From the NCBI RefSeq assembly GCF_020685205.1, contig NZ_JAJERB010000003.1, positions 372,001 to 436,000 of the forward strand: 64,000 nt of DNA, written 5' to 3'. The first letter of the stretch is position 1, and every line of letters begins with the position of its first letter. The notes beneath the pieces are model-generated. The model was given only the letters and a program-made list of their open reading frames with translations, made no database searches and was not told where the DNA came from. A program made the position numbers and the translations under genes. The stretch comes from Hymenobacter translucens (GTDB taxonomy: Bacteria; Bacteroidota; Bacteroidia; Cytophagales; Hymenobacteraceae). Below, one piece after another: positions 1-64,000 of the stretch.

Positions 1-253
1 GCTGCCCTTTATTGGCTTCTGCCAGCCCGAGCTGGCGCTTCTCCCTCACTTTCCAGGCCGAAGCCGCCGAGCCCAGGGCGAAAAACAACGCCAGCAAGCT
101 TAGTCCGGTAAAGCCGTTGCCCAGGTAAATCAGCAGCCCCAGCCCTCCGCCGAGCCACATGCCGGCCCGGGTCAGCTTGCCGCTCCGCGCGCTGTACACC
201 ATGCCGCTCGTGAGCAGCGCCACAACCAGGGCAAGGTGAATTGTGTCGGTCAT
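1..253 (-). CDS. DUF92 family membrane protein (partial, N-terminal part)
   Basis: Reading leftwards from an ATG at 251-253, an open frame of 84 codons runs off the window edge. It starts MTDTIHLALVVALLTSG and has hydrophobic segments at about residues 5-17, 33-46 and 50-64, followed by a basic stretch (WKVREKRQLG). The order of features (a short helix, a 'GKLTRAGMWLGGGLG' segment, then an 'FFALGSAAS' helix ending in a charged linker) fits the start of DUF92/TIGR00297 integral membrane proteins, whose biochemical role is unknown. The C-terminal majority is outside the window. The family call is from memory of the pattern, so it is moderate. Confidence 0.6.
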   Translation of the reverse strand, partial: MTDTIHLALVVALLTSGMVYSARSGKLTRAGMWLGGGLGLLIYLGNGFTGLSLLALFFALGSAASAWKVREKRQLGLAEANKGQ

Positions 254-332
254 CGTGAAGTAAAATGCTGCCGCTTGCCGCCTAATTACGCTAAGTCAAT
301 GTGCTTACTTCCACTGCGAACTCCAATCACGC

Positions 333-1040
333 TTACAATACCACCCGCCGCAGCGTGGGCAGATTCCGCCATTTTTCCCGGGGCTGACCCGTTGCGTCGA
401 AGGCCGAGAGGCTGGCTTTGTCGGCGTCCCGGCCTTCCCCGATCAGGATGGAAAACCGGCCTTCCCGGGTCTCGGCCACAAACTCACTGGCCTTAAACTC
501 AGGTGTGCTTGCCGCCGCACCCGGCAGCTCGTCGGTCAGGTAGAAGCCCGGCGAAAGGTCGGCCACGGCTTCGATCTGCGTCGGCTCCCCAATGGGCCCG
601 GTGGCTTCGGCCCGGAAACGCAGGCTGGTATAGTTCAGCCGCGTAACGGTAAGGCTGAACGACTCCCAGCCACGGACGCCGCTGTACGTAACCGGCTGGC
701 CGGCGGGCAGCTCGGTTGGGAAGGCCACGGAATCCTCGCGGCTCAGCACCAGCCACCGGCCCCGCACCTTGTACTGACTGCCCCCGGCCATGTCCCGCAG
801 CCCGGCCACGAAAGCCGGCGACAGATTCGTTGAATCGACGGCGGGTGCCCGCTCCACTGTAGCGGCCGAATCAGCGGCCGGTACGGACTCGGCAGAACCG
901 GGGCTGGTTAAGGCTTGGTGCTCGGTTTTCTTCTCGGAGCAGGCCCCGAGCAGACCGGCGGCAAGAATCAGGGCGGTAATAGGGCGAAAATGGAGCACGG
1001 CGCGAACAAAGGGCCTGCGGGCAGGCGTGAGAGGCCGCAA
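333..1040 (-). CDS. Hypothetical lipoprotein
   Basis: A 235-codon frame. Residues about 17-34 form a signal peptide ending in a lipobox (AAGLLGAC), so the mature protein should start at the Cys and be lipid-anchored in the envelope. The body has a low-complexity Ser/Ala/Glu linker (about 35-70), then a compact domain rich in beta-type residues with motifs such as GRWLVLSREDSVAFP and EKWRNLPTLRRVVL at the end. I recognise no family. The ATG at 1040 gives a long basic n-region. A GTG about 14 codons in would give a more typical lipoprotein signal, so the start is uncertain. It lies 39 bases downstream of the zinc-ribbon gene and may be cotranscribed with it. Confidence 0.75.
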   Translation of the reverse strand: MRPLTPARRPFVRAVLHFRPITALILAAGLLGACSEKKTEHQALTSPGSAESVPAADSAATVERAPAVDSTNLSPAFVAGLRDMAGGSQYKVRGRWLVLSREDSVAFPTELPAGQPVTYSGVRGWESFSLTVTRLNYTSLRFRAEATGPIGEPTQIEAVADLSPGFYLTDELPGAAASTPEFKASEFVAETREGRFSILIGEGRDADKASLSAFDATGQPREKWRNLPTLRRVVL

Positions 1041-1079
1041 CTTACGCAGGCCGACGCGTTTTTTCCCTTTCCGCCAGCC

Positions 1080-1763
1080 TTACTGCCGGGCGCCGCACTC
1101 GGCGCAGAAGCGCTGATCGGCCTTCATGGTACCGCCGCAGTCGGTGCAGAACTTTTCCTTGCTCTGCTGCGCGGCAGCATTGGTGGTGCCACACTCGGGG
1201 CAGAACTTCTGGGTGGGGCTGAGCTTGGCGCTGCAGCCCGTGCACTGCACAATGCCGGTGCGGTTCAGAAAGTCCAGGCTCTTGGTGTAGTCCTGAGTGC
1301 GGGTCTTCTCGCGAATCTGCTCACTTGTGGCCAGGGCCTGCTGGGCGGCCAGCTCCTCGTGCTCATCGGGGGCGCAGGTTTCGCAGAGGCCGGCGCGGTG
1401 GTTCCAGCATACGTCGGGGCATACCCAGCCGCCGCAGCGGGTGCACTGCTTGAAGTGCTGCTTGCCTTCCAGCACCGCCTTTTCCAGCGCTTCATCGTGG
1501 GCTTTGCCGCCAATGGCCCGCTGCATCTGGTAGGCGGCGTTGCCGGCCTCATGGAAAAAACCACCGAACAGGCTGCCCGCGGCATTAAGCACGCTGCCGG
1601 CAATACCGATGGCGCTCGGCTGAAACCGTGACATGTGCCCGTTGCGGCATTTGTCGCAGTAAAACTTGAACTGGAAGCCTTTGTCGGTGGACAAGTCATC
1701 GTGGTTGGCGACGAACTGAATCAGGTTGCTCACGGCGTAGCTGCTAATGTGGTGGATAGGCAA
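1080..1763 (-). CDS. Zinc-ribbon protein with multiple Cys4 sites
   Basis: 227 residues with no signal peptide, so probably cytoplasmic. Cys pairs are spread over the whole chain: CDKC near residue 36, CTRCGGWVCPDVCWNH around 107-121, CETC near 127, and two C-terminal double zinc ribbons (CTGC..CPECG and CTDCGG..CAECG). The last two match the rubredoxin-like knuckles of zinc_ribbon/DZR domains. The middle (residues 46-100) is a Gly/Ala-rich, partly helical region. Zinc ribbons of this kind bind protein or nucleic acid, but nothing here shows the partner. It precedes the lipoprotein on the same strand and diverges from the ECF sigma gene across 233 bases. Confidence 0.75.
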   Translation of the reverse strand: MPIHHISSYAVSNLIQFVANHDDLSTDKGFQFKFYCDKCRNGHMSRFQPSAIGIAGSVLNAAGSLFGGFFHEAGNAAYQMQRAIGGKAHDEALEKAVLEGKQHFKQCTRCGGWVCPDVCWNHRAGLCETCAPDEHEELAAQQALATSEQIREKTRTQDYTKSLDFLNRTGIVQCTGCSAKLSPTQKFCPECGTTNAAAQQSKEKFCTDCGGTMKADQRFCAECGARQ

Positions 1764-1859
1764 ACTTAGCCGATTATCTACGTCATTTAAAAGCCAGAAA
1801 TTGACGATTGAACTTTAACAAGACATGACCCGAACAGGGTATAACTTTATCTATAACAA

Positions 1860-1875
1860 TCACATATGCATGTGA
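1860..1875. promoter_or_regulatory. 16-bp palindrome upstream of the ECF sigma gene
   Basis: TCACAT-ATGC-ATGTGA is a perfect inverted repeat in the AT-richer part of the divergent spacer between the zinc-ribbon gene and the ECF sigma gene, 122 bases before the sigma start. Its size and position fit a repressor or activator operator. A TATAACTTTA stretch lies just upstream. The regulator is unknown. Confidence 0.3.
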
Positions 1876-1996
1876 GTAACTGCTCGGCTTCCGCCCCCGG
1901 GTAAAAAACCAGACGGACTTTACACGCAAGCGTTAAACTTTCCGGGGCCCGTTCCATCCAACCGCACATACCCCGCCGCCCCAACCCGTTCCCTGC

Positions 1997-2539
1997 TTGG
2001 AAGACCAGGAAATCCTCGCCAAGTTCGCCGACCCCGCCGCTCGTAACGTGGCCTTTAACCAGCTGGTGCGCAAGTACCAGAGCAAGGTGTACTGGCACGT
2101 ACGCAAGATGGTGGTCGACCACGACGATGCCGACGACCTGACCCAGGATGTGTTCATCAAGGTCTGGAACCACCTGGGCAACTTCCGGCAGGACGCCTCG
2201 CTCTACACCTGGATCTACCGCATTGCCACGAACGAGTGCCTGACGTTTCTCTCCTCGAAGCGCCGTAAGTTTTTCCTGCCCATCAACGACATCACCGCCG
2301 AGCTGTCGGCCAAGGTGGAAGCCGATACCGAGCTGGCGGGCGACGAGGTGGAAATGAAGCTACAGAAAGCCATTCTGCGCCTGCCCGACAAGCAGCGCCT
2401 GGTCTTCAACCTCAAATACTACGAGGACATGAAATACGAAGACATGGCCGAAGTCACCGGAACGTCGGTAGGGGCGCTGAAGGCCTCGTACCACCACGCC
2501 GTCAAGAAGATCGAACAATACGTGAATGAACAGTCTTAA
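1997..2539 (+). CDS. ECF-type RNA polymerase sigma factor
   Basis: 180 residues containing the two sigma-70 parts of extracytoplasmic-function factors. Region 2 lies at about residues 20-85, with DADDLTQDVFIKVWNHL as the core-binding and -10 recognition helix and TWIYRIATNECLTFL after it. Region 4 lies at about 120-175 (LPDKQRLVFNLKYYEDMKY then EDMAEVTGTSVGALKASYHH, the helix-turn-helix). No ATG is available in frame, and TTG at 1997 is the first start that keeps all of region 2. The gene is followed after 30 bases by a one-helix membrane protein and then a Spy/CpxP-like periplasmic protein. The three probably form an envelope-stress operon, with the second gene as likely anti-sigma partner. 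Confidence 0.93.
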   Translation: MEDQEILAKFADPAARNVAFNQLVRKYQSKVYWHVRKMVVDHDDADDLTQDVFIKVWNHLGNFRQDASLYTWIYRIATNECLTFLSSKRRKFFLPINDITAELSAKVEADTELAGDEVEMKLQKAILRLPDKQRLVFNLKYYEDMKYEDMAEVTGTSVGALKASYHHAVKKIEQYVNEQS

Positions 2540-2569
2540 ACCCTGGGGCCCTTGCCCCGTCTAACCGCC

Positions 2570-3025
2570 ATGAAAACGCCTTTTCGTCTGGACGACCACC
2601 CCCGCCGGGCTCACCCTTTTTCCGCTCCCCCGGCCGACTACTTTGACCGGCTGCCGACCCGCGTGATGGCCCGGGTGCAGCCCGGCGCGACGCGAGCTAC
2701 GGGCCTGGGCTGGCTGCTGGCTTTGCCGGCTCCCCTACGCACGGCCCTGGCCTCCACCCTGGTGCTCGGCTCGTTTGCGGCTTCCTTTTTTCTGGCCCGG
2801 CCGGCCGCCGTTTCTACCCCCGCAACGGCGGATGCCACCCTGGCCGCTATTCCCCAAACCGAAGTAGTTCAGTACCTGCTGACCAGCGACCAGCACGTGT
2901 CGCTCAACGACCTGACCGTGCTGGCAGCTACCGACCAGGACCTGACCGCCAGCTTTCTGCCGGCTTCGTCCCCGGAGTTGGAAGAAGCCCTGGAAAGTCA
3001 GCCCATCGAGGATACCTACCTATAA
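2570..3025 (+). CDS. Single-pass membrane protein, probable partner of the ECF sigma factor
   Basis: The ATG at 2570 gives 151 residues. The N-terminal part (MKTPFRLDDHPRRAHPFS..) contains PADYFDRLPTRVMARVQ, a motif often seen near the N-terminus of Bacteroidota proteins encoded after ECF sigma genes. One membrane helix lies at about 62-84 (TALASTLVLGSFAASFF), and a short acidic C-terminal domain would lie outside the membrane. Position and topology suggest an anti-sigma-like regulator, but no zinc-binding anti-sigma motif (HxxxCxxC) is present, so this role is inferred from context only. Confidence 0.7.
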   Translation: MKTPFRLDDHPRRAHPFSAPPADYFDRLPTRVMARVQPGATRATGLGWLLALPAPLRTALASTLVLGSFAASFFLARPAAVSTPATADATLAAIPQTEVVQYLLTSDQHVSLNDLTVLAATDQDLTASFLPASSPELEEALESQPIEDTYL

Positions 3026-3055
3026 TTTCACGCCTGCCCTTTTCTTACTCCGCAT

Positions 3056-3544
3056 ATGAACAACCTTTTTCGGAACCTGCTGGCCCTGCTGCTGCTGCTT
3101 AGCGTGGCGGGCTTTGCTCAGGCCCAGCCAGGAGGCGGCAAGCGCCAGCAGCGCCTGGGCCGCATTGAAAACGCCAAGATTGCCTACCTCACCGATAAAC
3201 TTTCCCTTACCCAGGACCAGGCCCAGCGCTTCTGGCCGGTATACAACGAGTTTTCAGACAAGCGCCGGGACCTGAACCGCCGGCAGCGCCTGCTTCGCAC
3301 CGAAAACCCCGAGAGCCTGACCGATCAGCAGCTGCGCGACAACCTCAACCAGATGCTGGCCAACCGGCAGACGGAGCTGAACCTGGAAAAGGAATACCTC
3401 GAGAAGTTTCAGAAGGTGATTTCCCTGCGCCAGGTGGCCCAGCTCTTCATTGCCGAGCGGGAGTTCACCAAAGTGCTGCTTCAGCGTCTCAACGACCCGC
3501 GCGGCGCGGCCGGAGCAGCCCCGGGCATGCAGGCCGACGACTAA
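3056..3544 (+). CDS. Spy/CpxP-like periplasmic protein
   Basis: 162 residues. A clear signal peptide (MNNLFRNLLALLLLLSVAGFAQAQ) is followed by a fully helical, charged domain. LTQDQAQRFWPVYNEFSDKRRDLNRR and the following helices resemble the LTxxQ repeat architecture of Spy/CpxP/heavy-metal-resistance proteins, which chaperone or sense unfolded envelope proteins. It is the third gene of the sigma-factor cluster (31 bases after the previous gene) and is followed by a strong terminator, so it is probably the last gene of that operon and either a target or a sensor of the sigma factor. The match is at the level of architecture only. Confidence 0.7.
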   Translation: MNNLFRNLLALLLLLSVAGFAQAQPGGGKRQQRLGRIENAKIAYLTDKLSLTQDQAQRFWPVYNEFSDKRRDLNRRQRLLRTENPESLTDQQLRDNLNQMLANRQTELNLEKEYLEKFQKVISLRQVAQLFIAEREFTKVLLQRLNDPRGAAGAAPGMQADD

Positions 3545-3572
3545 GCCGTCAGAACCCGATGCTACTTACCCG

Positions 3573-3598
3573 AAAGAGGCTGACGAATCAGCCTCTTT
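3573..3598 (+). terminator. Intrinsic terminator after the ECF sigma operon
   Basis: AAAGAGGCTGA pairs with TCAGCCTCTTT across a CGAA loop (11 bp, perfect), with T residues at the end of the stem. It lies 29 bases after the Spy-like gene. Confidence 0.85.
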
Positions 3599-3630
3599 TC
3601 GTGTGCCGGGCGCTGCAGGACGTATCTTTG
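3597..3630 (+). promoter_or_regulatory. Bacteroidota-type promoter of the aminotransferase gene
   Basis: TATCTTTG at 3623-3630 is a perfect TAnnTTTG -7 element. A T-rich TTTTCG at 3597 stands at roughly the -33 position. The predicted start of transcription (about 3637) is only about 13 bases before the ATG at 3650, giving a very short leader. Confidence 0.6.
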
Positions 3631-3649
3631 CGGGCTAATCCGAATCCGT

Positions 3650-4843
3650 ATGCTTACGCCCCGCCAGCTTTTCCTTCGTCACCAGGCTCAGACCTCCGAT
3701 ACGCCCCTGCTGCTGGAGATTGAGCGGGCCGAGGGCGTGTACATGTACGGTCCCGGCGGACGGCGCTACCTCGACCTGATTTCCGGCATCGGGGTCAGCA
3801 ACGTAGGCCACCGCCACCCCCGCGTCATCGGCGCCATTCAGCAGCAGCTCGACAAGTACCTGCACCTGATGGTGTACGGCGAAGTGGTGCAGACGCCCCA
3901 GGCCGAGCTGGCCCACGCCCTGCACCTGACCCTGCCGGCCGTGCTGGACGCCGTGTACTTCACCAACTCGGGTGCCGAAGCCGTGGAAGGCGCCCTCAAG
4001 CTGGCCAAGCGCCATACCGGCCGCACCGAGCTTATCAGCTGCCACCGGGCCTACCACGGTTCCACCCACGGTGCCTTGTCCGTGACGGGTTCGGAAGGCT
4101 TCAAGCAGAGCTACCGCCCCCTGCTGCCCGACGTGCGCCACATTGAGTACAACGCTTTGCCCGACCTGGCCCTCATTACGTCCCGGACGGCGGCCGTGAT
4201 TGTGGAAACGGTGCAGGGCGAAGCCGGGGTGCGCGTACCCCATCCGGGCTACCTCCCGGCTCTTCGGCAGCGCTGCACCGAAACCGGGACCCTGCTGATC
4301 CTCGACGAAATTCAGTGCGGCTTCGGGCGCACCGGCACCTTCTGGGCGTTTGAGCAGTTTGGCATCGTGCCCGACGTGCTGCTCTGCGCCAAGGGCATGG
4401 GGGGCGGCATGCCCATCGGCGCGTTCATTGCTCCGCAGGAAATCATGGCGGGCTTTAAATCCAACCCCGTGCTCGGGCACTGCACCACGTTTGGCGGCCA
4501 TCCGGTTTCGTGCGTGGCCTCCCTGGCCACGCTCCAGGTGATTCAGGAAGAAAACCTGCTGGCCGGGGTAACCGCCAAAGCCGCGCTGTTCCGGAATCTG
4601 CTGCGCCACCCTGCCATCCGGGACGTACGCGGCCTGGGCCTGCTGATGGCGGTGGAGTTCGACTCCTACGCCGTGCTCAAGCCCATCATCGACCGCGCCC
4701 TCGAGCACGAAGGCATTCTGACCGACTGGTTTCTGTTCTGCGACAACTCGCTTCGGCTGGCTCCTCCCCTGACCATCAGCGAAGCCGAAATCAAGGAGGC
4801 CTGCGCCGCGCTGCAGCGGGCTATTCACTACGTGGTCAGCTAA
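3650..4843 (+). CDS. Class III PLP-dependent aminotransferase
   Basis: 397 residues, the usual size for acetylornithine/ornithine-type aminotransferases. YFTNSGAEAVEGALKLA (about 103-119) is the phosphate-binding glycine region, LILDEIQCGFGRTG (216-229) carries the PLP-contacting Asp219, and CAKGMGGGMPIGAF places the Schiff-base lysine at 248. The substrate is likely an omega-amine or an acylated ornithine, but subgroup residues do not settle this. No arginine-biosynthesis neighbours are present. The gene stands alone with its own promoter and a hairpin terminator shared with the convergent TerB-like gene. Confidence 0.9.
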   Translation: MLTPRQLFLRHQAQTSDTPLLLEIERAEGVYMYGPGGRRYLDLISGIGVSNVGHRHPRVIGAIQQQLDKYLHLMVYGEVVQTPQAELAHALHLTLPAVLDAVYFTNSGAEAVEGALKLAKRHTGRTELISCHRAYHGSTHGALSVTGSEGFKQSYRPLLPDVRHIEYNALPDLALITSRTAAVIVETVQGEAGVRVPHPGYLPALRQRCTETGTLLILDEIQCGFGRTGTFWAFEQFGIVPDVLLCAKGMGGGMPIGAFIAPQEIMAGFKSNPVLGHCTTFGGHPVSCVASLATLQVIQEENLLAGVTAKAALFRNLLRHPAIRDVRGLGLLMAVEFDSYAVLKPIIDRALEHEGILTDWFLFCDNSLRLAPPLTISEAEIKEACAALQRAIHYVVS

Positions 4844-4849
4844 CAAAAA

Positions 4850-4873
4850 AGCCAGCCCGTTGCGGGGCTGGCT
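4850..4873. terminator. Bidirectional terminator between convergent genes
   Basis: AGCCAGCCC (4850-4858) pairs with GGGCTGGCT (4865-4873). An A-run precedes and T residues follow, so it can stop transcription from both the aminotransferase and the TerB-like gene. Confidence 0.8.
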
Positions 4874-4892
4874 TGGTGCGGAGTCAGGCAAT

Positions 4893-5342
4893 TTAAAATT
4901 GCTTAACGTCGGAGTTGTAGTTGAGGAAGGACTGGGATTCCTCCTTAATCTGCTCCCGCGGCAGCCCGTCCTTGACGCCAAGGGAAATTTTGCGGACCAG
5001 CACCCCCACAATGGCTTTGCGGAAGCCCAGCTTCTCAGCCATGTCGATGCAGAAGTCCATTTCGTTGTCGTCCACCACGCCATCGGCGAGCATCATGTCA
5101 ACCAGGTCGAAGATTTGGTCGAACCGCTCCGAGTCGTTGTCGGGCAATACCAGGGCCGGGGCGTTGGCGTTGGCAATGATGGAGCGGACGTCATCGGCCC
5201 GCAGCCCGTTTTTCTTCCCCACCGCGACAATGAAACTCATTTCGCGCTCATCAATGTGGCCGTCGGCCTTGGCCAGCGTAACCAGATTCATCAGGTGACT
5301 TTTGACTTTCTTAGTCTGCTCGTTTTCAAAAAAACCAAACAT
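4893..5342 (-). CDS. TerB-like helical protein
   Basis: 149 residues, all-helical, with no signal peptide. LMNLVTLAKADGHIDEREMSFI and FDLVDMMLADGVVDDNEMDFC are two copies of the acidic 'A-x-D-G-x-[IV]-x-x-x-E' pattern of the TerB/DjlA-N fold (tellurite-resistance TerB superfamily), which binds divalent metal through these acidic loops. The family acts in stress-signalling complexes at the membrane, but no other ter genes are nearby, so the specific role is unknown. Single gene, convergent with the aminotransferase. Confidence 0.8.
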   Translation of the reverse strand: MFGFFENEQTKKVKSHLMNLVTLAKADGHIDEREMSFIVAVGKKNGLRADDVRSIIANANAPALVLPDNDSERFDQIFDLVDMMLADGVVDDNEMDFCIDMAEKLGFRKAIVGVLVRKISLGVKDGLPREQIKEESQSFLNYNSDVKQF

Positions 5343-5601
5343 ACACGAAGCGGCTTAGGGTAGTGGGTAGGACAAAAAGGGGCACTGCGAAATCCGGGTG
5401 GGCCGGGCAGGAATTACCTCGGAGTGCTGCGGTTAAGATAGCTGCTGGCAGTGGGCTTTGCAACTAGTTCGGATACGTAAACGACAAAAAAACAGCCAGC
5501 TCAACCGTTTCATTTTCCGGCCCGGATAATTTGCTCTGTTTTTTCAGGCAAGAATCACCAACTTTGCCCGCCCCGCATTGGGCGATTTTGGAATCAGAGT
5601 T

Positions 5602-6576
5602 ATGATGAAGCGCATTGCAGTTTTTACCAGTGGCGGCGACTCGCCCGGCATGAACGCCTGCATCCGGGCCGTGGTCCGCACCGCCGTTTACCACGGCATT
5701 GAAGTATACGGCATCATGCGCGGCTACAGCGGCATGATCAAGGGCGAGTTCGTGAAGCTCGACTCGGCCTCGGTTTCCAACACCATTCAGAAAGGCGGTA
5801 CCATTCTCAAGTCGGCCCGCAGCCAGAAGTTTCTGACCAAGGAAGGCCGGCAGCTGGCGTTTGACCAGCTCACCCACTTCAACATCGACGGCCTGGTTGC
5901 CATCGGGGGCAACGGCACTTTCACCGGGGCCATGATCTTCGAGGAGGAGTTCGGCATTCCCACCGTGGGCGCGCCCGGGACCATCGACAACGACCTGTTC
6001 GGCACCGACTATACCATCGGCTACGATACGGCCGTGAACACCGCCCTGGAGGCCATTGACAAGATCCGCGATACTGCCGACTCGCACGACCGGTGCTTTT
6101 TTATTGAAGTAATGGGCCGCGACTCGGGCTACATCGCCATTCCATGCGCCATTGGAGGCGGGGCCGAAATCGTGATGATTCCGGAAACGATGATGTCGAC
6201 GGAAGCCGTGATTGACACGCTGCAAAGCGGGTGGAAGCGCCACAAGACCTCGTTTATCGTGATTGTAGCCGAGGGCGACGAGGAAGGCAACGCCACCGCC
6301 ATTGCCGCCAAGGTCAAGGAAGCCATTCCCGAGCTCGACACCCGCGTTACCATCATCGGGCACGTGCAGCGCGGGGGCTCCCCCACCGCCGCCGACCGCC
6401 TGCTGGGCTCGCAGATCGGCATTGCCGCCGTCGAAGGCCTGATGAACGGCATGCGCAACGTAATGGCCGGCATCATCGACCGCAAGCTTGTGTACACGCC
6501 TTTTAAAGACACGATCTACAAGAAGAAGATCATCAACCAGACCTTTATGCGGATGGTGGAAATCCTGTCGGTATAG
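5602..6576 (+). CDS. pfkA: ATP-dependent 6-phosphofructokinase
   Basis: 324 residues from the ATG at 5602 (an upstream in-frame TTG at 5578 is not needed). It phosphorylates fructose 6-phosphate to the 1,6-bisphosphate in glycolysis. Visible signatures are FTSGGDSPGMNACIRAVV (ATP site, about 8-25), GGNGTFTGA, PGTIDNDLFGTDYTIGYDTA (catalytic Asp in the TIDND motif) and GHVQRGGSPTAADR near 255. A Gly at the position after the first GGD points to ATP rather than pyrophosphate as donor. It has no operon partners. Confidence 0.97.
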   Translation: MMKRIAVFTSGGDSPGMNACIRAVVRTAVYHGIEVYGIMRGYSGMIKGEFVKLDSASVSNTIQKGGTILKSARSQKFLTKEGRQLAFDQLTHFNIDGLVAIGGNGTFTGAMIFEEEFGIPTVGAPGTIDNDLFGTDYTIGYDTAVNTALEAIDKIRDTADSHDRCFFIEVMGRDSGYIAIPCAIGGGAEIVMIPETMMSTEAVIDTLQSGWKRHKTSFIVIVAEGDEEGNATAIAAKVKEAIPELDTRVTIIGHVQRGGSPTAADRLLGSQIGIAAVEGLMNGMRNVMAGIIDRKLVYTPFKDTIYKKKIINQTFMRMVEILSV

Positions 6577-6595
6577 GTTTGACGTGGCCTGTATG

Positions 6596-6622
6596 AGAAG
6601 CGTGCTGATGCGCTACGCTTCT
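6596..6622 (+). terminator. Weak hairpin after pfkA
   Basis: AGAAGCGT (6596-6603) pairs with ACGCTTCT (6615-6622), 20 bases after the pfkA stop. There is no strong T-tract, so termination here is only possible. Confidence 0.4.
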
Positions 6623-6672
6623 TCGGGTGAGACAACGCCCCCTGCGGCATTCGCACATCAAACCAGCCCTGG

Positions 6673-6704
6673 CAAGCCCCGACGTATGCGTACATCGGGG
6701 CTTG
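6673..6704. terminator. Hairpin between convergent pfkA and miaA
   Basis: CAAGCCCCGA pairs with TCGGGGCTTG (10 bp) around a loop that can extend the stem by GTA/TAC with one mismatch. It lies in the spacer between the ends of pfkA and miaA and is the best terminator candidate for both. Confidence 0.6.
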
Positions 6705-6788
6705 TTGCTTACAGAAACCGGTCCTGGCGCAACAAGCAAAGAGCTGCCAAGCACCTTGACTAAGGTCGGCGCACTCCGAACATTCACC

Positions 6789-7700
6789 TCACAAGTGCAC
6801 GGCCTGATAAGCCGCATCCCGCCGGAACCAGGTGAGCTGGCGCTTGGCGTAATGGCGGGTGTTGCGCTTGAGTAGGCGGATGGTTTCGGGCCAGTCGTAC
6901 AGGCCGTCGAGGAAGTCAAAGATTTCCTGGTAGCCAACGGTTTGCAGGGCGTTGTGGTGGCGGTACGGCAGCAAAGACTCCACCTCGGCCAGCAGCCCGT
7001 CCTTCAGCATCTGGTCTACGCGCCGGTCGATACGCTGGTAGAGCACTTCCCGCTCCCGGGTCAGCACGACCTTTACCACCCTGAACGGGCGCTGCACGGC
7101 CGGCTTGGCGGCGTGAAAGCTGGAAAACGGGCGGCCCGTTCCCCGGGTGACTTCCAGGGCCCGCACGATGCGCTGGGGGTTCTGCCGGTCGATGCGGGCG
7201 TGGGCAACGGGGTCGAGGCGGCCCAGCTCTTCCACCAAAGCCGGCAGCCCGTGCGCCGCTAATTCCTGCTGTATAGCGACCCGCACGGCCGGGTCGATGG
7301 CCGGCATGGCGTCGAACCCTTCGGTGACGGCCTGCAGGTACAGACCCGAGCCGCCGGTGAGAATGACGGTGCGGTGGCGCTGGAAAAGCGTGTCGAGCAA
7401 CGCCAAACAGTCGGTTTCGAAGCGGCCGGCATTGTACTCCTCGGTAATGGAGTGGGAATTGATGAAATGGTGGGGTATGCCCTGCATTTCATCGGGCGTA
7501 GGCTTGGCCGTACCGATGCTCAGCTCCCGGTAGAACTGCCGGGAATCAGCCGACACGATTTCCGTTTTCAGCTCCTGGGCCAGCCGTACGCAGAGCGCGG
7601 TTTTGCCCACGGCCGTCGGGCCACCCACCACCAGCAGCGTAGGCTCCGGAGTCTGGCGCAGGGTTTCCAGAATTACTTCCAGCTCAGCAGGCAGCTTCAT
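6789..7700 (-). CDS. miaA: tRNA dimethylallyltransferase
   Basis: 303 residues. MiaA transfers a dimethylallyl group to A37 of tRNAs that read codons starting with U. GGPTAVGKT at 26-34 is the P-loop, VSADSRQFYRELSIGTAKP the dimethylallyl-PP/tRNA-binding segment, ILTGGSGLYLQAVTEG the next conserved block, and QNPQRIVRALEV and KRNTRHYAKRQLTWFRRD the C-terminal tRNA-binding signatures. The start codon abuts the stop codon of the upstream glycosyltransferase with no spacing (7698-7700 against 7701-7703), so the two are almost certainly cotranscribed and may be translationally coupled. Confidence 0.96.
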   Translation of the reverse strand: MKLPAELEVILETLRQTPEPTLLVVGGPTAVGKTALCVRLAQELKTEIVSADSRQFYRELSIGTAKPTPDEMQGIPHHFINSHSITEEYNAGRFETDCLALLDTLFQRHRTVILTGGSGLYLQAVTEGFDAMPAIDPAVRVAIQQELAAHGLPALVEELGRLDPVAHARIDRQNPQRIVRALEVTRGTGRPFSSFHAAKPAVQRPFRVVKVVLTREREVLYQRIDRRVDQMLKDGLLAEVESLLPYRHHNALQTVGYQEIFDFLDGLYDWPETIRLLKRNTRHYAKRQLTWFRRDAAYQAVHL

Positions 7701-8819
7701 TCATGTAAGGCTTTGGGGCGTGAGCAGCGTATCGTACAACGCCAGCAGGTGGGCTTCCTCGCGCTGCCAGTTCAACTCCTGCCGGGCCCGGCGGCAGTTT
7801 TCGGCCAGCTCCCGGTAGCGGGCCACGTCGTCGCGGAGCAGGCGGTTGAGGGCGTCGGCAATGGCGTCGGGCGTTAGCGCCACCACTTCGGCCACGTCGT
7901 ATTCGTCGTTGAGCCGGCGGTACTCGGGGAAGTCGACAATCAGCTGCGGTACGCCGGCGTGCAGGTAGTCGAAGAACTTGTTGGCCAGCGAGTAATAGTA
8001 GCTCATACCCTGATTTTCGAGCAGCATAATGCCCACCGCCGCGTGCCGGGTTACTTCCCGCAGCTCGGCCGGCAGCACGAAGCCCCGGAACTCCACTTGT
8101 CCGCTGCCCAGCAGCCCCAGCGCCTCGGCCCGCGCCCGCAGCTCCGCCGACAGGTCACCGTCCCCGCAGACAACCAGCCGGCCGGCCACCCGGGGCATGG
8201 CGTCGAGCAGCGCCTCGAGGCCGCGGCCGGCATTCAGGGCGCCCTGGTACACGATGTAGCCCTCCGGCCGGTCGGGCGCCGGGGGCAGCTTAAGGGGCTC
8301 CAGGCGGCTGATGTTGCGCACCACCTCAAACCGCCGACCGTAGCGCAACTCAAACACCTGGGCCAGGGCCGGTCCTACGGTATATGCCAGCTGGGTGCGG
8401 GGCACGATAAACCGCTCCACCAGCCGCCACAAGCGCTGCACCCCGGGCCGCGCCACCACCTCGGGCACCTCCGTGAACAGCTCGTGGGCGTCGTACACGA
8501 ACGGCTGCCCGCCCAGGCGGCTGCGCAGCCACACCGGCAGGGCCGTATCCAGGTCGATGGCGCACCACGCGGCAGCCTGCTGGCCCAGCAGGTAGAAGAG
8601 CAGGCGCAGGTTAAACTCCAGGTAAAACAGCTTGCCCTTGCTAAACCAGCAGCGCAGCCGGTGCTGACGGTAGGGCTGGGACGTGAGTGGCCGGGAAGAA
8701 GGCCACTCCCGCCCTACCAGCAGCACGTCGTAGCCGTGTGCGGCCAGGCTGCCGCAGATGCGCTGCATCCGCTGGTCGTAGTTCAGGTCGGTGGTTACCG
8801 TGAAGAGCAAGGGGCGCAT
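7701..8819 (-). CDS. Glycosyltransferase family 4-like
   Basis: The ATG at 8817-8819 gives 372 residues (MRPLLFTVTTDLNYDQRM..). A longer frame reaching 8957 lacks coding character and overlaps the promoter region of the kinase gene. The N-terminal Rossmann half includes GYDVLLVGREW and the 'VYDAHELFTEVP' motif. The C-terminal half has GRLVVCGDGDL (donor-sugar binding), RGFVLPAELREVTRHAAVG and the FDYLHAGVPQLIVDFPE segment that holds the nucleotide sugar in GT-B enzymes. It probably adds a sugar to a cell-surface glycan or lipid. No polysaccharide genes lie around it, so the acceptor is unknown. It is joined to miaA. Confidence 0.87.
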   Translation of the reverse strand: MRPLLFTVTTDLNYDQRMQRICGSLAAHGYDVLLVGREWPSSRPLTSQPYRQHRLRCWFSKGKLFYLEFNLRLLFYLLGQQAAAWCAIDLDTALPVWLRSRLGGQPFVYDAHELFTEVPEVVARPGVQRLWRLVERFIVPRTQLAYTVGPALAQVFELRYGRRFEVVRNISRLEPLKLPPAPDRPEGYIVYQGALNAGRGLEALLDAMPRVAGRLVVCGDGDLSAELRARAEALGLLGSGQVEFRGFVLPAELREVTRHAAVGIMLLENQGMSYYYSLANKFFDYLHAGVPQLIVDFPEYRRLNDEYDVAEVVALTPDAIADALNRLLRDDVARYRELAENCRRARQELNWQREEAHLLALYDTLLTPQSLT

Positions 8820-8956
8820 ACGGCGGGCCGGCAGGCGGGCAATCGGTATCAATACCGGTCCCAAGCATGCCATCTGGGATATTTTCGACAAATTTAACGA
8901 GTAAAAACTGCGCGCGACCTCCTGACCGGCGGCCCGGCGCGCTACCGCTTTCCGCA

Positions 8957-11900
8957 ATGCCCTTATATTCTCTGCCCTCGGCGGCCGCTTCGCCCCCGGC
9001 TTCCCCGCCTGCCGAGGACCTTTACCGGACGTTATTCGACGAGGCCTTCGACGCGCTGTTCGTGGCTGATACGCAGGGCAACCTGCTCGACTGCAACCAG
9101 ACGGCCCTGCGCGTGCTTGGCATCAGCCGGGAGGAGGTGATGGCCGCCGGCCTGGATGCGCTGAGCACCAGCTCCTCTTCCAGCTGGCTGCGGGACGCGG
9201 TGCTTTACACGGCCCGCACCGGCCAGCCCACCGCCCACGCCTGGCATGGGCGCTACCCCGACGGTACACCCCAGCCGGGGACGCTGGGTTTGCACCGCCT
9301 GGGGTCGGGCGCGGGAGCAAAGGTAGTGTTGACGCTGCGCCCCGACGCGGCCGTGGCGGCGGTAAGCCCGGTTCCGCTGACGGCCACCGACAGCCCCCAG
9401 TTTCAGCAGCTGCGCCAGCTGCTGAGCCGCTTCCAGATGGCCTACGTCCGCACCGACCGGGAAGCCAATGTGGTGGAGGTGAACGACACCTATCTGCAAC
9501 TTTCCGGCTATTCCCGCGAGGAGCTGATCGGCCGCAACTACCTGGATGCCGTGGTCCTGCCCGCAGAGCGGGCCATGCGCCGGCAGGCCTACGCCCGCTG
9601 CATGGAAGAAGGCGTGGTGCAGGAGTTCTACGAGCAGATGTTCGTCAACCGGTCCGGGACCACGCACGCCATGTACTGGCACACCCAGCTGGTGCGCAGC
9701 CCCAAGGGAGAGGTGATCGGGCTCGAGGCAGTAGGCCGCGACCGGACCGAACGGGACCAGACGGCCCGGGCGCTGACCGACAACCGCAACCGCCTCCAGG
9801 ACTTTCTCGACAATGCCCACGACCTGATTCAGAACCTGAGCATCGACCACCACTTCCTGTTCGTGAACAAGGCGTGGAAAGAGAAGCTCGGGTACACCGA
9901 CGAGGAGCTGCCCAACATGACGCTCAGCGACGTGGTGCACCCCTACTACAAGGCCAAGCTGCTGTACCAGCTCCGCAACCTGTACAAGGGCGAGAAGGTG
10001 AACAAGCTGGAAACGGTATTCCTGACCAAAACCGGGAAGCCGGTTCACCTGATCGGGTCCATCACCTGCACCTGGCAGGGCGACGAGCCAATTAGCACCC
10101 GCGCCATTCTGCACGACATCACCGACCGCATCAAGGCCGAGCGCCTGCAGAAGGTATACTACAGCATTGCCAACCTGGCTATCAGCTCCAAAGACCTGTC
10201 CTCGCTCTACGGGGCCATTCACCGGGAGCTGAGCAAGATCATTGAAACCAACAACATCTACATCGCCCTCTGCGACGAGGCCCGCACCCAGCTCAACTTC
10301 TCGTACTTCGTCGACCAGAACATGCAGGGCGGGCACGGCTCGGTGGCCCGGCCCTTCTCGACGGGTGTGTCGGAGTACATTATCCGGACCGGCCGGCCCC
10401 TGTTTCTGCTCAAGCACGAGCTTCAGGCCCTGATCAACGCGGGCACGATTGCGGCCTACGGGCAGATGCCGGAGGTGATGCTGTGCTCGCCCCTGAGCAT
10501 CGGGGAGCGGATTATCGGCGTGATTGCCGTGCAGGACTACCACAAAGCCGACGCCTACGCCCCGGCCGACATCGAGATTCTGCACTTCATCTCGAACCAG
10601 GTAGCCCTGGCCATTGAGCGCAAGCGCAACGAGGTACAGATCAACAAGCAGAACGCCCGCCTGAACGCCATCTTTGAAAGCGGGTCCCACCTGATGTGGT
10701 CCGTGGACACGGGCTCCCACCTGACTTCGTTTAACCGCAACTACGCCGCCTACTTCCTGCGCCGCAACGGCGTGTACCCGGTCCTGAACGTAAACCTCTG
10801 GCAGGCCGACCTGAGCATGATGGAGGACGAGTCGCGGGAGCTGTTCGTCGACAACTACCGGCGGGCATTTCTGGGTCAGCCCCAGCGGTTTGAGGTGCGC
10901 CTGCGCGACGCCCGGGGCCAGGACACCTGGCGGGAAATCTACCTCAACCCCATCTACCTCGACGATGGCACGTTCGAGGAAATTTCCGGCATTGCCCACG
11001 ACATCACCGAAAAGAAACGGTCCCAGCTCGAGCTGGCCGCCCAGGAAGAGAAGTTCCGCGCCATCTTCGAGTCGTTCCAGGACATCTACTACCGCACCGA
11101 CGACCAGGGCCTGCTTACCATTCTGAGCCCCTCGGTGGAGCAGGTGCTGGGCTACAAGCCCGAGGAAGTGCTGGGCACCCCGATTCTGGACTACTACGTG
11201 AACCCCGCAGACCGGGGCCGCCTGCTGGAAGAAGTAAAGCGGCACGGAGCACTGCGCAACTTCGAAACCGCCATCCGTCACAAGGACGGGTATCCGGTAA
11301 GCGTGCTGATCAACGCCCGGGCCGTGTCGGGAGAGCTGAGCGGCACCGAAGGCATTGCCCGCGACATTACCGAGCTCAAGCAGATTCAGGACGACCTGCA
11401 CCGGGCCAAGGACGAGGCCGAAAGCGCGCTGGAAGCTAAAACCCAGTTTCTGGCCAACATGAGCCACGAGCTGCGTACGCCCATGAACGGCATCATCGGC
11501 ATGATTGACCTGCTGCACCAGACGGTGGCCTCGGAAGAGCAGGAAGACTACGTGGATACGCTGCGCAAGTCGTCGGACGCGCTGCTGGCCATTCTCAACG
11601 ATATCCTGGATCTGTCGAAGATTCAGGCCGGCAAGCTCGACCTCAACGAAACCGGCATCGACCTGCACTACACGCTGGAGAAGATTCACTCCCTGTTTGC
11701 CAACCGGGCCCACCAGAAAAACCTGGACTTCACGTTTGAAATCACGCCCCACACGCCCCGCTTCATTCTGGCCGACGAAACCCGCCTGCTGCAGGTGCTG
11801 TCGAACCTGACGTCCAACGCCATCAAGTTCACCCTGCAGGGCACGGTCAGCATCCTGGTATCATCGGTGAGCACCGACGGGCAGGAGCACACCCTGCGCT

Positions 11901-12967
11901 TCGCGGTGCGGGACTCCGGCATCGGCATCTCCGGCGACAACGCCAAGCTGCTGTTCACCAACTTCACCCAGCTGGACAACACGCCCACCAAGTCATTTGG
12001 CGGCACCGGGCTGGGCCTGGCCATCAGCAAGCAGCTGGCCGAGCTGATGGGCGGTGAAATCGGCGTTTTGTCGGAGGAAGGCAGCGGTAGTACGTTCTGG
12101 TTTACCATCCGCTGCCGGGTGGCTACCAACGAGGCCGAAATCATGCGGGTGCGCCAGGCGGCCCGGGAGCGGGGCCCCGAGATGGTGCGCTTCGCGGTGG
12201 CCCCGCGGGTGCTGCTCGTCGACGACAACCCCATCAACCAGAAAGTCGCCTTCCGCCTGCTCGAAAAGCTGGGCTGCCAGACCGACGTGGCCAACGACGG
12301 ATTCGAGGCCATCAGCCGGGTAACGGCCCCCAACGCCCACTACGACGTGGTATTCATGGACATTCAGATGCCGGAGATGGACGGGGTAACGGCCATGCTG
12401 GAAATCCGGCAGCGCCTGGGCGCCAGTTGCCCGCCCATCGTGGCCATGACGGCCTACTCGATGAAGGAGGACGCCGAGCGGTTTGTGCAGCAGGGCATGG
12501 ATGGGTACGTGGCCAAACCGGTTAAAACCCAGGATCTGTACACCGTGCTGCACCGCTGGGCGGTGGGCCATCCCGCTGCCTCCGAAGCTCCGGCGTTAGC
12601 GGCACCGGCTGAGCCGGACGTGGCGGCCCTCGACGGGGAAGTGCTAGAACAGCTGCGGCAGCTGGGGGGCGAGGAATTTGCCTTTCAGCTGTACCAGGAT
12701 TTCGAGCAGGAAGCCGGCGACCTGCTGCTGGAGGCCGCAACCCTGGTGGCCGCCGGGCAGTACGACCAGATTTTGCCACATTTGCATCAACTCAAGGGTA
12801 CGGGCTTTACCTTGGGCCTTAACGCGCTGGCTGAGTGCGCCAAATCGATGGAGCACGACCTGCGGCAGGGAAATTCCCAGCGTACAAAGCAGGATTTTGA
12901 AGCCCTGCGTCGTTTCTTTGTACAATTCACTACTGCTTACCCGGCGCTGACCGCGCCCCGCTCCTGA
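8957..12967 (+). CDS. Hybrid sensor histidine kinase with five PAS domains, GAF, REC and HPt
   Basis: 1,336 residues from the ATG at 8957. No membrane helix is evident, so it is likely a cytoplasmic sensor. Domain order: PAS (about 20-130), PAS (155-265), PAS (280-390), GAF (400-555), PAS (565-690), PAS (695-810), HisKA with [12 protein letters not shown] (phospho-His837), HATPase (N-box NAIKFT, then DSGIGI and [11 protein letters not shown]), receiver ([11 protein letters not shown], phospho-Asp1135 in [11 protein letters not shown]), and an HPt domain (HQLKGTGF, His1277). All residues for an internal His-Asp-His relay are present. The final acceptor is probably the stand-alone receiver encoded 37 bases downstream. 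The stimulus is unknown. Confidence 0.95.
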
Positions 12968-13004
12968 GCTTACCCTCCTAACCCTCCTTTACAAATTTCC
13001 TCTC

Positions 13005-13382
13005 ATGGCTGATTCCAAAACGATCCTGATTGCAGAAGACAGCTCAGTTATTCTGAATCTGACCAAGAAAATTCTGGAGCTCCAGCAATACCGCATCGTA
13101 TCGGCCAAAAACGGTGGCGAGGTCCTTAAGCAGGTTGAAAGTCAGCAGATCGACTGCGTACTCATGGACATCAACATTCCCGTGAAGAACGGCATGGAGT
13201 GCAGCCGTGAAATCCGCAGCCACGCCGACCCCCGCATTGCCCAGGTGCCCATCATTGCCATTACCGGCAACGCCAATAACTACTCCATGGAGCAGTTCCG
13301 CGAGGCCGGCATCACCGACTACCTGCCCAAGCCCCTCGACTTCGACGCCCTGGTGCGCATGGTCAAGCAGCACGCGGGGTAG
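13005..13382 (+). CDS. Stand-alone response regulator receiver protein
   Basis: 125 residues, a single REC domain with no output domain. The acidic pocket is in ILIAEDSS (about 7-14), the phosphoacceptor Asp55 in LMDINIPVKNG, the switch Thr in AITGNAN, and the conserved Lys in YLPKPLD. It is encoded 37 bases after the hybrid kinase and is very likely its partner, passing phosphate on or acting by direct protein contact as CheY-like single-domain regulators do. Confidence 0.93.
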   Translation: MADSKTILIAEDSSVILNLTKKILELQQYRIVSAKNGGEVLKQVESQQIDCVLMDINIPVKNGMECSREIRSHADPRIAQVPIIAITGNANNYSMEQFREAGITDYLPKPLDFDALVRMVKQHAG

Positions 13383-13395
13383 GAAATGAATTAAC

Positions 13396-13487
13396 AATTA
13401 AGAATTAGTAATTAAGAATTGGGTCTTGTTGTCCGGTTCCGGCTTTTTGGCCGACAATTATTAATTCTTAATTACTAATTCTTAATT
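13396..13487. repeat. 25-bp perfect inverted repeat of TTAATTA-like units
   Basis: AATTAAGAATTAGTAATTAA.. (13396-13420) is exactly complementary to 13463-13487, separated by a 42-base GC-richer loop. Each arm is itself built of near-repeats of about seven bases. It fills the whole spacer between the receiver gene and the metallo-hydrolase gene and could act as terminator, as transcript stabiliser, or as a dispersed repeat related to those at 16.6, 17.7 and 39.6 kb. Confidence 0.8.
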
Positions 13488-13495
13488 CAAACGAA

Positions 13496-14266
13496 GTGCA
13501 AGTTACTTTCCTCGGTACGGGAACGTCGCAGGGGGTGCCCGTGATTGGGTGCCACTGCACCGTGTGCCGCTCGCTCGACTACCGCGACAAGCGGCTGCGG
13601 GTGTCGGTGCATGTGCAGGTGCAGGGAAAAAGCCTGATTATCGACTCGGGGCCCGACTTCCGCCAGCAGGTGCTGCGCGAGCGGATCGACCACCTCGATG
13701 CTCTGGTGTTCACCCACGAGCACAAGGACCACACCGCCGGCATGGACGACATCCGGGCCTACAACTTCAAGCAACAGCAGGACATGCCGGTGTACGCCGA
13801 GCCCCGGGTGCTGGACCAGCTGCGCCGGGAGTACGCCTACATCTTTGCCGACAAGAAGTACCCCGGCGTACCCCAGGTACAGACCATTCCGATCCTGAGC
13901 GACACGGAAAGCTTTCTGGTGGAAGGGGTGCCCTTCCAGCCCATCCGGGCCCTACACTACAAGCTGCCGGTGCTGGGCTTCCGCATCGGCGGGTTTGCCT
14001 ACGTGACCGACGCCAACTACCTGGCCCCCGAGGCGATGGAGCAGCTGCGCGGCGCCGACGTGATTGTGCTGAATGCCCTGCGGGTGGAAAAGCACATTTC
14101 CCACTTCTCCCTGCCCGAAGCCGTGGAAATCCTGACCGAGCTGGCACCGCGCCGGGCCTACCTCACCCACATCAGCCACCTGCTGGGCCGGCACCGCGAC
14201 GTGGAAGCCACCCTGCCCGAATTCATTCGCCTGGCCTACGACGGGCTGCGGCTGAGTGTGGAGTAA
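13496..14266 (+). CDS. PhnP-like metallo-beta-lactamase-fold hydrolase
   Basis: 256 residues from a GTG at 13496, with no ATG close by. FTHEHKDHTAGMDD provides the HxHxDH metal site (His74, His76, Asp78, His79), and further metal ligands lie in VTDAN and LTHISH. GCHCTVC near 18-24 is the structural-zinc cysteine cluster seen in PhnP and its relatives, which are phosphodiesterases acting on small or cyclic phosphate esters. No phn genes are nearby, so the substrate is open. It follows a long palindromic repeat. Confidence 0.88.
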   Translation: MQVTFLGTGTSQGVPVIGCHCTVCRSLDYRDKRLRVSVHVQVQGKSLIIDSGPDFRQQVLRERIDHLDALVFTHEHKDHTAGMDDIRAYNFKQQQDMPVYAEPRVLDQLRREYAYIFADKKYPGVPQVQTIPILSDTESFLVEGVPFQPIRALHYKLPVLGFRIGGFAYVTDANYLAPEAMEQLRGADVIVLNALRVEKHISHFSLPEAVEILTELAPRRAYLTHISHLLGRHRDVEATLPEFIRLAYDGLRLSVE

Positions 14267-14272
14267 GCGCCC

Positions 14273-14752
14273 TTATTGCGCCGGCTTGGATACCCGCAAC
14301 GACACCGTATAATCATGCTTGGCGGGATATCCGCCCCGGGGTGGGGTCCGATCCAGGTTCCAGCGGGTGTAGGTGAGCAGGTAGCGGCGGCCGTTGGCTT
14401 GCACGCTGGTCGTATCAAGAAAAGCCGGGGTAAAGACTGCCGGCCGATTGGCCGGAAGCTTCACCTGCTGCGACTGGCCCTGCTGGTCGGTTATCCGGAG
14501 CGTGGGCCAGGCCGCCGTGCTTACGATGCACCGCGCTTCTTCAGGGCAGTAGCTCGTGTACAGCTCCTCTACCTGTACCGTCAGCTCGGGGCCGGCCGCG
14601 GCGGGTAGCATAGCCTGCTGCCGGTAGTACAGGGCAAACTCCTGGTCGAATACGGCGGTACTATCCCCGTGTTCCACGTTGGGGGCCACCGCTGATTTCT
14701 GACAAGCTCCCAGGCCGAGCAGGGCAACTAAAGCGAGAGTAGATACTTTCAT
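14273..14752 (-). CDS. Hypothetical lipoprotein
   Basis: Starting at the ATG at 14750-14752 gives 159 residues. MKVSTLALVALLGLGACQKS is a textbook lipoprotein signal with lipobox LGAC. The mature part is a small domain with one Cys pair (YTSYCPEEARC), alternating beta-type segments and the ending YTVSLRVSKPAQ. It would be exported and lipid-anchored. I recognise no family. It is convergent with the metallo-hydrolase gene, with only 6 bases between the two stops. Confidence 0.75.
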   Translation of the reverse strand: MKVSTLALVALLGLGACQKSAVAPNVEHGDSTAVFDQEFALYYRQQAMLPAAAGPELTVQVEELYTSYCPEEARCIVSTAAWPTLRITDQQGQSQQVKLPANRPAVFTPAFLDTTSVQANGRRYLLTYTRWNLDRTPPRGGYPAKHDYTVSLRVSKPAQ

Positions 14753-15067
14753 CGGATACAGGCGAAAAGGTAGTTGCCGAGCGCCTTCTCCGGCCGCCAC
14801 TGTTTAGTCGAGCCCCAGGCTGGGTGAATAGTTGCACTCATCCAGGGTTATTCTTACGCACGGCACCGGATACACTCACTGCCAGACGGTTCGGTCCTTC
14901 GCCTTCCCGCTGCCGGGCCAGGCCATAAGCTGCGGCCCGTACCAGGTCTCCAATGTACGGGCCCGCAGCCCTTCCTTACACAAACTCATCAGCCTGAGTG
15001 CAGATGAGGGGATGGCAACCCTGCCGTATCTTCAGCCCCGCCGGGCGCAAGCCGGCCTTACCCTCCT
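14753..15067. other. Intergenic region with a strong hairpin before rqcH
   Basis: 315 bases between two divergent genes with no convincing coding frame. The only structure seen is a hairpin: GCTGCGGCCCGTAC (14929-14942) pairs with GTACGGGCCCGCAGC (14955-14969), 14 bp with one bulged C and a 12-base loop. No T-tract follows, so it is more likely a leader structure or a protein-binding site than a terminator. Confidence 0.5.
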
Positions 15068-16621
15068 ATGCACAACAACTACTACTTCCTGCGGCAGCTG
15101 GCCGGGGCCCTTACCCACGAGCTGGCGGGCTTCCGGGTAGCCACGTGCTTTTCGCAGGAAAAGGATGAGCTGGTCATCGGCCTCACCAACGGCGCGGCGG
15201 AATTCTGGCTGAAGGCCCAGCTGTCGGCGGGCTTTACCGCGCTGGCCTTGCCGGAGTCGTTTAACCGGGCCCGAACTAACTCAGTGGATCTGCTGCCGGG
15301 GCTGCTCGGACTGGCGTTCCACCGGGCCACGACTTTCCCTCACGACCGGGTGCTGGCGCTGGAGTTTGCCGGGGGCGCCTCCCTCCTGCTCAAGCTCTAC
15401 GGCCCCCGTCCCAACGCTGTTTTCCGGCCCTCGCCCGATGCCCCGGCCGAGCTGTTTCACCAGCGCTACACGGCCGATGCCGATCTGGCCCCGGCCCCCG
15501 AGCCCCAGCCCGACCCGAACAACCCGCTCAAAAGCTACCCCGCCCTGGGCGACGTGCCGCCCCGCTTTCTGCGCACCCAGCGCGGCTACGACCAGGCTGA
15601 TGCCGCTACCCGCCGGCAACTGGTAGAGCAGGTGGTAGCCGAACTGGAAAGCCCGGCCCACTTCTATATCACCAGTAGCGACGGCAAAACCCGGCTTACC
15701 CTGCTGCCGGTAGGCGAGGTAGAGCAGACGCTGCCGCCCGAGCCCCTGATGGCGCTGCGCACCTTCCTGCCCCTGGCGCTCAGCCGCCGGGCCCTGGAAA
15801 ACGAGCTGCGCCAGGTGCGGGCCCTGCTGGAAAAGCGGGCCGAGGAAGCCAGTACCAGCGCCAGCCTGGCCCGCACCCGCCTGCACGCCCTCGAGCACAC
15901 CGCCGGCCACCGCCAGACGGCCGACCTGATTATGGCGAACCTGACCACTATTCCGCCCCGGGCTACGGAAGTAGAGGTATTCGACTTCTACCAGGACAAG
16001 CAGCGGATCATCAAGCTCAAGGCTACCGAAACGCCCCAGCTCACGGCCCAGAACCTGTACCGCAAGGCCAAAAACCAGAAGATTGAAACCGGGCAGCTGC
16101 AGGAGCGGGTCGAGCGGCGCGAAGCGGAGGCGTTGTGGTGCCTCGAACGGCTGGAGGAGCTCGACGCCGTTACGGACCTGCGGGCCCTGCGCACCTGGCG
16201 CAAAACCCACGGCCTGCAGCCCGAAACCAAGGCCAAAGCCGCTACCGAGCTGCCCTTCAAGGTGTTTGAGGATGCGGGCTTTACGATTCTGGTGGGCCGC
16301 AATGCCCAAAACAACGACTTGCTTACCCAGCGCTACGCCCATAAAGAGGACCTCTGGCTGCATGCCAAAGACGTGACCGGCTCCCACGTCGTTATCCGGC
16401 ACAAGTCGGGGCAGACGGTGCCGGAGCCGGTGGTGGAGCACGCCGCCCAGCTGGCGGCCTGGTACTCGCGCCGGCAGAACGACTCGCTTTGCCCGGTTAC
16501 GGTTACGCCCAAGAAGTTTGTACGCAAGCCCAAGGGCGCGGTGCCGGGCTCGGTAGTGGTGGAGCGGGAGCGGGTGGTGCTGGTCGTGCCCGCTAACCCC
16601 TTTGAGCGGGCCGGACAGTAG
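15068..16621 (+). CDS. rqcH: NFACT-family ribosome quality-control protein RqcH
   Basis: 517 residues. NFACT proteins bind the 50S subunit carrying a stalled nascent chain and recruit tRNA-Ala to add a C-terminal alanine tail that marks the chain for degradation. The N-terminal NFACT-N domain (about 1-200) starts HNNYYFLRQLAGALTHEL. A long coiled coil fills about 250-330 and 330-390. The C-terminal NFACT-R domain (about 400-500) shows LVGRNAQNNDLLTQRYA, EDLWLHAKDVTGSHVVI and VTPKKFVRKPKGAVPG, the conserved RNA-binding block. Length and order match the family. It is a single gene followed by a repeat and a terminator. Confidence 0.92.
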   Translation: MHNNYYFLRQLAGALTHELAGFRVATCFSQEKDELVIGLTNGAAEFWLKAQLSAGFTALALPESFNRARTNSVDLLPGLLGLAFHRATTFPHDRVLALEFAGGASLLLKLYGPRPNAVFRPSPDAPAELFHQRYTADADLAPAPEPQPDPNNPLKSYPALGDVPPRFLRTQRGYDQADAATRRQLVEQVVAELESPAHFYITSSDGKTRLTLLPVGEVEQTLPPEPLMALRTFLPLALSRRALENELRQVRALLEKRAEEASTSASLARTRLHALEHTAGHRQTADLIMANLTTIPPRATEVEVFDFYQDKQRIIKLKATETPQLTAQNLYRKAKNQKIETGQLQERVERREAEALWCLERLEELDAVTDLRALRTWRKTHGLQPETKAKAATELPFKVFEDAGFTILVGRNAQNNDLLTQRYAHKEDLWLHAKDVTGSHVVIRHKSGQTVPEPVVEHAAQLAAWYSRRQNDSLCPVTVTPKKFVRKPKGAVPGSVVVERERVVLVVPANPFERAGQ

Positions 16622-16631
16622 ACCTAGGCTC

Positions 16632-16692
16632 GTTGTTAGTTGTTAGTTGTCAGAACGATACGAACAACGGACAACTAGCAACCGACAACTAA
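16632..16692. repeat. Palindromic array of AGTTGTC-like heptamers
   Basis: The left arm GTTGTTAGTTGTTAGTTGTC (16632-16651) is matched in inverted form by GGACAACTAGCAACCGACAA and following bases on the right (to 16692), imperfectly. The centre GTCAGAACGAT recurs in the 17.7 kb copy and at 38.3 kb. It belongs to the same dispersed family as 17731-17797 and 39552-39647. Confidence 0.75.
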
Positions 16693-16710
16693 AAACTGAT
16701 TCCCCAAAAA

Positions 16711-16748
16711 CAACAAGGCCGCTCCGGGAAACCAGAGCGGCCTTGTTG
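16711..16748. terminator. Terminator hairpin between rqcH and tRNA-Leu
   Basis: CAACAAGGCCGCTC pairs perfectly with GAGCGGCCTTGTTG (14 bp). On the minus strand it is followed by TTTTT, so it is a good terminator for the tRNA. It can also stop rqcH transcription. Confidence 0.85.
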
Positions 16749-16753
16749 GGCTG

Positions 16754-16836
16754 TGCGCGCGGGGAGATTCGAACTCCCACACCCGGAGGGCACCACCCCC
16801 TCAAGATGGCGTGTCTACCAGTTTCACCACGTGCGC
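16754..16836 (-). tRNA. tRNA-Leu (anticodon GAG)
   Basis: 83 bases with the long variable arm of class II tRNAs. The 5' end reads GCGCACG-TG-GTG, with the D-loop motif AAACTGGTAGA. The anticodon stem CCATC/GGTGG encloses TTGAGGG (anticodon GAG, codons CUC/CUU). The T-arm is GGGAG-TTCGAAT-CTCCC and the 3' strand is CGCGCGC with discriminator A. CCA is not encoded. Position 5 of the acceptor appears as an A-C mismatch, which deserves checking, but all other stems pair. Confidence 0.93.
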
Positions 16837-16839
16837 AGT

Positions 16840-17231
16840 TATTCGGGTAAGCGTCGAAAGCCAGGCTTTCGGCTTTGCTGAGGCGGCAAAGCGAGGGCAA
16901 AAGTAAGGAGCAAATCCCAGTCCCGCAAGAATAGCCCCTATTTTTTGCCGAAGCTCGACGGGCCGCGGCAAGCGGGCACTGGAAATGAGCAGGTTCGGCA
17001 CCGGCTGCGCCCGTGCATGCCCGGCCCGTGCCGAATGGCCGCCCCCGGCATCCTATTTCTCAGTCCCGGTTCCGACGGTTCAGCTCCGGCTGAAGAGCGG
17101 TTCAGCAACAGGATGGGCAAGCTCCGGTATTCTGGCTTCCGTAACCTCAACCGTAATTCCCGTAAAAGGCCTGATTAACTGCCGGTTCCCTTCGCCGGCC
17201 CTTTCTGTACTGAGCTTCCGCCCCTACTCCT
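16840..17231. other. Intergenic region with the tRNA-Leu promoter
   Basis: About 390 bases without a convincing gene. Near its left end is the minus-strand promoter listed separately. In the middle TTCGGCAC (16994-17001) pairs with GTGCCGAA (17028-17035) around a GC-rich loop. Several short open frames exist but lack coding character. The rest shows nothing I can name. Confidence 0.5.
16898..16928 (-). promoter_or_regulatory. Promoter of tRNA-Leu
   Basis: On the minus strand TACTTTTG (16905-16898) is a perfect TAnnTTTG -7 element, and TTG at 16928-16926 lies 20 bases upstream as a -33 element. The start of transcription would be near 16891, about 55 bases before the mature tRNA 5' end. Confidence 0.65.
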
Positions 17232-17729
17232 ATGTCGACAAAAACCCTTGCCCCGCCCATCCTGCCGGCCCCAGCAGCCCCCAAAGAGTCAGCGGAGTTT
17301 TTTCCCCGGCTGGCCCAGCTGATTACCAGGCTGTCCGGTACGTCCATGGCGTTTGGCCTGGCCCTGGGCGTCGTGCTGGCCTGGGCCGTCAGCGGACCCT
17401 TTTTCGGGTATTCCGAAACCTGGCAGCTGGTCATCAACACGGGCACCACCATTATCACGTTTCTGATGGTATTCCTGATTCAGCGGGCTCAGAACAAGGA
17501 TTCCCTGGTGCTGCACCTCAAGCTCAACGAGCTGGTGGCCGCCACCAAAGGCTCCAGCAACCGCCTTATCAACGCCCAGGACCTGACCGAGCAGGAAATC
17601 AATATTCTGCACCAGTACTACTGCCTGCTGGCTGAAAAAGCCAAGCTGGATGATGACCTGGGCCAGACCCACACCGTGGACGAGGCCGAGGAAAACCGCC
17701 AGGAAAAGCTGGGCCAACGCCGTCACTAG
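17232..17729 (+). CDS. Low-affinity iron permease family protein
   Basis: 165 residues. Two membrane helices (about 35-57 and 66-86) surround GPFFGYSETWQLVINTGTT, then VFLIQRAQNKDSLVLHLKLN and a charged cytoplasmic tail (LTEQEINILHQYY..). This central block is the signature of the 'low affinity iron permease' family (Fet4-related short bacterial form). Transport of iron by the short bacterial members is presumed, not proven. Next door are Dps and VIT/CCC1 proteins, which supports a role in iron handling. Confidence 0.85.
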   Translation: MSTKTLAPPILPAPAAPKESAEFFPRLAQLITRLSGTSMAFGLALGVVLAWAVSGPFFGYSETWQLVINTGTTIITFLMVFLIQRAQNKDSLVLHLKLNELVAATKGSSNRLINAQDLTEQEINILHQYYCLLAEKAKLDDDLGQTHTVDEAEENRQEKLGQRRH

Positions 17730-17730
17730 C

Positions 17731-17797
17731 AGTTGCTGGTTGTCAGTTATCAGTTGTCAGAACGATCCGGACAACTGACAACCAGCAACTGACAACT
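17731..17797. repeat. Palindromic array of AGTTGTC-like heptamers
   Basis: AGTTGCTGGTTGTCAGTT (17731-17748) is exactly complementary to 17773-17790. The inner CAGTTGTC (17751-17758) can also pair with GACAACTG (17770-17777), so alternative folds exist. The loop carries GTCAGAACGAT, as in the 16.6 kb copy. Confidence 0.8.
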
Positions 17798-17812
17798 AAA
17801 ACGTACCACAAG

Positions 17813-17846
17813 AAAAAGGCTGCCTCCCCTGGAAAGCAGCCTTTTT
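17813..17846. terminator. Terminator between the iron permease and Dps genes
   Basis: AAAAAGGCTGC pairs with GCAGCCTTTTT. A-tract and T-tract on either side make it work in both directions for these convergent genes. Confidence 0.85.
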
Positions 17847-17868
17847 TCGTCGGTGCGGAAGGTCCGGC

Positions 17869-18522
17869 CTACGAGCGGGCCAGGGGCGTATCCACCACGT
17901 GCTCCGACACAAACCAGGCCTGCAGCTCATTGGTGCGGATCAGCTGGCTTACGATGAGGTCGTTGGTGCCGTCGTCGCCGGCGTCATCCGACTTCTTGGC
18001 GTACTCGTGGCACTCCTTAAGGATAATCTCGTGGGCTTCGAGCAGGCGCGACACCTGTACGGGCGCTTCTTCCCGGTCGCGGGGGGCGCGGGGAATGGCG
18101 GTGTTTTCGGCCACGTCGGGGGCCATGGCGTAGCTTACGCCGCCCAGCAGCTGAATCCGCTCCGCAATGGCGTCGACCAGCACGTTCTGCTCCTCGTAGT
18201 GCTTGTCGTAGAGCAGGTGGAGCTGATAGAAGGTGGGGCCCACAACCTGCCAGTGGTGCTTTTTGTAGAGGTCGCGCAGCGTGATGGTATCCACGAGCAG
18301 CTGGTTGAGCATGTCCACGCTCTGCTGCCGCACCTTGGCGTCGAGTCCCACGGGCATGCGGGGCGTCACGATGCCGAAGCGCTGCAGCATATCAGCGCGC
18401 TGGTTGAGGATGGGCTGCTCGACGTTGCCGGGCTGCACCGCGGCCTGACCGTTGCTGCTGGCGGCGCCTTTGCCGGCGGCCTTGGAAGAAGATGCTTTCT
18501 TGGTGGTTTCTTTGGTTGCCAT
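17869..18522 (-). CDS. Dps/ferritin-like DNA-protection protein
   Basis: The ATG at 18520-18522 gives 217 residues. The first 40 are a Lys/Ala/Ser/Gly-rich tail, typical of Dps proteins that bind DNA through a disordered N-terminus. The four-helix core shows LYKKHHWQVVGPTFYQLHLLYDKHYEEQ, which holds the ferroxidase ligands His..(D)xxxE across the dimer interface, and a later helix LIRTNELQAWFVSEHV. Dps oxidises Fe(II) with peroxide and stores iron while shielding DNA. It is divergent from the VIT-family gene, 169 bases apart. Confidence 0.9.
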   Translation of the reverse strand: MATKETTKKASSSKAAGKGAASSNGQAAVQPGNVEQPILNQRADMLQRFGIVTPRMPVGLDAKVRQQSVDMLNQLLVDTITLRDLYKKHHWQVVGPTFYQLHLLYDKHYEEQNVLVDAIAERIQLLGGVSYAMAPDVAENTAIPRAPRDREEAPVQVSRLLEAHEIILKECHEYAKKSDDAGDDGTNDLIVSQLIRTNELQAWFVSEHVVDTPLARS

Positions 18523-18691
18523 GCGTAGGGTAGCTTGTAACGAAAAAGCAGACAGCAACTGCGGCTGCCAGTGCTTCTCTCTACGAACGTTCCGGGCCGG
18601 GGTTGGCCGCCCGCCGGGCCATTTTCCCCGGCTGGCGGTTTTATCCGTAGCCCATCATACCGCTTTGCTTTCCTCGGCATCCGTTTCTCCT

Positions 18692-19402
18692 ATGCATTCC
18701 CATCCCCACGCCCACCCTCATCCTGAACAGCACCTGACCAGCTCGGCCATGCTCCAGAACATTGTCATCGGGCTTTCCGACGGCCTCACCGTACCCTTTG
18801 CCCTGGCCGCCGGTCTGAGCGGGGCCGTGCAGTCGTCGGGGCTGGTGATTACGGCGGGGCTGGCCGAAATCGTGGCGGGCTCCATTGCCATGGGACTGGG
18901 CGGCTACCTGGCCGGCCGCACCGAGGTCGACCACTACGAGGCCGAGCTGGCCCGCGAGTACCGGGAGGTGCGCGAGGTGCCCGAAGTGGAGCGGGACGAG
19001 GTGCGCGACCTGCTGGCCGAAATCGGGTTGTCGGAAGCCACCCGGGAGCTGGCCGTGCAGGAGCTGACCGCCTCCCCCGAGCAGTGGGTGCGGTTTATGA
19101 TGAAGTACGAGCTGGGCCTGGAAAAACCCGACCCCCGGCAGGCGTGGAAAAGCGCCGCCACCATCAGCATTGCCTACGCCGTGGGCGGCCTGATTCCGCT
19201 GAGCGCCTATTTCGTGACCGACACGCCCACCGAGGGCCTGCTTTGGTCGGCCGTCATCACCCTGCTGTGCCTGCTGGTATTCGGCTACCTGAAAAGCCGC
19301 ATGACCGGCCAGCCCCCGGTAACCGGCGCCCTCAAGATGGCCGGGGTGGGCGCCCTGGCCGCCGGCGCCGCGTACTTCGTAGCCCAGTGGATCGGAGGGT
19401 GA
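18692..19402 (+). CDS. VIT1/CCC1 family iron/manganese transporter
   Basis: 236 residues from the ATG at 18692. The start MHSHPHAHPHPEQH is a His-rich, possibly metal-binding tail. NIVIGLSDGLTVPFALAAGL and GLAEIVAGSIAMGLGGYLA are the first conserved helices of VIT1/CCC1 proteins. The central acidic helical insert (EVREVPEVERDEVRDLLAE .. WVRFMMKYELGLEKPD) is the cytosolic metal-binding domain. Three more membrane helices end the protein. Members export Fe(II)/Mn(II) from the cytosol. It shares a divergent spacer with dps. Confidence 0.9.
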   Translation: MHSHPHAHPHPEQHLTSSAMLQNIVIGLSDGLTVPFALAAGLSGAVQSSGLVITAGLAEIVAGSIAMGLGGYLAGRTEVDHYEAELAREYREVREVPEVERDEVRDLLAEIGLSEATRELAVQELTASPEQWVRFMMKYELGLEKPDPRQAWKSAATISIAYAVGGLIPLSAYFVTDTPTEGLLWSAVITLLCLLVFGYLKSRMTGQPPVTGALKMAGVGALAAGAAYFVAQWIGG

Positions 19403-19541
19403 TAGGCTGACCGGGAAAATGGCTGTTGCGTTGAACCGGGCAACGCCCAACAGTCGTTCTCCCTTCCTCTACCCATCTCCAATCAACCTGTACGTCCCCA
19501 TTCGCCTATTCCAACACGTTCTCTCATCAGCCCAGTAACCC

Positions 19542-20066
19542 ATGCCCTTTCCTTTCTTTGGCGACGACAAATCGAAAATTGCGCAGATGCTGGCCACGCT
19601 TCCCCAGACCGGACGGGTGGAGTGGATTGGCATCCGCCCGGCCCGGCGGGAGCCTCTGCAAAGCCTGATTGAGGTGGACGTGCTGACCGACGCCCGCCTC
19701 GAAGGCGACCATGCCCGCGTCAAGAGCGGGGGCAAGCGGCAGGTGACGCTGCTGCAGCACGAGCACCTGGCCGCGGTAGCGGGCTTTCTGGGCCAGAACG
19801 GGTCCGTGGACCCCGGCCGCCTGCGCCGCAACCTGGTCGTGAGCGGGCTGAACCTGCTGGCTTTGAAAAACCGCCGGGTGCAGCTGGGCGACGAGGTAAT
19901 CCTGGAAATCACCGGGGAATGCCACCCCTGCTCCCGGATGGAGGAAGAGCTGGGCCCCGGCGGCTACAACGCCATGCGGGGCCACGGGGGCCTTACTGCC
20001 CGCATCGTGCAGGGCGGCCGGCTGCGGGTCGGCGACGTAGTAAGGATGGTAGAGCCGGCCGCCTGA
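19542..20066 (+). CDS. MOSC domain protein
   Basis: 174 residues, one MOSC (molybdenum cofactor sulfurase C-terminal) domain. Conserved features are GRVEWIGIRPARREP at the start, GDHARVKSGGKRQVTLLQ, RRNLVVSGLNLLALKNRRVQLGD and the Cys-bearing ECHPCSRMEEELGPGGYNAMRGHGGL near the C-terminus. MOSC proteins handle Moco-bound or cysteine-bound sulfur; YiiM-type members reduce N-hydroxylated compounds. No Moco genes lie nearby, so the substrate is unknown. Confidence 0.88.
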   Translation: MPFPFFGDDKSKIAQMLATLPQTGRVEWIGIRPARREPLQSLIEVDVLTDARLEGDHARVKSGGKRQVTLLQHEHLAAVAGFLGQNGSVDPGRLRRNLVVSGLNLLALKNRRVQLGDEVILEITGECHPCSRMEEELGPGGYNAMRGHGGLTARIVQGGRLRVGDVVRMVEPAA

Positions 20067-20122
20067 CGCCTGCCCGATCCATACCGGGGCCGTTGGTTCG
20101 GCCGCGGGGACGGCACCCTAAC

Positions 20123-20156
20123 AAAAAAGGTCCTGCCAGCCGGCAGGACCTTTTTT
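20123..20156. terminator. Terminator between convergent genes
   Basis: AAAAAAGGTCCTGCC pairs with GGCAGGACCTTTTTT around AGCC (15 bp including the A/T part). It serves both the MOSC gene and the T9SS cargo gene. Confidence 0.9.
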
Positions 20157-20179
20157 GTTTAGCGGGACTCAACCCGGAA

Positions 20180-21940
20180 TCAGTGCCGGATCTGAATCCG
20201 CTGGGTAGCCACTTTGCCTTCCTGCAGCGTGCGGAGCATGTACAGGCCCTCGGGCAGCGACGCTACGTTCAGACGACCACCCTGAGCCTGCTGCTGGGTG
20301 AGCACGACGCGCCCGGCCTGGTTGATAAGCTCAACCTGCTGCACGTCCGCGGGCAGGGTCAGGAAGTCGACGGCCGGGTTGGGGAAGGCCAGCTTGGTAG
20401 TGGGCTTTGGCTGGCCCGGGGCACGGTACATCACGCACTGGTTACCATACTCATCCGCGCTGACCACCGTAAAGCTGCTATAGCTTTCCCCGCTGGCGCA
20501 GCCGGAACCGTAGCTGATGATGCAGGTGACGTTCACGTTGCGCAGCCGGTTGGGGTAGGTGGAAATCGGCACGAAGGACATAGTCGGCCCGCTCTCGGTG
20601 TAGCCGGTCACCTCATTGCCATTGGTTACGTCGAAGCCGCTTACCACCCAGGCGTAGCCCGTAGCCCCGGTCGTCTGAGCGGCCGGCACCGTGAAGCTGA
20701 AGCGCTGGGAGTAGCAGTAGTCGTCGTAGTCGTTCTGACTGGGAGAGCCGGGAGGATAGGCAATGGGTCCGAGTTCGGAAGCAAACTCCAGCTGACCGCC
20801 GAGGCCGCTGCCCGCCGGGCAGGGAGGAGCCGGACAGGCCGAAACCGACGTGGACGTCGTATAGGTAGAGCCGTCGGGCAGGATAACCGTCAGCTCGTAG
20901 CTAGTCGTGGTGGTCGGGGCTACGGTGGCCGGCAGGCTGGTGGAAATCACGGTCGAGGTGCCCCGCACCCGCCATTCGTAGGTGGCGCCGGGAATCGGGC
21001 AGCCTTCCCCAATCTCTACGGCCTGCATCGAGCAAACCACCTTGGGGCCGGCCGTCGGAATGCGGAACAGCTCAACGTTATCGACGAAGACGTAGGTGTT
21101 GGGAACGTCGGGGTTGCGGCCGGGCAGGGGAAAGTAGTCCGGGCTGTCGGGGTTGAAGAAGCCCAGGGTAAGCGTGTTTTCGCCGCTCACGGTGAACTGA
21201 CCCGACACCCGGTGCCAGGAATCCACGTAGCTCTGGTCGACGGGCTGGGTGCTGAGCACCCCAACGAAGGTCAGCGGCAGAAAGTCCCGCATGCCGTCGT
21301 TGGCACCCGGCAGCCGCCCGTTGGACAGCTGAAATCCAAAGCCGCTGTTAAAGCCGCAGTTGGAGGCCGCCGCGTTGCGGGTCAGCTCTACCTGAAACTG
21401 CCCGTAGTACCGGCCGGGAGTCAGGCTTACCGGCGCCTCCACGTACTCGGCTACCCGGTCGCGCCAGTTGCCGCCGGCGTCTACGTACTCCATCCGGGCT
21501 CCCAGGCCTACGCTGCCCTGCCCGGCAAACGGCACGAAAGGCCCGTAGATAGCCGTAGCCGGCCGGATGTCGGCCGTGGTACCGTTGTTGGCGTAGAAGT
21601 CGGGAGTGCCGGCGGTGGGCGAAATCCAGTTTTGCAGCTGGGAGGGGATGGGGTCGTTGGGCACCCCCGCGCCCGGGGAGCCGCCACCCACGTTGTTGAT
21701 GCGGGTAGGGGCCTGCCCCTGGGCCTCAAAGTCGCCGTTGGGGGCCAGGTCACAGGGGCCGTTGCGCAGGGCGGAAACCGCCGACGGAGCTACCGGGGCC
21801 GCTACCCGGGCATGCTCCCGCGCCATCTGGTCCCATTGTTTCTGAAAGACCAGCGCGTCTTGCTGCGCAAACACCCGGCCGGGCAGCAGCAGCGCCCCAA
21901 AAACCAGGAGCGGAAGAATTCTTTGGCGTAAAGTGGACAT
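20180..21940 (-). CDS. Secreted T9SS cargo protein with carbohydrate-binding-like region
   Basis: 586 residues with a signal peptide (MSTLRQRILPLLVFGALLLPGRVFA). The first half (about 60-290) resembles a jelly-roll module often found in Bacteroidota secreted proteins (NGDFEAQ.., SQLQNWISPTAGTPDFYANNG, YVDAGGNWRDRVAEYVE, SWHRVSGQFTVSGENTLTLGFF, TYVFVDNVELFRI). The middle holds Ig-like or PKD-like segments with paired Cys. The end (FPNPAVDFLTLP .. LINQAGRVVLT .. LPEGLYMLRTL .. QRIQIRH) is a type A T9SS sorting domain, so it should be carried across the outer membrane. No catalytic residues are apparent. Confidence 0.88.
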   Translation of the reverse strand: MSTLRQRILPLLVFGALLLPGRVFAQQDALVFQKQWDQMAREHARVAAPVAPSAVSALRNGPCDLAPNGDFEAQGQAPTRINNVGGGSPGAGVPNDPIPSQLQNWISPTAGTPDFYANNGTTADIRPATAIYGPFVPFAGQGSVGLGARMEYVDAGGNWRDRVAEYVEAPVSLTPGRYYGQFQVELTRNAAASNCGFNSGFGFQLSNGRLPGANDGMRDFLPLTFVGVLSTQPVDQSYVDSWHRVSGQFTVSGENTLTLGFFNPDSPDYFPLPGRNPDVPNTYVFVDNVELFRIPTAGPKVVCSMQAVEIGEGCPIPGATYEWRVRGTSTVISTSLPATVAPTTTTSYELTVILPDGSTYTTSTSVSACPAPPCPAGSGLGGQLEFASELGPIAYPPGSPSQNDYDDYCYSQRFSFTVPAAQTTGATGYAWVVSGFDVTNGNEVTGYTESGPTMSFVPISTYPNRLRNVNVTCIISYGSGCASGESYSSFTVVSADEYGNQCVMYRAPGQPKPTTKLAFPNPAVDFLTLPADVQQVELINQAGRVVLTQQQAQGGRLNVASLPEGLYMLRTLQEGKVATQRIQIRH

Positions 21941-22226
21941 ACGGTGAAAGGGTTAGGTGAACGATGAGCCAAGGTTCACCGTTCGCCTACCCCAGCCAAG
22001 GACAACACCCCCCTTCGCGTGACATGGATTTTGCGGTCATCGGATGGGCCTCCGGCGCCCCGTCCCGGCCTCCGGTCCTACTGCCCGACAATCCCTCCGG
22101 CCGGCAGCCTCCCGCCCGGCTGCAGTGTGACTTCTGCCGGCATACACGGCCAGGCCTACGTGATGCCGGCAGCCAGTGCCGAAACGCGCCGGGCTCCTGC
22201 CCTCACTTCCGAGTAGTAGCAGACCG

Positions 22227-22844
22227 CTACTCGCCCAGCCGGTCCACGTCGGTGAGCTGGCCCTTGTTCAGCATGATCTGCAGGTCGGCCCGGGTCAGGG
22301 ACATCGGCTCCTTGCTGTACTTGTCCGGGGAGTTCAGGTCATCCAGGGGAGTAGGATCGTTAATCACGTACTCGTTGGCTACCAGATCCAGGGTATTGCC
22401 TTTGCAGCTGACCACCTTCAGCAAAGAGTAGTTGCTGGTTGTGTCGCTGGCCCGGACGGTATAGATGTCGCCCACCCGGGGGGCCGCCAGATAGGCGGCA
22501 TCGTCCTGGTCGTCCCGGGCATTGGCAACCAAACCAATTCCGATCAGCACGGCCAGGATGCCCAGCCCCGACCAGTGCCACAGCGGAGCCGAGGTTTCCT
22601 TTTTCAGGGCGGTGGCCGCTCCCGCCAGCGCCGGGGGAAGCTGGTTTGCAAGCCAGGCCTTCTGGCAATGGGTGCACTGCCCCACCACGCTTTTGCCGAT
22701 GGGAAAGGTAGGAATCCAGTACACGTGCGCATACCGGCAAACCACACTCAGGTGTAGGGAACCGGAAGTAGCACAGCTGGGGCAGGCTACGCCGGGCAAG
22801 GGCTCGGTGCGCCGGACGGTGCCGTTGGTGCCAAAGAAAATCAT
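22227..22844 (-). CDS. Zinc-ribbon plus single membrane helix protein
   Basis: The ATG at 22842-22844 (MIFFGTNGTVRRTEPLPG..) gives 205 residues. The longer upstream frame has no coding character. CPSCATSG .. VVCRYAHVYWIPTFPIGK .. CTHCQKAW is a zinc ribbon of the zinc_ribbon_15 kind followed by a membrane-proximal motif. One membrane helix lies at about residues 102-120 (WSGLGILAVLIGIGLVAN). The C-terminal domain is soluble (VGDIYTVRASDTTSNYSLLKV .. LTRADLQIML). Function unknown. Confidence 0.82.
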   Translation of the reverse strand: MIFFGTNGTVRRTEPLPGVACPSCATSGSLHLSVVCRYAHVYWIPTFPIGKSVVGQCTHCQKAWLANQLPPALAGAATALKKETSAPLWHWSGLGILAVLIGIGLVANARDDQDDAAYLAAPRVGDIYTVRASDTTSNYSLLKVVSCKGNTLDLVANEYVINDPTPLDDLNSPDKYSKEPMSLTRADLQIMLNKGQLTDVDRLGE

Positions 22845-23175
22845 GAGAGCGGGGTATGGGTGGTCAGGGGTGCTCCAAAAGTAGTACGCCCGGCCGTTCT
22901 TTTCTACCCCGAAAATCGCCCCAGCAAGATACCGGACCAACCGCCTTCTGTTATTTTCAACCAAAGGGCGGCACCGGCCTGCGCTGGGTGGCCGAAGGCC
23001 GGTCAGCCCCTCCCGGCCAGCAGCTTGCTTCAAGCAGCTCAAAACCGGGGAAGTGGAACTCCTGCTGACTACCTTAGCAGCCCTGAGCCTGGTACGCTAA
23101 CCCGACGAAGGCTACGCACTGTAGCCTGCTTACTGCTTTGCCCATACTTACCCTCCCATTCACTTACCCTTTCCT
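22845..23175. other. Intergenic region, nothing recognised
   Basis: About 330 bases between two divergent genes. Short open frames on both strands lack coding character and starts. No strong hairpin or TAnnTTTG element was seen. Confidence 0.4.
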
Positions 23176-24912
23176 ATGACTCTATCTCTCCCCCGCCTAT
23201 CCTACCCGCTCCGGCTACGGGCCGCCGGCCTGCTGTTCCTGCTGCTCGCGCTGCTGGCTAGCCCTGGCGCCCAGGCCCAGACCTCCCCTGCCTGGCAGCG
23301 GGTGGTGGCGGCGGGCCAGGGCACCGGCTTCACCCGGGTGCTGGCCATTGCCGCCGACCCGGCCGGCAACGTGTACCTCACCGGCACCTTCACCAACACC
23401 GTCAGCTTCGGCAGCCACAGCCTCACCAGCAACGGCCAGTACGACCTGTTCGTAGCTAAGTGGAGCAGCGCCACCGCCAGCTTCGCCTGGGCGCAGGGTG
23501 CCGGGGGCAGCCGCAGTGATGAGGGCTCGGGCATCAGCGTGAGCGGCGGCAGCGTGTACGTTACCGGCTCATTTATCGGGGCTGTCAGCTTCGGCAGCAT
23601 CACCCTGCCCAACAACAACGCCCCGGGCTTTAGCGGCGACATCGTAGTGGCCAAGCTCACCGACGCGGGCACCAGCGCCTCGTGGACCTGGGCCCGGCAG
23701 GCCGGCGGTATCTACGACGACTTTCCCGGCAACATTGCCGTCAGCGGCTCCAACGTGTACCTCTCCGGCACCAGCCAGCGCCAGGCCACCTTTGGTAGCA
23801 TCACCGTCAACAACCCCGGGGCCAATGCCTTCGTGGCCAAGCTGGTCGACGCGGGCCCCACTGCCGCCTTCAGCTGGGTGCAGGCTACGGGCTCGCCCGG
23901 CTTCACCATGGAACCAGCCCCGGCCCTGGCCGTGGCCGGCCCGAACGTGTACGTGGCCGGGTCCTTTCGTGCCCCCACCATGAATTTCGGCGCTATTACC
24001 CTCACCAACCAGTCCGACCCCGGCAGCCCTGACCTGTACCTGGCCAAGATCACCGACGCAGGCACCACCGCCGGCTTTACCTGGGCCCACAGCGTGGGCG
24101 GACCCGACTATGACGAAGCCATTGCCCTGGCGGTAAATGGCCCGAGCGTGTACCTGACCGGCTATTTCCGCAGCCCCACGGTCCGGTTCGGCTCCGTGCT
24201 GCTTACCAATGCCATAGCCAATACTTCGCCCGATATATTCGTCGCCAAGCTTACGGATGCCGGCAGTGCTTCAACCTGGACCTGGGCCCAGCGGGCCGGG
24301 GGCACCGACATCGAGCAGGTCACGGACATTGCCGTCAGCGGCAGCAGCGTGTACATCACCGGCAACTTCCGCAGCCTCTCTTCTCCCTTCGGGGCTACTA
24401 CCCTCACCAACATCGGTGCCGATGGCGGAGCCGATATCTTCGTGGCCCGTCTGACCGATGCCGGCGCCACCGGCAGCTTTACCTGGGCCCAGGAAGCCGG
24501 CAGCACGCTCCCCGACGAAGGCGAGGCCCTGGCCGTCAGTGGCAGCACCGTATATGTGGGCGGACAAGCCAACGGGGCCTCCCGGTTCGGTACCCAGACC
24601 ATGCCCACGGCGGCAAACACCTACGGCGGCTTTCTGGCATCCTTTACCGACAATGTGCTGGCTTCAGCGCAACCCACCCGCCCCGCCACCCTGGGCCTCT
24701 ACCCCAATCCCGCTACTCACCTTGTTTCCGTGCCCGCTCTGCCCATCGGCACCCGCGTGCAGCTGCTCGACGCGCTGGGCCGCGTAGCCCGGGAAACGAC
24801 GGTATCGGCCGCGGCTGCAGTATCGGTACGGGGTTTAGCCCCTGGCCTTTACACCCTGCGCGCCACCGATGCCCAGGGCCTCGCCTACGCCGGGAAACTG
24901 GTAGTGGAGTAA
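23176..24912 (+). CDS. Secreted SBBP-type repeat protein with T9SS sorting domain
   Basis: 578 residues with a signal peptide (LRLRAAGLLFLLLALLASPGAQAQ). The body is about eight repeats of 55-65 residues, each with a strand 'NVYLTGTF..VSFGS' followed by 'DLFVAKWS.....FTWAQ.AGG', like beta-propeller (SBBP) blades. The C-terminal 75 residues (LGLYPNPATHLVSVP .. LLDALGRVARETTV .. LAPGLYTLRATD .. KLVVE) form a type A T9SS sorting domain. It is likely surface-attached or released, with no enzymatic residues visible. A related but untailed protein lies at 27050-28561. Confidence 0.9.
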   Translation: MTLSLPRLSYPLRLRAAGLLFLLLALLASPGAQAQTSPAWQRVVAAGQGTGFTRVLAIAADPAGNVYLTGTFTNTVSFGSHSLTSNGQYDLFVAKWSSATASFAWAQGAGGSRSDEGSGISVSGGSVYVTGSFIGAVSFGSITLPNNNAPGFSGDIVVAKLTDAGTSASWTWARQAGGIYDDFPGNIAVSGSNVYLSGTSQRQATFGSITVNNPGANAFVAKLVDAGPTAAFSWVQATGSPGFTMEPAPALAVAGPNVYVAGSFRAPTMNFGAITLTNQSDPGSPDLYLAKITDAGTTAGFTWAHSVGGPDYDEAIALAVNGPSVYLTGYFRSPTVRFGSVLLTNAIANTSPDIFVAKLTDAGSASTWTWAQRAGGTDIEQVTDIAVSGSSVYITGNFRSLSSPFGATTLTNIGADGGADIFVARLTDAGATGSFTWAQEAGSTLPDEGEALAVSGSTVYVGGQANGASRFGTQTMPTAANTYGGFLASFTDNVLASAQPTRPATLGLYPNPATHLVSVPALPIGTRVQLLDALGRVARETTVSAAAAVSVRGLAPGLYTLRATDAQGLAYAGKLVVE

Positions 24913-24924
24913 AAGCAACGAATC

Positions 24925-24969
24925 AAACCAACACGGCCGCCCCGGAATCCGGGGCGGCCGTGTTGGTTT
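24925..24969 (+). terminator. Long terminator hairpin
   Basis: AAACCAACACGGCCGCCCCG and its complement CGGGGCGGCCGTGTTGGTTT make a stem of about 20 bp directly after the secreted SBBP protein gene. Confidence 0.88.
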
Positions 24970-25091
24970 GTATTTTCCCGAGGAGGCTCGTTCGGAGTAG
25001 AGTAAGGGTAGGTTCGATGGAGCTATATCCAAAACGCCCCTGTCAGCCGATGCCAACAGGGGCGTGAACTAGTACAAAACCAAGCTGACCC

Positions 25092-25660
25092 CTACAGCAC
25101 CTGCCGATCGATGCGCACGTTGCCGGGCTTGTCAGTGGCCGTGATTGTGATTTTGTCACCATTCAGGCTGGGGTTACTGGCCGTAGCGGTATACGTCCAG
25201 TCAAGGCCATTCGCGGCGGGGGTGGCGGAACCTTCCTCCACCAGGAGCCGTCCCCGTTCTCGATGCGCAGCCGTACGCTGGTTACCTTGAAGTCATCGGT
25301 AACCCGTACCCGGATCGTGTTGCCAGCCTGACCCTGGTAGTCGCTCAGGTCGATCTGATGAATGTCGGGTGCCTGCATAAAGTCGGCTACGGCAATAGCG
25401 TAGGCGCTGGCCGAGCTGTCGGGGGTGCGGGCCGCGTCGTACTCGGCTTTGCTGGCTACATCCAGCAGCTGGGCTTTGGCATACAGCGCGGCCATCTGGA
25501 ACCGCTCCTGATGGGCCAGCTGCCGGGCGGAAGGCGCCTTTTCCGATTCGCGCGGTGCAGCGGCCACGATGGTACGCCCCGTTACCTGCCGGAAGACCAG
25601 CGTGCCGCCGATGGTACCGCTCAGGCCCTGGGTGATGATGTTGTTGGATACTCTTGCCAT
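25092..25660 (-). pseudogene. Hypothetical protein, frameshifted near the 3' end
   Basis: From the ATG at 25660 the frame runs MARVSNNIITQGLSGTIGGT.. and is continuous to about 25250 (..RLRIENGDG). Read straight on it becomes a Pro-rich tail (KVPPPPPRMALTG) ending at 25163. Shifting by one base at about 25246-25251 restores protein-like sequence (LLVEEGSATPAANGLDWTY, then NGDKITITATDKPGNVRID) and a stop at 25092-25094. This indicates a one-base loss within a full-length ancestor of about 189 residues. It could be a real mutation or a sequencing/assembly error. The family is unnamed; similar short proteins with the 'GLSGTIGGTLVFRQ' opening occur in Bacteroidota as far as I recall. No frameshift-stimulating site is evident. 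Confidence 0.75.
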
Positions 25661-25705
25661 GATACGTAAGCGTTTAATGATTAAAGAATTGAATACCCCG
25701 GTAAG

Positions 25706-25734
25706 CTATTGACCCGCCCTATGTAAGTCAATAG
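25706..25734. promoter_or_regulatory. Inverted repeat in an AT-rich divergent promoter region
   Basis: CTATTGAC (25706-25713) and GTCAATAG (25727-25734) are perfect inverted copies 13 bases apart, between the frameshifted gene and the S74 protein gene. Spacing of about two helical turns between centres fits a dimeric operator. The regulator is unknown. Confidence 0.3.
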
Positions 25735-25804
25735 TAATATCTGAAATATTTTCCGGCTTGGGGCAAAACTTTACCTTGCGGGAATTCCCAGCTTCCTCCT
25801 TTCC

Positions 25805-27010
25805 ATGAAACACTTCGTCCCGGCCTTTTCCCTGGGCGCTGCCTTCCTCGGCCTGCTGCCCGCCACTGCCTTCGCCCAGACGCCCGACACGCTCATGGCG
25901 GGCCGTATCCCCGGTACGCCCACGCCCGTCACCCGCCTGTACCTGGCCAAAAACGGCACGTTCTACCTCGGTGGCGATTACGACAGTGGGGCTACCAACG
26001 GCACTCCTGCCAGCGGGGCCGGTACCCGGCTGTTCTGGTATCCGGGTAAAGCCTCGTTCCGCGCCGGATATGTGAACGGCACGCAGTGGGACGACGCTAA
26101 CATTGGTCTCTACTCAGTAGCAATGGGCAATAGCGCCCGGGCCTTGGGAGACCATTCCTTCGCCGTCGGCAAAGATGTGGCGGCCTCCAACACCGGCAGT
26201 ATTGCCATGGGCGAGTCTTGTTCTGCCCTTGGTGCCAATTCTGTTGCGCTCGGCTACCATGCCAACACGCGTGGTAATGGGAACGGCTCCCCCCGGCAAG
26301 GCTCCTTTGTGTTTGCCGACCGCTCGGTAGTGGACAACAACAGCACCTCTGACTATTCGGATGAGTTCTATGTCGAAACCAACCACGCGGCGATGTGGCG
26401 CGTCACCGGCGGGTTCCGGATGGTTACGGGCGGTACCACCAGCTCGACGAACGGCTACCTTCCTACCCGGGGGGTGAGCATCCTGCCGGGTACCACCAGC
26501 GCCAGCAACCTTACCACCGACTGGGGCCAGCCCACGGCTTTGATTGCGACCTCCTCCGGCGCCTATCTGCACAACTCCGGTGTCTGGACCAATGTCTCTG
26601 ACCGCAACAAAAAGCACCGGTTTGAGCCCGTTTTGGGCGAGGACGTGCTGGCTCGCCTGCGCCTCGTGCCACTGACCCGCTGGAGCTACAAGACCGACCC
26701 TGCCACCGTGCGCCACATGGGGCCCGTGGCCCAGGACTTTCACAAGGCCTTCGGCCTGGGCTCCGATAGCATTAGCATCGGCACTGTGGATGCCGACGGC
26801 GTGGCCCTGGCCGGCGTGCAGGCCCTCGACGCCCGCACCCAAAAGCAGGCCGCCGAGCTGACGTCGCTTAAAGCCGAGAACGAGGCGCTGAAAGCCCGGC
26901 TGACGGCCCTGGAGCAGAAACAGTCGCCCAGCACCGCCGGCCTGCCCCTGGCCGCTGCGCTATTGCTGGCCGCTGGCGGGCTGGGCCTGCTGCTGCGCCG
27001 GCGCGCGTAG
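25805..27010 (+). CDS. Surface protein with YadA-type head repeats, S74 chaperone domain and C-terminal membrane tail
   Basis: 401 residues. Signal peptide at 1-24 (..GLLPATAFAQ). Residues about 100-155 carry head repeats (LYSVAMGNSARALGDHSFAVGK, GSIAMGESCSALGANSVALG) as in trimeric adhesins. VSDRNKKHRFEPVLGEDVLARLRLV to DGVALAGVQAL (about 262-345) is an intramolecular chaperone/peptidase S74 domain, and its SDRNKK segment contains the Ser-Asp pair used for self-cleavage. A coiled coil (QAAELTSLKAENEALKARL) follows. The last 22 residues are a membrane helix ending in RRRA, which is unusual after an S74 domain and looks like a sorting or anchoring tail. Confidence 0.85.
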   Translation: MKHFVPAFSLGAAFLGLLPATAFAQTPDTLMAGRIPGTPTPVTRLYLAKNGTFYLGGDYDSGATNGTPASGAGTRLFWYPGKASFRAGYVNGTQWDDANIGLYSVAMGNSARALGDHSFAVGKDVAASNTGSIAMGESCSALGANSVALGYHANTRGNGNGSPRQGSFVFADRSVVDNNSTSDYSDEFYVETNHAAMWRVTGGFRMVTGGTTSSTNGYLPTRGVSILPGTTSASNLTTDWGQPTALIATSSGAYLHNSGVWTNVSDRNKKHRFEPVLGEDVLARLRLVPLTRWSYKTDPATVRHMGPVAQDFHKAFGLGSDSISIGTVDADGVALAGVQALDARTQKQAAELTSLKAENEALKARLTALEQKQSPSTAGLPLAAALLLAAGGLGLLLRRRA

Positions 27011-27049
27011 GCACCTATTCCCTGCCGTTTTCTTGCCACCTGCTTTTTT

Positions 27050-28561
27050 ATGCTTCACCGTTCCTTCCTGCTGGCCTTCAGCCTTCTCGGCAGCAGCCTG
27101 CTTTGTACCGCCCAGACCCCGGACTTTGGTTGGGTTCAGAAAATGGGCAAGCCGGCTTCCAACGCGATTAGCGACTGGGAAGTCAACTTTAGCCGGGTGG
27201 CCGCCGATGGCGCCGGCAACAGCTACGTGCTGGGTCACTACATGCAGGGCATCACCCTGGGGCATATCACCCTGACGGGGGCAGGGAGCGACAATTCTGA
27301 CCTGAGCTCTTTTCTGGCCAAATACGACCCGGCGGGCAAGGTGCTGTGGGCCCGGAAGCTCGAGAGCACCCTGGCCAAAACCCTGACGGTTGATCAGGCG
27401 GGCAATGCCTACGTAGTGGCACCCTACCTGGCGCACGCAACGTTTGGCAGCATTACGCTTACCAGCAACGACACCGAATCGCAGTATCTGGCTCTGGTCC
27501 GCTACGATGCGGCCGGCACGGTGCAGTGGGCCCGGAACTTCGGCAAGACTAAGGGCGCCGTAAGTCCGGAGTCGCTGACCCTGGATGCGGCCGGCAACGC
27601 CTACCTGACCGGCTCGCTCATTATGGAGGCCTCATTCGGCCCGTTCAGCCTTAAAGCCCCCCCGGCGACGACCGGTAATGAGCCAAACCTGGCTTTCCTG
27701 GTCAAGCTCGACCCGGCGGGTACGCCGCTATGGGCCTGGCAGGCCAATGGGCCCGACCAGATCGGGTCCGACGTAGCCCTCGATGCGGCGGGCAATATTT
27801 ACCTGACCGGCATCTTCTGGGACAAGGTCACCTTTGGTTCGACTACGCTGGTGACCATTCCCAGCCAAACCAATGAATACGCCAATGGCGGCTCCGACGT
27901 CTTCCTGGTGAAGTACAGCCCGGCAGGCGCGGTGCAGTGGGCCCGCCAGGCCGGCGGGACGGAGCAGGAAACCGAGCCTACGGTGGCCGTCGATGGCAGC
28001 GGGCAGGTGTACCTGGCCGCCAGCTTTGATAGCGATACCCTGACCACCGGCAAAATCCGGCTGCGGCGGAAGGGGGACCACGCCGACTTCTTCCTGGCTA
28101 AATACGGAGCCGATGGTACGCCGCAATGGATTCAGCGCGCCGGCAATGACTTCGAGGACAAAAGCGCCGGCGTGGCCGTGGACGGAGCCGGCAACGTTTA
28201 CCTCGCGGGCAACATCAGCACGTATAGCGAGGTGCCGCCGGTGGATCTGGGCGGAGGGGCTTCAATCCAGTATAACCCTCACGTACCGCACGCCTACGTA
28301 GCAAAGTACAGTTCGGCAGGCCAGCGTCTTTGGGTTAAGGAAACCAGCAGCAAGGCACACAATCTGCACCGGACCATGAGCATGGCCCTCAGCCCGAAAG
28401 GGGACGTGTTTCTCAGCGGCTACTTCAACGGTACGCTTACCCTCGGAGCCGCCGCCCGGGCTGCGGCCGGTGATACCGGCGCCCTGTTCCTGACCAAACT
28501 ATCGGGCGCGGGCAAAGCCCCCGTCGCCGGGAAAGCCGCTGCTCCGGCCAGCCGCAAGTAG
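27050..28561 (+). CDS. Secreted SBBP-type repeat protein without sorting domain
   Basis: 503 residues with a signal peptide (LHRSFLLAFSLLGSSLLCTAQ). About seven repeats combine 'DGAGN[SV]YV.G......LG.ITL' with '.FLAKYDPAGKVLWAR', the SBBP/NHL-like blade pattern. Unlike its neighbour at 23.2 kb it ends in a Lys/Pro/Ala tail (GKAPVAGKAAAPASRK) with no T9SS domain, so it is probably periplasmic. It starts 40 bases after the S74 gene and may share its transcript. Confidence 0.85.
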   Translation: MLHRSFLLAFSLLGSSLLCTAQTPDFGWVQKMGKPASNAISDWEVNFSRVAADGAGNSYVLGHYMQGITLGHITLTGAGSDNSDLSSFLAKYDPAGKVLWARKLESTLAKTLTVDQAGNAYVVAPYLAHATFGSITLTSNDTESQYLALVRYDAAGTVQWARNFGKTKGAVSPESLTLDAAGNAYLTGSLIMEASFGPFSLKAPPATTGNEPNLAFLVKLDPAGTPLWAWQANGPDQIGSDVALDAAGNIYLTGIFWDKVTFGSTTLVTIPSQTNEYANGGSDVFLVKYSPAGAVQWARQAGGTEQETEPTVAVDGSGQVYLAASFDSDTLTTGKIRLRRKGDHADFFLAKYGADGTPQWIQRAGNDFEDKSAGVAVDGAGNVYLAGNISTYSEVPPVDLGGGASIQYNPHVPHAYVAKYSSAGQRLWVKETSSKAHNLHRTMSMALSPKGDVFLSGYFNGTLTLGAAARAAAGDTGALFLTKLSGAGKAPVAGKAAAPASRK

Positions 28562-28592
28562 TGCAGTAGCATCCCTGGAAAGCGTATCCCAT

Positions 28593-28623
28593 AACGGCCG
28601 CTCCGGATTTCGGGGCGGCCGTT
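28593..28623 (+). terminator. Terminator hairpin
   Basis: AACGGCCGCTCCG pairs with CGGGGCGGCCGTT (one G-T pair) and is followed by TT. It lies 32 bases after the SBBP protein gene. Confidence 0.8.
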
Positions 28624-28837
28624 TTAGTTTGGAAGCCGCGCAAGCTAGAATGCTTGTTCTTACTTACCCCATGCCGGCTGCCTGCCAGGGAGCCGGGCTG
28701 CATGGCTACCCGACCCGGCAACATTGTTCCGGAATGTTAGTTGCAAAGGCGATGCTTAGCCGGGAAGACTTACCTTGGCCTGTTCGCCGCTGCCAGCCCG
28801 TATGCTTTCGGGTCGGTTGTTGCTTTCTTAGCCCGCT

Positions 28838-30019
28838 ATGCCCGACTCTACGCCCTCTACTACCAACTACCAGACCCTTCACGCCGAGCTGCAGCAGCTG
28901 CAGGCCGAAAACGCCAAGCTCCGCTCGGCGGCTGACCCCGACCAAAGCCAGGCGCGGTTCCGGACGGTGTTCGAAAACTCTCCCCTGGGCCAGAAGATTA
29001 TCGACCCCACGCTGATGATGCGCCAGGTCAACCAGGCGCTGGCGTCCATGCTGGGCTTCGATACCCCGGCCGGGCTGGTAGGCCGCCGCATCCTGGAGTT
29101 TGCCCACCCCGACCACGTGGCCGACTGGGACAAGCTGCAGAAGCGGCTGTGGAGCCACCGGGAACCCAGCTTTGTGCTGGAAACCTGTCTGGTGCGGCAG
29201 GATGGCTCCTCGTTCTGGTGCCAGGTAACCTCGGTGCTCTTTCCCGATGCGGAAGGTGAGCTGGGCTACACCACCCTGGAAGACATATCGGAGCGCAAGG
29301 CACTGGCCATCAAGCACAAGCGTCTCTACGACGCCCAGGAAACGATTCTGCACCTGGCCGCCCACGACCTCAAGAGCCCCCTCAACAACATCGAGCTGCT
29401 GGTGGACCTGCTGCGGCGGGACCCCGGGGTGAGCAGCATTGAGCTGGAGCCGGCCCGGGAAGAAGTCTACAAGCTGCTGACGCTTATTGGCAAGGCGTGC
29501 ACCGAGGCCGGCATGCTGCTGAAGGACGTGCTTTACCTTGGCCAGCTGGAAGCTACCAAGCTGGAAAAGCACCGCACCGACCTGGGCGCCTTCCTGGAAG
29601 AACGGCTGCTGGTCTTCCGGGTAGCGGCCCAGGACAAAGGCATTGAGCTGATACTGGACCTGCCGGCGGAAGCCATCTTCGCGAACATCCACGCCGACAA
29701 GTTTGGCCGCATTCTCGACAACCTGCTCACCAACGCCATGAACTTTACTCCGGCGGGAGGCCAGATCCGGGTGCATCTCAAGCGGCACGACGGCCTCACC
29801 CGGCTGGTGGTTAAGGACACCGGGCTGGGTATTCCGGAGGAGCTGCAGCCCCACGTGTTCGACAAGTTCAGCACGGCCTCCCGGTCGGGACTGTACGGCG
29901 ACACCACCACCGGGCTGGGACTGTTTATCACCAAGCAGATTGTCGAGCTGCACCAGGGCAAGATCTGGCTGGAAAGCAAGGAGCGGGAAGGCACCACCTT
30001 CTTTATCGACCTGGATTAG
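28838..30019 (+). CDS. PAS-domain sensor histidine kinase
   Basis: 393 residues, no membrane helix. A short coiled coil (YQTLHAELQQLQAENAKLR) precedes one PAS domain (about 40-160: VFENSPLGQKII .. VNQALASMLGFDTPAGLVG .. GYTTLEDISERKAL). The phosphorylatable His176 is in LAAHDLKSPLNNIELLVDLL. The HATPase domain has DNLLTNAMNFTPAGG (N box), KDTGLGIPEEL and TTGLGLFITKQIVEL (G boxes). No response regulator is adjacent, so the partner is unknown. Confidence 0.92.
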   Translation: MPDSTPSTTNYQTLHAELQQLQAENAKLRSAADPDQSQARFRTVFENSPLGQKIIDPTLMMRQVNQALASMLGFDTPAGLVGRRILEFAHPDHVADWDKLQKRLWSHREPSFVLETCLVRQDGSSFWCQVTSVLFPDAEGELGYTTLEDISERKALAIKHKRLYDAQETILHLAAHDLKSPLNNIELLVDLLRRDPGVSSIELEPAREEVYKLLTLIGKACTEAGMLLKDVLYLGQLEATKLEKHRTDLGAFLEERLLVFRVAAQDKGIELILDLPAEAIFANIHADKFGRILDNLLTNAMNFTPAGGQIRVHLKRHDGLTRLVVKDTGLGIPEELQPHVFDKFSTASRSGLYGDTTTGLGLFITKQIVELHQGKIWLESKEREGTTFFIDLD

Positions 30020-30325
30020 CGCAGGCACAGGGTCAGCTCCCGTCAGCTTCCGCTCCAAATTCACCCCACACGGCCCTCCGGAACATCCGGGGGGCCGTGT
30101 GCTTTATCCGGAACCGCCCAGGCCCCGCGCTGCTTCCGCCGGGACCTTTTACTTCACGGAGGCCCGGCAACCGAACCGGCTTTGCTTTGGTCAGCCCGGC
30201 AGGCGGCAGCAAATATTTAATTCACTTTTAACCTGTTCAGGCAAACCGTTTTAACCGCCGGGCGCGTAGGACCTTTTAGACCTTAACCGTACTGCTTCAT
30301 TGTTCCACCTTTACCCTATCCGAGT
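30020..30325 (+). other. Leader region before the DUF4394 gene
   Basis: 306 bases. It begins with the terminator of the kinase gene (30067-30101) and then turns AT-rich around 30210-30290 (CAAATATTTAATTCACTTTT and ACCTTTTAGACCTTAACC), where the promoter of the DUF4394 gene most likely lies. No exact TAnnTTTG element and no gene were seen. Confidence 0.45.
30067..30101 (+). terminator. Terminator hairpin
   Basis: CACACGGCCCTCCGG pairs with CCGGGGGGCCGTGTG with one G-T pair. It lies 48 bases after the histidine kinase gene. Confidence 0.8.
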
Positions 30326-33300
30326 ATGAGCACACGCTTACTTCCGATTCCGGAGCGCGCAGCCCTATCCCCTTCCCGCGGCCGGTTCCGCCGGCTGGGC
30401 GGGGCTTTGCTGCTGTTTGGCCTCTTGCTGAGCGGGCTACCCGCCGCCGCCCAGATTATCTACGGCTTGTCGGGCACCGACCTGACCTCGATTAACGTTG
30501 CCAGTCCTACCCAGCGCAGCCGCCGTCCCATTACGGGCATCCGGCCCGGCCAGACCCTGGTGGGCATCGATTTCCGCCCGGCCACCGGCCAGCTTTACGC
30601 GCTGGGCTACAACCCGGACTCGACCAAAGTTCTGGTTTACACCCTGGACTTCAGCAGCCCCTCGACGGTAACGGCGAACCGCGTAGGCGGTGGCTTCACA
30701 TTCAACCTGGGTACGGCAGCGGACCGCATCGGCTTCGACTTCAACCCCACGGTGGACCGCATCCGGGTAGTAAGCACCAACGAGGCCGACCTGCGGCTGA
30801 ACCCGGTAACCGGGGAGCGGACCAATACGGATGGCGCCATTGCTTTTGCCGGCCCGACGCCCGCTCCGGGCGAAAACCCCTTTATTGCCACGGCTGCCTA
30901 TACCAACTCGTTTATCGGCGCAACGACTACCACGCTCTACACCATTGACGAGCAGCGGGCCATGCTGTTCCGGCAGGTCCCGCCGAACAACGGCACCCAG
31001 GTTTTTGTCGCCAACATCAGCTCGACCCCGCCCGTCAACAGCCCGGGTACGACGACGGATCTGGACATCTACACCAACCCTACCACCCGGGCCCAGAAGG
31101 CTTACCTGAACATCAATACGCCGGACCCGGACCGCCCTGGTCAGTTTATCACTTTCCTGTACGCCCTGAACCTGACTAACGGGTCTACCCAGCTGGAAGG
31201 CGTTGTTGGTGGTGGCAGCCCGTTTGATCCGCCTACGAATGCCAACCCGGCTCCCGGCGTAACCGACATTGCCGTGCAGATCGTGCGGGCTCCATCCTCG
31301 ATGGCCGGACAGCTGCTGTACGGGGTGACGGCCAACAACACGCTGATTTCCTTTTACTCGGGTGACCCGGGCAACATTGTATCCGCCGTACCGATTACGG
31401 GCATCGCGCCCACCCAGAACCTGGTCGGCACCGACTTCCGCCCCAACACCGGGGAGCTGTTCGGGCTGGGCTACCGCGCCGCCAACGGCGAGTCGCGCCT
31501 GTACACCATCAACCTGAGCACTGCCGTGGCTACGCCGCTCGGGGCCACCAACTTTACCCTGGACCTGGGCAGCACCCGGGCGGCCATCAACGGTATCGGC
31601 TTCGACTTCAACCCCACCGTGGACCGCATCCGCGTAACGGGCGTTAACACGCGCAACTACCGTCTCAATCCGAACAACCCCAGTGCCGCGCCAGTAGAAG
31701 ATGGCAACCTGAACTTCGTCGGCGGCACTACCGGCACGCCCACCATCGGTTCGGTGGCCTATACCAACTCGTATGCCGGCAGCACCAGCACCCAGCTCTA
31801 CGACATCGACGACGCCCGCAACCAGCTGTTTGAGCAAACCGACCCCAACGCCGGTCAGCTGACGGCCCGGGGAGGTACCAACCTGTTTCCGGCAACCGGC
31901 CTGGTAAGTGACCTGGACATTTACTTTGACGCCGTTGCGCGGACCAACCGCGCTTTCGCCGTTTCGGGGGCTGACACGGCCCAGGCGTCCACGCTGTACA
32001 CCGTGGCTTTGGCTAGCGGCACCAGCACCAGCAATGGAGTGGTTGGCCTGGGTATTCCGGTGCGCGACCTGTCCGCCTTTATTGCCCCGCTGACCCAGCC
32101 GGCCTTCTCCGGCCGCCTGTTCTACGGCATTGCCGGCTCCAACCTGATTTCGTTTACCTCCGACAACCCCACCAATATCCGAACGGCCGTGAACTTCTCG
32201 GGCCTGGCCGCCGGTCAGACGCTGGCGGGCCTGGACTTCCGCCCGCTCGACGGGATGCTGTACGCCTTTGGCTACAACGCTTCCACCAGCACGGGTCAGC
32301 TTTACACCGTGAACCTGACTACCGCGGCGCTGACGCCGGTGGGCACCGGGCAGACGTATTCGCTGGGTACAGCCTCGGGGGTCGGCTTTGACTTTAACCC
32401 GGCCGCCGACCGGATCCGCATCGTGGGCGCCAACGGCAACAACTACCGGGTCGTGCCGACCACCGGCGCCCTGGCAACGGTGAACGACGGACCGACGGGC
32501 CGGGCCTTGTCGGCGGGTGCCTACACCAACAACGACAACAACGCTGCGACCGGCACTATCCTGCTCGGCTACGACCAGGTCACCAACGAGGTCGTTTCGT
32601 TTAGTGACCCCAACGCCGGCACCAACTCCCCGCTGGGTAGCTCGGGCATCATCGTGAATCCCGCTACCGGGGTCGACTTCGACATCTACACGGACCTGAC
32701 CACGCCCGCTACCCCGGTAAATACCGGCTTTGCCACGGCTACTCCCACTACCAGCGACTTCGACTTCCTGTACGATGTGAACCTTACCAACGGCTCCTTC
32801 TTCCCCATCGGGCAGATTGGCAACGGAACCAACCTCAGCGGCCTGGCCGCCTTCCTGACCCCGGCCCCGGTTGTAGTCGCCGGCCTCACCTGGACCGGAG
32901 CCACCTCCACGGACTGGGGTACGGCTTCTAACTGGAGCCCGATGCAGGTTCCCACCGCCACGGATGACGTGACCATTCCCAACACCACCAACGACCCGGT
33001 GGTCAGCAACGCCCAGCAGGCCCGCAACGTGACCCTGGGCAGCGGCGCCACGCTGACGACGGCCAACGGCGGTATGCTCACCGTGAACGGCAGCTTCACC
33101 AACAACGGCGGCACAACGCTGGGCTCGGGCACCGGCACCATCGCCTTCAACGGCCCGGCCGCGCAGACCATCAGCGGCACCACCACGTTCTTTATGAACC
33201 TGACCGGTGGCCCGTCCGGGTTAACCACCACCGCCCCCATCCAGGTGCAGCGGGTTCTGACTTTGAACGGCAACCTGACTTCCAACGGTAACCTAACGCT

Positions 33301-34771
33301 GCTGTCCAACGCAACGGGCACGGCTATGGTGGTGAACAACGGCACGGCCGGCATTATCGGCAGCATCACGGTGCAGCGCAACATCACATCGGCCAACACG
33401 GGCCTGGGCTACCGCCATTACTCGTCGCCGGTGAAAGGCACTTCGTTTGCTGACCTGGCCACTGCCGGCTTCACGCCGGTTGTGAACCCAGCCTACAACT
33501 CGTCGCCCACGCCGGGCACCGAAACGCCTTTCCCGACGGTGTTTGGCTATGACCAGAGTCGCGTGAACACGAGCGGCAACCCTTCGCCCCAGGACTTCGA
33601 CAAAGGCTTTTTCTCACCAAACAGCCTGAGCGACTCCATGCGGGTCGGCTTTGGCTACACCGTGAACATTCCCGGAACCGAAACGGTCGACTTCGTTGGC
33701 TCGCCCAAGAATGGTAACCTTACCCTCAGCGGTCTGTCGCACGGGGGCCAGGCCCGCTCGGGCTACCAGCTGCTCGGTAACCCCTACCCCTCGCCCATCG
33801 ACTGGGACCTGGTCGGCCGCTCCAACGTGGACGCCGCCGTGTACGTGTTCCGCTCGTCGGGGCCCTACACCGGCACCTATGGCTCCTACGTGGCCAACTC
33901 CGGCGGTGTGGGCACCAACGGCGTAACCGATGAACTGCCCGTTGCCCAGGGCTTCTTTGTGCGGGTATCTACCCCGAACAGCAACAACGGCGTCGTGAGC
34001 TTTAGCAACGCCGCTCGTCTGACCGCACCCCGCAGCCCCTCGGCGGTATTCCAGCGCGGCGCCTCCGTCAGCAGCCCGCTCGTGCGCCTCGACCTGGCAG
34101 ACGCTACCGGCCGGGCCGATGACGCGGTAGTTTACTTCGCCGCCGGTGCTACCAGCAGCTTCGACTCTGATTTCGATGCCTACAAGCTGCAAGCCGGCAG
34201 CAACCTGCTGCTCGCCAGCGAAGTACCGGGCAATACACTGGCCATCAACGGCCTGCCGGCCCTTACTACCGCCGACGTACTGGTTGCCCTGCGGGTAAGC
34301 ACGCCCCAGCCCGGCACCTACACGCTGCGCGCTACGGAACTGGCCAACCTGCCGGCCGGCACCTTTGCCTACCTGCGCGACATGCAGACCGGCTCGGTGT
34401 CCGACCTGAGCCAGTCGGCGGGCTACAGCTTCCGTACGGTAGCCGGGGCCGCACCCACGGGCCGCTTCACGCTCGTCATCACGCAGCAGCGGATACTGGC
34501 GACCACGCCAACCGCCCTGGCCGAGCAGGTGAGCCTGTACCCGAATCCGGCCCGTAGTCAGGTCACGCTATCCCGCTCGGCGGCGCTGGCCCAGCAGATC
34601 ACGGACGTGACGCTGGTTAACGCGCTGGGGCAGGTAGTACTGCGCCGCACGCTGCCGGCCAACGCCGCTACCACGCAGGTGCTGCAGCTCGGTGGGCTGG
34701 CCAAAGGGGTATATACCCTCCGGCTCAACTCGGCCGCCGGGGTAGTTGCCAAACGCCTTGTTGTTGAATAA
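30326..34771 (+). CDS. Giant secreted protein with three DUF4394 domains and T9SS sorting domain
   Basis: 1,481 residues with a signal peptide ending near residue 42 (LPAAAQ). Three consecutive DUF4394 units (about 43-320, 325-590, 595-850) repeat the pattern 'Y.LSG.DL.SI....P....R.ITGI.PGQTLVGIDFRP.TGQLYALGY' and 'GFDFNPTVDRIRVV'. A linker with WTGATSTDWGTASNWSPMQV (about 860-1000) follows, then a beta-rich region with SGYQLLGNPYPSPIDWD that is common in Bacteroidota surface proteins. The end (SLYPNPARSQVTLS .. LVNALGQVVLRRTL .. LAKGVYTLRLNS .. KRLVVE) is a type A T9SS sorting domain. Function unknown, probably structural or adhesive. Confidence 0.9.
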   Translation: MSTRLLPIPERAALSPSRGRFRRLGGALLLFGLLLSGLPAAAQIIYGLSGTDLTSINVASPTQRSRRPITGIRPGQTLVGIDFRPATGQLYALGYNPDSTKVLVYTLDFSSPSTVTANRVGGGFTFNLGTAADRIGFDFNPTVDRIRVVSTNEADLRLNPVTGERTNTDGAIAFAGPTPAPGENPFIATAAYTNSFIGATTTTLYTIDEQRAMLFRQVPPNNGTQVFVANISSTPPVNSPGTTTDLDIYTNPTTRAQKAYLNINTPDPDRPGQFITFLYALNLTNGSTQLEGVVGGGSPFDPPTNANPAPGVTDIAVQIVRAPSSMAGQLLYGVTANNTLISFYSGDPGNIVSAVPITGIAPTQNLVGTDFRPNTGELFGLGYRAANGESRLYTINLSTAVATPLGATNFTLDLGSTRAAINGIGFDFNPTVDRIRVTGVNTRNYRLNPNNPSAAPVEDGNLNFVGGTTGTPTIGSVAYTNSYAGSTSTQLYDIDDARNQLFEQTDPNAGQLTARGGTNLFPATGLVSDLDIYFDAVARTNRAFAVSGADTAQASTLYTVALASGTSTSNGVVGLGIPVRDLSAFIAPLTQPAFSGRLFYGIAGSNLISFTSDNPTNIRTAVNFSGLAAGQTLAGLDFRPLDGMLYAFGYNASTSTGQLYTVNLTTAALTPVGTGQTYSLGTASGVGFDFNPAADRIRIVGANGNNYRVVPTTGALATVNDGPTGRALSAGAYTNNDNNAATGTILLGYDQVTNEVVSFSDPNAGTNSPLGSSGIIVNPATGVDFDIYTDLTTPATPVNTGFATATPTTSDFDFLYDVNLTNGSFFPIGQIGNGTNLSGLAAFLTPAPVVVAGLTWTGATSTDWGTASNWSPMQVPTATDDVTIPNTTNDPVVSNAQQARNVTLGSGATLTTANGGMLTVNGSFTNNGGTTLGSGTGTIAFNGPAAQTISGTTTFFMNLTGGPSGLTTTAPIQVQRVLTLNGNLTSNGNLTLLSNATGTAMVVNNGTAGIIGSITVQRNITSANTGLGYRHYSSPVKGTSFADLATAGFTPVVNPAYNSSPTPGTETPFPTVFGYDQSRVNTSGNPSPQDFDKGFFSPNSLSDSMRVGFGYTVNIPGTETVDFVGSPKNGNLTLSGLSHGGQARSGYQLLGNPYPSPIDWDLVGRSNVDAAVYVFRSSGPYTGTYGSYVANSGGVGTNGVTDELPVAQGFFVRVSTPNSNNGVVSFSNAARLTAPRSPSAVFQRGASVSSPLVRLDLADATGRADDAVVYFAAGATSSFDSDFDAYKLQAGSNLLLASEVPGNTLAINGLPALTTADVLVALRVSTPQPGTYTLRATELANLPAGTFAYLRDMQTGSVSDLSQSAGYSFRTVAGAAPTGRFTLVITQQRILATTPTALAEQVSLYPNPARSQVTLSRSAALAQQITDVTLVNALGQVVLRRTLPANAATTQVLQLGGLAKGVYTLRLNSAAGVVAKRLVVE

Positions 34772-34790
34772 CTCTCAGCTGTTGTAGTAG

Positions 34791-34824
34791 CTTACGGCTC
34801 GCTCTTCACCGAGTGAGCCGTAAG
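34791..34824 (+). terminator. Hairpin after the DUF4394 gene
   Basis: CTTACGGCTCGCTC pairs with GAGTGAGCCGTAAG (one G-T pair). Only a weak T-run follows, so some read-through into the small gene 26 bases on is possible. Confidence 0.65.
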
Positions 34825-34849
34825 TCTGCTCTGACCTAACCTACTTCCG

Positions 34850-35062
34850 ATGAAAAACCTTTCCACGATTCACCGCACCGTGCTTGCCAGCGTGGTCCTG
34901 ATGCTAGGAGCCGGGAGCCTGCAGACCGCATCGGCTCAGGACCCGGACTCCGGTGGCCCCACTCCAACTCCCACGGCCGTGCCCATCGACGCCGGGGCTT
35001 CCCTGCTGCTGGCCGCCGGCGCTGCCTACGGCCTGAAAAAGCTGCGCGACGCCCGCCGCTAA
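34850..35062 (+). CDS. Small secreted protein with PID-CTERM-like sorting tail
   Basis: 70 residues. Residues 1-29 are a signal peptide (..LMLGAGSLQTASA). A short Pro/Thr spacer (DPDSGGPTPTPTA) leads straight into VPIDAGASLLLAAGAAYGLKKLRDARR. This is the tripartite tail (VPID motif, hydrophobic helix, basic end) of the PID-CTERM protein-sorting signal described in Bacteroidota. Almost nothing lies between the two signals, so the mature peptide is about 20 residues. It follows the DUF4394 gene. The processing enzyme is not in the window. Confidence 0.8.
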   Translation: MKNLSTIHRTVLASVVLMLGAGSLQTASAQDPDSGGPTPTPTAVPIDAGASLLLAAGAAYGLKKLRDARR

Positions 35063-35093
35063 CCCGTATCCCGAACTGAACCAGTCAAAAAGC

Positions 35094-35134
35094 AAAAAAG
35101 CAACGCCCGGAGCTTCTCCGGGCGTTGCTTTTTT
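35094..35134. terminator. Strong bidirectional terminator
   Basis: AAAAAAGCAACGCCCGGAG pairs perfectly with CTCCGGGCGTTGCTTTTTT (19 bp, 3-base loop). It ends both the PID-CTERM gene and the convergent rtcB operon. Confidence 0.92.
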
Positions 35135-35205
35135 ATAGTGGGCAGATACCGAAACCGGCAACATAGGTCCGGGAAGTCACGCAGTGAGCTGGTACGGGAG
35201 CTATT

Positions 35206-36645
35206 CTACTCGCCGCCATACTTGCTTTTTCCAACCCCGCCCCCGGCGTCCATCCGCACGATGCGGGGGGTGAACGAGCCCAGCACATCGACCAGGTCCT
35301 GCTGGTGGGCCATTACCTGGTGAATATCCTTGTAGGCCATGGGCGCTTCGTCCAGCCCGCCCCCGATCAGCTCGATGCCGTGGTCGCGCAGGTGGCGGCG
35401 CACGTCGCCTTCCGACAACTCTTTCTTGGCCTGGGTGCGTGACATTCTGCGGCCGGCCCCGTGCGACGCCGACTGGATGGAATCCCGCTCGCCCCGGCCG
35501 CGGACGATAAAGCCGGGCGCCGTCATCGAGCCGGGAATCACGCCCAGTACGCCCTTGCCCGCCGGCGTGGCGCCCTTGCGGTGCACAATGGCTTCGCGGC
35601 CATCGGCCAGGGTTTCCTTCCAGGCAAAGTTGTGATGGTTTTCCACCTTCGCCAGGGGCTTCTCGCCCAGGGCCTGGCTGATGCGGCGGTGAATGTCGCG
35701 GTGACAGGCCGAGGCATAGTCGCCGGCCAGGTTCATGGCCCGCCAGTATTCCTGGCCTTCCTGGGAGTCGAGGTCGAGCCAGGCCAGGTAGCGCGCCTCG
35801 GGCGGCAGCGGGCACTTACTCATGGCAATCTTGGTGTAGTGCTGGGCAATAGCCGCCCCCAGGCCCCGGGAGCCGCTGTGGGAAAGCAGCCCCAGGTACT
35901 GACCCACGGGCAGGTTCATATCGTTGTCTTCGGCCGTAATGTCGACCACCCCAAACTCCACGAAGTGGTTGCCGGAGCCCGAGGAGCCGAGCTGGTTGAT
36001 GGCCGCTTCGCGCTTGCCCCGCACCACCCCGATTTCCTTAAATTCCGGGCGGTCCAGCACCGGGTCATCGGCGGGGTTCTTGAACACTTCCTTGTTGCCG
36101 AACCGGGTGTGGTTGTGAATCAGCTTTTTTAGCTCCTGGGTGCGCTGGTCGAGGTAGCGGGCCGGCAGGTCGAATACCGACAGGGCCATCCGGCAGCCAA
36201 TGTCCATGCCCACGCCGTAGGGAATCACGGCGTTGTCGACGGCCAGCACACCGCCGATGGGCAGACCGTAGCCCTGGTGGGCATCGGGCATCAGCGCCCC
36301 GTCGATGGTGATGGGCAGGGTCATGGCCGTGTCCATCTGCTTGCGCGCTCCGTCCTCAATAAAGGCTTCGCCGTAGCGGCGGTAGTCCTTGATGTCGGGG
36401 CTGAGCTTGACGTCGCGGCTGGGCTGGGGCACCAGCTCCTGAGCCAGGGGCCGCCACAGCTCGTCGCGCACGTACTTGTAGGGGTCTTCCTTGATCTGCT
36501 TGAGCAGGGCCTGGGCGCTGCCTTTGTCGAGCTTGCGCAACTCGCGGTTGTCCAGGATATCCAGCGCAAGGCTGATCTGCTTGTCGTCGGTGAAGCCGAG
36601 CTGGCGCAGGTCCTTGCTGTGAAGCTTGTTGGTTGCTTTGGCCAT
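35206..36645 (-). CDS. rtcB: RNA-splicing ligase RtcB, paralogue 1
   Basis: 479 residues from the ATG at 36643-36645. RtcB joins RNA ends carrying 2',3'-cyclic phosphate or 3'-phosphate to 5'-OH ends, using GTP and Mn(II). All active-site blocks are present: GVGMDIGCRMALS (Asp148, Cys151), GSSGSGNHFVEFG (His227), LLSHSGSRGLGA (His256), VENHHNFAW (His337/338) and SASHGAGRRMSR (His395, the guanylated residue). An N-terminal extension of about 100 residues precedes the core. It is the last gene of the minus-strand PcfJ-TROVE-RNA-RtcB cluster, 167 bases after its paralogue. A much longer open frame in this phase is artefactual upstream of this ATG. Confidence 0.96.
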   Translation of the reverse strand: MAKATNKLHSKDLRQLGFTDDKQISLALDILDNRELRKLDKGSAQALLKQIKEDPYKYVRDELWRPLAQELVPQPSRDVKLSPDIKDYRRYGEAFIEDGARKQMDTAMTLPITIDGALMPDAHQGYGLPIGGVLAVDNAVIPYGVGMDIGCRMALSVFDLPARYLDQRTQELKKLIHNHTRFGNKEVFKNPADDPVLDRPEFKEIGVVRGKREAAINQLGSSGSGNHFVEFGVVDITAEDNDMNLPVGQYLGLLSHSGSRGLGAAIAQHYTKIAMSKCPLPPEARYLAWLDLDSQEGQEYWRAMNLAGDYASACHRDIHRRISQALGEKPLAKVENHHNFAWKETLADGREAIVHRKGATPAGKGVLGVIPGSMTAPGFIVRGRGERDSIQSASHGAGRRMSRTQAKKELSEGDVRRHLRDHGIELIGGGLDEAPMAYKDIHQVMAHQQDLVDVLGSFTPRIVRMDAGGGVGKSKYGGE

Positions 36646-36812
36646 GGTGCGGTAAGAAAGGATGGTGCGGGTTGTAGCGCGGATTAAGCGTCGGGGGTTG
36701 CGATAGTTGAGCTTGGCCCGGCATCCGGCCAGCCGCATCCTTTCTGGGGCAGAAACGCAAAACCACCCGCCGGGAGTCCCGGCGGGTGGTTTGGTCGGGT
36801 GCGCGAGCATTC

Positions 36813-38213
36813 TCAGGCCCCGTCCATGCGCACGATTTTGGGCAGGAAGGTGCCGAGCACGTCCACCAGCTCCTGCTGGCTTTGCATCACGGCGTGAATG
36901 TCCTTGTAGGCCATGGGCGCCTCGTCGACACCCCCGCCCTGCAGCACGACGCCGTGGTCGAGCAGGTACTGCCGCACTTGCGCTTCGCCCAGCTCGGCCT
37001 TGGCCCGGGTGCGCGACATCAGTCGCCCGGCCCCGTGCGAGGCGGAACCCAGGGACTCCGCCACGCCCCGGCCGCGGACGATAAAGCCGGGGGCCGTCAT
37101 CGAGCCGGGAATCACGCCCAGCACACCCTTGCCGGCCGGCGTCGCGCCCTTGCGGTGAACGATGACCTCCCGGCCATCGGCTAGGCGTTCCTTCCAGGCA
37201 AAGTTGTGATGATTCTCCACCTTCGCCAGCGGCCGCTCCCCCAGGGCCTTGGCCAGGCGCTGGTGGATGTGGTGGTGACAGGCCGAGGCGTAGTCGCCGG
37301 CCAGGTTCATGGCGGCCCAGTATTCCTGACCCAGCTCCCCATCGAGCGAAAGCCAGGCAAGGTGCTTGGCTTCGGCGGGCAGCTGGCAGTTTTCCATGGC
37401 GAGCTTGGTGTAGTGATTCGCTACGCTGGCGCCCAGCCCCCGGGAGCCGCTGTGCGACAAAAGCCCTACGTACTGACCCACCGGCACGCCCAGCTCGTTG
37501 GCCGGGTCGGTGATGTCGACCACCCCGAACTCGACGAAGTGGTTGCCCGAGCCGGAGGTGCCGATCTGCTCGGCGGCCGTACCCTGCTTGTTGCGGAGGA
37601 AAGGAATGGCCGTGAACTCGTCGCGCTCCAGCACCTCGTGCCCCAGCTTCTTGCCCCGGTCGAAGCCGGTGCGGTTGCCGAACCGGGTGTTGTCGAGCAA
37701 AAGCTTCTGCAGCTCCTGCACGCGCTGCGTCATAAACGCAGGCGGCAGCGGGAAGATGGACAAGGCCATCCGACACCCGATGTCGACACCCACGGCGTAG
37801 GGAATTACGGCATTGTCGGTGGCCAGCACGCCCCCGATGGGCAGGCCGTAGCCGTGGTGGGCGTCGGGCATCAGGGCCCCGGCTACGGTGACGGGCAGCT
37901 TCATGGCCGTTTCCATCTGGTGCACGGCCCCCGGCTCGATGTACTCGGCACCAAAGGTGACGTAGTCCTTACGGGGCACCAGTTCGATGTGGCGGCTGGG
38001 CGGGGGCAGCAAAGCCGCCGCGGTATGGCTCCAGTCGAGGTCGGTGAGAAAGTTGTGTGGGTTGTGGAGGAGCAGCCGGAGCAACGCCAGCTGATCGGTT
38101 TGTGAAAGGCGCTTAAGGTGCTTGCGCTGCAGTTGGGCTAATGCCAGCCCGATGGCGCGGCCTTCCGGGAAGCCAAGCTCCCGCAAGTCATTGCCGCGTA
38201 GTTGTTGAGCCAT
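36813..38213 (-). CDS. rtcB: RNA-splicing ligase RtcB, paralogue 2
   Basis: 466 residues. It has the same architecture as the neighbouring RtcB, with a complete active site: VGVDIGCRMALS (Asp144, Cys147), GTSGSGNHFVEFG (His225), LLSHSGSRGLGA (His254), VENHHNFAW (His334/335) and SASHGAGRLMSR (His392). The N-terminal 100 residues differ most from paralogue 1 (MAQQLRGNDLRELGFPEG against MAKATNKLHSKDLRQLGF), while the cores are nearly superimposable. This points to an old tandem duplication with divergence in the RNA-binding or partner-binding part. It lies directly downstream of the RNA array, 227 bases after its last unit. Confidence 0.96.
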   Translation of the reverse strand: MAQQLRGNDLRELGFPEGRAIGLALAQLQRKHLKRLSQTDQLALLRLLLHNPHNFLTDLDWSHTAAALLPPPSRHIELVPRKDYVTFGAEYIEPGAVHQMETAMKLPVTVAGALMPDAHHGYGLPIGGVLATDNAVIPYAVGVDIGCRMALSIFPLPPAFMTQRVQELQKLLLDNTRFGNRTGFDRGKKLGHEVLERDEFTAIPFLRNKQGTAAEQIGTSGSGNHFVEFGVVDITDPANELGVPVGQYVGLLSHSGSRGLGASVANHYTKLAMENCQLPAEAKHLAWLSLDGELGQEYWAAMNLAGDYASACHHHIHQRLAKALGERPLAKVENHHNFAWKERLADGREVIVHRKGATPAGKGVLGVIPGSMTAPGFIVRGRGVAESLGSASHGAGRLMSRTRAKAELGEAQVRQYLLDHGVVLQGGGVDEAPMAYKDIHAVMQSQQELVDVLGTFLPKIVRMDGA

Positions 38214-38220
38214 ATGTTGA

Positions 38221-38258
38221 GGAGTTAGAAGTTGGGAGCTAGAAGTCAGGAGTTGAAA
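38221..38258. repeat. Heptamer-like spacer repeat
   Basis: GAGTTAGAAGTTGGGAGCTA and the following GAAGTCAGGAGTTGAAAG form degenerate tandem units of seven or so bases (GAGTTAG, AAGTTGG, GAGCTAG, AAGTCAG, GAGTTGA), just upstream of the rtcB start. It resembles one arm of the palindromic arrays elsewhere in the window. Confidence 0.5.
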
Positions 38259-38287
38259 GGAGCAGGCTGGCGGAAGTAGGGCGGTAG

Positions 38288-38330
38288 TTCTCCTCCGTTT
38301 TCAAGGAGGGTTGCCCGCAGGGCGGGGTGG
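38288..38330. repeat. GC-rich double-hairpin intergenic element
   Basis: CTCCTCCGTTTTCAAGGAGG followed by GTTGCCCGCAGGGCGGGGTG contains two small hairpins (CTCCT/AGGAG and GCCC/GGGC). I have the impression that such 'CCACCCCGCCCTGCGGGCAA' elements are dispersed in Hymenobacter intergenic regions, which would need a genome-wide count to confirm. Confidence 0.4.
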
Positions 38331-38440
38331 TAAAACCGTCAGAACGATTCTTACTGCCCATAAAATCCTGGCTGAGTATGGAAAGTAGAGTGATGAAATG
38401 ATAAGAAGAAGCGGTTCGTAAACAGTCGGTTTACTTTCCC

Positions 38441-38547
38441 AAAAACCGGAGCAACGGGCGGGCCGCAACTGACGGGCCGCAACTGACGGGGTACTCGCGT
38501 ACGTCCCGACAAGAAGGGTCGAAGCAGCGCGGACCTACGGCATCCGG
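38441..38547 (-). ncRNA. Y-RNA-like unit 8 (no tRNA-like body, own terminator)
   Basis: The 5' outer stem CCGGA (38547-38543) pairs with TCCGG (38450-38446), followed by TTTTT, so the outer stem doubles as an intrinsic terminator. Inside come TGCCGTAG, helix GTCCGCG/TGCGGCC, CTGCTTCGAC, and on the return strand CGCCCGTTGC. In place of a tRNA-like body there is a small hairpin (GTAC-GCGA-GTAC) and two direct copies of CCCGTCAGTTGCGG. It is the last unit before rtcB paralogue 2. Confidence 0.72.
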
Positions 38548-38556
38548 CGCAGGAAA

Positions 38557-38639
38557 GCAAGGGGCCCGGGCAACGGGTGAGCAGCTTCGGAATCAAGTGG
38601 CAGACGAAGAAATGCTGCTCCACGACACCGGGCCCTTGC
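38557..38639 (-). ncRNA. Y-RNA-like unit 7 (minimal form)
   Basis: 83 bases. The outer stem GCAAGGGCCCGG pairs with CCGGGCCCCTTGC (12 bp, one bulged C). Then come TGTCGTGG, helix AGCAGC/GCTGCT and the TTTCTTCGTC box, with CACCCGTTGC on the return strand. The terminal loop of about 28 bases has no T-arm, D-arm or acceptor-like helix. This is the shortest unit and shows the core shared by all eight. A short TTT follows the outer stem. Confidence 0.72.
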
Positions 38640-38646
38640 GCTACTT

Positions 38647-38785
38647 CCTGATCGGGCGACAGACGGACCGCCCTGAACTGGGCTCTGACCAGCTGAGCTA
38701 CCGCGCCCGAAGGCGCGGGAGGGACTCGAACCCCCGACCTCCACCGTCCCAAATGAAGTACGGCGGCCCTACGGCACCAGTCAGG
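38647..38785 (-). ncRNA. Y-RNA-like unit 6 with permuted tRNA-like body
   Basis: The outer stem CCTGACTGG pairs with CCCGATCAGG (one mismatch and a wobble). Box TGCCGTAG, helix GGCCGCC/GGCGGTC, box GTACTTCATT, return-strand box CGTCTGTCGC. The body is a circularly permuted tRNA. It runs T-arm first (GGGGG-TTCGAGT-CCCTC), then the 3' acceptor strand CCGCGCC, a TTCG tetraloop, the 5' acceptor strand GGCGCGG, TA, and a perfect D-arm (GCTCAGCTGGTCAGAGC). The acceptor stem pairs 7/7. It cannot be charged because no free 3' end exists at the acceptor. Confidence 0.82.
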
Positions 38786-38949
38786 AAAAACACGCTGCGT
38801 ACCGGGGCAACAAACGGCTGGCGTTGCCGACGCACCGGCAGACCGGGCGTCACCAGCAGCCGAAGCGCTGGGTGCGGGGCTTGAACCCGCTCAGCTCCCG
38901 AAAGAACCTTTACCGAAGTAGCGCCCGCCTACGGCACCCGGTCAGCAGC
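38786..38949 (-). ncRNA. Y-RNA-like unit 5 with permuted tRNA-like body and terminator
   Basis: The outer stem GCTGCTGACCGGG pairs with CCCGGTACGCAGC (11 of 13 positions, a 2x2 internal loop), followed by GTGTTTTT, an intrinsic terminator. Box TGCCGTAG, helix GCGGGCG/CGCCAGC (6 of 7), box CTACTTCGGT, return-strand box CGTTTGTTGC. The body has the T-arm GCGGG-TTCAAGC-CCCGC, then an acceptor-like helix CACCCAGC/GCTGGTG closed by GCTTCG, and a D-arm-like hairpin GACGC/GCGTC with a GG-containing loop. Confidence 0.8.
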
Positions 38950-38951
38950 AT

Positions 38952-39103
38952 AAAAAAAACTCGTTGGGGCAACAGGGCGCCCAGCCACCATATCCTGCTC
39001 TACCACTGAGCTACCGCCGCTCCGAAAAGCAACGAGAGGGATTCGAACCCCCGACCTGGGCGTTATCAGTGCGAAGTAAGGCTGGGCTACGGCACCCAAC
39101 GAG
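38952..39103 (-). ncRNA. Y-RNA-like unit 4 with permuted tRNA-like body and terminator
   Basis: The outer stem CTCGTTGGG pairs perfectly with CCCAACGAG and is followed by eight Ts, giving a clear 3' end at about 38952. Box TGCCGTAG, helix CCCAGCC/GGCTGGG (7/7), box TTACTTCGCA, return-strand box CGCCCTGTTGC. The body has the T-arm GGGGG-TTCGAAT-CCCTC, then the acceptor helix TCGTTGC/GCGGCGG (7/7 with wobbles) closed by TTTTCGGA, TA, and the D-arm GCTCAGTGGTAGAGC. It is the clearest complete unit of the array. Confidence 0.85.
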
Positions 39104-39112
39104 GTAAGGTAT

Positions 39113-39258
39113 ATTCAGGGCAACACGCGAAATGCCCTAACAGCTGGCGCGACTACCTGACGCGGCCCGCTATCCGATGGCAGCGGGGCGGGATTCGAAC
39201 CCGCCTGCCTTGCGGCTTCCAGCTCCGGCGAAGGAATGCACTCCTACGGCACCTGAAT
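39113..39258 (-). ncRNA. Y-RNA-like unit 3 with permuted tRNA-like body
   Basis: The outer stem ATTCAGG pairs perfectly with CCTGAAT. Box TGCCGTAG, helix GAGTGC/GCATTT (wobbles), box ATTCCTTCGCC, return-strand box CGCGTGTTGC. The body has the T-arm GCGGG-TTCGAAT-CCCGC (perfect), the acceptor helix CCCGCTG/TAGCGGG (7/7) closed by CCATCGGA, then CC and the D-arm GCG-TCAGGTAGT-CGC. No T-tract follows, so its 3' end would come from processing or from the terminator of unit 4. Confidence 0.8.
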
Positions 39259-39272
39259 GATTGTTAACAACA

Positions 39273-39410
39273 CGGCGGGGTAACAGGAAGAAAGCGCGGC
39301 CGAAGCCATTCTGCTCTAACCAGCTGAGCTACTCCGGTTGCCCGAAATAGCAGCCGAAGGCGGGGCTCGAACCCACGACCCGAAGGAACGCTTCCCGACG
39401 ACACCCGCCG
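39273..39410 (-). ncRNA. Y-RNA-like unit 2 with permuted tRNA-like body
   Basis: The outer stem CGGCGGG pairs perfectly with CCCGCCG. Box TGTCGTCG, helix GGAAGCG/CGCTTTC (7/7 with one wobble), box TTCCTTCGGG, return-strand box TTCCTGTTAC. The body has the T-arm GTGGG-TTCGAGC-CCCGC, an extended acceptor-like helix CTTCGGCTGC/GCAACCGGAG (9 of 10) closed by TATTTCGG, then TA and the D-arm GCTCAGCTGGTTAGAGC (perfect). No T-tract follows. Confidence 0.8.
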
Positions 39411-39434
39411 GATTTGTTGATGAGAACCAGTACG

Positions 39435-39541
39435 GCAGGGACAACAGGCGCGGGGTGCGTTTGGGAGTCGAACCCGCTGACCGCCGCCGGAGCTGCGGAC
39501 AGTTCTACCAGGCGAAGTATCACCCCGCTACGGCACCCTGC
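39435..39541 (-). ncRNA. Y-RNA-like unit 1 with non-permuted tRNA-like body
   Basis: The outer stem GCAGGG pairs with CCCTGC. Box TGCCGTAG, helix CGGGGTG/CACCCCG (7/7), box ATACTTCGCC, return-strand box CGCCTGTTGT. Here the second helix itself serves as the acceptor stem of a 77-base tRNA-like body in normal order: a D-arm-like TTC-GCCTGGTA-GAA, an anticodon-like arm CTGTCCGC/GCGGTCAG with one T-T mismatch and a 10-base loop, then a GGG-TTCGACT-CCC T-arm. The acceptor sequence resembles Bacteroidota tRNA-Pro. It is first in the array, after the TROVE gene. Confidence 0.72.
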
Positions 39542-39551
39542 TGAATGGACT

Positions 39552-39647
39552 GGTTGTCAGTTGTATGAGTTGGCAGTTGTCCGTTGATAGTTGTCCGTTG
39601 TCAGTGCTCTGCTATCCTTTTACCGGACAACGGACAACTGACAACTA
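39552..39647. repeat. Palindromic array of AGTTGTC-like heptamers
   Basis: The left side repeats TTGTCAG/TTGTCCG units. AGTTGTCCGTTGTC (39589-39602) is exactly complementary to GACAACGGACAACT (39626-39639) across a 23-base loop. It separates the TROVE gene from the RNA array and matches the arrays at 16.6 and 17.7 kb. Confidence 0.8.
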
Positions 39648-39656
39648 ATTTACTGA

Positions 39657-39690
39657 GGGGCGGCAGCCCGCTTGACTATGCTGCCGCCCC
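39657..39690. terminator. Hairpin at the end of the TROVE gene
   Basis: GGGGCGGCAG pairs with CTGCCGCCCC, 13 bases after the TROVE stop on the minus strand. There is no T-tract, so it may be an mRNA 3'-end stabiliser or attenuator rather than a full terminator. Confidence 0.5.
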
Positions 39691-39702
39691 CGACCGAGGG
39701 GT

Positions 39703-41232
39703 TTACAGTTCAATTTTCTCGATTTCGGTCAGAGCCGTGCCGCCGTTTTCCAGAGACTGGAGCACGTCGAACACTTTATCCGACCAGCCGGCAATCAGGG
39801 CCACCCCTTGCTGCTCCTTTACCTCCACCGGCACCGTACCGTGTCCGGCCAGGTCGAAGAGGTAGAGGCGGGCCTGGGGCGCCACCTCGCGGCGGTACTT
39901 CTCCCACTCCCGGGCCAGGGTAGCCCCGTCGCCGGTGCTGTTCCAGAGCTGGCAGTCGGTAAAGACCATCACCTTGTCGGCCACCTCCCGGCGCAGGCGC
40001 AGGTCCTTGACCACCAGGTAGCCGTTGGTGCTGTAGCCGACTTCGCCTTCGCGGCGGTAAAGCTCCTGCACGTTGCGCAGTACCTGGCCTTTGGGCAGCG
40101 CCACCCGCTTCCAGGTGTTGCCGAACATGCCAGTCGTCACGTTTCCGCAGCGGCTTTGCAGGAGCATGCCCAACACCAGGCCCACGTCGTAGAGCAAGAC
40201 TTTGCTGCGCGCAGACACCGGCTGCTGCATCGAGCCGGACACGTCGCAGGCTACCACGACCCGGGTTCCGGCACCGAAGCCCCGCAGGTTCTGGGCCGAG
40301 TAGGCAATGGCCTGCTCCAGCGCGTCGAGTACCGTCGCCACGTAGCCCGACTGCACCGTCAGCACCTCGCGGTAGGCGGCCAGGAAGCGAAAGGGCAGCT
40401 GCCGGGACCGGGCCACGGCCCGCTCGTCGGTCAGCGCCCGGCACACCTGCGTTACCGTTTCGGCCGACACATCGGCTTCCAGGATGTTGCGCAGGTTGCG
40501 AAGCAGGGCCATGTAGCCCAGCTTGCCGCTACCTACCAGCTCGACCCATTTCCCGCGGAAAGCTGCCTGCTGCTCCGCAGCCGTTGCAAACGACTGCTGA
40601 CCCAGGGCCGACAGCTCCGTTTCCCAGGTGTAGGGCGTGGGCAGCTCCCCGCAAACCAGCTGGTCGAACAGGGCCTGCTGCTCCGCGCTTTTCGGGCGGG
40701 GGTGCACCAGAAACAGCGCGTCGCGGAGGCGGACAAAGCCGGCCCGGTCGTACTTGGCCAGCTGGTAGCCGTCGAAACGGTTGAAGGCCAGGGCCAGCCC
40801 TTTCTGCAGCTGCTTCGACAGGCGGTTCAGGCGCTTTACGCCCGCCCGCTCGTTGGCCATGGTGTAGAAGGCCAGCAGCTCGGTGATTTCGTCGGCCCGC
40901 TGCACCACCCGGGCTACCAGGCGGCTTACCAGGTTGTCGCCCCGGTGAATCAGGGCCAGCTCGACGCACAAGACCAGGGGCACAGTGCGCAGGTTGAGCT
41001 GCTCCCGGGCATAGACGGCCAGCTGAGCCACGAAGCGCGGGTTGTTTTGCGCCACCAGGGCCCGCAGGCGCTGCAGGCGGGTACCCGCGGTTTCGTAGTA
41101 CTGGTCATTGAGCGCGGCGGTAGCTACGGCGGCGTAGAGCTCCAGCGGGGGCGTGAGCGCGAAGGCGGTAGCTCCCGCGTGGTTCACCACGGCTGCCGGC
41201 CCGTTTTTGCGGAAAGTAAAGTTGAAGCGCAT
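39703..41232 (-). CDS. rsr: TROVE domain protein (bacterial Ro60, Rsr-like)
   Basis: 509 residues. The HEAT-like TROVE ring occupies about 1-315 (opening MRFNFTFRKNGPAAVVNHAG, then LYAAVATAALNDQYYETA, RFVAQLAVYAREQLNLRTVP and GYMALLRNLRNILEADVS). The vWA domain follows with the MIDAS motif DVSGSM (Asp330-Met335), TTGMFGNTW and VMVFTDCQLW. Ro60 binds Y RNAs on its outer surface and the ends of misfolded RNAs in its ring. In other bacteria it works with exonucleases and is encoded next to RtcB. The Y-like RNA array lies directly downstream, and the PcfJ-like gene is 78 bases upstream on the same strand. Confidence 0.95.
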   Translation of the reverse strand: MRFNFTFRKNGPAAVVNHAGATAFALTPPLELYAAVATAALNDQYYETAGTRLQRLRALVAQNNPRFVAQLAVYAREQLNLRTVPLVLCVELALIHRGDNLVSRLVARVVQRADEITELLAFYTMANERAGVKRLNRLSKQLQKGLALAFNRFDGYQLAKYDRAGFVRLRDALFLVHPRPKSAEQQALFDQLVCGELPTPYTWETELSALGQQSFATAAEQQAAFRGKWVELVGSGKLGYMALLRNLRNILEADVSAETVTQVCRALTDERAVARSRQLPFRFLAAYREVLTVQSGYVATVLDALEQAIAYSAQNLRGFGAGTRVVVACDVSGSMQQPVSARSKVLLYDVGLVLGMLLQSRCGNVTTGMFGNTWKRVALPKGQVLRNVQELYRREGEVGYSTNGYLVVKDLRLRREVADKVMVFTDCQLWNSTGDGATLAREWEKYRREVAPQARLYLFDLAGHGTVPVEVKEQQGVALIAGWSDKVFDVLQSLENGGTALTEIEKIEL

Positions 41233-41233
41233 A

Positions 41234-41266
41234 AGTGGTGAGAGGGAGAAGTGGTGAAATGATAAG
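41234..41266. repeat. Short tandem GTGGTGA-type spacer repeat
   Basis: AGTGGTGAGAGGGAGAAGTG followed by GTGAAATGATAAG forms degenerate heptamer-like units between the TROVE and PcfJ-like genes. A near copy (AGTGATGAAATGATAAG) lies at 38389-38405, just beyond the last unit of the RNA array. Confidence 0.4.
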
Positions 41267-41310
41267 CTGCCGCAGGGGGCGTGTCGGGCCCTTGCCGCAA
41301 CACCTGTTTC

Positions 41311-42591
41311 CTAAGCGTAGTCGGAGAGGCTGAGCTGGGCCTGGTCGGCCCAGCGCGTCAGCCAGAGCTGCTCGGTGGAAGTCATATCCCGGTTGAAGCG
41401 GCCCCGGACCTGCACGATGGAGCGGTTGGGCAACACTTCCAGGGTCAGCGTCCGCACCCCGTCGATGAGCACGGTGAAGATGCCGCAGCGCCCTTTCTGG
41501 CAGGAATTCAGGTAAGAAGCCACGCAGTGGCGCAGGGTCCGGCCTTCCAGCACCAGCTCCTCGTAGGTGAGCAGCTGGGTGATGAGCACCCGTTGGTCGG
41601 CGCCGCTCACGAAGTTGCTGACCGGCAGGCCCGTCCAGGAAGTGGAAAGCAGCTCCCCGCCGTGGCGGCGGTTGTGCGCCAGTCCCCGGTGCCACCGCTC
41701 GGTCTGAGCAAGCAGGCTTTCCATGGAGCGTCCTTTCAGGCTGAACCCCGGCTGGGGCGGCTCGGTCCCGATGCCAACCGTGCGCTTCTGGTGAATCCAG
41801 TCGCACACCGGCCCGAACTGCCGGGGGTCGACCATGGGCGTGGCGGCAAAAAAGTCGACCACGCCCAGCCAGAAAGAATCATCCGGGCCGATTTCCCGGC
41901 CCCAGGCGGTCTGCATCACTGGCCGCAGCCAGGGCAGAGCCCCCCGAACGGACAGTTGGGCGTAGCGCAGGGCTTCGACGAAGCTGCTGCCCGCCGGGGC
42001 CTGGCGCATCTCGTGCTCCAGCCGCCGGGTAAGTGGCACCGGCAGGCCCGGGAAGGAGTGCAGGCTCTGGCCCTGCCCCAGATGAATGGTCAGCTGAGCC
42101 AGGTCCACGCCGGCACTGATCAGCTCGCCGGAAACCCAGGCTTCGAGCACCCAGGCCGGCACGTCGCCGTAGCCGTCGTAGAGGTGGCGCACCAGGCTGA
42201 CCAGCTGCCGGAACGTATTGCGGCTTTTTGGCTTCCAGTCGGTCAGCTCGGCCTGCCGGTGCCCGTAGAGGCGGGCCAGCACCCCAACCGCCGTCAGGGT
42301 TTCGGGCCGTTCGAGCAGCTCGGTGCGCCGGGTGGCCAGGGCCAGCAGCGCCTCCCGGGCCAGGGGCCGGTTATCGACCGGCACGCTCATTACCCAGTGC
42401 TGGTAGCGCAGGGCCAGCGGGGAGTCGGGGTCGATGCGGCGGTGGAGTTCCTGCATGGTAGCGCAGGAAAAAAGTAGATCGATCTGCTGCCCGGCGGTTT
42501 GCTTGTAGAAGTCGGCGTGCCGGGCCAGGGCGGCTAGGGCTTGGCGGGTTTCCCAGGACTGCTGGGAGAAGCGTTTTTTGCGGTTAGACAT
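41311..42591 (-). CDS. PcfJ-like protein
   Basis: 426 residues, no signal peptide. The N-terminal 300 residues are mostly helical and unassigned. At about 335-380 lies the PcfJ-type core LTYEELVLEGRTLRHCVASY followed by LNSCQKGRCGIFTVL, where the HCVxSY block and the G-x-[IVC]-x-[IV] strand are characteristic. PcfJ proteins are known from conjugative and phage elements but have no proven activity. As the first gene of the minus-strand TROVE/RtcB cluster (78 bases before the TROVE gene) it is the best candidate for an additional protein partner of the RNA-repair locus. No mobile-element genes accompany it. Confidence 0.75.
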   Translation of the reverse strand: MSNRKKRFSQQSWETRQALAALARHADFYKQTAGQQIDLLFSCATMQELHRRIDPDSPLALRYQHWVMSVPVDNRPLAREALLALATRRTELLERPETLTAVGVLARLYGHRQAELTDWKPKSRNTFRQLVSLVRHLYDGYGDVPAWVLEAWVSGELISAGVDLAQLTIHLGQGQSLHSFPGLPVPLTRRLEHEMRQAPAGSSFVEALRYAQLSVRGALPWLRPVMQTAWGREIGPDDSFWLGVVDFFAATPMVDPRQFGPVCDWIHQKRTVGIGTEPPQPGFSLKGRSMESLLAQTERWHRGLAHNRRHGGELLSTSWTGLPVSNFVSGADQRVLITQLLTYEELVLEGRTLRHCVASYLNSCQKGRCGIFTVLIDGVRTLTLEVLPNRSIVQVRGRFNRDMTSTEQLWLTRWADQAQLSLSDYA

Positions 42592-43103
42592 CGGGGTGGG
42601 TGCCCTGCGCGAGGGCGGTTACCGATAAAAAAATCAGACTGTGCGGGCGCCATTGAGGCGGACGAGTTGAGTTGGATCCTGAAGCTTTCGTACATAGTCA
42701 GATTATTTTCGAGATGAGAAAATGATTTAATGCCGGCGTATTTAAATTGCCAGATTCAGAAATTATGTGTCAAAAAATTCAGACAATATTTTCCCACTCC
42801 ACCATTTTCGGTGAATTTATTATGGGGGATCTATTTCTGAATTAAATACCGGCCCAGCAATGGCAGGGCCCGGCGGCTTCGGCGTTACCGCTCCCGTTTT
42901 AGGGTGGGGCAACTTAACTGCGGCAGCGACCTGCCGTCACCGCAGCAGCACGTAGCAGCGGTGGGCATTGCGCAGAACCGGCAGGACTGGTTGAGGAGAG
43001 ATGACAACATGATCAGTAACGAGTTAGTACCCGGGGAAATGAGAAACGCCCGAATCGGGGTGGATTCGGGCGTTTCGCGGGGGTTGATTCTATCGAAAGA
43101 ACT
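42592..43103. other. Intergenic region upstream of the PcfJ-TROVE-RtcB cluster
   Basis: About 510 bases, clearly AT-richer than the neighbourhood between 42690 and 42850. The promoter of the minus-strand cluster should lie here, but no exact TAnnTTTG or sigma54 element was seen. CTGCGGCAG..CTGCCG..CCGCAG around 42919-42947 can form a two-part hairpin. The rightmost part holds the terminator at 43043-43076. Open frames here lack coding character. Confidence 0.4.
43043..43076. terminator. 14-bp terminator hairpin of a small transcript
   Basis: GAAACGCCCGAATC pairs perfectly with GATTCGGGCGTTTC around a 6-base loop. On the minus strand it is followed by T-rich TCATTTCC, and it lies 27 bases after the stop of the 29-residue frame. 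Confidence 0.8.
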
Positions 43104-43193
43104 TTACCTGTCTGCGTGCGCGCCGAACCCGAACCGATCCATCTGGATCAGCGAGCTTGCTGGCGAATCGAATTTATTTTCGTGGCGGCGCAT
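43104..43193 (-). CDS. Possible 29-residue peptide in a self-contained transcript
   Basis: ATG at 43191-43193, stop TAA at 43104-43106, peptide MRRHENKFDSPASSLIQMDR followed by FGFGAHADR. A minus-strand promoter lies 46 bases upstream of the ATG and a 14-bp terminator 27 bases downstream, so the unit is about 195 bases long. The leader is A-rich (AAAATACAAAAAGCC), as usual before Bacteroidota starts. GATCC-ATCT-GGATC within the frame forms a small hairpin, so the product may instead be a structured small RNA. Both readings are open. Confidence 0.45.
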   Translation of the reverse strand: MRRHENKFDSPASSLIQMDRFGFGAHADR

Positions 43194-43239
43194 GGCAGTT
43201 GAAGGGGAAAGGCTTTTTGTATTTTGGCTTTGAACGGGT

Positions 43240-43271
43240 CAAAGGTATAAAGGTTATTCAATGCAAGGCAA
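43240..43271 (-). promoter_or_regulatory. Promoter of the small transcript
   Basis: On the minus strand TACCTTTG (43247-43240) is a perfect TAnnTTTG -7 element with TTGC (43271-43268) 20 bases upstream as -33 element. The predicted start is near 43233. Confidence 0.7.
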
Positions 43272-43479
43272 CATTTTTAAAAATATTTTTTCAGACCAAA
43301 AACACCAGATAGCTGATTTCAATAATTACATCCGGCAACCCTTTAATTTTTCACCTGTTTAATCGGCGCTAGCTGATTTGATAACTCCTAACCACTCCTG
43401 TCGTTCAAGCAGCGGAGCGCGGCTTAAGGCTTTCAGCTGTACCGCGCCGCCTAAACCAAAGCTCACAACGCATTACCTC
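43272..43479. other. AT-rich spacer before the deacetylase gene
   Basis: An AT-rich stretch (TTTTTAAAAATATTTTTTC near 43275) and two copies of TAGCTGATTT (about 43310 and 43370) are the only features seen. The promoter of the deacetylase gene probably lies in this stretch, and no gene is apparent. Confidence 0.4.
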
Positions 43480-44439
43480 ATGCCCTGCCTGGCCACTTCG
43501 GAGCGCTATACCCTCGATCTGCCGCCCGGCCACCGTTTTCCGATTGCCAAATACGAGCTGATCCGACAGCAGCTCTTGTGGCGGGGTATTGCGCCCCCGG
43601 AGGACTTCTACGACCCCGGCCTGTGCGCCGAGCAGGACGTGTTGCGCGTCCACACCGCCGACTACTGGCACAAGGTGCGCGACCTGCAGCTGTCGGCCGC
43701 CGAGGTGCGCCGCCTGGGCCTGCCCCAGAACCGGCAGCTCGTGCTTCGTTCGCTGAGCTCCTCGGCCGGTACGCTGCAGTCGGCGCGGCGGGCTTTGCGC
43801 GACGGCGTGGCGCTCAACCTAGCCGGAGGTACTCACCACGCCTTTGCCGACCGGGGCGAAGGGTTCTGCGTGCTTAACGATCTGGCCATTGCCGCCGCCT
43901 ACCTGCTGCACCACCGGCTGGCCGGGCAGGTGCTGGTCGTGGACCTCGACGTGCACCAGGGCGACGGCACGGCCAGCATCTTTGGGGCCGAGCCCCGGGT
44001 GTTTACCTTCAGCATGCACGCCGGCGCCAACTACCCGCTGCGCAAAGAGCAAAGCGACCTGGACGTACCGCTGCCCCTGGGCATGTCCGATGTCGACTAC
44101 CTGGCTCTGCTTGGCTCGACCCTGCCGGGTTTGCTTGACCGCGTGCAGCCCGACTTCGTGTTTTACCAGGCCGGCGTGGACGTGCTCGGCACCGATAAGC
44201 TGGGCAAGCTGGCCCTGACCAAAGCCGGCTGCCGTGCCCGCGACGAGCTGGTGCTGGGCTTGTGCCACGCGCGCAGCCTGCCGGTAGCGGTGAGCATGGG
44301 CGGGGGCTATTCCGAGAAGATTGGCGACATCGTGGATGCCCACTGCCATACCTTTGAAGCGGCTTATGCGCTGTGGGGCAGTGCCCCATGCCGGCCCCTC
44401 CCCTTTCCCGATGACCCTGCCTCCGATGCCGCTACCTGA
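43480..44439 (+). CDS. Histone deacetylase-like (acetoin utilisation/APAH type) deacetylase
   Basis: The ATG at 43480 gives 319 residues. Signature residues are LAGGTHHAF (His119, His120 charge relay), VVDLDVHQGDGTASIF (zinc ligands Asp157 and His159), FYQAGVDVLGTDKLG (third zinc ligand Asp) and VSMGGGYS. The core matches bacterial class II HDAC-like amidohydrolases that remove acetyl groups from lysine or from polyamines or other small amines. The substrate cannot be told from sequence. The downstream J-domain-like gene overlaps its last 29 bases. Confidence 0.92.
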   Translation: MPCLATSERYTLDLPPGHRFPIAKYELIRQQLLWRGIAPPEDFYDPGLCAEQDVLRVHTADYWHKVRDLQLSAAEVRRLGLPQNRQLVLRSLSSSAGTLQSARRALRDGVALNLAGGTHHAFADRGEGFCVLNDLAIAAAYLLHHRLAGQVLVVDLDVHQGDGTASIFGAEPRVFTFSMHAGANYPLRKEQSDLDVPLPLGMSDVDYLALLGSTLPGLLDRVQPDFVFYQAGVDVLGTDKLGKLALTKAGCRARDELVLGLCHARSLPVAVSMGGGYSEKIGDIVDAHCHTFEAAYALWGSAPCRPLPFPDDPASDAAT

Positions 44440-45415
44440 GTTTGAAGAGTTTGATTCCCGTAACGCCCCGGCACCCCAGCGCGGCCTGAGCCGGCCGCAA
44501 GCCGAGCCCGACGCGTCGCCCGCCCGCCAGGCTTTCCGGCAGGCGGTGCAGGCAGTAGAAAACCTGCGCGACCAGCTTCGGGAGCTGGAAGCCGCCCAGG
44601 CCGAGGCCCGCCGCACGTACTGGAAGCAGGTGGGTCCGCTGGCCCAGACCGTGGTGACGGCCCGCCGGGCTTTGTTTGAACCGCTGGAAGCCGGGCTTAC
44701 CATGGGCCTGAGCCGGGCCGAGGAAAAGCAGGTAGAAGAGCTGCTGCTGCACAACGCCTGGACCCTGCACCGCCGCTTCGGCGAGGACGTGACCGACCTG
44801 CTGCGCCGCTACGCCCCCACCGGTCCCCTGCCCGAGCCCGACCACGACGCTGAGCCTGCTTCCGAACCCGCTCCGGCGCCGGAGCAGCCCGGTCGCCGGA
44901 AAACCAAAGCCGAGCGCGCTCAGGAAAAGGCGGAGCGCGAAGCCCGGAAAGACCAGCTGGCCCTGCTCACCGACACCAAGGCGCTGTACCGGCAGCTGGC
45001 CCGCGCCAACCACCCCGACCTGGAACGCAACCCGGAGCTGGCCCGCGCCAAGACCGAGCGGATGCAGCAAATCACCAAGGCCTACCAGAACAACGACCTC
45101 TACACCCTGCTCGACCTGCTGGGCCGCCACGCCCCCGCCCAGCCAGCCGACGACGATGACGTGCTGGTGCGCTACACCCGCGCCCTGACCCAGCAGCAAA
45201 ACGCCCTCAAGCAGCAGCTCAACGAGCTTAAGTACGGCCCGGACCGTCCCTTTGCCGGCACCGGCAAAAAGCACGAAGCCGAGCTGCGGCTGACCAAGCG
45301 GCAGCTGCGGCAGGAGCTTGACTACCTGGAGCTCGTGCAGCGGACCCTACAGACGCCGGAAGGCTTGCGCCAGCTGCTGCGCGAGCTAGGCCAGGCCGGG
45401 CAGGAAGGCATTTAG
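44411..45415 (+). CDS. J-domain-like protein with coiled coils
   Basis: The ATG at 44411 gives 334 residues. Coiled-coil-forming N-terminal part (FRQAVQAVENLRDQLRELEA), an acidic/Pro linker (about 140-165), a basic segment (RRKTKAERAQEKAEREARK), then a degenerate J domain at about 180-235. ALYRQLARANHPDLERNPEL has the HPD tripeptide between two helices, followed by ERMQQITKAYQNNDLYTLL. A C-terminal helical region ends the protein. J domains stimulate DnaK ATPase. The partner client is unknown. It overlaps the deacetylase gene, implying cotranslation. Confidence 0.8.
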   Translation: MTLPPMPLPEFEEFDSRNAPAPQRGLSRPQAEPDASPARQAFRQAVQAVENLRDQLRELEAAQAEARRTYWKQVGPLAQTVVTARRALFEPLEAGLTMGLSRAEEKQVEELLLHNAWTLHRRFGEDVTDLLRRYAPTGPLPEPDHDAEPASEPAPAPEQPGRRKTKAERAQEKAEREARKDQLALLTDTKALYRQLARANHPDLERNPELARAKTERMQQITKAYQNNDLYTLLDLLGRHAPAQPADDDDVLVRYTRALTQQQNALKQQLNELKYGPDRPFAGTGKKHEAELRLTKRQLRQELDYLELVQRTLQTPEGLRQLLRELGQAGQEGI

Positions 45416-45524
45416 CGCGGTGATTCGAAGCCCGTATTCACTCCGGCCCTTTGGCCGAACTCCCGGAGGTATGCGTTACCACCCGGGCCGATAGTGAGAA
45501 GTATAAATAGTCGAATTTCCGGCC

Positions 45525-45542
45525 GCCGGCTGATAAGCCGGC
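45525..45542 (+). terminator. Short GC hairpin downstream of the J-domain gene
   Basis: GCCGGCT-GATA-AGCCGGC is a perfect 7-bp stem with a tetraloop, 110 bases after the J-domain gene. Few Ts follow, so terminator function is only possible. Confidence 0.4.
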
Positions 45543-45599
45543 CGGACTGTTTCTGAGCACATTGGCTGCCCGATGGCTCGCTCGTAGGCTCAGGCGCCG

Positions 45600-45627
45600 T
45601 TGATTCCCGACCGTTGTTCTACTTTTA
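45600..45627 (+). promoter_or_regulatory. Promoter of the MaoC-like gene
   Basis: TTGA at 45600 and TACTTTTA at 45620-45627 match the Bacteroidota -33/-7 pattern (17-base spacing, one deviation in the -7 element), placed 33 bases before the ATG. Confidence 0.5.
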
Positions 45628-45659
45628 GGCGTACTAACCCCACTTACGCACCTACCCGC

Positions 45660-46121
45660 ATGAGTCAGTTGACTATTCGCAGCCTGGCTGAGCTGCTGCA
45701 GCTCGAAGGCCAAGAGCTTGGCGTTTCGCCCTATCATACTATTACCCAGGAGCAGATTAACGCATTTGCCGCCGCCACGCTCGACTTCCAGTGGATTCAT
45801 ACCGACCCGGAGCGTGCCCGGGTGGAGTCGCCCTTTCAGACGACCATTGCCCACGGCTACCTCACGGTTTCCCTGCTCCCCCACTTTTGGTCCCAGCTGG
45901 TAGCGTTTGAGGGGCTGAAGATGCAAGTGAACTATGAAATCGAAAGCCTGCGTTTCAACCAGCCGGTGAAGGTTGGTAGCCAGGTGCGGCTGCGGGCTAA
46001 GCTGCAATCGGTGAAAGACCTGCGCGGTGTGGCTAAGGCCCGCATTGAGGTGGCCTTGGAAATCCTGGATAACAAGAAGCCTGCCTTCACCGGGGTTGCC
46101 ACCTTCCTTTACCATTTTTAA
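45660..46121 (+). CDS. MaoC-like hot-dog dehydratase
   Basis: 153 residues from the ATG at 45660. YHTITQEQINAFAAATLDFQ and WIHTDPERARVESPFQTTIAHGYL form the MaoC signature, in which the Asp and His of the 'D-x4-H' motif hydrate or dehydrate enoyl-CoA thioesters. The second half (KVGSQVRLRAKLQSVKDLRG) is the continuing hot-dog sheet. Probable (R)-specific enoyl-CoA hydratase. No fatty-acid genes adjoin it, so the pathway is not shown. Confidence 0.92.
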   Translation: MSQLTIRSLAELLQLEGQELGVSPYHTITQEQINAFAAATLDFQWIHTDPERARVESPFQTTIAHGYLTVSLLPHFWSQLVAFEGLKMQVNYEIESLRFNQPVKVGSQVRLRAKLQSVKDLRGVAKARIEVALEILDNKKPAFTGVATFLYHF

Positions 46122-46150
46122 GCCTGGCCGCTACGGCAGCAGGCAGTGCA

Positions 46151-47020
46151 CTACTGCAGAAACGCTACTACCTGCCGGATAACCTCCGGGTCGCGCATAA
46201 TCTTGTTGTGACCCAGGCCGCTGGTAGGCCGGAAATCCAGGCCGGGCCAGTGACGGGCTATTTCCTCGGCCTCGGCAAACGGGATGGTGGGGTCCTGCCG
46301 GTCGTGGAGCAGCAGGGCCCGCTCGGCCGGCACGGCCGTCCCAACCTCGGTCAGGCTGAAGCTTTCGGCGGCCCGGCCGTGCGCGGCCACGAACGCCAGC
46401 ATCCGCCGCATCACCCGGGGCGGAATTTCAAGCAGCTCAGCAAAGCGCTGAAACACGGCCGGCGTGCTGCCCGGCACGCTCAGCAGCACCAGTCGGGGCA
46501 GCAGCTGTCCGTCGTTGAAGTGAACCGGCAGGCCGGCCGTAGCAGCAGCCCCAAAGGAGTGGGCCACTACGGCCCAGACGTCGCCGGCGGCGTTGGCCAC
46601 GGCCTGAATAGCAGCGCCGAACTCCGGCAGCGTGGTGCGCAGCCCCGGCGAGAGGCCGTGGGCGGGCCCGTCGAAAGCCACGACGCGGTAGCCGGCTGCC
46701 ACCAGCGCCCGGGCAAAGGCGCCCCAGAAAGAGGCCCGGTGCTCCCAGCCGTGCACCAGCAGCACCGTGCGCCCACCAGCGGCGCCCCACTCGTATGCTG
46801 CCAGCTGCCCGGTCGGGAAGGGTACGGCAAAGCGCCGGGCCCCGGTCAGGGCATCGGCCTCCCACTTTTTAGGCGGCAGCCGCCGCGGGGTGCAGAAGAT
46901 CCGCCAAGCCAGCCGGAACGCCAGCTCCGTCGAAATCAGTGCCGCTACCTTGAGCTGCAGGCGCAGCACCTTCAAAGCGGTGGGAACCGGAGGGGCAGCG
47001 GCGGAACGTGGTTTTGTCAA
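46151..47020 (-). CDS. Alpha/beta hydrolase
   Basis: 289 residues. A membrane-associating N-terminal helix (about 18-45) precedes the fold. LLVHGWEHRASFWG is the oxyanion-hole HG motif, VVAHSFGAAA the nucleophile elbow (Ser in AHSFG rather than GHSFG), VAFDGPAHG the strand-4 block, LLHDRQDPTIPFAEAE carries the acid, and SGLGHNKIMRD the catalytic His. The substrate is unknown; such proteins are carboxylesterases or lysophospholipases. The gene is convergent with the MaoC-like gene, 29 bases apart. Confidence 0.9.
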   Translation of the reverse strand: MTKPRSAAAPPVPTALKVLRLQLKVAALISTELAFRLAWRIFCTPRRLPPKKWEADALTGARRFAVPFPTGQLAAYEWGAAGGRTVLLVHGWEHRASFWGAFARALVAAGYRVVAFDGPAHGLSPGLRTTLPEFGAAIQAVANAAGDVWAVVAHSFGAAATAGLPVHFNDGQLLPRLVLLSVPGSTPAVFQRFAELLEIPPRVMRRMLAFVAAHGRAAESFSLTEVGTAVPAERALLLHDRQDPTIPFAEAEEIARHWPGLDFRPTSGLGHNKIMRDPEVIRQVVAFLQ

Positions 47021-47178
47021 AATGTGGCGCTAAAAGCAGGTAACCGGAAAAGTTGGCCGCAAAGCTACGGTGGGTTAGGCCACTTCGGGTCTGCAACAGG
47101 AAAACCGGAAGACGCGGATAGTCGTCCCGGCGGGCAGGCCTTCCGGAAAGTGAATCGGAGGCGACTCCAGAACCCGGG

Positions 47179-47313
47179 CTATTTATCAAAGAACAGGCTG
47201 TAGACAATCCACGCGATGGACAGGACGGCCATGGCATACCAGCCCCATTTGGTGTAGTTGTCGGGGGGCGTATCGTCGCGGCGGGGTCTGAGCTTAAGTC
47301 CGGGTAGTTTCAT
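47179..47313 (-). CDS. 44-residue single-pass membrane protein
   Basis: ATG at 47311-47313, TAG at 47179-47181. The peptide has a basic N-terminal part (MKLPGLKLRPRRDDTPPD) and one membrane helix (WGWYAMAVLSIAWIVYSLFF) ending in DK. Codon third positions are GC-rich like the neighbours and the organisation (charged head, one helix) is protein-like, so I regard it as real. The function is unknown. It lies 158 bases upstream of the alpha/beta hydrolase on the same strand. Confidence 0.7.
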   Translation of the reverse strand: MKLPGLKLRPRRDDTPPDNYTKWGWYAMAVLSIAWIVYSLFFDK

Positions 47314-47621
47314 ACATCAGGGAATAGGCGCTGGTACGGGTCCTGCGCCCCTCATACGCGAGGCCCGGCGTGGTTTGTTACCTCCCGAAGCCGACCCTCG
47401 CCGGCGGCCAGCCGGGTGCAACGCCTCGCCTTGACGCAGGATAAATCATTCCAGCCCCACGTGCTTCAGGGTATAGCCGGGATAGTACGACCGGATCTGC
47501 GACCTGGCCGCCGCACATTTTTCAGGGTTTTCCGCTTTGCAAATCCGTACAAAACCGGGACCCTAATCCGGGACGGCTCCGTTTAGAACCCGGCCAGACC
47601 TTCCCGGCCGGACCTTATTCT
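47314..47621. other. Intergenic region, nothing firm
   Basis: 308 bases between two divergent genes. A minus-strand stop-to-stop frame (47446-47565) reads protein-like (ICKAENPEKCAAARSQIRSY and on) but has no usable start. GGGACCCTAATCCGGGACGG and CCCGGCC stretches form only weak hairpins. Confidence 0.4.
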
Positions 47622-47942
47622 ATGCGTTCAACTTTACCTGCCTCTCTCCTTTCCACCCCTACGGCCCGCCTCCAGCTCTACCACGTGCCGGCCGGCCGCC
47701 GCCTGGACTTCGATAAGCCTGCGGGCCAGTACGCCTACCTTTACCGGCGCAGCTGCAGCCTGCCCTGGCAGTGCATTGCCTATAACGCCTGCAGCCCCCA
47801 CCTCGACCAGCGGCCCCTGCCTCCGGGCGACCAGGCCGAGTACGTGGTAGCCTATTACGATGCCACGGGCCAGCTGGTCGGACAGACGCCGGCCGTAAAA
47901 GCTGCACCGGTTAACCTGCCCGCCGGTATCCTTGCCGCGTAA
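47622..47942 (+). CDS. Small hypothetical protein
   Basis: 106 residues, no signal peptide or membrane helix. The sequence reads like a small beta-rich domain (TARLQLYHVPAGRRLDFDK, YAYLYRRSCSLPWQCIAYNA, AEYVVAYYDATGQLVGQTPA) with three cysteines. The regular codon use supports a real gene. I recognise no family. It is convergent with the amidohydrolase gene, 23 bases apart. Confidence 0.65.
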   Translation: MRSTLPASLLSTPTARLQLYHVPAGRRLDFDKPAGQYAYLYRRSCSLPWQCIAYNACSPHLDQRPLPPGDQAEYVVAYYDATGQLVGQTPAVKAAPVNLPAGILAA

Positions 47943-47965
47943 ACCGGGCCGGCTTGCTGGCTTAC

Positions 47966-49609
47966 TTATCCGCCTTTCCGGACCGGAGCCGATTCCGGGA
48001 CCTGACGCCCAGGGCCGAACAGTACCTGTCCGCTGCGGCGGCCGGTATGCTGCCCGTTGCGCACGGTCATCTTTCCGTTCACGAGCACGTAGCGCATGCC
48101 CACGCTGTATTGGTGCGGCTGGGTAAAGGTGGATTTGTCGGCGACTACCGCCGGATCAAACACGACCAGGTCGGCGGCCATGCCGGGGCGCAGCAGGCCG
48201 CGGTCCGGCAGTCCGAACGTCTGGGCGGGCAGGGACGTCATGCGTCGCACGGCTTCTTCCAGACCGATCAGCTGCAGCTCCCGCACGTAGCGGCCCAGCA
48301 CGCGGGCGTTGGAGCCGTAGCCCCGCGGGTGGGGCACGCCCTGCCGCCACACCCGGATGCTGGCATCGGAGCCTACCATATTGAACGGGTAACGCATGAT
48401 CTGCTGCACGTCGGCCTCGCTCATGCCATGAAAGACCATACCCGCGTCGTGCTGCAGCACCAGGTCCAGCACCGTGGCGGCTTCGGCTTTGGCTTTGTGG
48501 GGCCGGCCGCGCTTCTGGTTGATGGCCTCGATGCTGAGGCCGTTGTAGCTGGTATCGGGCGGGAAGCTGGCGACGACGGCGTAGCTGAAGTGCCGCAGCC
48601 GGCGCTGCTTCAGGCGCTTCACCATGGCCGCTTCCGTGGCCGCGCGCACGGCCGGCCGGGAAAGGCGGGCGCGTAGGGAGTCGCGGCCATCGGCCTGTAC
48701 GGCATCCGGAATCAGGGTGCTCAGCGAAGTGGAAGAGGCGGTGTAGGGATACTGGTCGATGGTGACTTCCTGCCCGGCCAGGCGGGCCTCCTGCACCAGC
48801 CCGAGGGTTTTGTCGGCCTGCCCCCAGTTGGGCTGCCCGCTCAGCTTGAAGTGGGAAATCTCGACCGGCAAGCCCGCTTCCTTCCCAACCCACAACGCTT
48901 CCCGGATGGCCTGCTGCACGCTGTCGCCCTCGTTGCGCATGTGGGTGGCGTAGATGCCGCGGTAGCGCCCCACTACCCGGGCCAGCCGGGCCATTTCTGC
49001 CGGGCGGGAATAGGTGCCGGGAATGTAAATCAGCCCCGACGACAAGCCCACGGCCCCAGCCTGCATCGCCCGGGCTACGAGACCTTCCATCTGCCCCAGC
49101 TCAGCTTCGGTAGGCGCCCGGTTGGCCCGGCCCATCACCTCCTTGCGCAGGGTGCCGTGCCCGACCAGGGAGGCCACGTTCACGGAAAGGTGCAGGCTGT
49201 CGAGAAACGAGAAGTAGCGGCCCAGGTCGGGGCGGGAGGAGCCGCAGTTGCCGGTAATGACGGTCGTCACGCCGTCGTAGATAAAGTTGTCGGCGGTGGG
49301 CTGCTTGACTTCATCGTCCTCGATGTGGGTGTGCACGTCGATAAAGCCGGGCGCCACCACCAGCCCGCGGGCGTCGATGACGGTGTCGGCGGGGTAGTCG
49401 GCGGCCAGGCGGCCCACGGCCACGATGCGCCCGCCCTGCACGGCCACGTCGGCCAGAAACCAGGCGTTGCCGGTACCGTCCACGACCCGGCCGTTGCGGA
49501 TAAGCAGGCTGGCGCGGGGTGTCACCTGCGCCAGCCCGGGCAGCGCGGCAAAAAGTAGCACGACAAGTAGCAGGAAACGCGGCATAAGCTCCGGGAAGAA
49601 TGATTTCAA
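47966..49609 (-). CDS. N-acyl-D-amino-acid deacylase-like amidohydrolase
   Basis: 547 residues (or 539 from the second ATG at 49585, which gives a cleaner signal peptide MPRFLLLVVLLFAALPGLAQ). Metal-dependent amidohydrolase of the D-aminoacylase group. GFIDVHTHIEDDE holds the HxH pair, TVITGNCGSSRPD the characteristic Cys ligand, followed by VGHGTLR, ATHMRNEGD, EISHFKLSG and GSDASIRV (metal and catalytic Asp). It is exported, so it likely cleaves N-acyl-D-amino acids or dipeptides in the periplasm. Start choice between the two ATGs is uncertain. Confidence 0.92.
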   Translation of the reverse strand: MKSFFPELMPRFLLLVVLLFAALPGLAQVTPRASLLIRNGRVVDGTGNAWFLADVAVQGGRIVAVGRLAADYPADTVIDARGLVVAPGFIDVHTHIEDDEVKQPTADNFIYDGVTTVITGNCGSSRPDLGRYFSFLDSLHLSVNVASLVGHGTLRKEVMGRANRAPTEAELGQMEGLVARAMQAGAVGLSSGLIYIPGTYSRPAEMARLARVVGRYRGIYATHMRNEGDSVQQAIREALWVGKEAGLPVEISHFKLSGQPNWGQADKTLGLVQEARLAGQEVTIDQYPYTASSTSLSTLIPDAVQADGRDSLRARLSRPAVRAATEAAMVKRLKQRRLRHFSYAVVASFPPDTSYNGLSIEAINQKRGRPHKAKAEAATVLDLVLQHDAGMVFHGMSEADVQQIMRYPFNMVGSDASIRVWRQGVPHPRGYGSNARVLGRYVRELQLIGLEEAVRRMTSLPAQTFGLPDRGLLRPGMAADLVVFDPAVVADKSTFTQPHQYSVGMRYVLVNGKMTVRNGQHTGRRSGQVLFGPGRQVPESAPVRKGG

Positions 49610-49791
49610 GCCGGAAGATAGCCGTTGACCGGCAAACGAGCCGGCAGCCGAGGGCCCCTCACTTTTCCTGTCCGGAAGTCTACCCCGCCAGGCCGGGCCA
49701 CCCGCCTTCTTTTATCAGGATAGTTAAAACCCGCTCCTGCAAGGGGCTTCCACAAGCAGCCCTATCGGCTGACGGGGCCGTCGCTTAACGC

Positions 49792-52401
49792 TTACTCAAC
49801 CAGCAGCTTCCTGACTATCAGTCCCTGCGGCGTGGCAATCCGAACCAGATACAGACCTGGCGGCAGGCTGCCCAGGGCGAGCTGGCGCGCCGTGGTTCCG
49901 GCTGGCGGCAGCACCTGCGTACGCACGACGCGACCCATGTCGTCCACCAACTCTGTCGTCGCCGATTCCCGGTTCAGGGTGGCTGGCAGCACGACACATA
50001 CTGTTTTGCCGGCCGGATTCGGATACAAGGCTACCTGGGCGCTCAGCGCGGCCGGGGCCATTCTCAACACTCCCGGCCGCGAGTAGATGCCGAAGTAGGC
50101 CGTCACCTTCGAGTCGTCGCCCGTGGTAGTGAAGGTCCCCCCGGCGTACACGTTGCCGGGGCCGTCAACGCCCAGGGCAAGCACAAAATGATTCAGGCCG
50201 GTGCCCAGTCCACTCCACGTGGTACCGTTCCAGCTGGCAACGTTGTTTCCGATAATGGACCCGGTTCCGGTCTGATTGAAAAGTCCCCCGGCGTAGACAT
50301 TCCCGCGGCCGTCGACGGCCAGCGCGTGTACTTCACCCCTCAGGCCGCTCCCCAGGCTGCTCCAGGCCGTGCCATCCCAGCGGGCAACGCAATTCGCAAC
50401 CGAGCCGGACGACTGACTAAACACGCCCCCCGCGTACAAGGTACCGCTGCCATCCACGGCCAGGGCCAGGACCAGGTCTCGCAAGCCCGTACCCAGTCCA
50501 GTCCAGGCAGTGCCGTTCCATTTGGCCACGCCCCTTGAGGTCCCGCCTCCCGCCGCCGGAAAGCTACCGGCTGCATACACATCGTCGCTGCCATCCACGA
50601 CCAGGGCCAACACGTCCCCGGTCGCGCCGGTACCTATTGCGCTCCAGGCACTCCCATTCCACATGGCCACGTTGTTTGCCGCGACTCCCCCGGCCCGGTT
50701 GAAAAGCCCTCCCGCATACACGTTGCCCCGACTGTCGGTGGCCAGGGCGCTTACCTCAAACTGGGCGTCAATTCCGGCGCCAAGGGCACTCCAACTGGTA
50801 CCGTCCCACTTGGCAATATTGTTTGCTGCCACGCCCCCGGCTGTTGAGAATCGTCCGGAGGCATACAGGTTGCCGGCGGGGTCAAGCGCGAGAGCCAGGA
50901 CCGATCCATTCATTCCGGTTCCGAGGCTGCTCCAGCTGGTGCCGTTCCAGCGGGTAATGCGGGAAAAAGCCGGGTTCCCGGGCTGGCTGATATAGCCGCC
51001 GACGTACACGTTACCCTGCCCATCCAGTACCAGCGCGTGCACTCTTCTGTCCAGTCCGCTGCCCAGCGCGTTCCAGCTGCTGCCATTCCAGTGGGCCACG
51101 TGCATGGCTGCCCCGCTGCCTGCCTCGGTAAAGGCGCCGACGATATATAGGTTGCTGCTGCCATCAACCGCCAGCCCGCCTATCACGCTGTTTGTTTGCG
51201 TGTTCATACTGCTCCACGCCGTCCCGTTCCATTTGGCCAGGTGCCGGACGGCGATGCTCCCGGCCTGGGTGAAGTAGCCCCCGGCGTACACATTCCCGCT
51301 GCCGTCGACAGCCAGGGTCCGCACGGTAAGACCTGTCCCTGCGCCCAGCGCGCTCCAGGCAGCACCGTCCCACCGGGCAATGTGGTTGGCTGCCACGGTA
51401 CCCGCCTGGCTGAAGTAGCCCCCCGCATACACATTGCCGCTGCCGTCGACAGCCAGTGCCATCACCGTCTGATTTGTCAGGGTTCCCGAAAGGCCGTTAC
51501 CCAGGCTGCTCCACGCGGTGCCGTCCCACCGGGCAACGCGGCTCGCGGCAGTGCCCCCGGCCTGCAGAAAAGACCCACCGGCGTAGACGCTGCCCCTGGC
51601 ATCTACAACCAGCGCCTGCACCTCACCATCCATTCCCGCGCCCAGTGCGCTCCAGCTGCTGCCGTTCCATTTCGCAATCCGATTGGCTGCCGTGCCCCCG
51701 GCGGCGGAAAAGTTTCCTCCGGCGTAGAGGTTGCCCGCGTTATCGAGGGCCAGCGCGTGAACGTTTCCATTGGTTCCTGCCCCCAGGCTGCTCCAGGCCG
51801 TGCCATCCCACCGGGCAATGCGGGAAGCTGCCCGCCCTCCGGCCTGGGTGAATACGCCGCCCGCGTACAGGATACCGGCTGCGTCCAGCGCCAGCGCCTG
51901 CACCTCACCGTTCAGGCCCGCTCCCAGACTGCTCCACGCCGTCCCGTTCCACCGGGCAACGCGGCTGGCCGCCACATTGCCGATACCGGTGAAAAGTCCA
52001 CCGACATAGAGGTCGCCATTCGAAGCCCGGACCACGCAGCCGACCGGACCGTTGGCACCGGGCAGGCCGAAGCCGTTCTGCCAGAATTCGTCGCCCGGGC
52101 CCAGCAGGCTTTCGGCGGCCGTTGAGCTGGTCGGCCGAAACGTAGGCTGGCCGGTGCCATCGGTACTCAGCGTATAGCCACTGGCCGTAAAAGAGCCCTG
52201 AGAGCCGGCTTTCAGGGTGCCGTCGGAGTTCAGCGCCTCGCGCAGCGGCCGGCCTGCCGCCCCGGCGGATGATAAGGCGGCCGGCGCGGCGGCCCGGGCC
52301 GCCCCAGCCAGCAGCATAAGCGGCAAGGCCAGCAGCAGTAGCAGACGACGGGCGCGTTCACCAGGGCGGAAGCAGACCGTTGCGGATAAAAGCGGATACA
52401 T
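49792..52401 (-). CDS. Secreted 13-repeat protein with T9SS sorting domain
   Basis: The ATG at 52399-52401 gives 869 residues (signal peptide RARRLLLLLALPLMLLAGAARA). After a short linker come 13 tandem units of about 45-50 residues with the pattern 'A..RIA[RK]W[ND]G[TS][AS]WS.LG.G..G.V.ALA.D..GN.YAGG.F..AGG', probably beta-propeller blades forming one or two propellers. The C-terminal 80 residues (VALYPNPAGKTVCVVL .. LVDDMGRVVRTQVL .. LPPGLYLVRIATP .. RKLLVE) are a type A T9SS sorting domain. The protein is likely displayed at the surface. No catalytic motif is visible. Confidence 0.92.
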   Translation of the reverse strand: MYPLLSATVCFRPGERARRLLLLLALPLMLLAGAARAAAPAALSSAGAAGRPLREALNSDGTLKAGSQGSFTASGYTLSTDGTGQPTFRPTSSTAAESLLGPGDEFWQNGFGLPGANGPVGCVVRASNGDLYVGGLFTGIGNVAASRVARWNGTAWSSLGAGLNGEVQALALDAAGILYAGGVFTQAGGRAASRIARWDGTAWSSLGAGTNGNVHALALDNAGNLYAGGNFSAAGGTAANRIAKWNGSSWSALGAGMDGEVQALVVDARGSVYAGGSFLQAGGTAASRVARWDGTAWSSLGNGLSGTLTNQTVMALAVDGSGNVYAGGYFSQAGTVAANHIARWDGAAWSALGAGTGLTVRTLAVDGSGNVYAGGYFTQAGSIAVRHLAKWNGTAWSSMNTQTNSVIGGLAVDGSSNLYIVGAFTEAGSGAAMHVAHWNGSSWNALGSGLDRRVHALVLDGQGNVYVGGYISQPGNPAFSRITRWNGTSWSSLGTGMNGSVLALALDPAGNLYASGRFSTAGGVAANNIAKWDGTSWSALGAGIDAQFEVSALATDSRGNVYAGGLFNRAGGVAANNVAMWNGSAWSAIGTGATGDVLALVVDGSDDVYAAGSFPAAGGGTSRGVAKWNGTAWTGLGTGLRDLVLALAVDGSGTLYAGGVFSQSSGSVANCVARWDGTAWSSLGSGLRGEVHALAVDGRGNVYAGGLFNQTGTGSIIGNNVASWNGTTWSGLGTGLNHFVLALGVDGPGNVYAGGTFTTTGDDSKVTAYFGIYSRPGVLRMAPAALSAQVALYPNPAGKTVCVVLPATLNRESATTELVDDMGRVVRTQVLPPAGTTARQLALGSLPPGLYLVRIATPQGLIVRKLLVE

Positions 52402-52736
52402 ACAAAACACAGTAAGGGGCCGGGAATAATCGTTGAAAGATAGGCGGTTGGTTTGCGCAGGCAATATGACCTACCGGGGTCGTCCGCCCAATCGGGCCAA
52501 TCCAGGCACTAAGCATTATTTCACGCCCGCCGCAGGCGCAGCCCCGGCTTGAAGGATGCCGGCAGCAAAGCTGAACAGTAGGCATCCAGGCCGCGTGGAT
52601 GTCGTACACAGCATCCGGAGTTGGTTTTCGGGGCCCCTACGTGTTCGTACTTAGCGCTCTGTACAGTATCTTGCCGGTTGATTGACTTTCGACAACTGCC
52701 GGATCCGGCGGTTTCTTGACGCTGCTTTTTGTTCTC
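52402..52736. other. Divergent promoter region
   Basis: 335 bases between the divergent 13-repeat protein and PAS kinase genes. TATCTTGC at 52662-52669 is one base off the TAnnTTTG pattern and could serve the kinase gene. Short open frames here are not convincing. Confidence 0.4.
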
Positions 52737-55394
52737 ATGTCCCAGTCTGCCGGTACCCTGTCCTCTTTAACTGCCGATGTGCTGACGGCATTTCCGGCCG
52801 AGGAGCTGGCGTTTGGCCTCCTTGAGGCGTCCCTGACCGGGGTAGCGCTGTACCTGCCGGTGTACGACCCGGCGGGCAGCGGGCAAATCATTGACCTCAC
52901 CATTGAGCTGCTCAATCCGGCGGCCCGGCGTATCCTGAACCTCGACGCCCGGCCCCAGAAATCCTACCTGACCCTGTTTCCCCACACCCTGGCGACCGGC
53001 GTCTTCGATTTTCACTGCCGCACATTTGAGTCGGGGCAGCCCGGACGCTTTAGCGTAAACTACCAGGCCGACGGACTCGACAACTACTTTCACCTCTCGG
53101 CCCGGCGGGTGGGGGCCGGCCTGCTGGTAAGCTTTACCGACACCGCCGACCACGACCGCACGGCCGTGGAAGTGGCGCTGCGCGAAAGTCAGGGCCAGGA
53201 GAAGGTGGCCCGGGCCGAGGCCGAGCAGCAGTGGGCCCGCCTGGAGCGGTTTTTCATGCAGGCCCCGGCCATGATTGCCATTTTTGAGGGGCCCGGCCAC
53301 GTGTTTCGCCTGGTAAACAGTCAGTACCAGCGGCTGGTGGGCAACCGGCCGTTGTTGGGCAAGCCCATTCGGGAAGCCATGCCCGAGCTGGAAGGCCAGC
53401 CCATCTTCGACTTGCTTGATGAGGTGTACCATACGGGCAAAACCTACCACGCCAACGAAATGCTGGTTCAGCTTGACCACGACAACACCCACCCCCGGGA
53501 GCTGGAAAAGCGGTACTACAACTTTATCTACCAGCCCACCCACGACGGCACCGGCAACGTGGACGGCATCTTCGTGTTTGCCTACGAAGTCACGACCCTG
53601 GTGCGGGCCCGGCAGCAGGTTGAAGACGCCCAGCTCGAGCTCCAGACCCTGAACATGCAGCTGGGCAGCACCAACGAGGAGCTACAGGCCGCCAACGAGG
53701 AAACCCGGGCCAACATCGAAGAGCTAAGCCTGGCCCAGCAGTCCCTGCAGCAGCTCAACCGGGAGCTGGAAGGTCGGGTAGAGCACCGCACCCACGAAGC
53801 CCAGCAGGCCCTGGCTGAGGCCGAGCGGCAGCGGGCCCGCCTCGAGCGGTTCTTTATGCAGGCCCCGGCCGCTATCTGCATTCTCGACGGCCCCGATCTG
53901 GTGTATGAGCTGGTGAACCCCCAGTACCAGCAGCTGTTTCCCGGCCGGACGTTGCTGGGGCATCCGCTGGAAAAGGTTATGCCTGAGTTCACGTCAGAGC
54001 CTATCCTGGGCATTCTGCGGCAAGTGTACCAGACCGGGGAAACCTACGAGGGCAAGGAAGTGAAACTGCGCCTGCCCCGGCAGTCGGACGAGACGCCTGA
54101 GGATGTGTACCTCAACTTTGTATACCAGGCCCGCTTCGACGAGCAGGGTGCCATCGACGGCATTCTGGTCTTTGCCTACGACGTGACCGCGCAGGTGCTG
54201 GCCCGCCGGCAGATTGAGCGCAGCGAGCAGGAATTCCGGACCGTCACCAATGCCATTCCCCACATGGTCTGGACGGCTACTCCCGACGGCAACGTGGACT
54301 ACTACAATGAGCAGTGGTACCACTACACCGGCTCGTCGCCCGAGCAGGCCCAGGGACGGGGCTGGATGCAAAGCTACCATCCCGTCGATCTTCCGCTCGT
54401 TCAGGAAAAATGGGAGCAGGCCCTGCAAACCGGGGAACCTTACCTGCAGGAAGCCCGGCTGCGCCGCGCCGACGGCGCCTACCGCTGGTTTATGGTGCGC
54501 GCCCTCTCGGTGCGCGACGAGCAGGGCCAGGTGCTGAAGTGGTTTGGCACCATCACCGACATTCACCAGCAGCGGGGGCTGGCCGAGGCGCTGCAGCTTA
54601 CCAGCCGGAAGCTGGCTACCACCAACAAGGACCTGCGCAAGGCCCACGACGACGTGCAGACCACCAATGACGAGCTGGGGCAGGCCAACGAGGAGCTGAC
54701 CCGCATGAACCAGGACCTGGACAACTTTGTGTACACGGCCTCGCATGACCTGAAGCAGCCGGTTAACAACATGGCCGGGGTGTTCGAGGAACTCAAGCGC
54801 ACAGCTACCTTCCACGACCCCGAAGCGGCCCGGCTGGTGCGAATGTTTGAAGAGGCCCTGTCCCAGATTCACAGTACCATTCAGGGACTGGCCGAAGTGG
54901 TGCAGGCCGGCCGGCGCACCGAGCAGCTACGGGCCGAGTCGGTGGCGCTGCTGCCGCTCACCCAGGGCATTATTCAGAGCATGCACTCCCAGGTGGCCGC
55001 GACCAGGGCGGAGTTTGAGCTGGATTTCGATGCCGTGCCGGTCGTGTACTTTGCGCGCCTGGGTTTGCAGAGCGTACTCTACAACCTGCTCAGCAACGCC
55101 CTTAAGTATGCCCAGCCCGGCCGGACGCCCCGGGTGCGGGTCGCCACGCAGCGGGACGGGCAGGGCGAAGTGGTACTGCTGGTACAGGACAACGGGCTGG
55201 GGCTCGACATGAGCCGCTACGGCTCGGAGCTGTTTCAGATGTTTCGCCGCTTCCACGACCACGTGAACGGCTCGGGCCTGGGCTTGTACCTTGTCAACCG
55301 CATCGTGCAGCAGGCCGGCGGCCACATCGACGTGGAAAGCACCCTGGGCGAAGGCACCACCTTCCGGATTCACCTCCCCGGCCGCGCGGGCTGA
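52737..55394 (+). CDS. Multi-PAS sensor histidine kinase
   Basis: 885 residues from the ATG at 52737. No membrane helix. An N-terminal PAS-like region (about 20-135) is followed by two closely related PAS domains (about 160-290 and 360-480, both containing ERFFMQAPA and 'N.[QS]YQ.L'), separated by a long coiled coil (QLGSTNEELQAANEETRANI). A third PAS/PAC (about 485-600: VTNAIPHMVWTATPDGNVDY) precedes another coiled coil. HisKA has TASHDLKQPVNNMAG (His670), and HATPase has NLLSNALKYA, QDNGLGLDM and SGLGLYLVNRIV. Duplication of the middle PAS domain is evident. No regulator is adjacent. Confidence 0.93.
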   Translation: MSQSAGTLSSLTADVLTAFPAEELAFGLLEASLTGVALYLPVYDPAGSGQIIDLTIELLNPAARRILNLDARPQKSYLTLFPHTLATGVFDFHCRTFESGQPGRFSVNYQADGLDNYFHLSARRVGAGLLVSFTDTADHDRTAVEVALRESQGQEKVARAEAEQQWARLERFFMQAPAMIAIFEGPGHVFRLVNSQYQRLVGNRPLLGKPIREAMPELEGQPIFDLLDEVYHTGKTYHANEMLVQLDHDNTHPRELEKRYYNFIYQPTHDGTGNVDGIFVFAYEVTTLVRARQQVEDAQLELQTLNMQLGSTNEELQAANEETRANIEELSLAQQSLQQLNRELEGRVEHRTHEAQQALAEAERQRARLERFFMQAPAAICILDGPDLVYELVNPQYQQLFPGRTLLGHPLEKVMPEFTSEPILGILRQVYQTGETYEGKEVKLRLPRQSDETPEDVYLNFVYQARFDEQGAIDGILVFAYDVTAQVLARRQIERSEQEFRTVTNAIPHMVWTATPDGNVDYYNEQWYHYTGSSPEQAQGRGWMQSYHPVDLPLVQEKWEQALQTGEPYLQEARLRRADGAYRWFMVRALSVRDEQGQVLKWFGTITDIHQQRGLAEALQLTSRKLATTNKDLRKAHDDVQTTNDELGQANEELTRMNQDLDNFVYTASHDLKQPVNNMAGVFEELKRTATFHDPEAARLVRMFEEALSQIHSTIQGLAEVVQAGRRTEQLRAESVALLPLTQGIIQSMHSQVAATRAEFELDFDAVPVVYFARLGLQSVLYNLLSNALKYAQPGRTPRVRVATQRDGQGEVVLLVQDNGLGLDMSRYGSELFQMFRRFHDHVNGSGLGLYLVNRIVQQAGGHIDVESTLGEGTTFRIHLPGRAG

Positions 55395-55510
55395 GTTGGC
55401 GTGAGGGCTTAGGAAAATACGTGGGCGCAGCCGGGTATTGCGGGTATGGCCAGGTATTCGAAAAAAGTAAGCTCCTCTCCTGCTGAGTATACCAGCGCCG
55501 GCTGCCGCTG

Positions 55511-55789
55511 CTACAGCGGCTGGGCGTCGGCGGTGCTAGGGCCGGTATCGGTGTCGCCGTCGCCGTCGGAGCGGGTGTCAGTGCCGGGGTCAGCTGAGCC
55601 GTCGGGGGCTTCCGGGTCGGTCACGGGCTCGGGCGGGGCCACCGGCTCGGCGGGGGCCGCATCGGGGCTGGGCCCCTGGGGCTGTGCGTCCTGACTGGTG
55701 CCCGGGTCCGTGGTTCCTTTGGCGGGCGGCTCGTTCCGGGCCGGATTAGGGCCGGGCTGGACGGGCGTAAGTTGATTGGAGGGTTCCAT
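55511..55789 (-). CDS. Small disordered Pro/Asp-rich protein
   Basis: The ATG at 55787-55789 gives 92 residues of low complexity dominated by Pro, Ala, Asp, Glu, Thr and Gly (QPGPNPARNEPPAKGTTDPG; DPEAPDGSADPGTDTRSDGD), with no Lys-rich or hydrophobic part. It is probably intrinsically disordered. Proteins of this type are frequent in the genus as far as I recall. Coding status rests on the clean start and stop and on its isolation; a non-coding low-complexity stretch is the alternative. Confidence 0.5.
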   Translation of the reverse strand: MEPSNQLTPVQPGPNPARNEPPAKGTTDPGTSQDAQPQGPSPDAAPAEPVAPPEPVTDPEAPDGSADPGTDTRSDGDGDTDTGPSTADAQPL

Positions 55790-56020
55790 GGGCAGGATGT
55801 GGAAAGGTGAGAACAGGGGGCAGCTACGGCCGGCCACTGGGCATCTACTGTTCAGCTTTCAACGCAGCCAGGCAGCGGAGGGTTTGGGCCCCGCAAGGTG
55901 GCCGACAAAGGCCGGAATCGTGCGCCGTCGCATCAGTCCCTGTATTTTACACCGCGGGCAGCCCAGCGGGTACCGGCACCGGCTCATCATGCGCGCCCTG
56001 CCTCTATGCCCCCGGCTTTG

Positions 56021-57364
56021 TCAGAACTCCAGCTGAAACACCGTGCCTTCATCCGGGACCGACTGCACCTTGATACTGCCGCGGTGCAGGCGCATGATCT
56101 GTTTGGCCAAGCTGAGTCCGATGCCGGTCCCCCCGGCCCGGGTGGTGAAAAAAGGAATGAAGATGCTGTCGAGCACCTCGGGCGCAATGCCGGTGCCATT
56201 GTCGGCCACTTCGATGACGACGCGGCCGGCTTCCACTTCCCGGGCCAGCAGCCGGATGCGGGGGGCCGGGGTTTGCCGGACGGCATAGGCTGCGTTCAGC
56301 ACGAGGTTAATCAGCACCTGCTCCAGCAACTGGGCATCGGCCAGCAGCTCCAGGCCGGCGGGCTCCACGCTGGTACGCAGGTCTACCTGCCCCTCGGCCA
56401 GGTGGGACGCCATCAGGGTGCGAATCGTGCTGAACAGCGCTGCCACCGGCACCGGGGCCAGCCGGGGCGTGCCGATGGTGCTGAAGTCGCGGTACACCTG
56501 AGCAAACCGGAGCAGCCCTTCGCTGCGGTGCTGAATGATGCCGATGCCGTGCAGCACGTCGTCGAGCAGCTCGTGGTCGGCACCCGGCGTGGGCGGAGCC
56601 AAACTGAGCTCCCGGTGCAGATCCCGCCGCAACGTGTCGGCCAGGGATGCAATGGGCGCCACCGAGTTCATGATTTCGTGGGTCATCACCCGCAGCAGCT
56701 TTTGCCAGGCCTCGGTTTCGGTTTCTTCCAGGGTCTGGCTTACGTTTTTCAAAGCCAGCAGCGTGAACTCCCGGTTCTGGAGCCGAAACCGGGTAGCCGA
56801 CAACAGCAGCTGCATCTCCCGCCGCCCCACGACCAGCCGCACGACCGTGGCCGCCCCGGGCTCCAGCGCGTTGATGGCGGCCAGCAGCCCGGGGTGCCGC
56901 CGCTGCAGGGCGCTGATCTGCTTCAGGTAGGGCACCTCCAGCAGCTGCCGGAACGTCTCATTCACCGACTCCACCTGCCCCTGCTCGTCGTAGGTGACAA
57001 TGCCGGTGTCAATCAGCTGAAGTACCGTCTGCACGTAGGTGAACTGGGCTTCCCGCTCGGCGCTGAGCTGGCGGAACGTGGCGTTCAGCTGGTTAAAGGC
57101 CGCGTGCAGGGCGCCGTTGACGTGGGCCTCGTTGTAGTGCTGGGCAAAGTCGCGGTACTTGATGGCCAGCAGAAAGTCGGCCAGCGCCCGGTTACCCCGC
57201 GTGACGTGCCGGCCCAGCTCCCATACGGCCAGCGCCAGCAGCAGCAGGGCCAGTGCGGCCAGCACATAGTGCCCGCGCTGCCCGGCCTGGAGCAACGCCG
57301 CCAGCAGGAGCAGCAGCCCGATCAGCCGCAGGGCAATACCGAACTCGACGCGCTTAAAGGTCAT
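56021..57364 (-). CDS. NtrY-like membrane sensor histidine kinase
   Basis: 447 residues. Two membrane helices at about 9-27 and 31-50 with almost no loop between them, so sensing is probably within the membrane or cytosolic. A PAS domain lies at about 105-215 (YVQTVLQLIDTGIVTYDEQG .. VNETFRQLLEVPYL). HisKA has RVMTHEIMNSVAPIASLADT (His229), and HATPase has QVLINLVLNAAYAV, DNGTGI and GGTGIGLSLAKQIMRLH. This matches NtrY/AtoS-like kinases that pair with sigma54 activators. Its start overlaps the end of the activator gene by 11 bases. Confidence 0.94.
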   Translation of the reverse strand: MTFKRVEFGIALRLIGLLLLLAALLQAGQRGHYVLAALALLLLALAVWELGRHVTRGNRALADFLLAIKYRDFAQHYNEAHVNGALHAAFNQLNATFRQLSAEREAQFTYVQTVLQLIDTGIVTYDEQGQVESVNETFRQLLEVPYLKQISALQRRHPGLLAAINALEPGAATVVRLVVGRREMQLLLSATRFRLQNREFTLLALKNVSQTLEETETEAWQKLLRVMTHEIMNSVAPIASLADTLRRDLHRELSLAPPTPGADHELLDDVLHGIGIIQHRSEGLLRFAQVYRDFSTIGTPRLAPVPVAALFSTIRTLMASHLAEGQVDLRTSVEPAGLELLADAQLLEQVLINLVLNAAYAVRQTPAPRIRLLAREVEAGRVVIEVADNGTGIAPEVLDSIFIPFFTTRAGGTGIGLSLAKQIMRLHRGSIKVQSVPDEGTVFQLEF

Positions 57365-58730
57365 GCTTCTCCAGGCGGCGGTAGAGGGCGGTGCGGGTCA
57401 GGCCCAGCTCCCGGGCGGCCTTGGTGATGTTGCCGTGGTGCCGCTCGATGACTCGCAGGATGGTGGCTTTTTCAACTTCGCTGAGCTGCAAAGGCACTTC
57501 CGGGGCGGCCTCCACCGGACTTTCCCCACCGGTTTCGAGGGTGGAAAACCGAAAGTCCCGGGGACGCAGCACGTCACCTTCGGCCAGAATGATGGCCCGC
57601 TCCACGGCGTGCTGCAGCTCCCGCACGTTGCCGGGCCAGCGGTGGCGCCGGAGCGTGTCGAGCGTGGCGGGTTCGAACGCAGGCGTGGGCTTGCGGTTGC
57701 GGGCGGCGTAGATGCCGGCGAAGTGCCGGGCCAGCAGCAGCACGTCGTCGCCCCGGGCGCGCAGGGGTGGCAGGGTGATTTCCACGGTGTTGAGCCGGTA
57801 GATCAGGTCTTTGCGAAACTGCTGCCGGGCGGCCAGCTCGTAGAGCGGGGCGTTGGTGGCCGAAATCAGGCGGATGTCGACGGGCACCGGGGTGTTGGAG
57901 CCGAGCGGAATCACCTGCCGGTTTTGCAGGGCGGTGAGCAGCTTGGCCTGCTGGGCCAGGGAAACGTTGCCGATTTCGTCGAGAAACAGCGTGCCGCCCG
58001 ACGCCGCCTCAAACCGCCCCTGCCGGTCCTCCCGGGCATCGGTAAACGAGCCCTTCTTATGGCCAAACAGCTCACTCTCAAAGATTCCCTCGCTCATGGC
58101 GGCCAGGTCGGCCGTGACGAAGGGCCGGGCGGCGCGAAATGACTTCTGGTGCAGGGCCTTGGCGACCAGCTCCTTGCCGGTGCCGTTTTCGCCGAGCAGC
58201 AGCACGTTGGCTTCGGTGGGCGCTACCTTCTCAATCTTGTGAAACACTTCCTGCATGGCCTCCGACTCGCCCAGCAGGTCGAACTCCGCGAACGAGGCCG
58301 GCCGGCGCGGGGGGCTGACCGCCGGGGCCGATTTACCAATGGGGCGGGCCTGCAGGGCCGCGGTCAGGGTTTCGAGCAGCTGGGCGTTGTGCCAGGGCTT
58401 CACGATGAAGTCGGTGGCCCCGGCCTTGAGCGAGCGGACCGCCGTGCTGATTTCACCGTGGGCCGTTATCATAATCACGGTGGCGGCGGGGTCCAGCTCC
58501 CGGATGCGGCTCAGCCAGTACAGGCCCTCGTTGCCGGTGCCCAGGGTGCTTTTGTAGTTCATGTCCAGAAAAATGGCGTCGAACCGCTGCCGGCTGAGCA
58601 GGGAAAGCAGCAGCTCGGGGTTTTTCTCGGTCACGACCTCCTGCACCTCGGGCTTGAGCAGCATGCGCACGGCAAACAGCACATCGGTGTCGTCGTCAAC
58701 CACCAGAATGCGCGCCTTTTTCAAAACCAT
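57354..58730 (-). CDS. NtrC-type sigma54-dependent response regulator
   Basis: 458 residues. Receiver (about 5-125, phospho-Asp56 in FLDMNYK, Lys in VKPWH), AAA+ ATPase (about 150-385: Walker A LLGENGTGKEL, Walker B GGTLFLDEIGN, sensor ISATNAPLYEL, arginine fingers near QFRKDLIYRLN), and a Fis-type helix-turn-helix at the end (GNITKAARELGLTRTALYRR). The sigma54-contact loop reads GSFTDA instead of the canonical GAFTGA, as is common in Bacteroidota activators. It is cotranscribed with the NtrY-like kinase and divergent from the efflux cassette, which carries a sigma54-like promoter. Confidence 0.95.
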   Translation of the reverse strand: MVLKKARILVVDDDTDVLFAVRMLLKPEVQEVVTEKNPELLLSLLSRQRFDAIFLDMNYKSTLGTGNEGLYWLSRIRELDPAATVIMITAHGEISTAVRSLKAGATDFIVKPWHNAQLLETLTAALQARPIGKSAPAVSPPRRPASFAEFDLLGESEAMQEVFHKIEKVAPTEANVLLLGENGTGKELVAKALHQKSFRAARPFVTADLAAMSEGIFESELFGHKKGSFTDAREDRQGRFEAASGGTLFLDEIGNVSLAQQAKLLTALQNRQVIPLGSNTPVPVDIRLISATNAPLYELAARQQFRKDLIYRLNTVEITLPPLRARGDDVLLLARHFAGIYAARNRKPTPAFEPATLDTLRRHRWPGNVRELQHAVERAIILAEGDVLRPRDFRFSTLETGGESPVEAAPEVPLQLSEVEKATILRVIERHHGNITKAARELGLTRTALYRRLEKHDL

Positions 58731-58862
58731 GGTAATCGATTGGGAATGGGCCCGGCTGGAAATGCACCCGGCCCGGGAGGCCCACCATAAACCGTACTAA
58801 GGTAAGAAAACCTGCCCGGCAGCGGCAACAAGCGGCTTTTCAGGCAGCCAACTCCGGCGCGG

Positions 58863-58901
58863 TGTATCACAACCGGACGGTCAGCTGTATCGAAACCGGA
58901 C
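58863..58901 (+). promoter_or_regulatory. Paired direct repeats, candidate activator-binding sites
   Basis: TGTATCACAACCGGAC (58863-58878) and TGTATCGAAACCGGAC (58886-58901) differ at two positions and have a 23-base period, about two helical turns. They lie about 65-100 bases upstream of the -24 element at 58965, where enhancer sites for NtrC-type activators are normally found. Confidence 0.5.
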
Positions 58902-58964
58902 ACTTTAAAAGGGCTCAACCCGCGTAACAAGCACAACCGACTAACTAGCAACAAGTTACAATCA

Positions 58965-58980
58965 TGGCACCGTTCTTACT
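58965..58980 (+). promoter_or_regulatory. Sigma54-like -24/-12 promoter of the efflux cassette
   Basis: TGGCACCGTTCTTACT fits TGGCAC-N5-TTGC[AT] with a perfect -24 element and correct spacing. The -12 element reads TTAC instead of TTGC, a notable deviation. Transcription would start near 58991, 42 bases before the ATG at 59033. The sigma54 activator gene lies next door. Confidence 0.5.
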
Positions 58981-59032
58981 GCGCTGCTTTTACCTGGCCC
59001 CCTAACCAGCCGGGCGAATTGCTGCCAAGCGC

Positions 59033-60292
59033 ATGGACGAACTGATTAAAAAGAAAACCTGGACCACCGGCCGGCTGCTGCTGCTGGCCGCGGTGGTGGC
59101 CCTCGTGGCGGCCGTCACAGTCAGCCTGCTGTCCTCGGCGGGGCCGTCCAAGCTCAACATCGACCCCGAGCGGCTCACCATCAGCGCGGTGACGCGCGGC
59201 CCCTTCCAGGAGTTCGTGCCGGTAGACGGGGCCGTAATGCCCATCAAGACCATCTACCTCGACATTCCCGAAAGCGGCACGGTGCAGCGCATCCTGGTCG
59301 AAGACGGCGCCACGCTCAGCGCCGGGCAGCCTATCATTCAGCTCGCCAACACCGACCTGCAGCTCGAGATGGTGAACCGCGAGACGGCGGTATTTGACCT
59401 GATGAACAACCTGCACAACACCCGCAATCTGCTGCAGCAAAACCGCATCCAGCAGCTCAATCAGCAGGCCGAAATCGACAACCAGCTGCGCGAGGCCAAG
59501 CGCCTGTTCGACCTCAACCAGAACCTCTACAGCGAGAAGGTGATTTCGCGCCAGGAGTTTCAGCAAACCAAAAACAGCTACGACTACCAGCTGCGCCGCC
59601 GCCAGCTCAGCCGCCAGGCCCTGCGCCAGGATTCCGTGGCCATGCGCCAGCAGATCGGGCAGATGCAGGAGTCGGTAACGCGGATGCAAAGCAACCTGGC
59701 GCTGATGCGGCGCAAGCTCGACGACCTCACGATCAAGGCTCCGGCCGCCGGGCGCCTGACCTCGCTCAACGCCGAAATCGGGGAGCTGAAAACCCGGGGC
59801 CAGCGCATCGGCCAGCTCGACATGCTCACCGGCCTGAAGGTGCGCGCCACCGTGGACCAGTACTACATCTCGCGCATCTTCCCCGGCCAGAAAGGCGAAA
59901 TCAGCGTGAACGGCAAGCCCTATGCGCTGACGGTAAAGAAGATTTTTCCGCAGGTAACCCAGGGTCTGCAGGTCGACCTGGAGTTTGTGGGCCCCGTGCC
60001 GCCCGACCTGCGCCGGGGCCAGACGGTGCCCGTGCGCCTGACCCTGAGCGACCCGACCGTGGCCGTGCGCGTGCCCCGGGGGGGCTTCAACCAGAAAACC
60101 GGCGGCAACTGGATTTTCAAGGTGAGTGAAAACGGCAGCAAAGCCTACAAAACCGACATCCGCCTGGGCCGCCAGAACCCCGACTACTATGAGGTGCTCG
60201 AAGGCCTGAAGCCCGGCGACCAGGTCATCACCTCCAGCTACGAAGGCTTCGACAGCATGGGCGAGCTGCTGCTCAATGCCAAGTCCGAGTAG
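59033..60292 (+). CDS. HlyD/MacA-type periplasmic adaptor
   Basis: 419 residues. One N-terminal membrane anchor (about 14-35, LLLLAAVVALVAAVTVSLL), then a membrane-fusion-protein layout: first barrel-sandwich strand (GAVMPIKTIYLDIPESGTVQRI), long helical hairpin (about 110-225, coiled coil with many Gln/Arg), returning sandwich half (LDDLTIKAPAAGRLTSLNAEIGELK) and beta-barrel domains (EISVNGKPYALTVKKIFPQV). It links inner-membrane ABC transporters to outer-membrane channels. First gene of a three-gene cassette followed by ABC ATPase and FtsX-type permease. Confidence 0.92.
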   Translation: MDELIKKKTWTTGRLLLLAAVVALVAAVTVSLLSSAGPSKLNIDPERLTISAVTRGPFQEFVPVDGAVMPIKTIYLDIPESGTVQRILVEDGATLSAGQPIIQLANTDLQLEMVNRETAVFDLMNNLHNTRNLLQQNRIQQLNQQAEIDNQLREAKRLFDLNQNLYSEKVISRQEFQQTKNSYDYQLRRRQLSRQALRQDSVAMRQQIGQMQESVTRMQSNLALMRRKLDDLTIKAPAAGRLTSLNAEIGELKTRGQRIGQLDMLTGLKVRATVDQYYISRIFPGQKGEISVNGKPYALTVKKIFPQVTQGLQVDLEFVGPVPPDLRRGQTVPVRLTLSDPTVAVRVPRGGFNQKTGGNWIFKVSENGSKAYKTDIRLGRQNPDYYEVLEGLKPGDQVITSSYEGFDSMGELLLNAKSE

Positions 60293-60355
60293 GACTCTTT
60301 ACCCCAACAAGTCTGCATTCCCCACTTCCAACCCTTTCATTACCGCCCGACTGCC

Positions 60356-61045
<690 letters not shown>

Positions 61046-61084
61046 GAACCCGCTCCTACCCTTCACCGCTTCACGCTTTGCCTT

Positions 61085-63511
61085 ATGCTGAAGAACTACC
61101 TTCTCGTGGCCTACCGGAACCTCGTCCGGCACAAAGGCTTTTCCTTTCTCAACATTGCCGGCCTGGCCCTGGGCCTCACGGCCTGCCTGCTGATCGGGCT
61201 GTTCGTGCACGACGAGCTGCAGTTCGACAAGTTTCTGCCCGGGGGCGAGCGGGTGTACCGCGTGTACACCGAGCATACCGGCAAAGATGCCCTGGAAACG
61301 TACAGCTCGGTGTCGCCCATGTTCGCACCCACGCTCCGGCAGGAGTTTCCGGAGGTCGAGCAGACGATGCGCATCCTGATGCGGGCGTCGACGAGCCTGC
61401 TGGAAGTCGGCGACAAGAAAATCTACGTCGAGGACGGCCTGTACGTGGACTCCACCTTTTTCGGCGTTTTTCCGCTGGCGTTCAAGTACGGCTCGGCCGC
61501 CGGGGCCCTGGACGCGCCCACCTCGATTGTATTAACTGAAAACCTGGCCAAGCGCTTTTTCGGCGACGGGAACCCGGTGGGCAGGGAGCTGAAAGTAGAC
61601 AAGTCCAGCTTTCTGGTGACGGGCGTGCTACGCAGCGGCTTGTCGAAGTTTCACCTCAACGTCAACTACCTCGTGCCACTGGCGGCGGCGCAGATTCCGC
61701 CGGCGCGCATGAAGGCCTGGGGCTGGAACCAGTTTTTCACTTACGCGAAGCTGAAGCCCGGCACCGACGTCCGGCAGACCGAAGCCAAGCTCCAGGCTTA
61801 CATCAATGAGAAAGTGAAGCCCACGATGGTGGGCGAGGAACTGAACGACAAGCCGTTTCTGCAGCCTTTGCACGACGTGCACCTGTATTCCGCCGCCTTC
61901 AAGTTCGATTTGTCGGTCCGGGGCAACATCACGTACGTCAAGGCTCTGAGCTTTATTGCCGCATTTATTCTGCTGATTGCCGGCTTCAACTTCGTGAACC
62001 TGGCCACGGCCAAGTCGATGCAGCGGGCCCGGGAAGTAGGCATCCGCAAAACCCTGGGCGCCAGCCGGCAGCAGCTGATGGGGCAGTTTCTGAGCGAAAC
62101 GGTGCTGCTCACGCTGGTGAGCGTGGTGCTGGCCGTGGTACTCACGGCGCTGCTGCTGCCCTCGCTGAATGAGTTTACCGGCAAGGACATGGCCTTTGAC
62201 CTGCTGCGCAATCCGGAGCTGCTGGGTTTGCTGGCGGTGCTGACGGTGGTCGTGGGCCTGGTGGCCGGCTTCTATCCGGCCCTGGTCTTGTCGGGCTTCC
62301 AGCCGGTGAAGGTGCTGAAGAGCGCCGTGGTCACCGACGGCATCTTTGGCCGGGTGCAGTGGCTGCGCCACGGGCTGATTGTGGTGCAGTTCGCGCTGTC
62401 GGTGTTCCTGATCATCTGCGCCATCGTGGTGTTCCGGCAGGTAAGCTACCTGCACGACAAAGACCTGGGCTTCAACCGCGACCAGATCATGTTCTTTCCC
62501 ATGCGGGGCCAGAACATGAGTCAGCACTACGAAACCTTCAAAAACGAGCTGGCCCAGGTGCCCGGCGTGGCGTCGGTAAGCATCGGCTACGGCTTTCCCG
62601 GCGACCAGGTGGCTGGCGACGGCCTGATTGTGCCCACCGACGGCGAGAAAAAGGAATACGGCGTCACCCAGCTGATGGTGGACTACGACTACATCCGGAC
62701 GCTGGGCCTGGAGCTGGTGGCGGGCCGGGACTTTTCGAAAGAGCGCAAGACCGACAAAGACCAGGCGTTTATCCTCAACGAAACCGCCGTCCGGGAATTC
62801 GGCTTTGGCGCGCCGGACCAGGCCCTGGGGAAAACGGTGCAGTGGGAAGTGTGGAACGACAAAAACCCGGATTCGCTGAAAACCGGCAAGGTCATCGGCG
62901 TGGTCAGGGACTTCCACTACAAGAGCCTGTACGACAAGCTGGAGCCGGCCGTGCTGCAGATCTTTCCCGGGGCCTACTGGAAGGTGGCGGTAAAGCTCAA
63001 GGGCGACAACCTCAGCAGCTCCGTGGATGGCGTAAAGCAGGTGTGGGGCCGGTTCAGCCCGGAAAGCCCTATTGAGTACCGGTTTCTGGATCAGAACTTC
63101 GACGACATGTACAAGGCCGAGGACAAGCTTAAGTCGCTGCTGTGGATCTTCACCGGCATTGCCATCTTCGTGGGCTGCCTCGGGCTGTTTGGGCTGGCCA
63201 CTTACGCGGCGGAGCGCCGCAAAAAAGAAATCGGCATCCGCAAGGTGCTCGGGGCCAGCGTAGCCACCATCGTGGGGCTGCTGTCGAAGGAGTTTCTGGT
63301 GCTGGTGCTGGTTGCGGCCCTGATTGCCTTTCCGGCAGCCTGGCTGGCCATGAGCCGGTGGCTGCAGGACTTCGCCTACCGGATCGACATGCCGCTCTGG
63401 GCCTTCCTGGCCGCCGGGCTCACTGCTGCCGCCGTGGCGTTTATCACCGTCGGCTACCAGGCCGTGCGGGCCGCTACCGCCAATCCGGTAAACAACCTGC
63501 GCGCCAACTAG
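61085..63511 (+). CDS. MacB/FtsX-type ABC transporter permease (fused two-half form)
   Basis: 808 residues comprising two MacB_PCD plus FtsX units in tandem. The first begins LKNYLLVAYRNLVRHKGFSF with a helix at 20-40, a periplasmic domain to about 280, then three helices with SMQRAREVGIRKTLGASRQQ. The second begins near 430 (VQWLRHGLIVVQFALSVFLI), has another periplasmic domain and ends with three helices containing ATYAAERRKKEIGIRKVLGAS. This layout is frequent in Bacteroidota, where one chain supplies both halves. Together with the adaptor and ATPase it exports a hydrophobic or peptide substrate, or handles envelope stress. Confidence 0.95.
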   Translation: MLKNYLLVAYRNLVRHKGFSFLNIAGLALGLTACLLIGLFVHDELQFDKFLPGGERVYRVYTEHTGKDALETYSSVSPMFAPTLRQEFPEVEQTMRILMRASTSLLEVGDKKIYVEDGLYVDSTFFGVFPLAFKYGSAAGALDAPTSIVLTENLAKRFFGDGNPVGRELKVDKSSFLVTGVLRSGLSKFHLNVNYLVPLAAAQIPPARMKAWGWNQFFTYAKLKPGTDVRQTEAKLQAYINEKVKPTMVGEELNDKPFLQPLHDVHLYSAAFKFDLSVRGNITYVKALSFIAAFILLIAGFNFVNLATAKSMQRAREVGIRKTLGASRQQLMGQFLSETVLLTLVSVVLAVVLTALLLPSLNEFTGKDMAFDLLRNPELLGLLAVLTVVVGLVAGFYPALVLSGFQPVKVLKSAVVTDGIFGRVQWLRHGLIVVQFALSVFLIICAIVVFRQVSYLHDKDLGFNRDQIMFFPMRGQNMSQHYETFKNELAQVPGVASVSIGYGFPGDQVAGDGLIVPTDGEKKEYGVTQLMVDYDYIRTLGLELVAGRDFSKERKTDKDQAFILNETAVREFGFGAPDQALGKTVQWEVWNDKNPDSLKTGKVIGVVRDFHYKSLYDKLEPAVLQIFPGAYWKVAVKLKGDNLSSSVDGVKQVWGRFSPESPIEYRFLDQNFDDMYKAEDKLKSLLWIFTGIAIFVGCLGLFGLATYAAERRKKEIGIRKVLGASVATIVGLLSKEFLVLVLVAALIAFPAAWLAMSRWLQDFAYRIDMPLWAFLAAGLTAAAVAFITVGYQAVRAATANPVNNLRAN

Positions 63512-63593
63512 CGCCGCTGCTATATTCGTGCAGCCTGAACCACCGGTTGCGGTCTTTGGCGTACTCACCTTCCTTTCCACAACCCCTCTGCCC

Positions 63594-64000
63594 ATGAAAG
63601 CGCTGCTGCCGTTTCTTTTCCTGACCGCCGGGCTGCCGGCGGCCCGGGCCCAGACCCCCACCGACGTCGTGCGCCGGGCCATGCAGGCGTCCGGGCCCTG
63701 GGACCAGGTGCAGCGCTTCACATACCGCAGCGTCAGCCAGAACTTTAACCCCTGGCAGGCTTACACCTTTTCCAAACCGAAGTCCAACGAGCTGAAAGGC
63801 GAGTTTCACCGGGACTTCACGACCGGGCAGTACCGCAACCATACCGAGTTCCACTACCCCGGCGGCTACGTGTTCGACTTCGTGACCGTGGGCAAGGACT
63901 CGACCCGGTTTCTGTACGACCGCAACTTTTCCCGCAACGGCAAAGCGCTGCTCAAGCAAGGGCCGAAAAGCTACCTCGCCAACCAGGGCCTTTCGCTGCA
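63594..64000 (+). CDS. Secreted protein, partial at the right edge
   Basis: ATG at 63594; the frame runs to the window end (135 codons). Signal peptide MKALLPFLFLTAGLPAARAQ, then TPTDVVRRAMQASGPWDQVQ and strands such as YRNHTEFHYPGGYVFDFVTV. The start 'DVVRRAMQA.G' resembles secreted proteins with an outer-membrane-lipoprotein-sorting-like domain that sometimes precedes a metallo-hydrolase domain, but the decisive part is missing. It may be the next gene after the efflux permease (82 bases). Confidence 0.7.
   Translation, partial: MKALLPFLFLTAGLPAARAQTPTDVVRRAMQASGPWDQVQRFTYRSVSQNFNPWQAYTFSKPKSNELKGEFHRDFTTGQYRNHTEFHYPGGYVFDFVTVGKDSTRFLYDRNFSRNGKALLKQGPKSYLANQGLSL

What the first reader, a model, noticed from the sequence alone, without database searches (positions are those of the whole stretch)
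38441..39541. Tandem array of eight Y-RNA-like structured RNAs between a Ro60 (TROVE) gene and rtcB
Seen directly: on the minus strand eight consecutive units of 83-164 bases, 0-24 bases apart, share the same plan. This is an outer stem, TGYCGTNG, a helix of about 7 bp, N-T-N-CTTCG, a variable body, the return helix, a CGNN[CT]GTTG-type box and the outer stem again. Both stems differ in sequence from unit to unit yet keep pairing, which is covariation evidence for a real fold. Established: bacterial Ro60 proteins bind Y RNAs, YrlA-type Y RNAs mimic tRNA, and rsr and rtcB genes are often linked. Inference: this is a Y-RNA gene family. An array of eight in one operon-like locus is far larger than the one or two Y RNAs I know of from well-studied bacteria.
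Basis: partly seen in the sequence, partly recalled or inferred. Interest (0 to 1): 0.93.

Follow-up and report, generated by a model that had tools for sequence, protein, structure and literature searches.

The report
Eight-gene Y RNA set beside Ro60
Between the genes for the RNA-quality-control protein Ro60 and the RNA-repair enzyme RtcB, this Hymenobacter-like bacterium carries a row of eight different RNA units that are predicted to be Y RNAs; several contain rearranged tRNA parts, related bacteria keep the unit types in largely the same order, and the set would likely let one Ro60 ring be fitted with many RNA adaptors, more than the two of the well-studied Salmonella operon.

Summary
In detail: eight minus-strand units (38446-39541), 94-146 nt by outer stem, 0-23 nt apart, lie between Ro60 (TROVE+vWA) and two rtcB genes. 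They share a Y-RNA-type stem and carry variable heads. In 40 units (37 of them from relatives) the stem, T-arm and acceptor helices covary (97.4% paired; score 0.636 vs 0.191 in shuffles); D-arm pairs hardly vary. U2, U4 and U6 carry circularly permuted tRNA-like heads as in YrlA, yet Rfam's YrlA model gives at most 37 bits (cut-off 69). Unit types keep a near-fixed order across the genus. Of 345 Bacteroidota genomes 22 have Pfam TROVE and 22 strong RNA-model hits; 20 coincide, and the other two hit genomes have a divergent Ro60 beside the RNA. One genome without an intact Ro60 holds a Ro60 fragment and eroded units. I conclude these are genuine Ro60-linked Y RNA genes, most likely an adaptor set; expression, Ro60 binding and head function are untested. 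The kind is known; the large, ordered, diversified set is a new variant. The central Y RNA papers were not held, so priority is open.

The parts
39435..39541 (-). U1: Y stem, head with a T-arm motif, 107 nt
   Evidence: R2 52.7 bits, R1 45 bits
39273..39411 (-). U2: Y stem with permuted tRNA-like head (class E); both arms share 19/19 stretches with the host's tRNA-His
   Evidence: R1 103.2 bits; YrlA 31.5 bits at 39308-39384, below cut-off
39113..39258 (-). U3: Y stem, T-arm and a variant D-arm-like hairpin (class F)
   Evidence: R1 65 bits
38960..39103 (-). U4: Y stem with permuted tRNA-like head (class A)
   Evidence: R1 128.4 bits; YrlA 29.4 bits, below cut-off
38801..38942 (-). U5: Y stem, head with T-arm (class I)
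   Evidence: R1 47.5 bits
38646..38786 (-). U6: Y stem with permuted tRNA-like head whose acceptor is closed by a UUCG loop (class C)
   Evidence: R1 111.8 bits; YrlA 37.2 bits at 38682-38739, below cut-off
38548..38641 (-). U7: Y stem with short head, no tRNA arms
   Evidence: R2 43.9 bits; not found by R1
38446..38547 (-). U8: Y stem with short head (class D), followed by a T run
   Evidence: R2 40 bits, R1 36 bits
39703..41232 (-). Ro60 (TROVE and vWA), 509 aa, upstream of the array
   Evidence: Pfam TROVE 101 bits, vWA_Ro60 31.3 bits
36813..38213 (-). RtcB RNA ligase, first copy, 466 aa
   Evidence: Pfam RtcB 273.5 bits
35206..36645 (-). RtcB RNA ligase, second copy, 479 aa from the ATG chosen
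   Evidence: Pfam RtcB 280.6 bits
41311..42591 (-). PcfJ-like protein, 426 aa, upstream of Ro60; function unknown
   Evidence: Pfam PcfJ 47.8 bits

Best explanation
The stretch between the Ro60 and RtcB genes holds eight tandem RNA units of several head types that are predicted to be Y RNAs: each would clamp the outside of the Ro60 ring through a shared covarying stem and likely present a different head, permuted tRNA-like in three units and short in two, that would steer the ring to different RNA-processing partners. Shown here: the anatomy, the covariation, the permuted heads, distinct unit types kept in near-fixed order across the genus, and tight co-occurrence with Ro60. Inferred: transcription as one precursor, Ro60 binding through the UGCCGUAG/GUUGC internal loop, and what the heads do. 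By analogy with the published Ro60-Y RNA-PNPase machine and YrlA, the tRNA-like heads would bring PNPase or tRNA-handling enzymes to RNAs held by Ro60, next to the RtcB ligases, while the short-headed units would act mainly as gates on the ring.
For: Covariation: 23 of 31 pairs with compensatory change, 97.4% paired against 38-48% when slid and score 0.636 against 0.191; Y stem alone 0.739 against 0.222. Permuted T-arm/acceptor/D-arm as in YrlA. Eight main types, order concordance 95.6% of 753 pairs against at most 62.3% shuffled; 407 of 411 units match best in another genome. Link to Ro60: 85 of 86 Ro60-positive against 1 of 34 Ro60-negative genomes of the genus have three or more motif hits; 20 genomes shared between 22 TROVE and 22 R1 genomes of 345, and both R1-only genomes hold a divergent Ro60 beside the RNA. 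A Ro60 fragment beside two eroded units in G084. Published adaptor role of the YrlA head (PMC8394870, passages) and rsr-yrlBA-rtcBA operon (PMC7790460, passages).
Against: No transcription or binding data. Rfam YrlA stays below its cut-off. The Ro60 is a distant relative of Rsr (39.6 of 900 bits). R1 also rings on tandem tRNA genes at weak E-values (33 of 34 Ro60-negative genomes at E 0.01). One TROVE genome, G473, shows no unit near Ro60, and the second Ro60 of G030 has none. Conserved order partly reflects shared descent. Nothing here shows that different heads have different partners.
Confidence: 0.62

Rival explanations
1. The units are Y RNAs, but the tRNA-like heads are decoys: they would soak up tRNA-attacking nucleases or tRNA-binding enzymes, with Ro60 mainly protecting them.
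For: Heads copy the tRNA elbow almost letter for letter. The Salmonella authors name a competitive-inhibitor role for YrlA as a possibility (PMC7790460, passages). The loci are next to RtcB.
Against: The heads have no anticodon arm, which anticodon nucleases would need (inference); short-headed units and conserved types are not explained.
Confidence: 0.15
2. The units are redundant Y RNAs with one and the same job (gating or dosage); the head differences are drift.
For: Copy number varies from 2 to 9 per locus, and types are gained and lost.
Against: Types are conserved as orthologues in a fixed order (95.6%) with T-arm helices that covary, which drift would not keep.
Confidence: 0.12
3. The array is a cis-acting leader that controls the downstream rtcB mRNA and does not work as free RNAs.
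For: It lies directly upstream of rtcB on the same strand; RtcB follows in 75 of 77 genus loci.
Against: In Pontibacter loci L155, L157 and L165 the units sit just downstream of Ro60 while RtcB is some 4 kb upstream of it; in L183 five units lie upstream of Ro60; several loci show no RtcB in the stretch held.
Confidence: 0.04
4. The units are relics of duplicated tRNA genes without function of their own.
For: T-arm and D-arm letters are tRNA-like, and some relatives have tRNA genes in the same stretch.
Against: Permuted order; compensatory changes in 23 of 31 pairs; no tRNA match over the cut-off inside the array; erosion seen where Ro60 is lost.
Confidence: 0.02

Closest known systems
YrlA bacterial Y RNA (Rfam RF02553; Salmonella rsr-yrlBA-rtcBA operon)
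   Same: Paired ends forming a Ro60-binding stem, permuted tRNA-like head, linkage to Ro60 and RtcB.
   Different: Eight units instead of yrlB and yrlA; several head types, two of the eight units short; scores under the Rfam cut-off (37.2 of 69 bits); an invariant U-N-CUUCG after the inner helix.
Animal Y RNAs (four in humans)
   Same: Small RNAs with a terminal stem holding a conserved internal loop around GGU(N)CCG; several per species (PMC11277228, passages).
   Different: No tRNA-like head described in the passages seen; separate genes in human, a tandem array here. No match to animal Y RNA models was listed (E up to 5).
Deinococcus Rsr-Y RNA-PNPase machine (RYPER)
   Same: What it may work like: an RNA tether between Ro60 and an exoribonuclease (PMC7790460 and PMC8394870, passages).
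   Different: PNPase recruitment is not shown here; many RNAs per Ro60.
Putative Y RNAs of Listeria phage CKA15
   Same: Three highly transcribed regions near an Rsr-like gene, suggested by the authors to be Y RNAs (PMC12282133, passages).
   Different: Not established there as Y RNAs; I did not compare the sequences.

Membership tests
Y RNA (functional class) | Paired 5' and 3' ends with a conserved internal loop in the stem | tested here: met
Y RNA (functional class) | Genes associated with a Ro60 gene | tested here: met
Y RNA (functional class) | Made as a small RNA and bound by Ro60 | not testable with these tools
   no RNA or binding data held
Rfam YrlA (RF02553) | Circularly permuted T-arm, closed acceptor, D-arm in the head | tested here: met
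   U2, U4 and U6; not U7 or U8; partial or variant in U1, U3 and U5
Rfam YrlA (RF02553) | Score at or above the curated cut-off of 69 bits | tested here: not met
   best 37.2 bits; no YrlA match at the cut-off in 10 relatives' loci either
YrlA (function) | Head binds PNPase and is modified by DusA and TruB | not testable with these tools
   published for YrlA (PMC8394870, passages)
tRNA | Score over the tRNA cut-off with arms in standard order | tested here: not met
   ARAGORN finds one tRNA in the window, outside the array; none of the genome's 40 tRNA matches lies in the array

The most novel reading that the evidence does not exclude
A whole lineage of bacteria runs Ro60 as a programmable ring: an ordered, inherited set of up to nine Y RNA adaptors, each type with its own head (ordinary tRNA mimics, a Leu-type mimic, half mimics, short gates), shares out tRNA surveillance and repair among partners beside RtcB, and in some relatives is built into one stretch with real tRNA genes so that tRNA processing would free the adaptors.
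Probability: 0.35. Interest if true: 0.9.

Novelty: new variant of a known kind. Interest (0 to 1): 0.72.

Why it matters
Why bacterial Y RNAs mimic tRNA is still open. A natural set of distinct, orthologous Y RNA types beside one Ro60, not found by Rfam at its cut-offs in the loci scanned, together with loss cases and mixed tRNA/Y RNA loci, makes the question of what a head does directly testable by deleting or swapping single units. The covariance model also pointed to two Ro60 loci that the Pfam search at E 1e-8 passed over. Bacteroides thetaiotaomicron Ro60 particles with their Y RNAs are recognised by lupus patients' antibodies (PMC11277228, passages), so better Y RNA annotation in this phylum is useful.

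Tried and rejected
Real tRNA genes: rejected (best tRNA score in the array 20.6 of 29 bits). Cis leader of rtcB: the units follow Ro60 and not RtcB outside the genus. Virus-borne arrays: a scan of viral contigs gave 74 stretches with one match each and no array (the 74 were not examined one by one). Defence system: no PADLOC hit for PcfJ, Ro60 or either RtcB. Separate sigma-70 promoters: none found; terminator-like sites 4 against 2.2 (sd 1.4) in shuffles, not informative. The microRNA hits beside U1 come from an inverted repeat. The unit-finder cut of 30 proved leaky, so claims rest on cut 40, the motif and the models; the class and order statistics do use the 411 units at cut 30. R1 is not specific in whole genomes at weak E-values, because tandem tRNA genes mimic the head. 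Literature: ten searches listed no title or abstract reporting such arrays, and 'Hymenobacter' with 'Y RNA' gave no paper; I read passages of five papers only. Chen 2014, Sim and Wolin 2018 and Wang 2018 are not held, so an earlier description of multi-copy loci cannot be excluded.

Full report
What is there. On the minus strand the order is PcfJ-like gene, Ro60 (TROVE + vWA), eight RNA units, rtcB, rtcB. Bounded by their outer stems the units are U1 39435-39541, U2 39273-39411, U3 39113-39258, U4 38960-39103, U5 38801-38942, U6 38646-38786, U7 38548-38641, U8 38446-38547. Each reads: outer stem, UGYCGUNG, inner helix, usually U-N-CUUCG, head, return helix, a GUUGC-type box, outer stem. The nearest named Ro60 loci are Hymenobacter, so the window is Hymenobacter or close to it (inference).

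Is it more than chance. I fetched 76 Ro60 loci from 75 of the 85 other Ro60-positive genomes of the genus (86 of 120 genomes are positive with the window's own) and added the window: 77 loci, 443 boxes between Ro60 and RtcB. A stem score of 40 is reached by 321 of 443, against 0 of 389 boxes elsewhere or on the other strand and 0 of 106 in shuffled intervals. At the looser cut of 30 it is 411 of 443 against 80 of 389 and 7 of 106. U-N-CUUC at +16 occurs in 405 of 443 against 0 of 389. The 411 units make 2-9 per locus, median 5; 68 of 77 loci have four or more, and one has none, the second, divergent Ro60 copy of G030.

Fold. An alignment of 40 units with both T-arm and D-arm (A1; 37 from relatives, 3 from the window) yields, without guidance, the Y stem, T-arm, acceptor and D-arm; 23 of 31 pairs show compensatory change. 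97.4% of cells pair, against 38-48% when slid, and the covariation score is 0.636 against 0.191 (sd 0.011) in shuffles. Related sequences inflate such scores, but the slid control keeps relatedness. The D-arm helix hardly varies and says nothing either way. The Y stem alone, in 56 constructs of mixed classes with heads removed, gives 93.3% paired and 0.739 against 0.222; one weaker measure there (pairs with change on both sides) was reached by 10 of 500 shuffles. Inside the loop, position +2 and its partner read C-G 318, U-A 55, U-G 32 and unpaired 6 of 411. I take the invariant C that follows as the counterpart of the bulged base in GGUCCGA of human Y RNAs (PMC11277228, passages); this is inference.

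Heads. U2, U4 and U6 carry T-arm, closed acceptor and D-arm in permuted order, as in YrlA; that YrlA is a circular permutation of tRNA is published (PMC11472068, passages). Rfam's YrlA model hits U6 at 37.2, U2 at 31.5, U4 at 29.4 and U3 at 22.1 bits, under its cut-off of 69; the window has no match at the cut-offs. Against 35 distinct tRNA sequences that ARAGORN found in the stretches around the best 30 of the genome's 40 tRNA matches, U2 shares 19/19 stretches of both arms with tRNA-His, U4 18/18 with tRNA-Ser (T-arm) and 18/18 with tRNA-Thr (D-arm), and U6 25 of 27 with tRNA-Asp. So the elbow is copied, not one isoacceptor. U7 and U8 have short heads. Over the genus 294 of 411 units have the T-arm motif, 150 the GUAGCUCA-type D-arm and 111 neither; 23 of 37 class F units have a Leu-type D-arm motif (the name Leu-type is recalled).

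A set, not a repeat. Reciprocal-best-hit clustering gives eight main types with 366 of the 411 units. Their order agrees in 95.6% of 753 pairs, against 57.5% (maximum 62.3%) in 500 shuffles; types C and D occur in both orders, 22 to 19. 407 of 411 units match best in another genome rather than in their own array. The types are therefore old and separately kept, although shared descent of whole loci adds to the order statistic. In the window U1 and U7 fell in no main class.

Link to Ro60. In the genus 85 of 86 Ro60-positive genomes have three or more hits of the strict motif, against 1 of 34 negatives (G079 has two; where the three hits of the negative G083 lie was not listed). Elsewhere in the family, 7 of 8 genomes of one further genus have 6-10 hits. 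In 345 Bacteroidota drawn evenly, Pfam TROVE at E 1e-8 marks 22 genomes and model R1 at E 1e-9 marks 22; 20 coincide, p 4e-28. The two R1-only genomes, G413 and G541, contain a Ro60 of 27% identity beside the RNA; of the two TROVE-only genomes, G237 has weaker R1 hits (38 bits at best) beside Ro60 and G473 has none. Of the 80 named loci, 33 have titles that do not say Hymenobacter; I tested 32 (Solirubrum left out), and all 32 have an R1 hit at E 2.2e-8 or better. By my hand count (E up to 0.1), 19 of 32 show three or more units, 8 two and 5 one, among them Pontibacter, Rufibacter, Cesiribacter, Flavobacterium, Niastella, Saprospiraceae and a MAG titled Prevotella. One Ro60-negative genome of the genus, G084, holds a match to the first 75 residues of Ro60, an rtcB match and two eroded units at 30.3 and 28.4 bits. 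G044 and G028 have only short Ro60 matches and still have units.

Results against. R1 also answers to tandem tRNA genes: 33 of 34 Ro60-negative genomes matched at E 0.01 or better, best 50 bits, whereas arrays reach 139 bits; of 10 such stretches that I checked, 9 held neighbouring tRNA genes and the tenth was G084. There are no data on transcription or binding. The Ro60 protein is far from the Rsr equivalog model (39.6 of 900 bits).

How it most likely works. Published: Y RNAs bind the outside of Ro60 through the lower stem (PMC11277228, passages); the YrlA head binds PNPase and the complex degrades structured RNA (PMC8394870, passages); in Salmonella rsr, yrlBA and rtcBA form an operon switched on by tRNA fragments (PMC7790460, passages). 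I infer that the array is made as one transcript (gaps of 0-23 nt, no promoter-like site found), that each RNA occupies Ro60 through the shared stem, and that heads differ in partner, giving one ring several adaptors for surveillance and repair of tRNA and other structured RNA. Decoy and redundancy readings are not excluded.

Standing. A Y RNA locus by anatomy and association; outside Rfam's YrlA family by score; new in size, diversity and conserved order as far as the papers I could search show. The central Y RNA papers were not held, so priority is open.

Noticed in passing
L168:7767-8661 and L189:3436-4415: Tight alternation of real tRNA genes with Y-RNA-like units downstream of Ro60: in L168 five tRNA matches over the Rfam cut-off (Asp, Pro, Lys, Asn named by ARAGORN) mostly 0-5 nt from the units, in L189 tRNA-Met, -Arg and -Lys, two of them abutting units. 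It suggests release by tRNA processing. L168's record is titled Williamsia but its Ro60 is 62% identical to this one.
   Followed up: partly
L031 and 30 further genus loci, between Ro60 and RtcB: A microbial-type PARG gene (PF10021, 150.8 bits for the L031 copy) lies between Ro60 and RtcB in 31 of 77 loci, not in the window.
   Followed up: partly
L187:4326-5825 and L188:7072-8622: Divergent Ro60 proteins (27% identity) found only because the RNA model hit next to them; RtcB matches also lie in both stretches.
   Followed up: partly
L315:5852-6479: Decaying locus in a Ro60-negative genome: Ro60 start fragment, two eroded units, then an rtcB match.
   Followed up: yes
window 39575-39646 and 16664-16676: Inverted repeat built of ACAACGGACAACT-like words between Ro60 and U1; the word also occurs near the tRNA-Leu gene (5 matches against 0.03 expected).
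   Followed up: no
window 41311-42591: PcfJ-like gene of unknown function upstream of Ro60; found upstream in 33 of 77 loci and downstream of Ro60 in 7, which hints at a functional tie.
   Followed up: partly
L078:4004-5350: A second, divergent Ro60 (33-35% identity) in G030 with no unit found beside it.
   Followed up: no
L183:2497-3192 and 7524-7599: In a MAG titled Prevotella five units lie upstream of Ro60 and one directly downstream.
   Followed up: no
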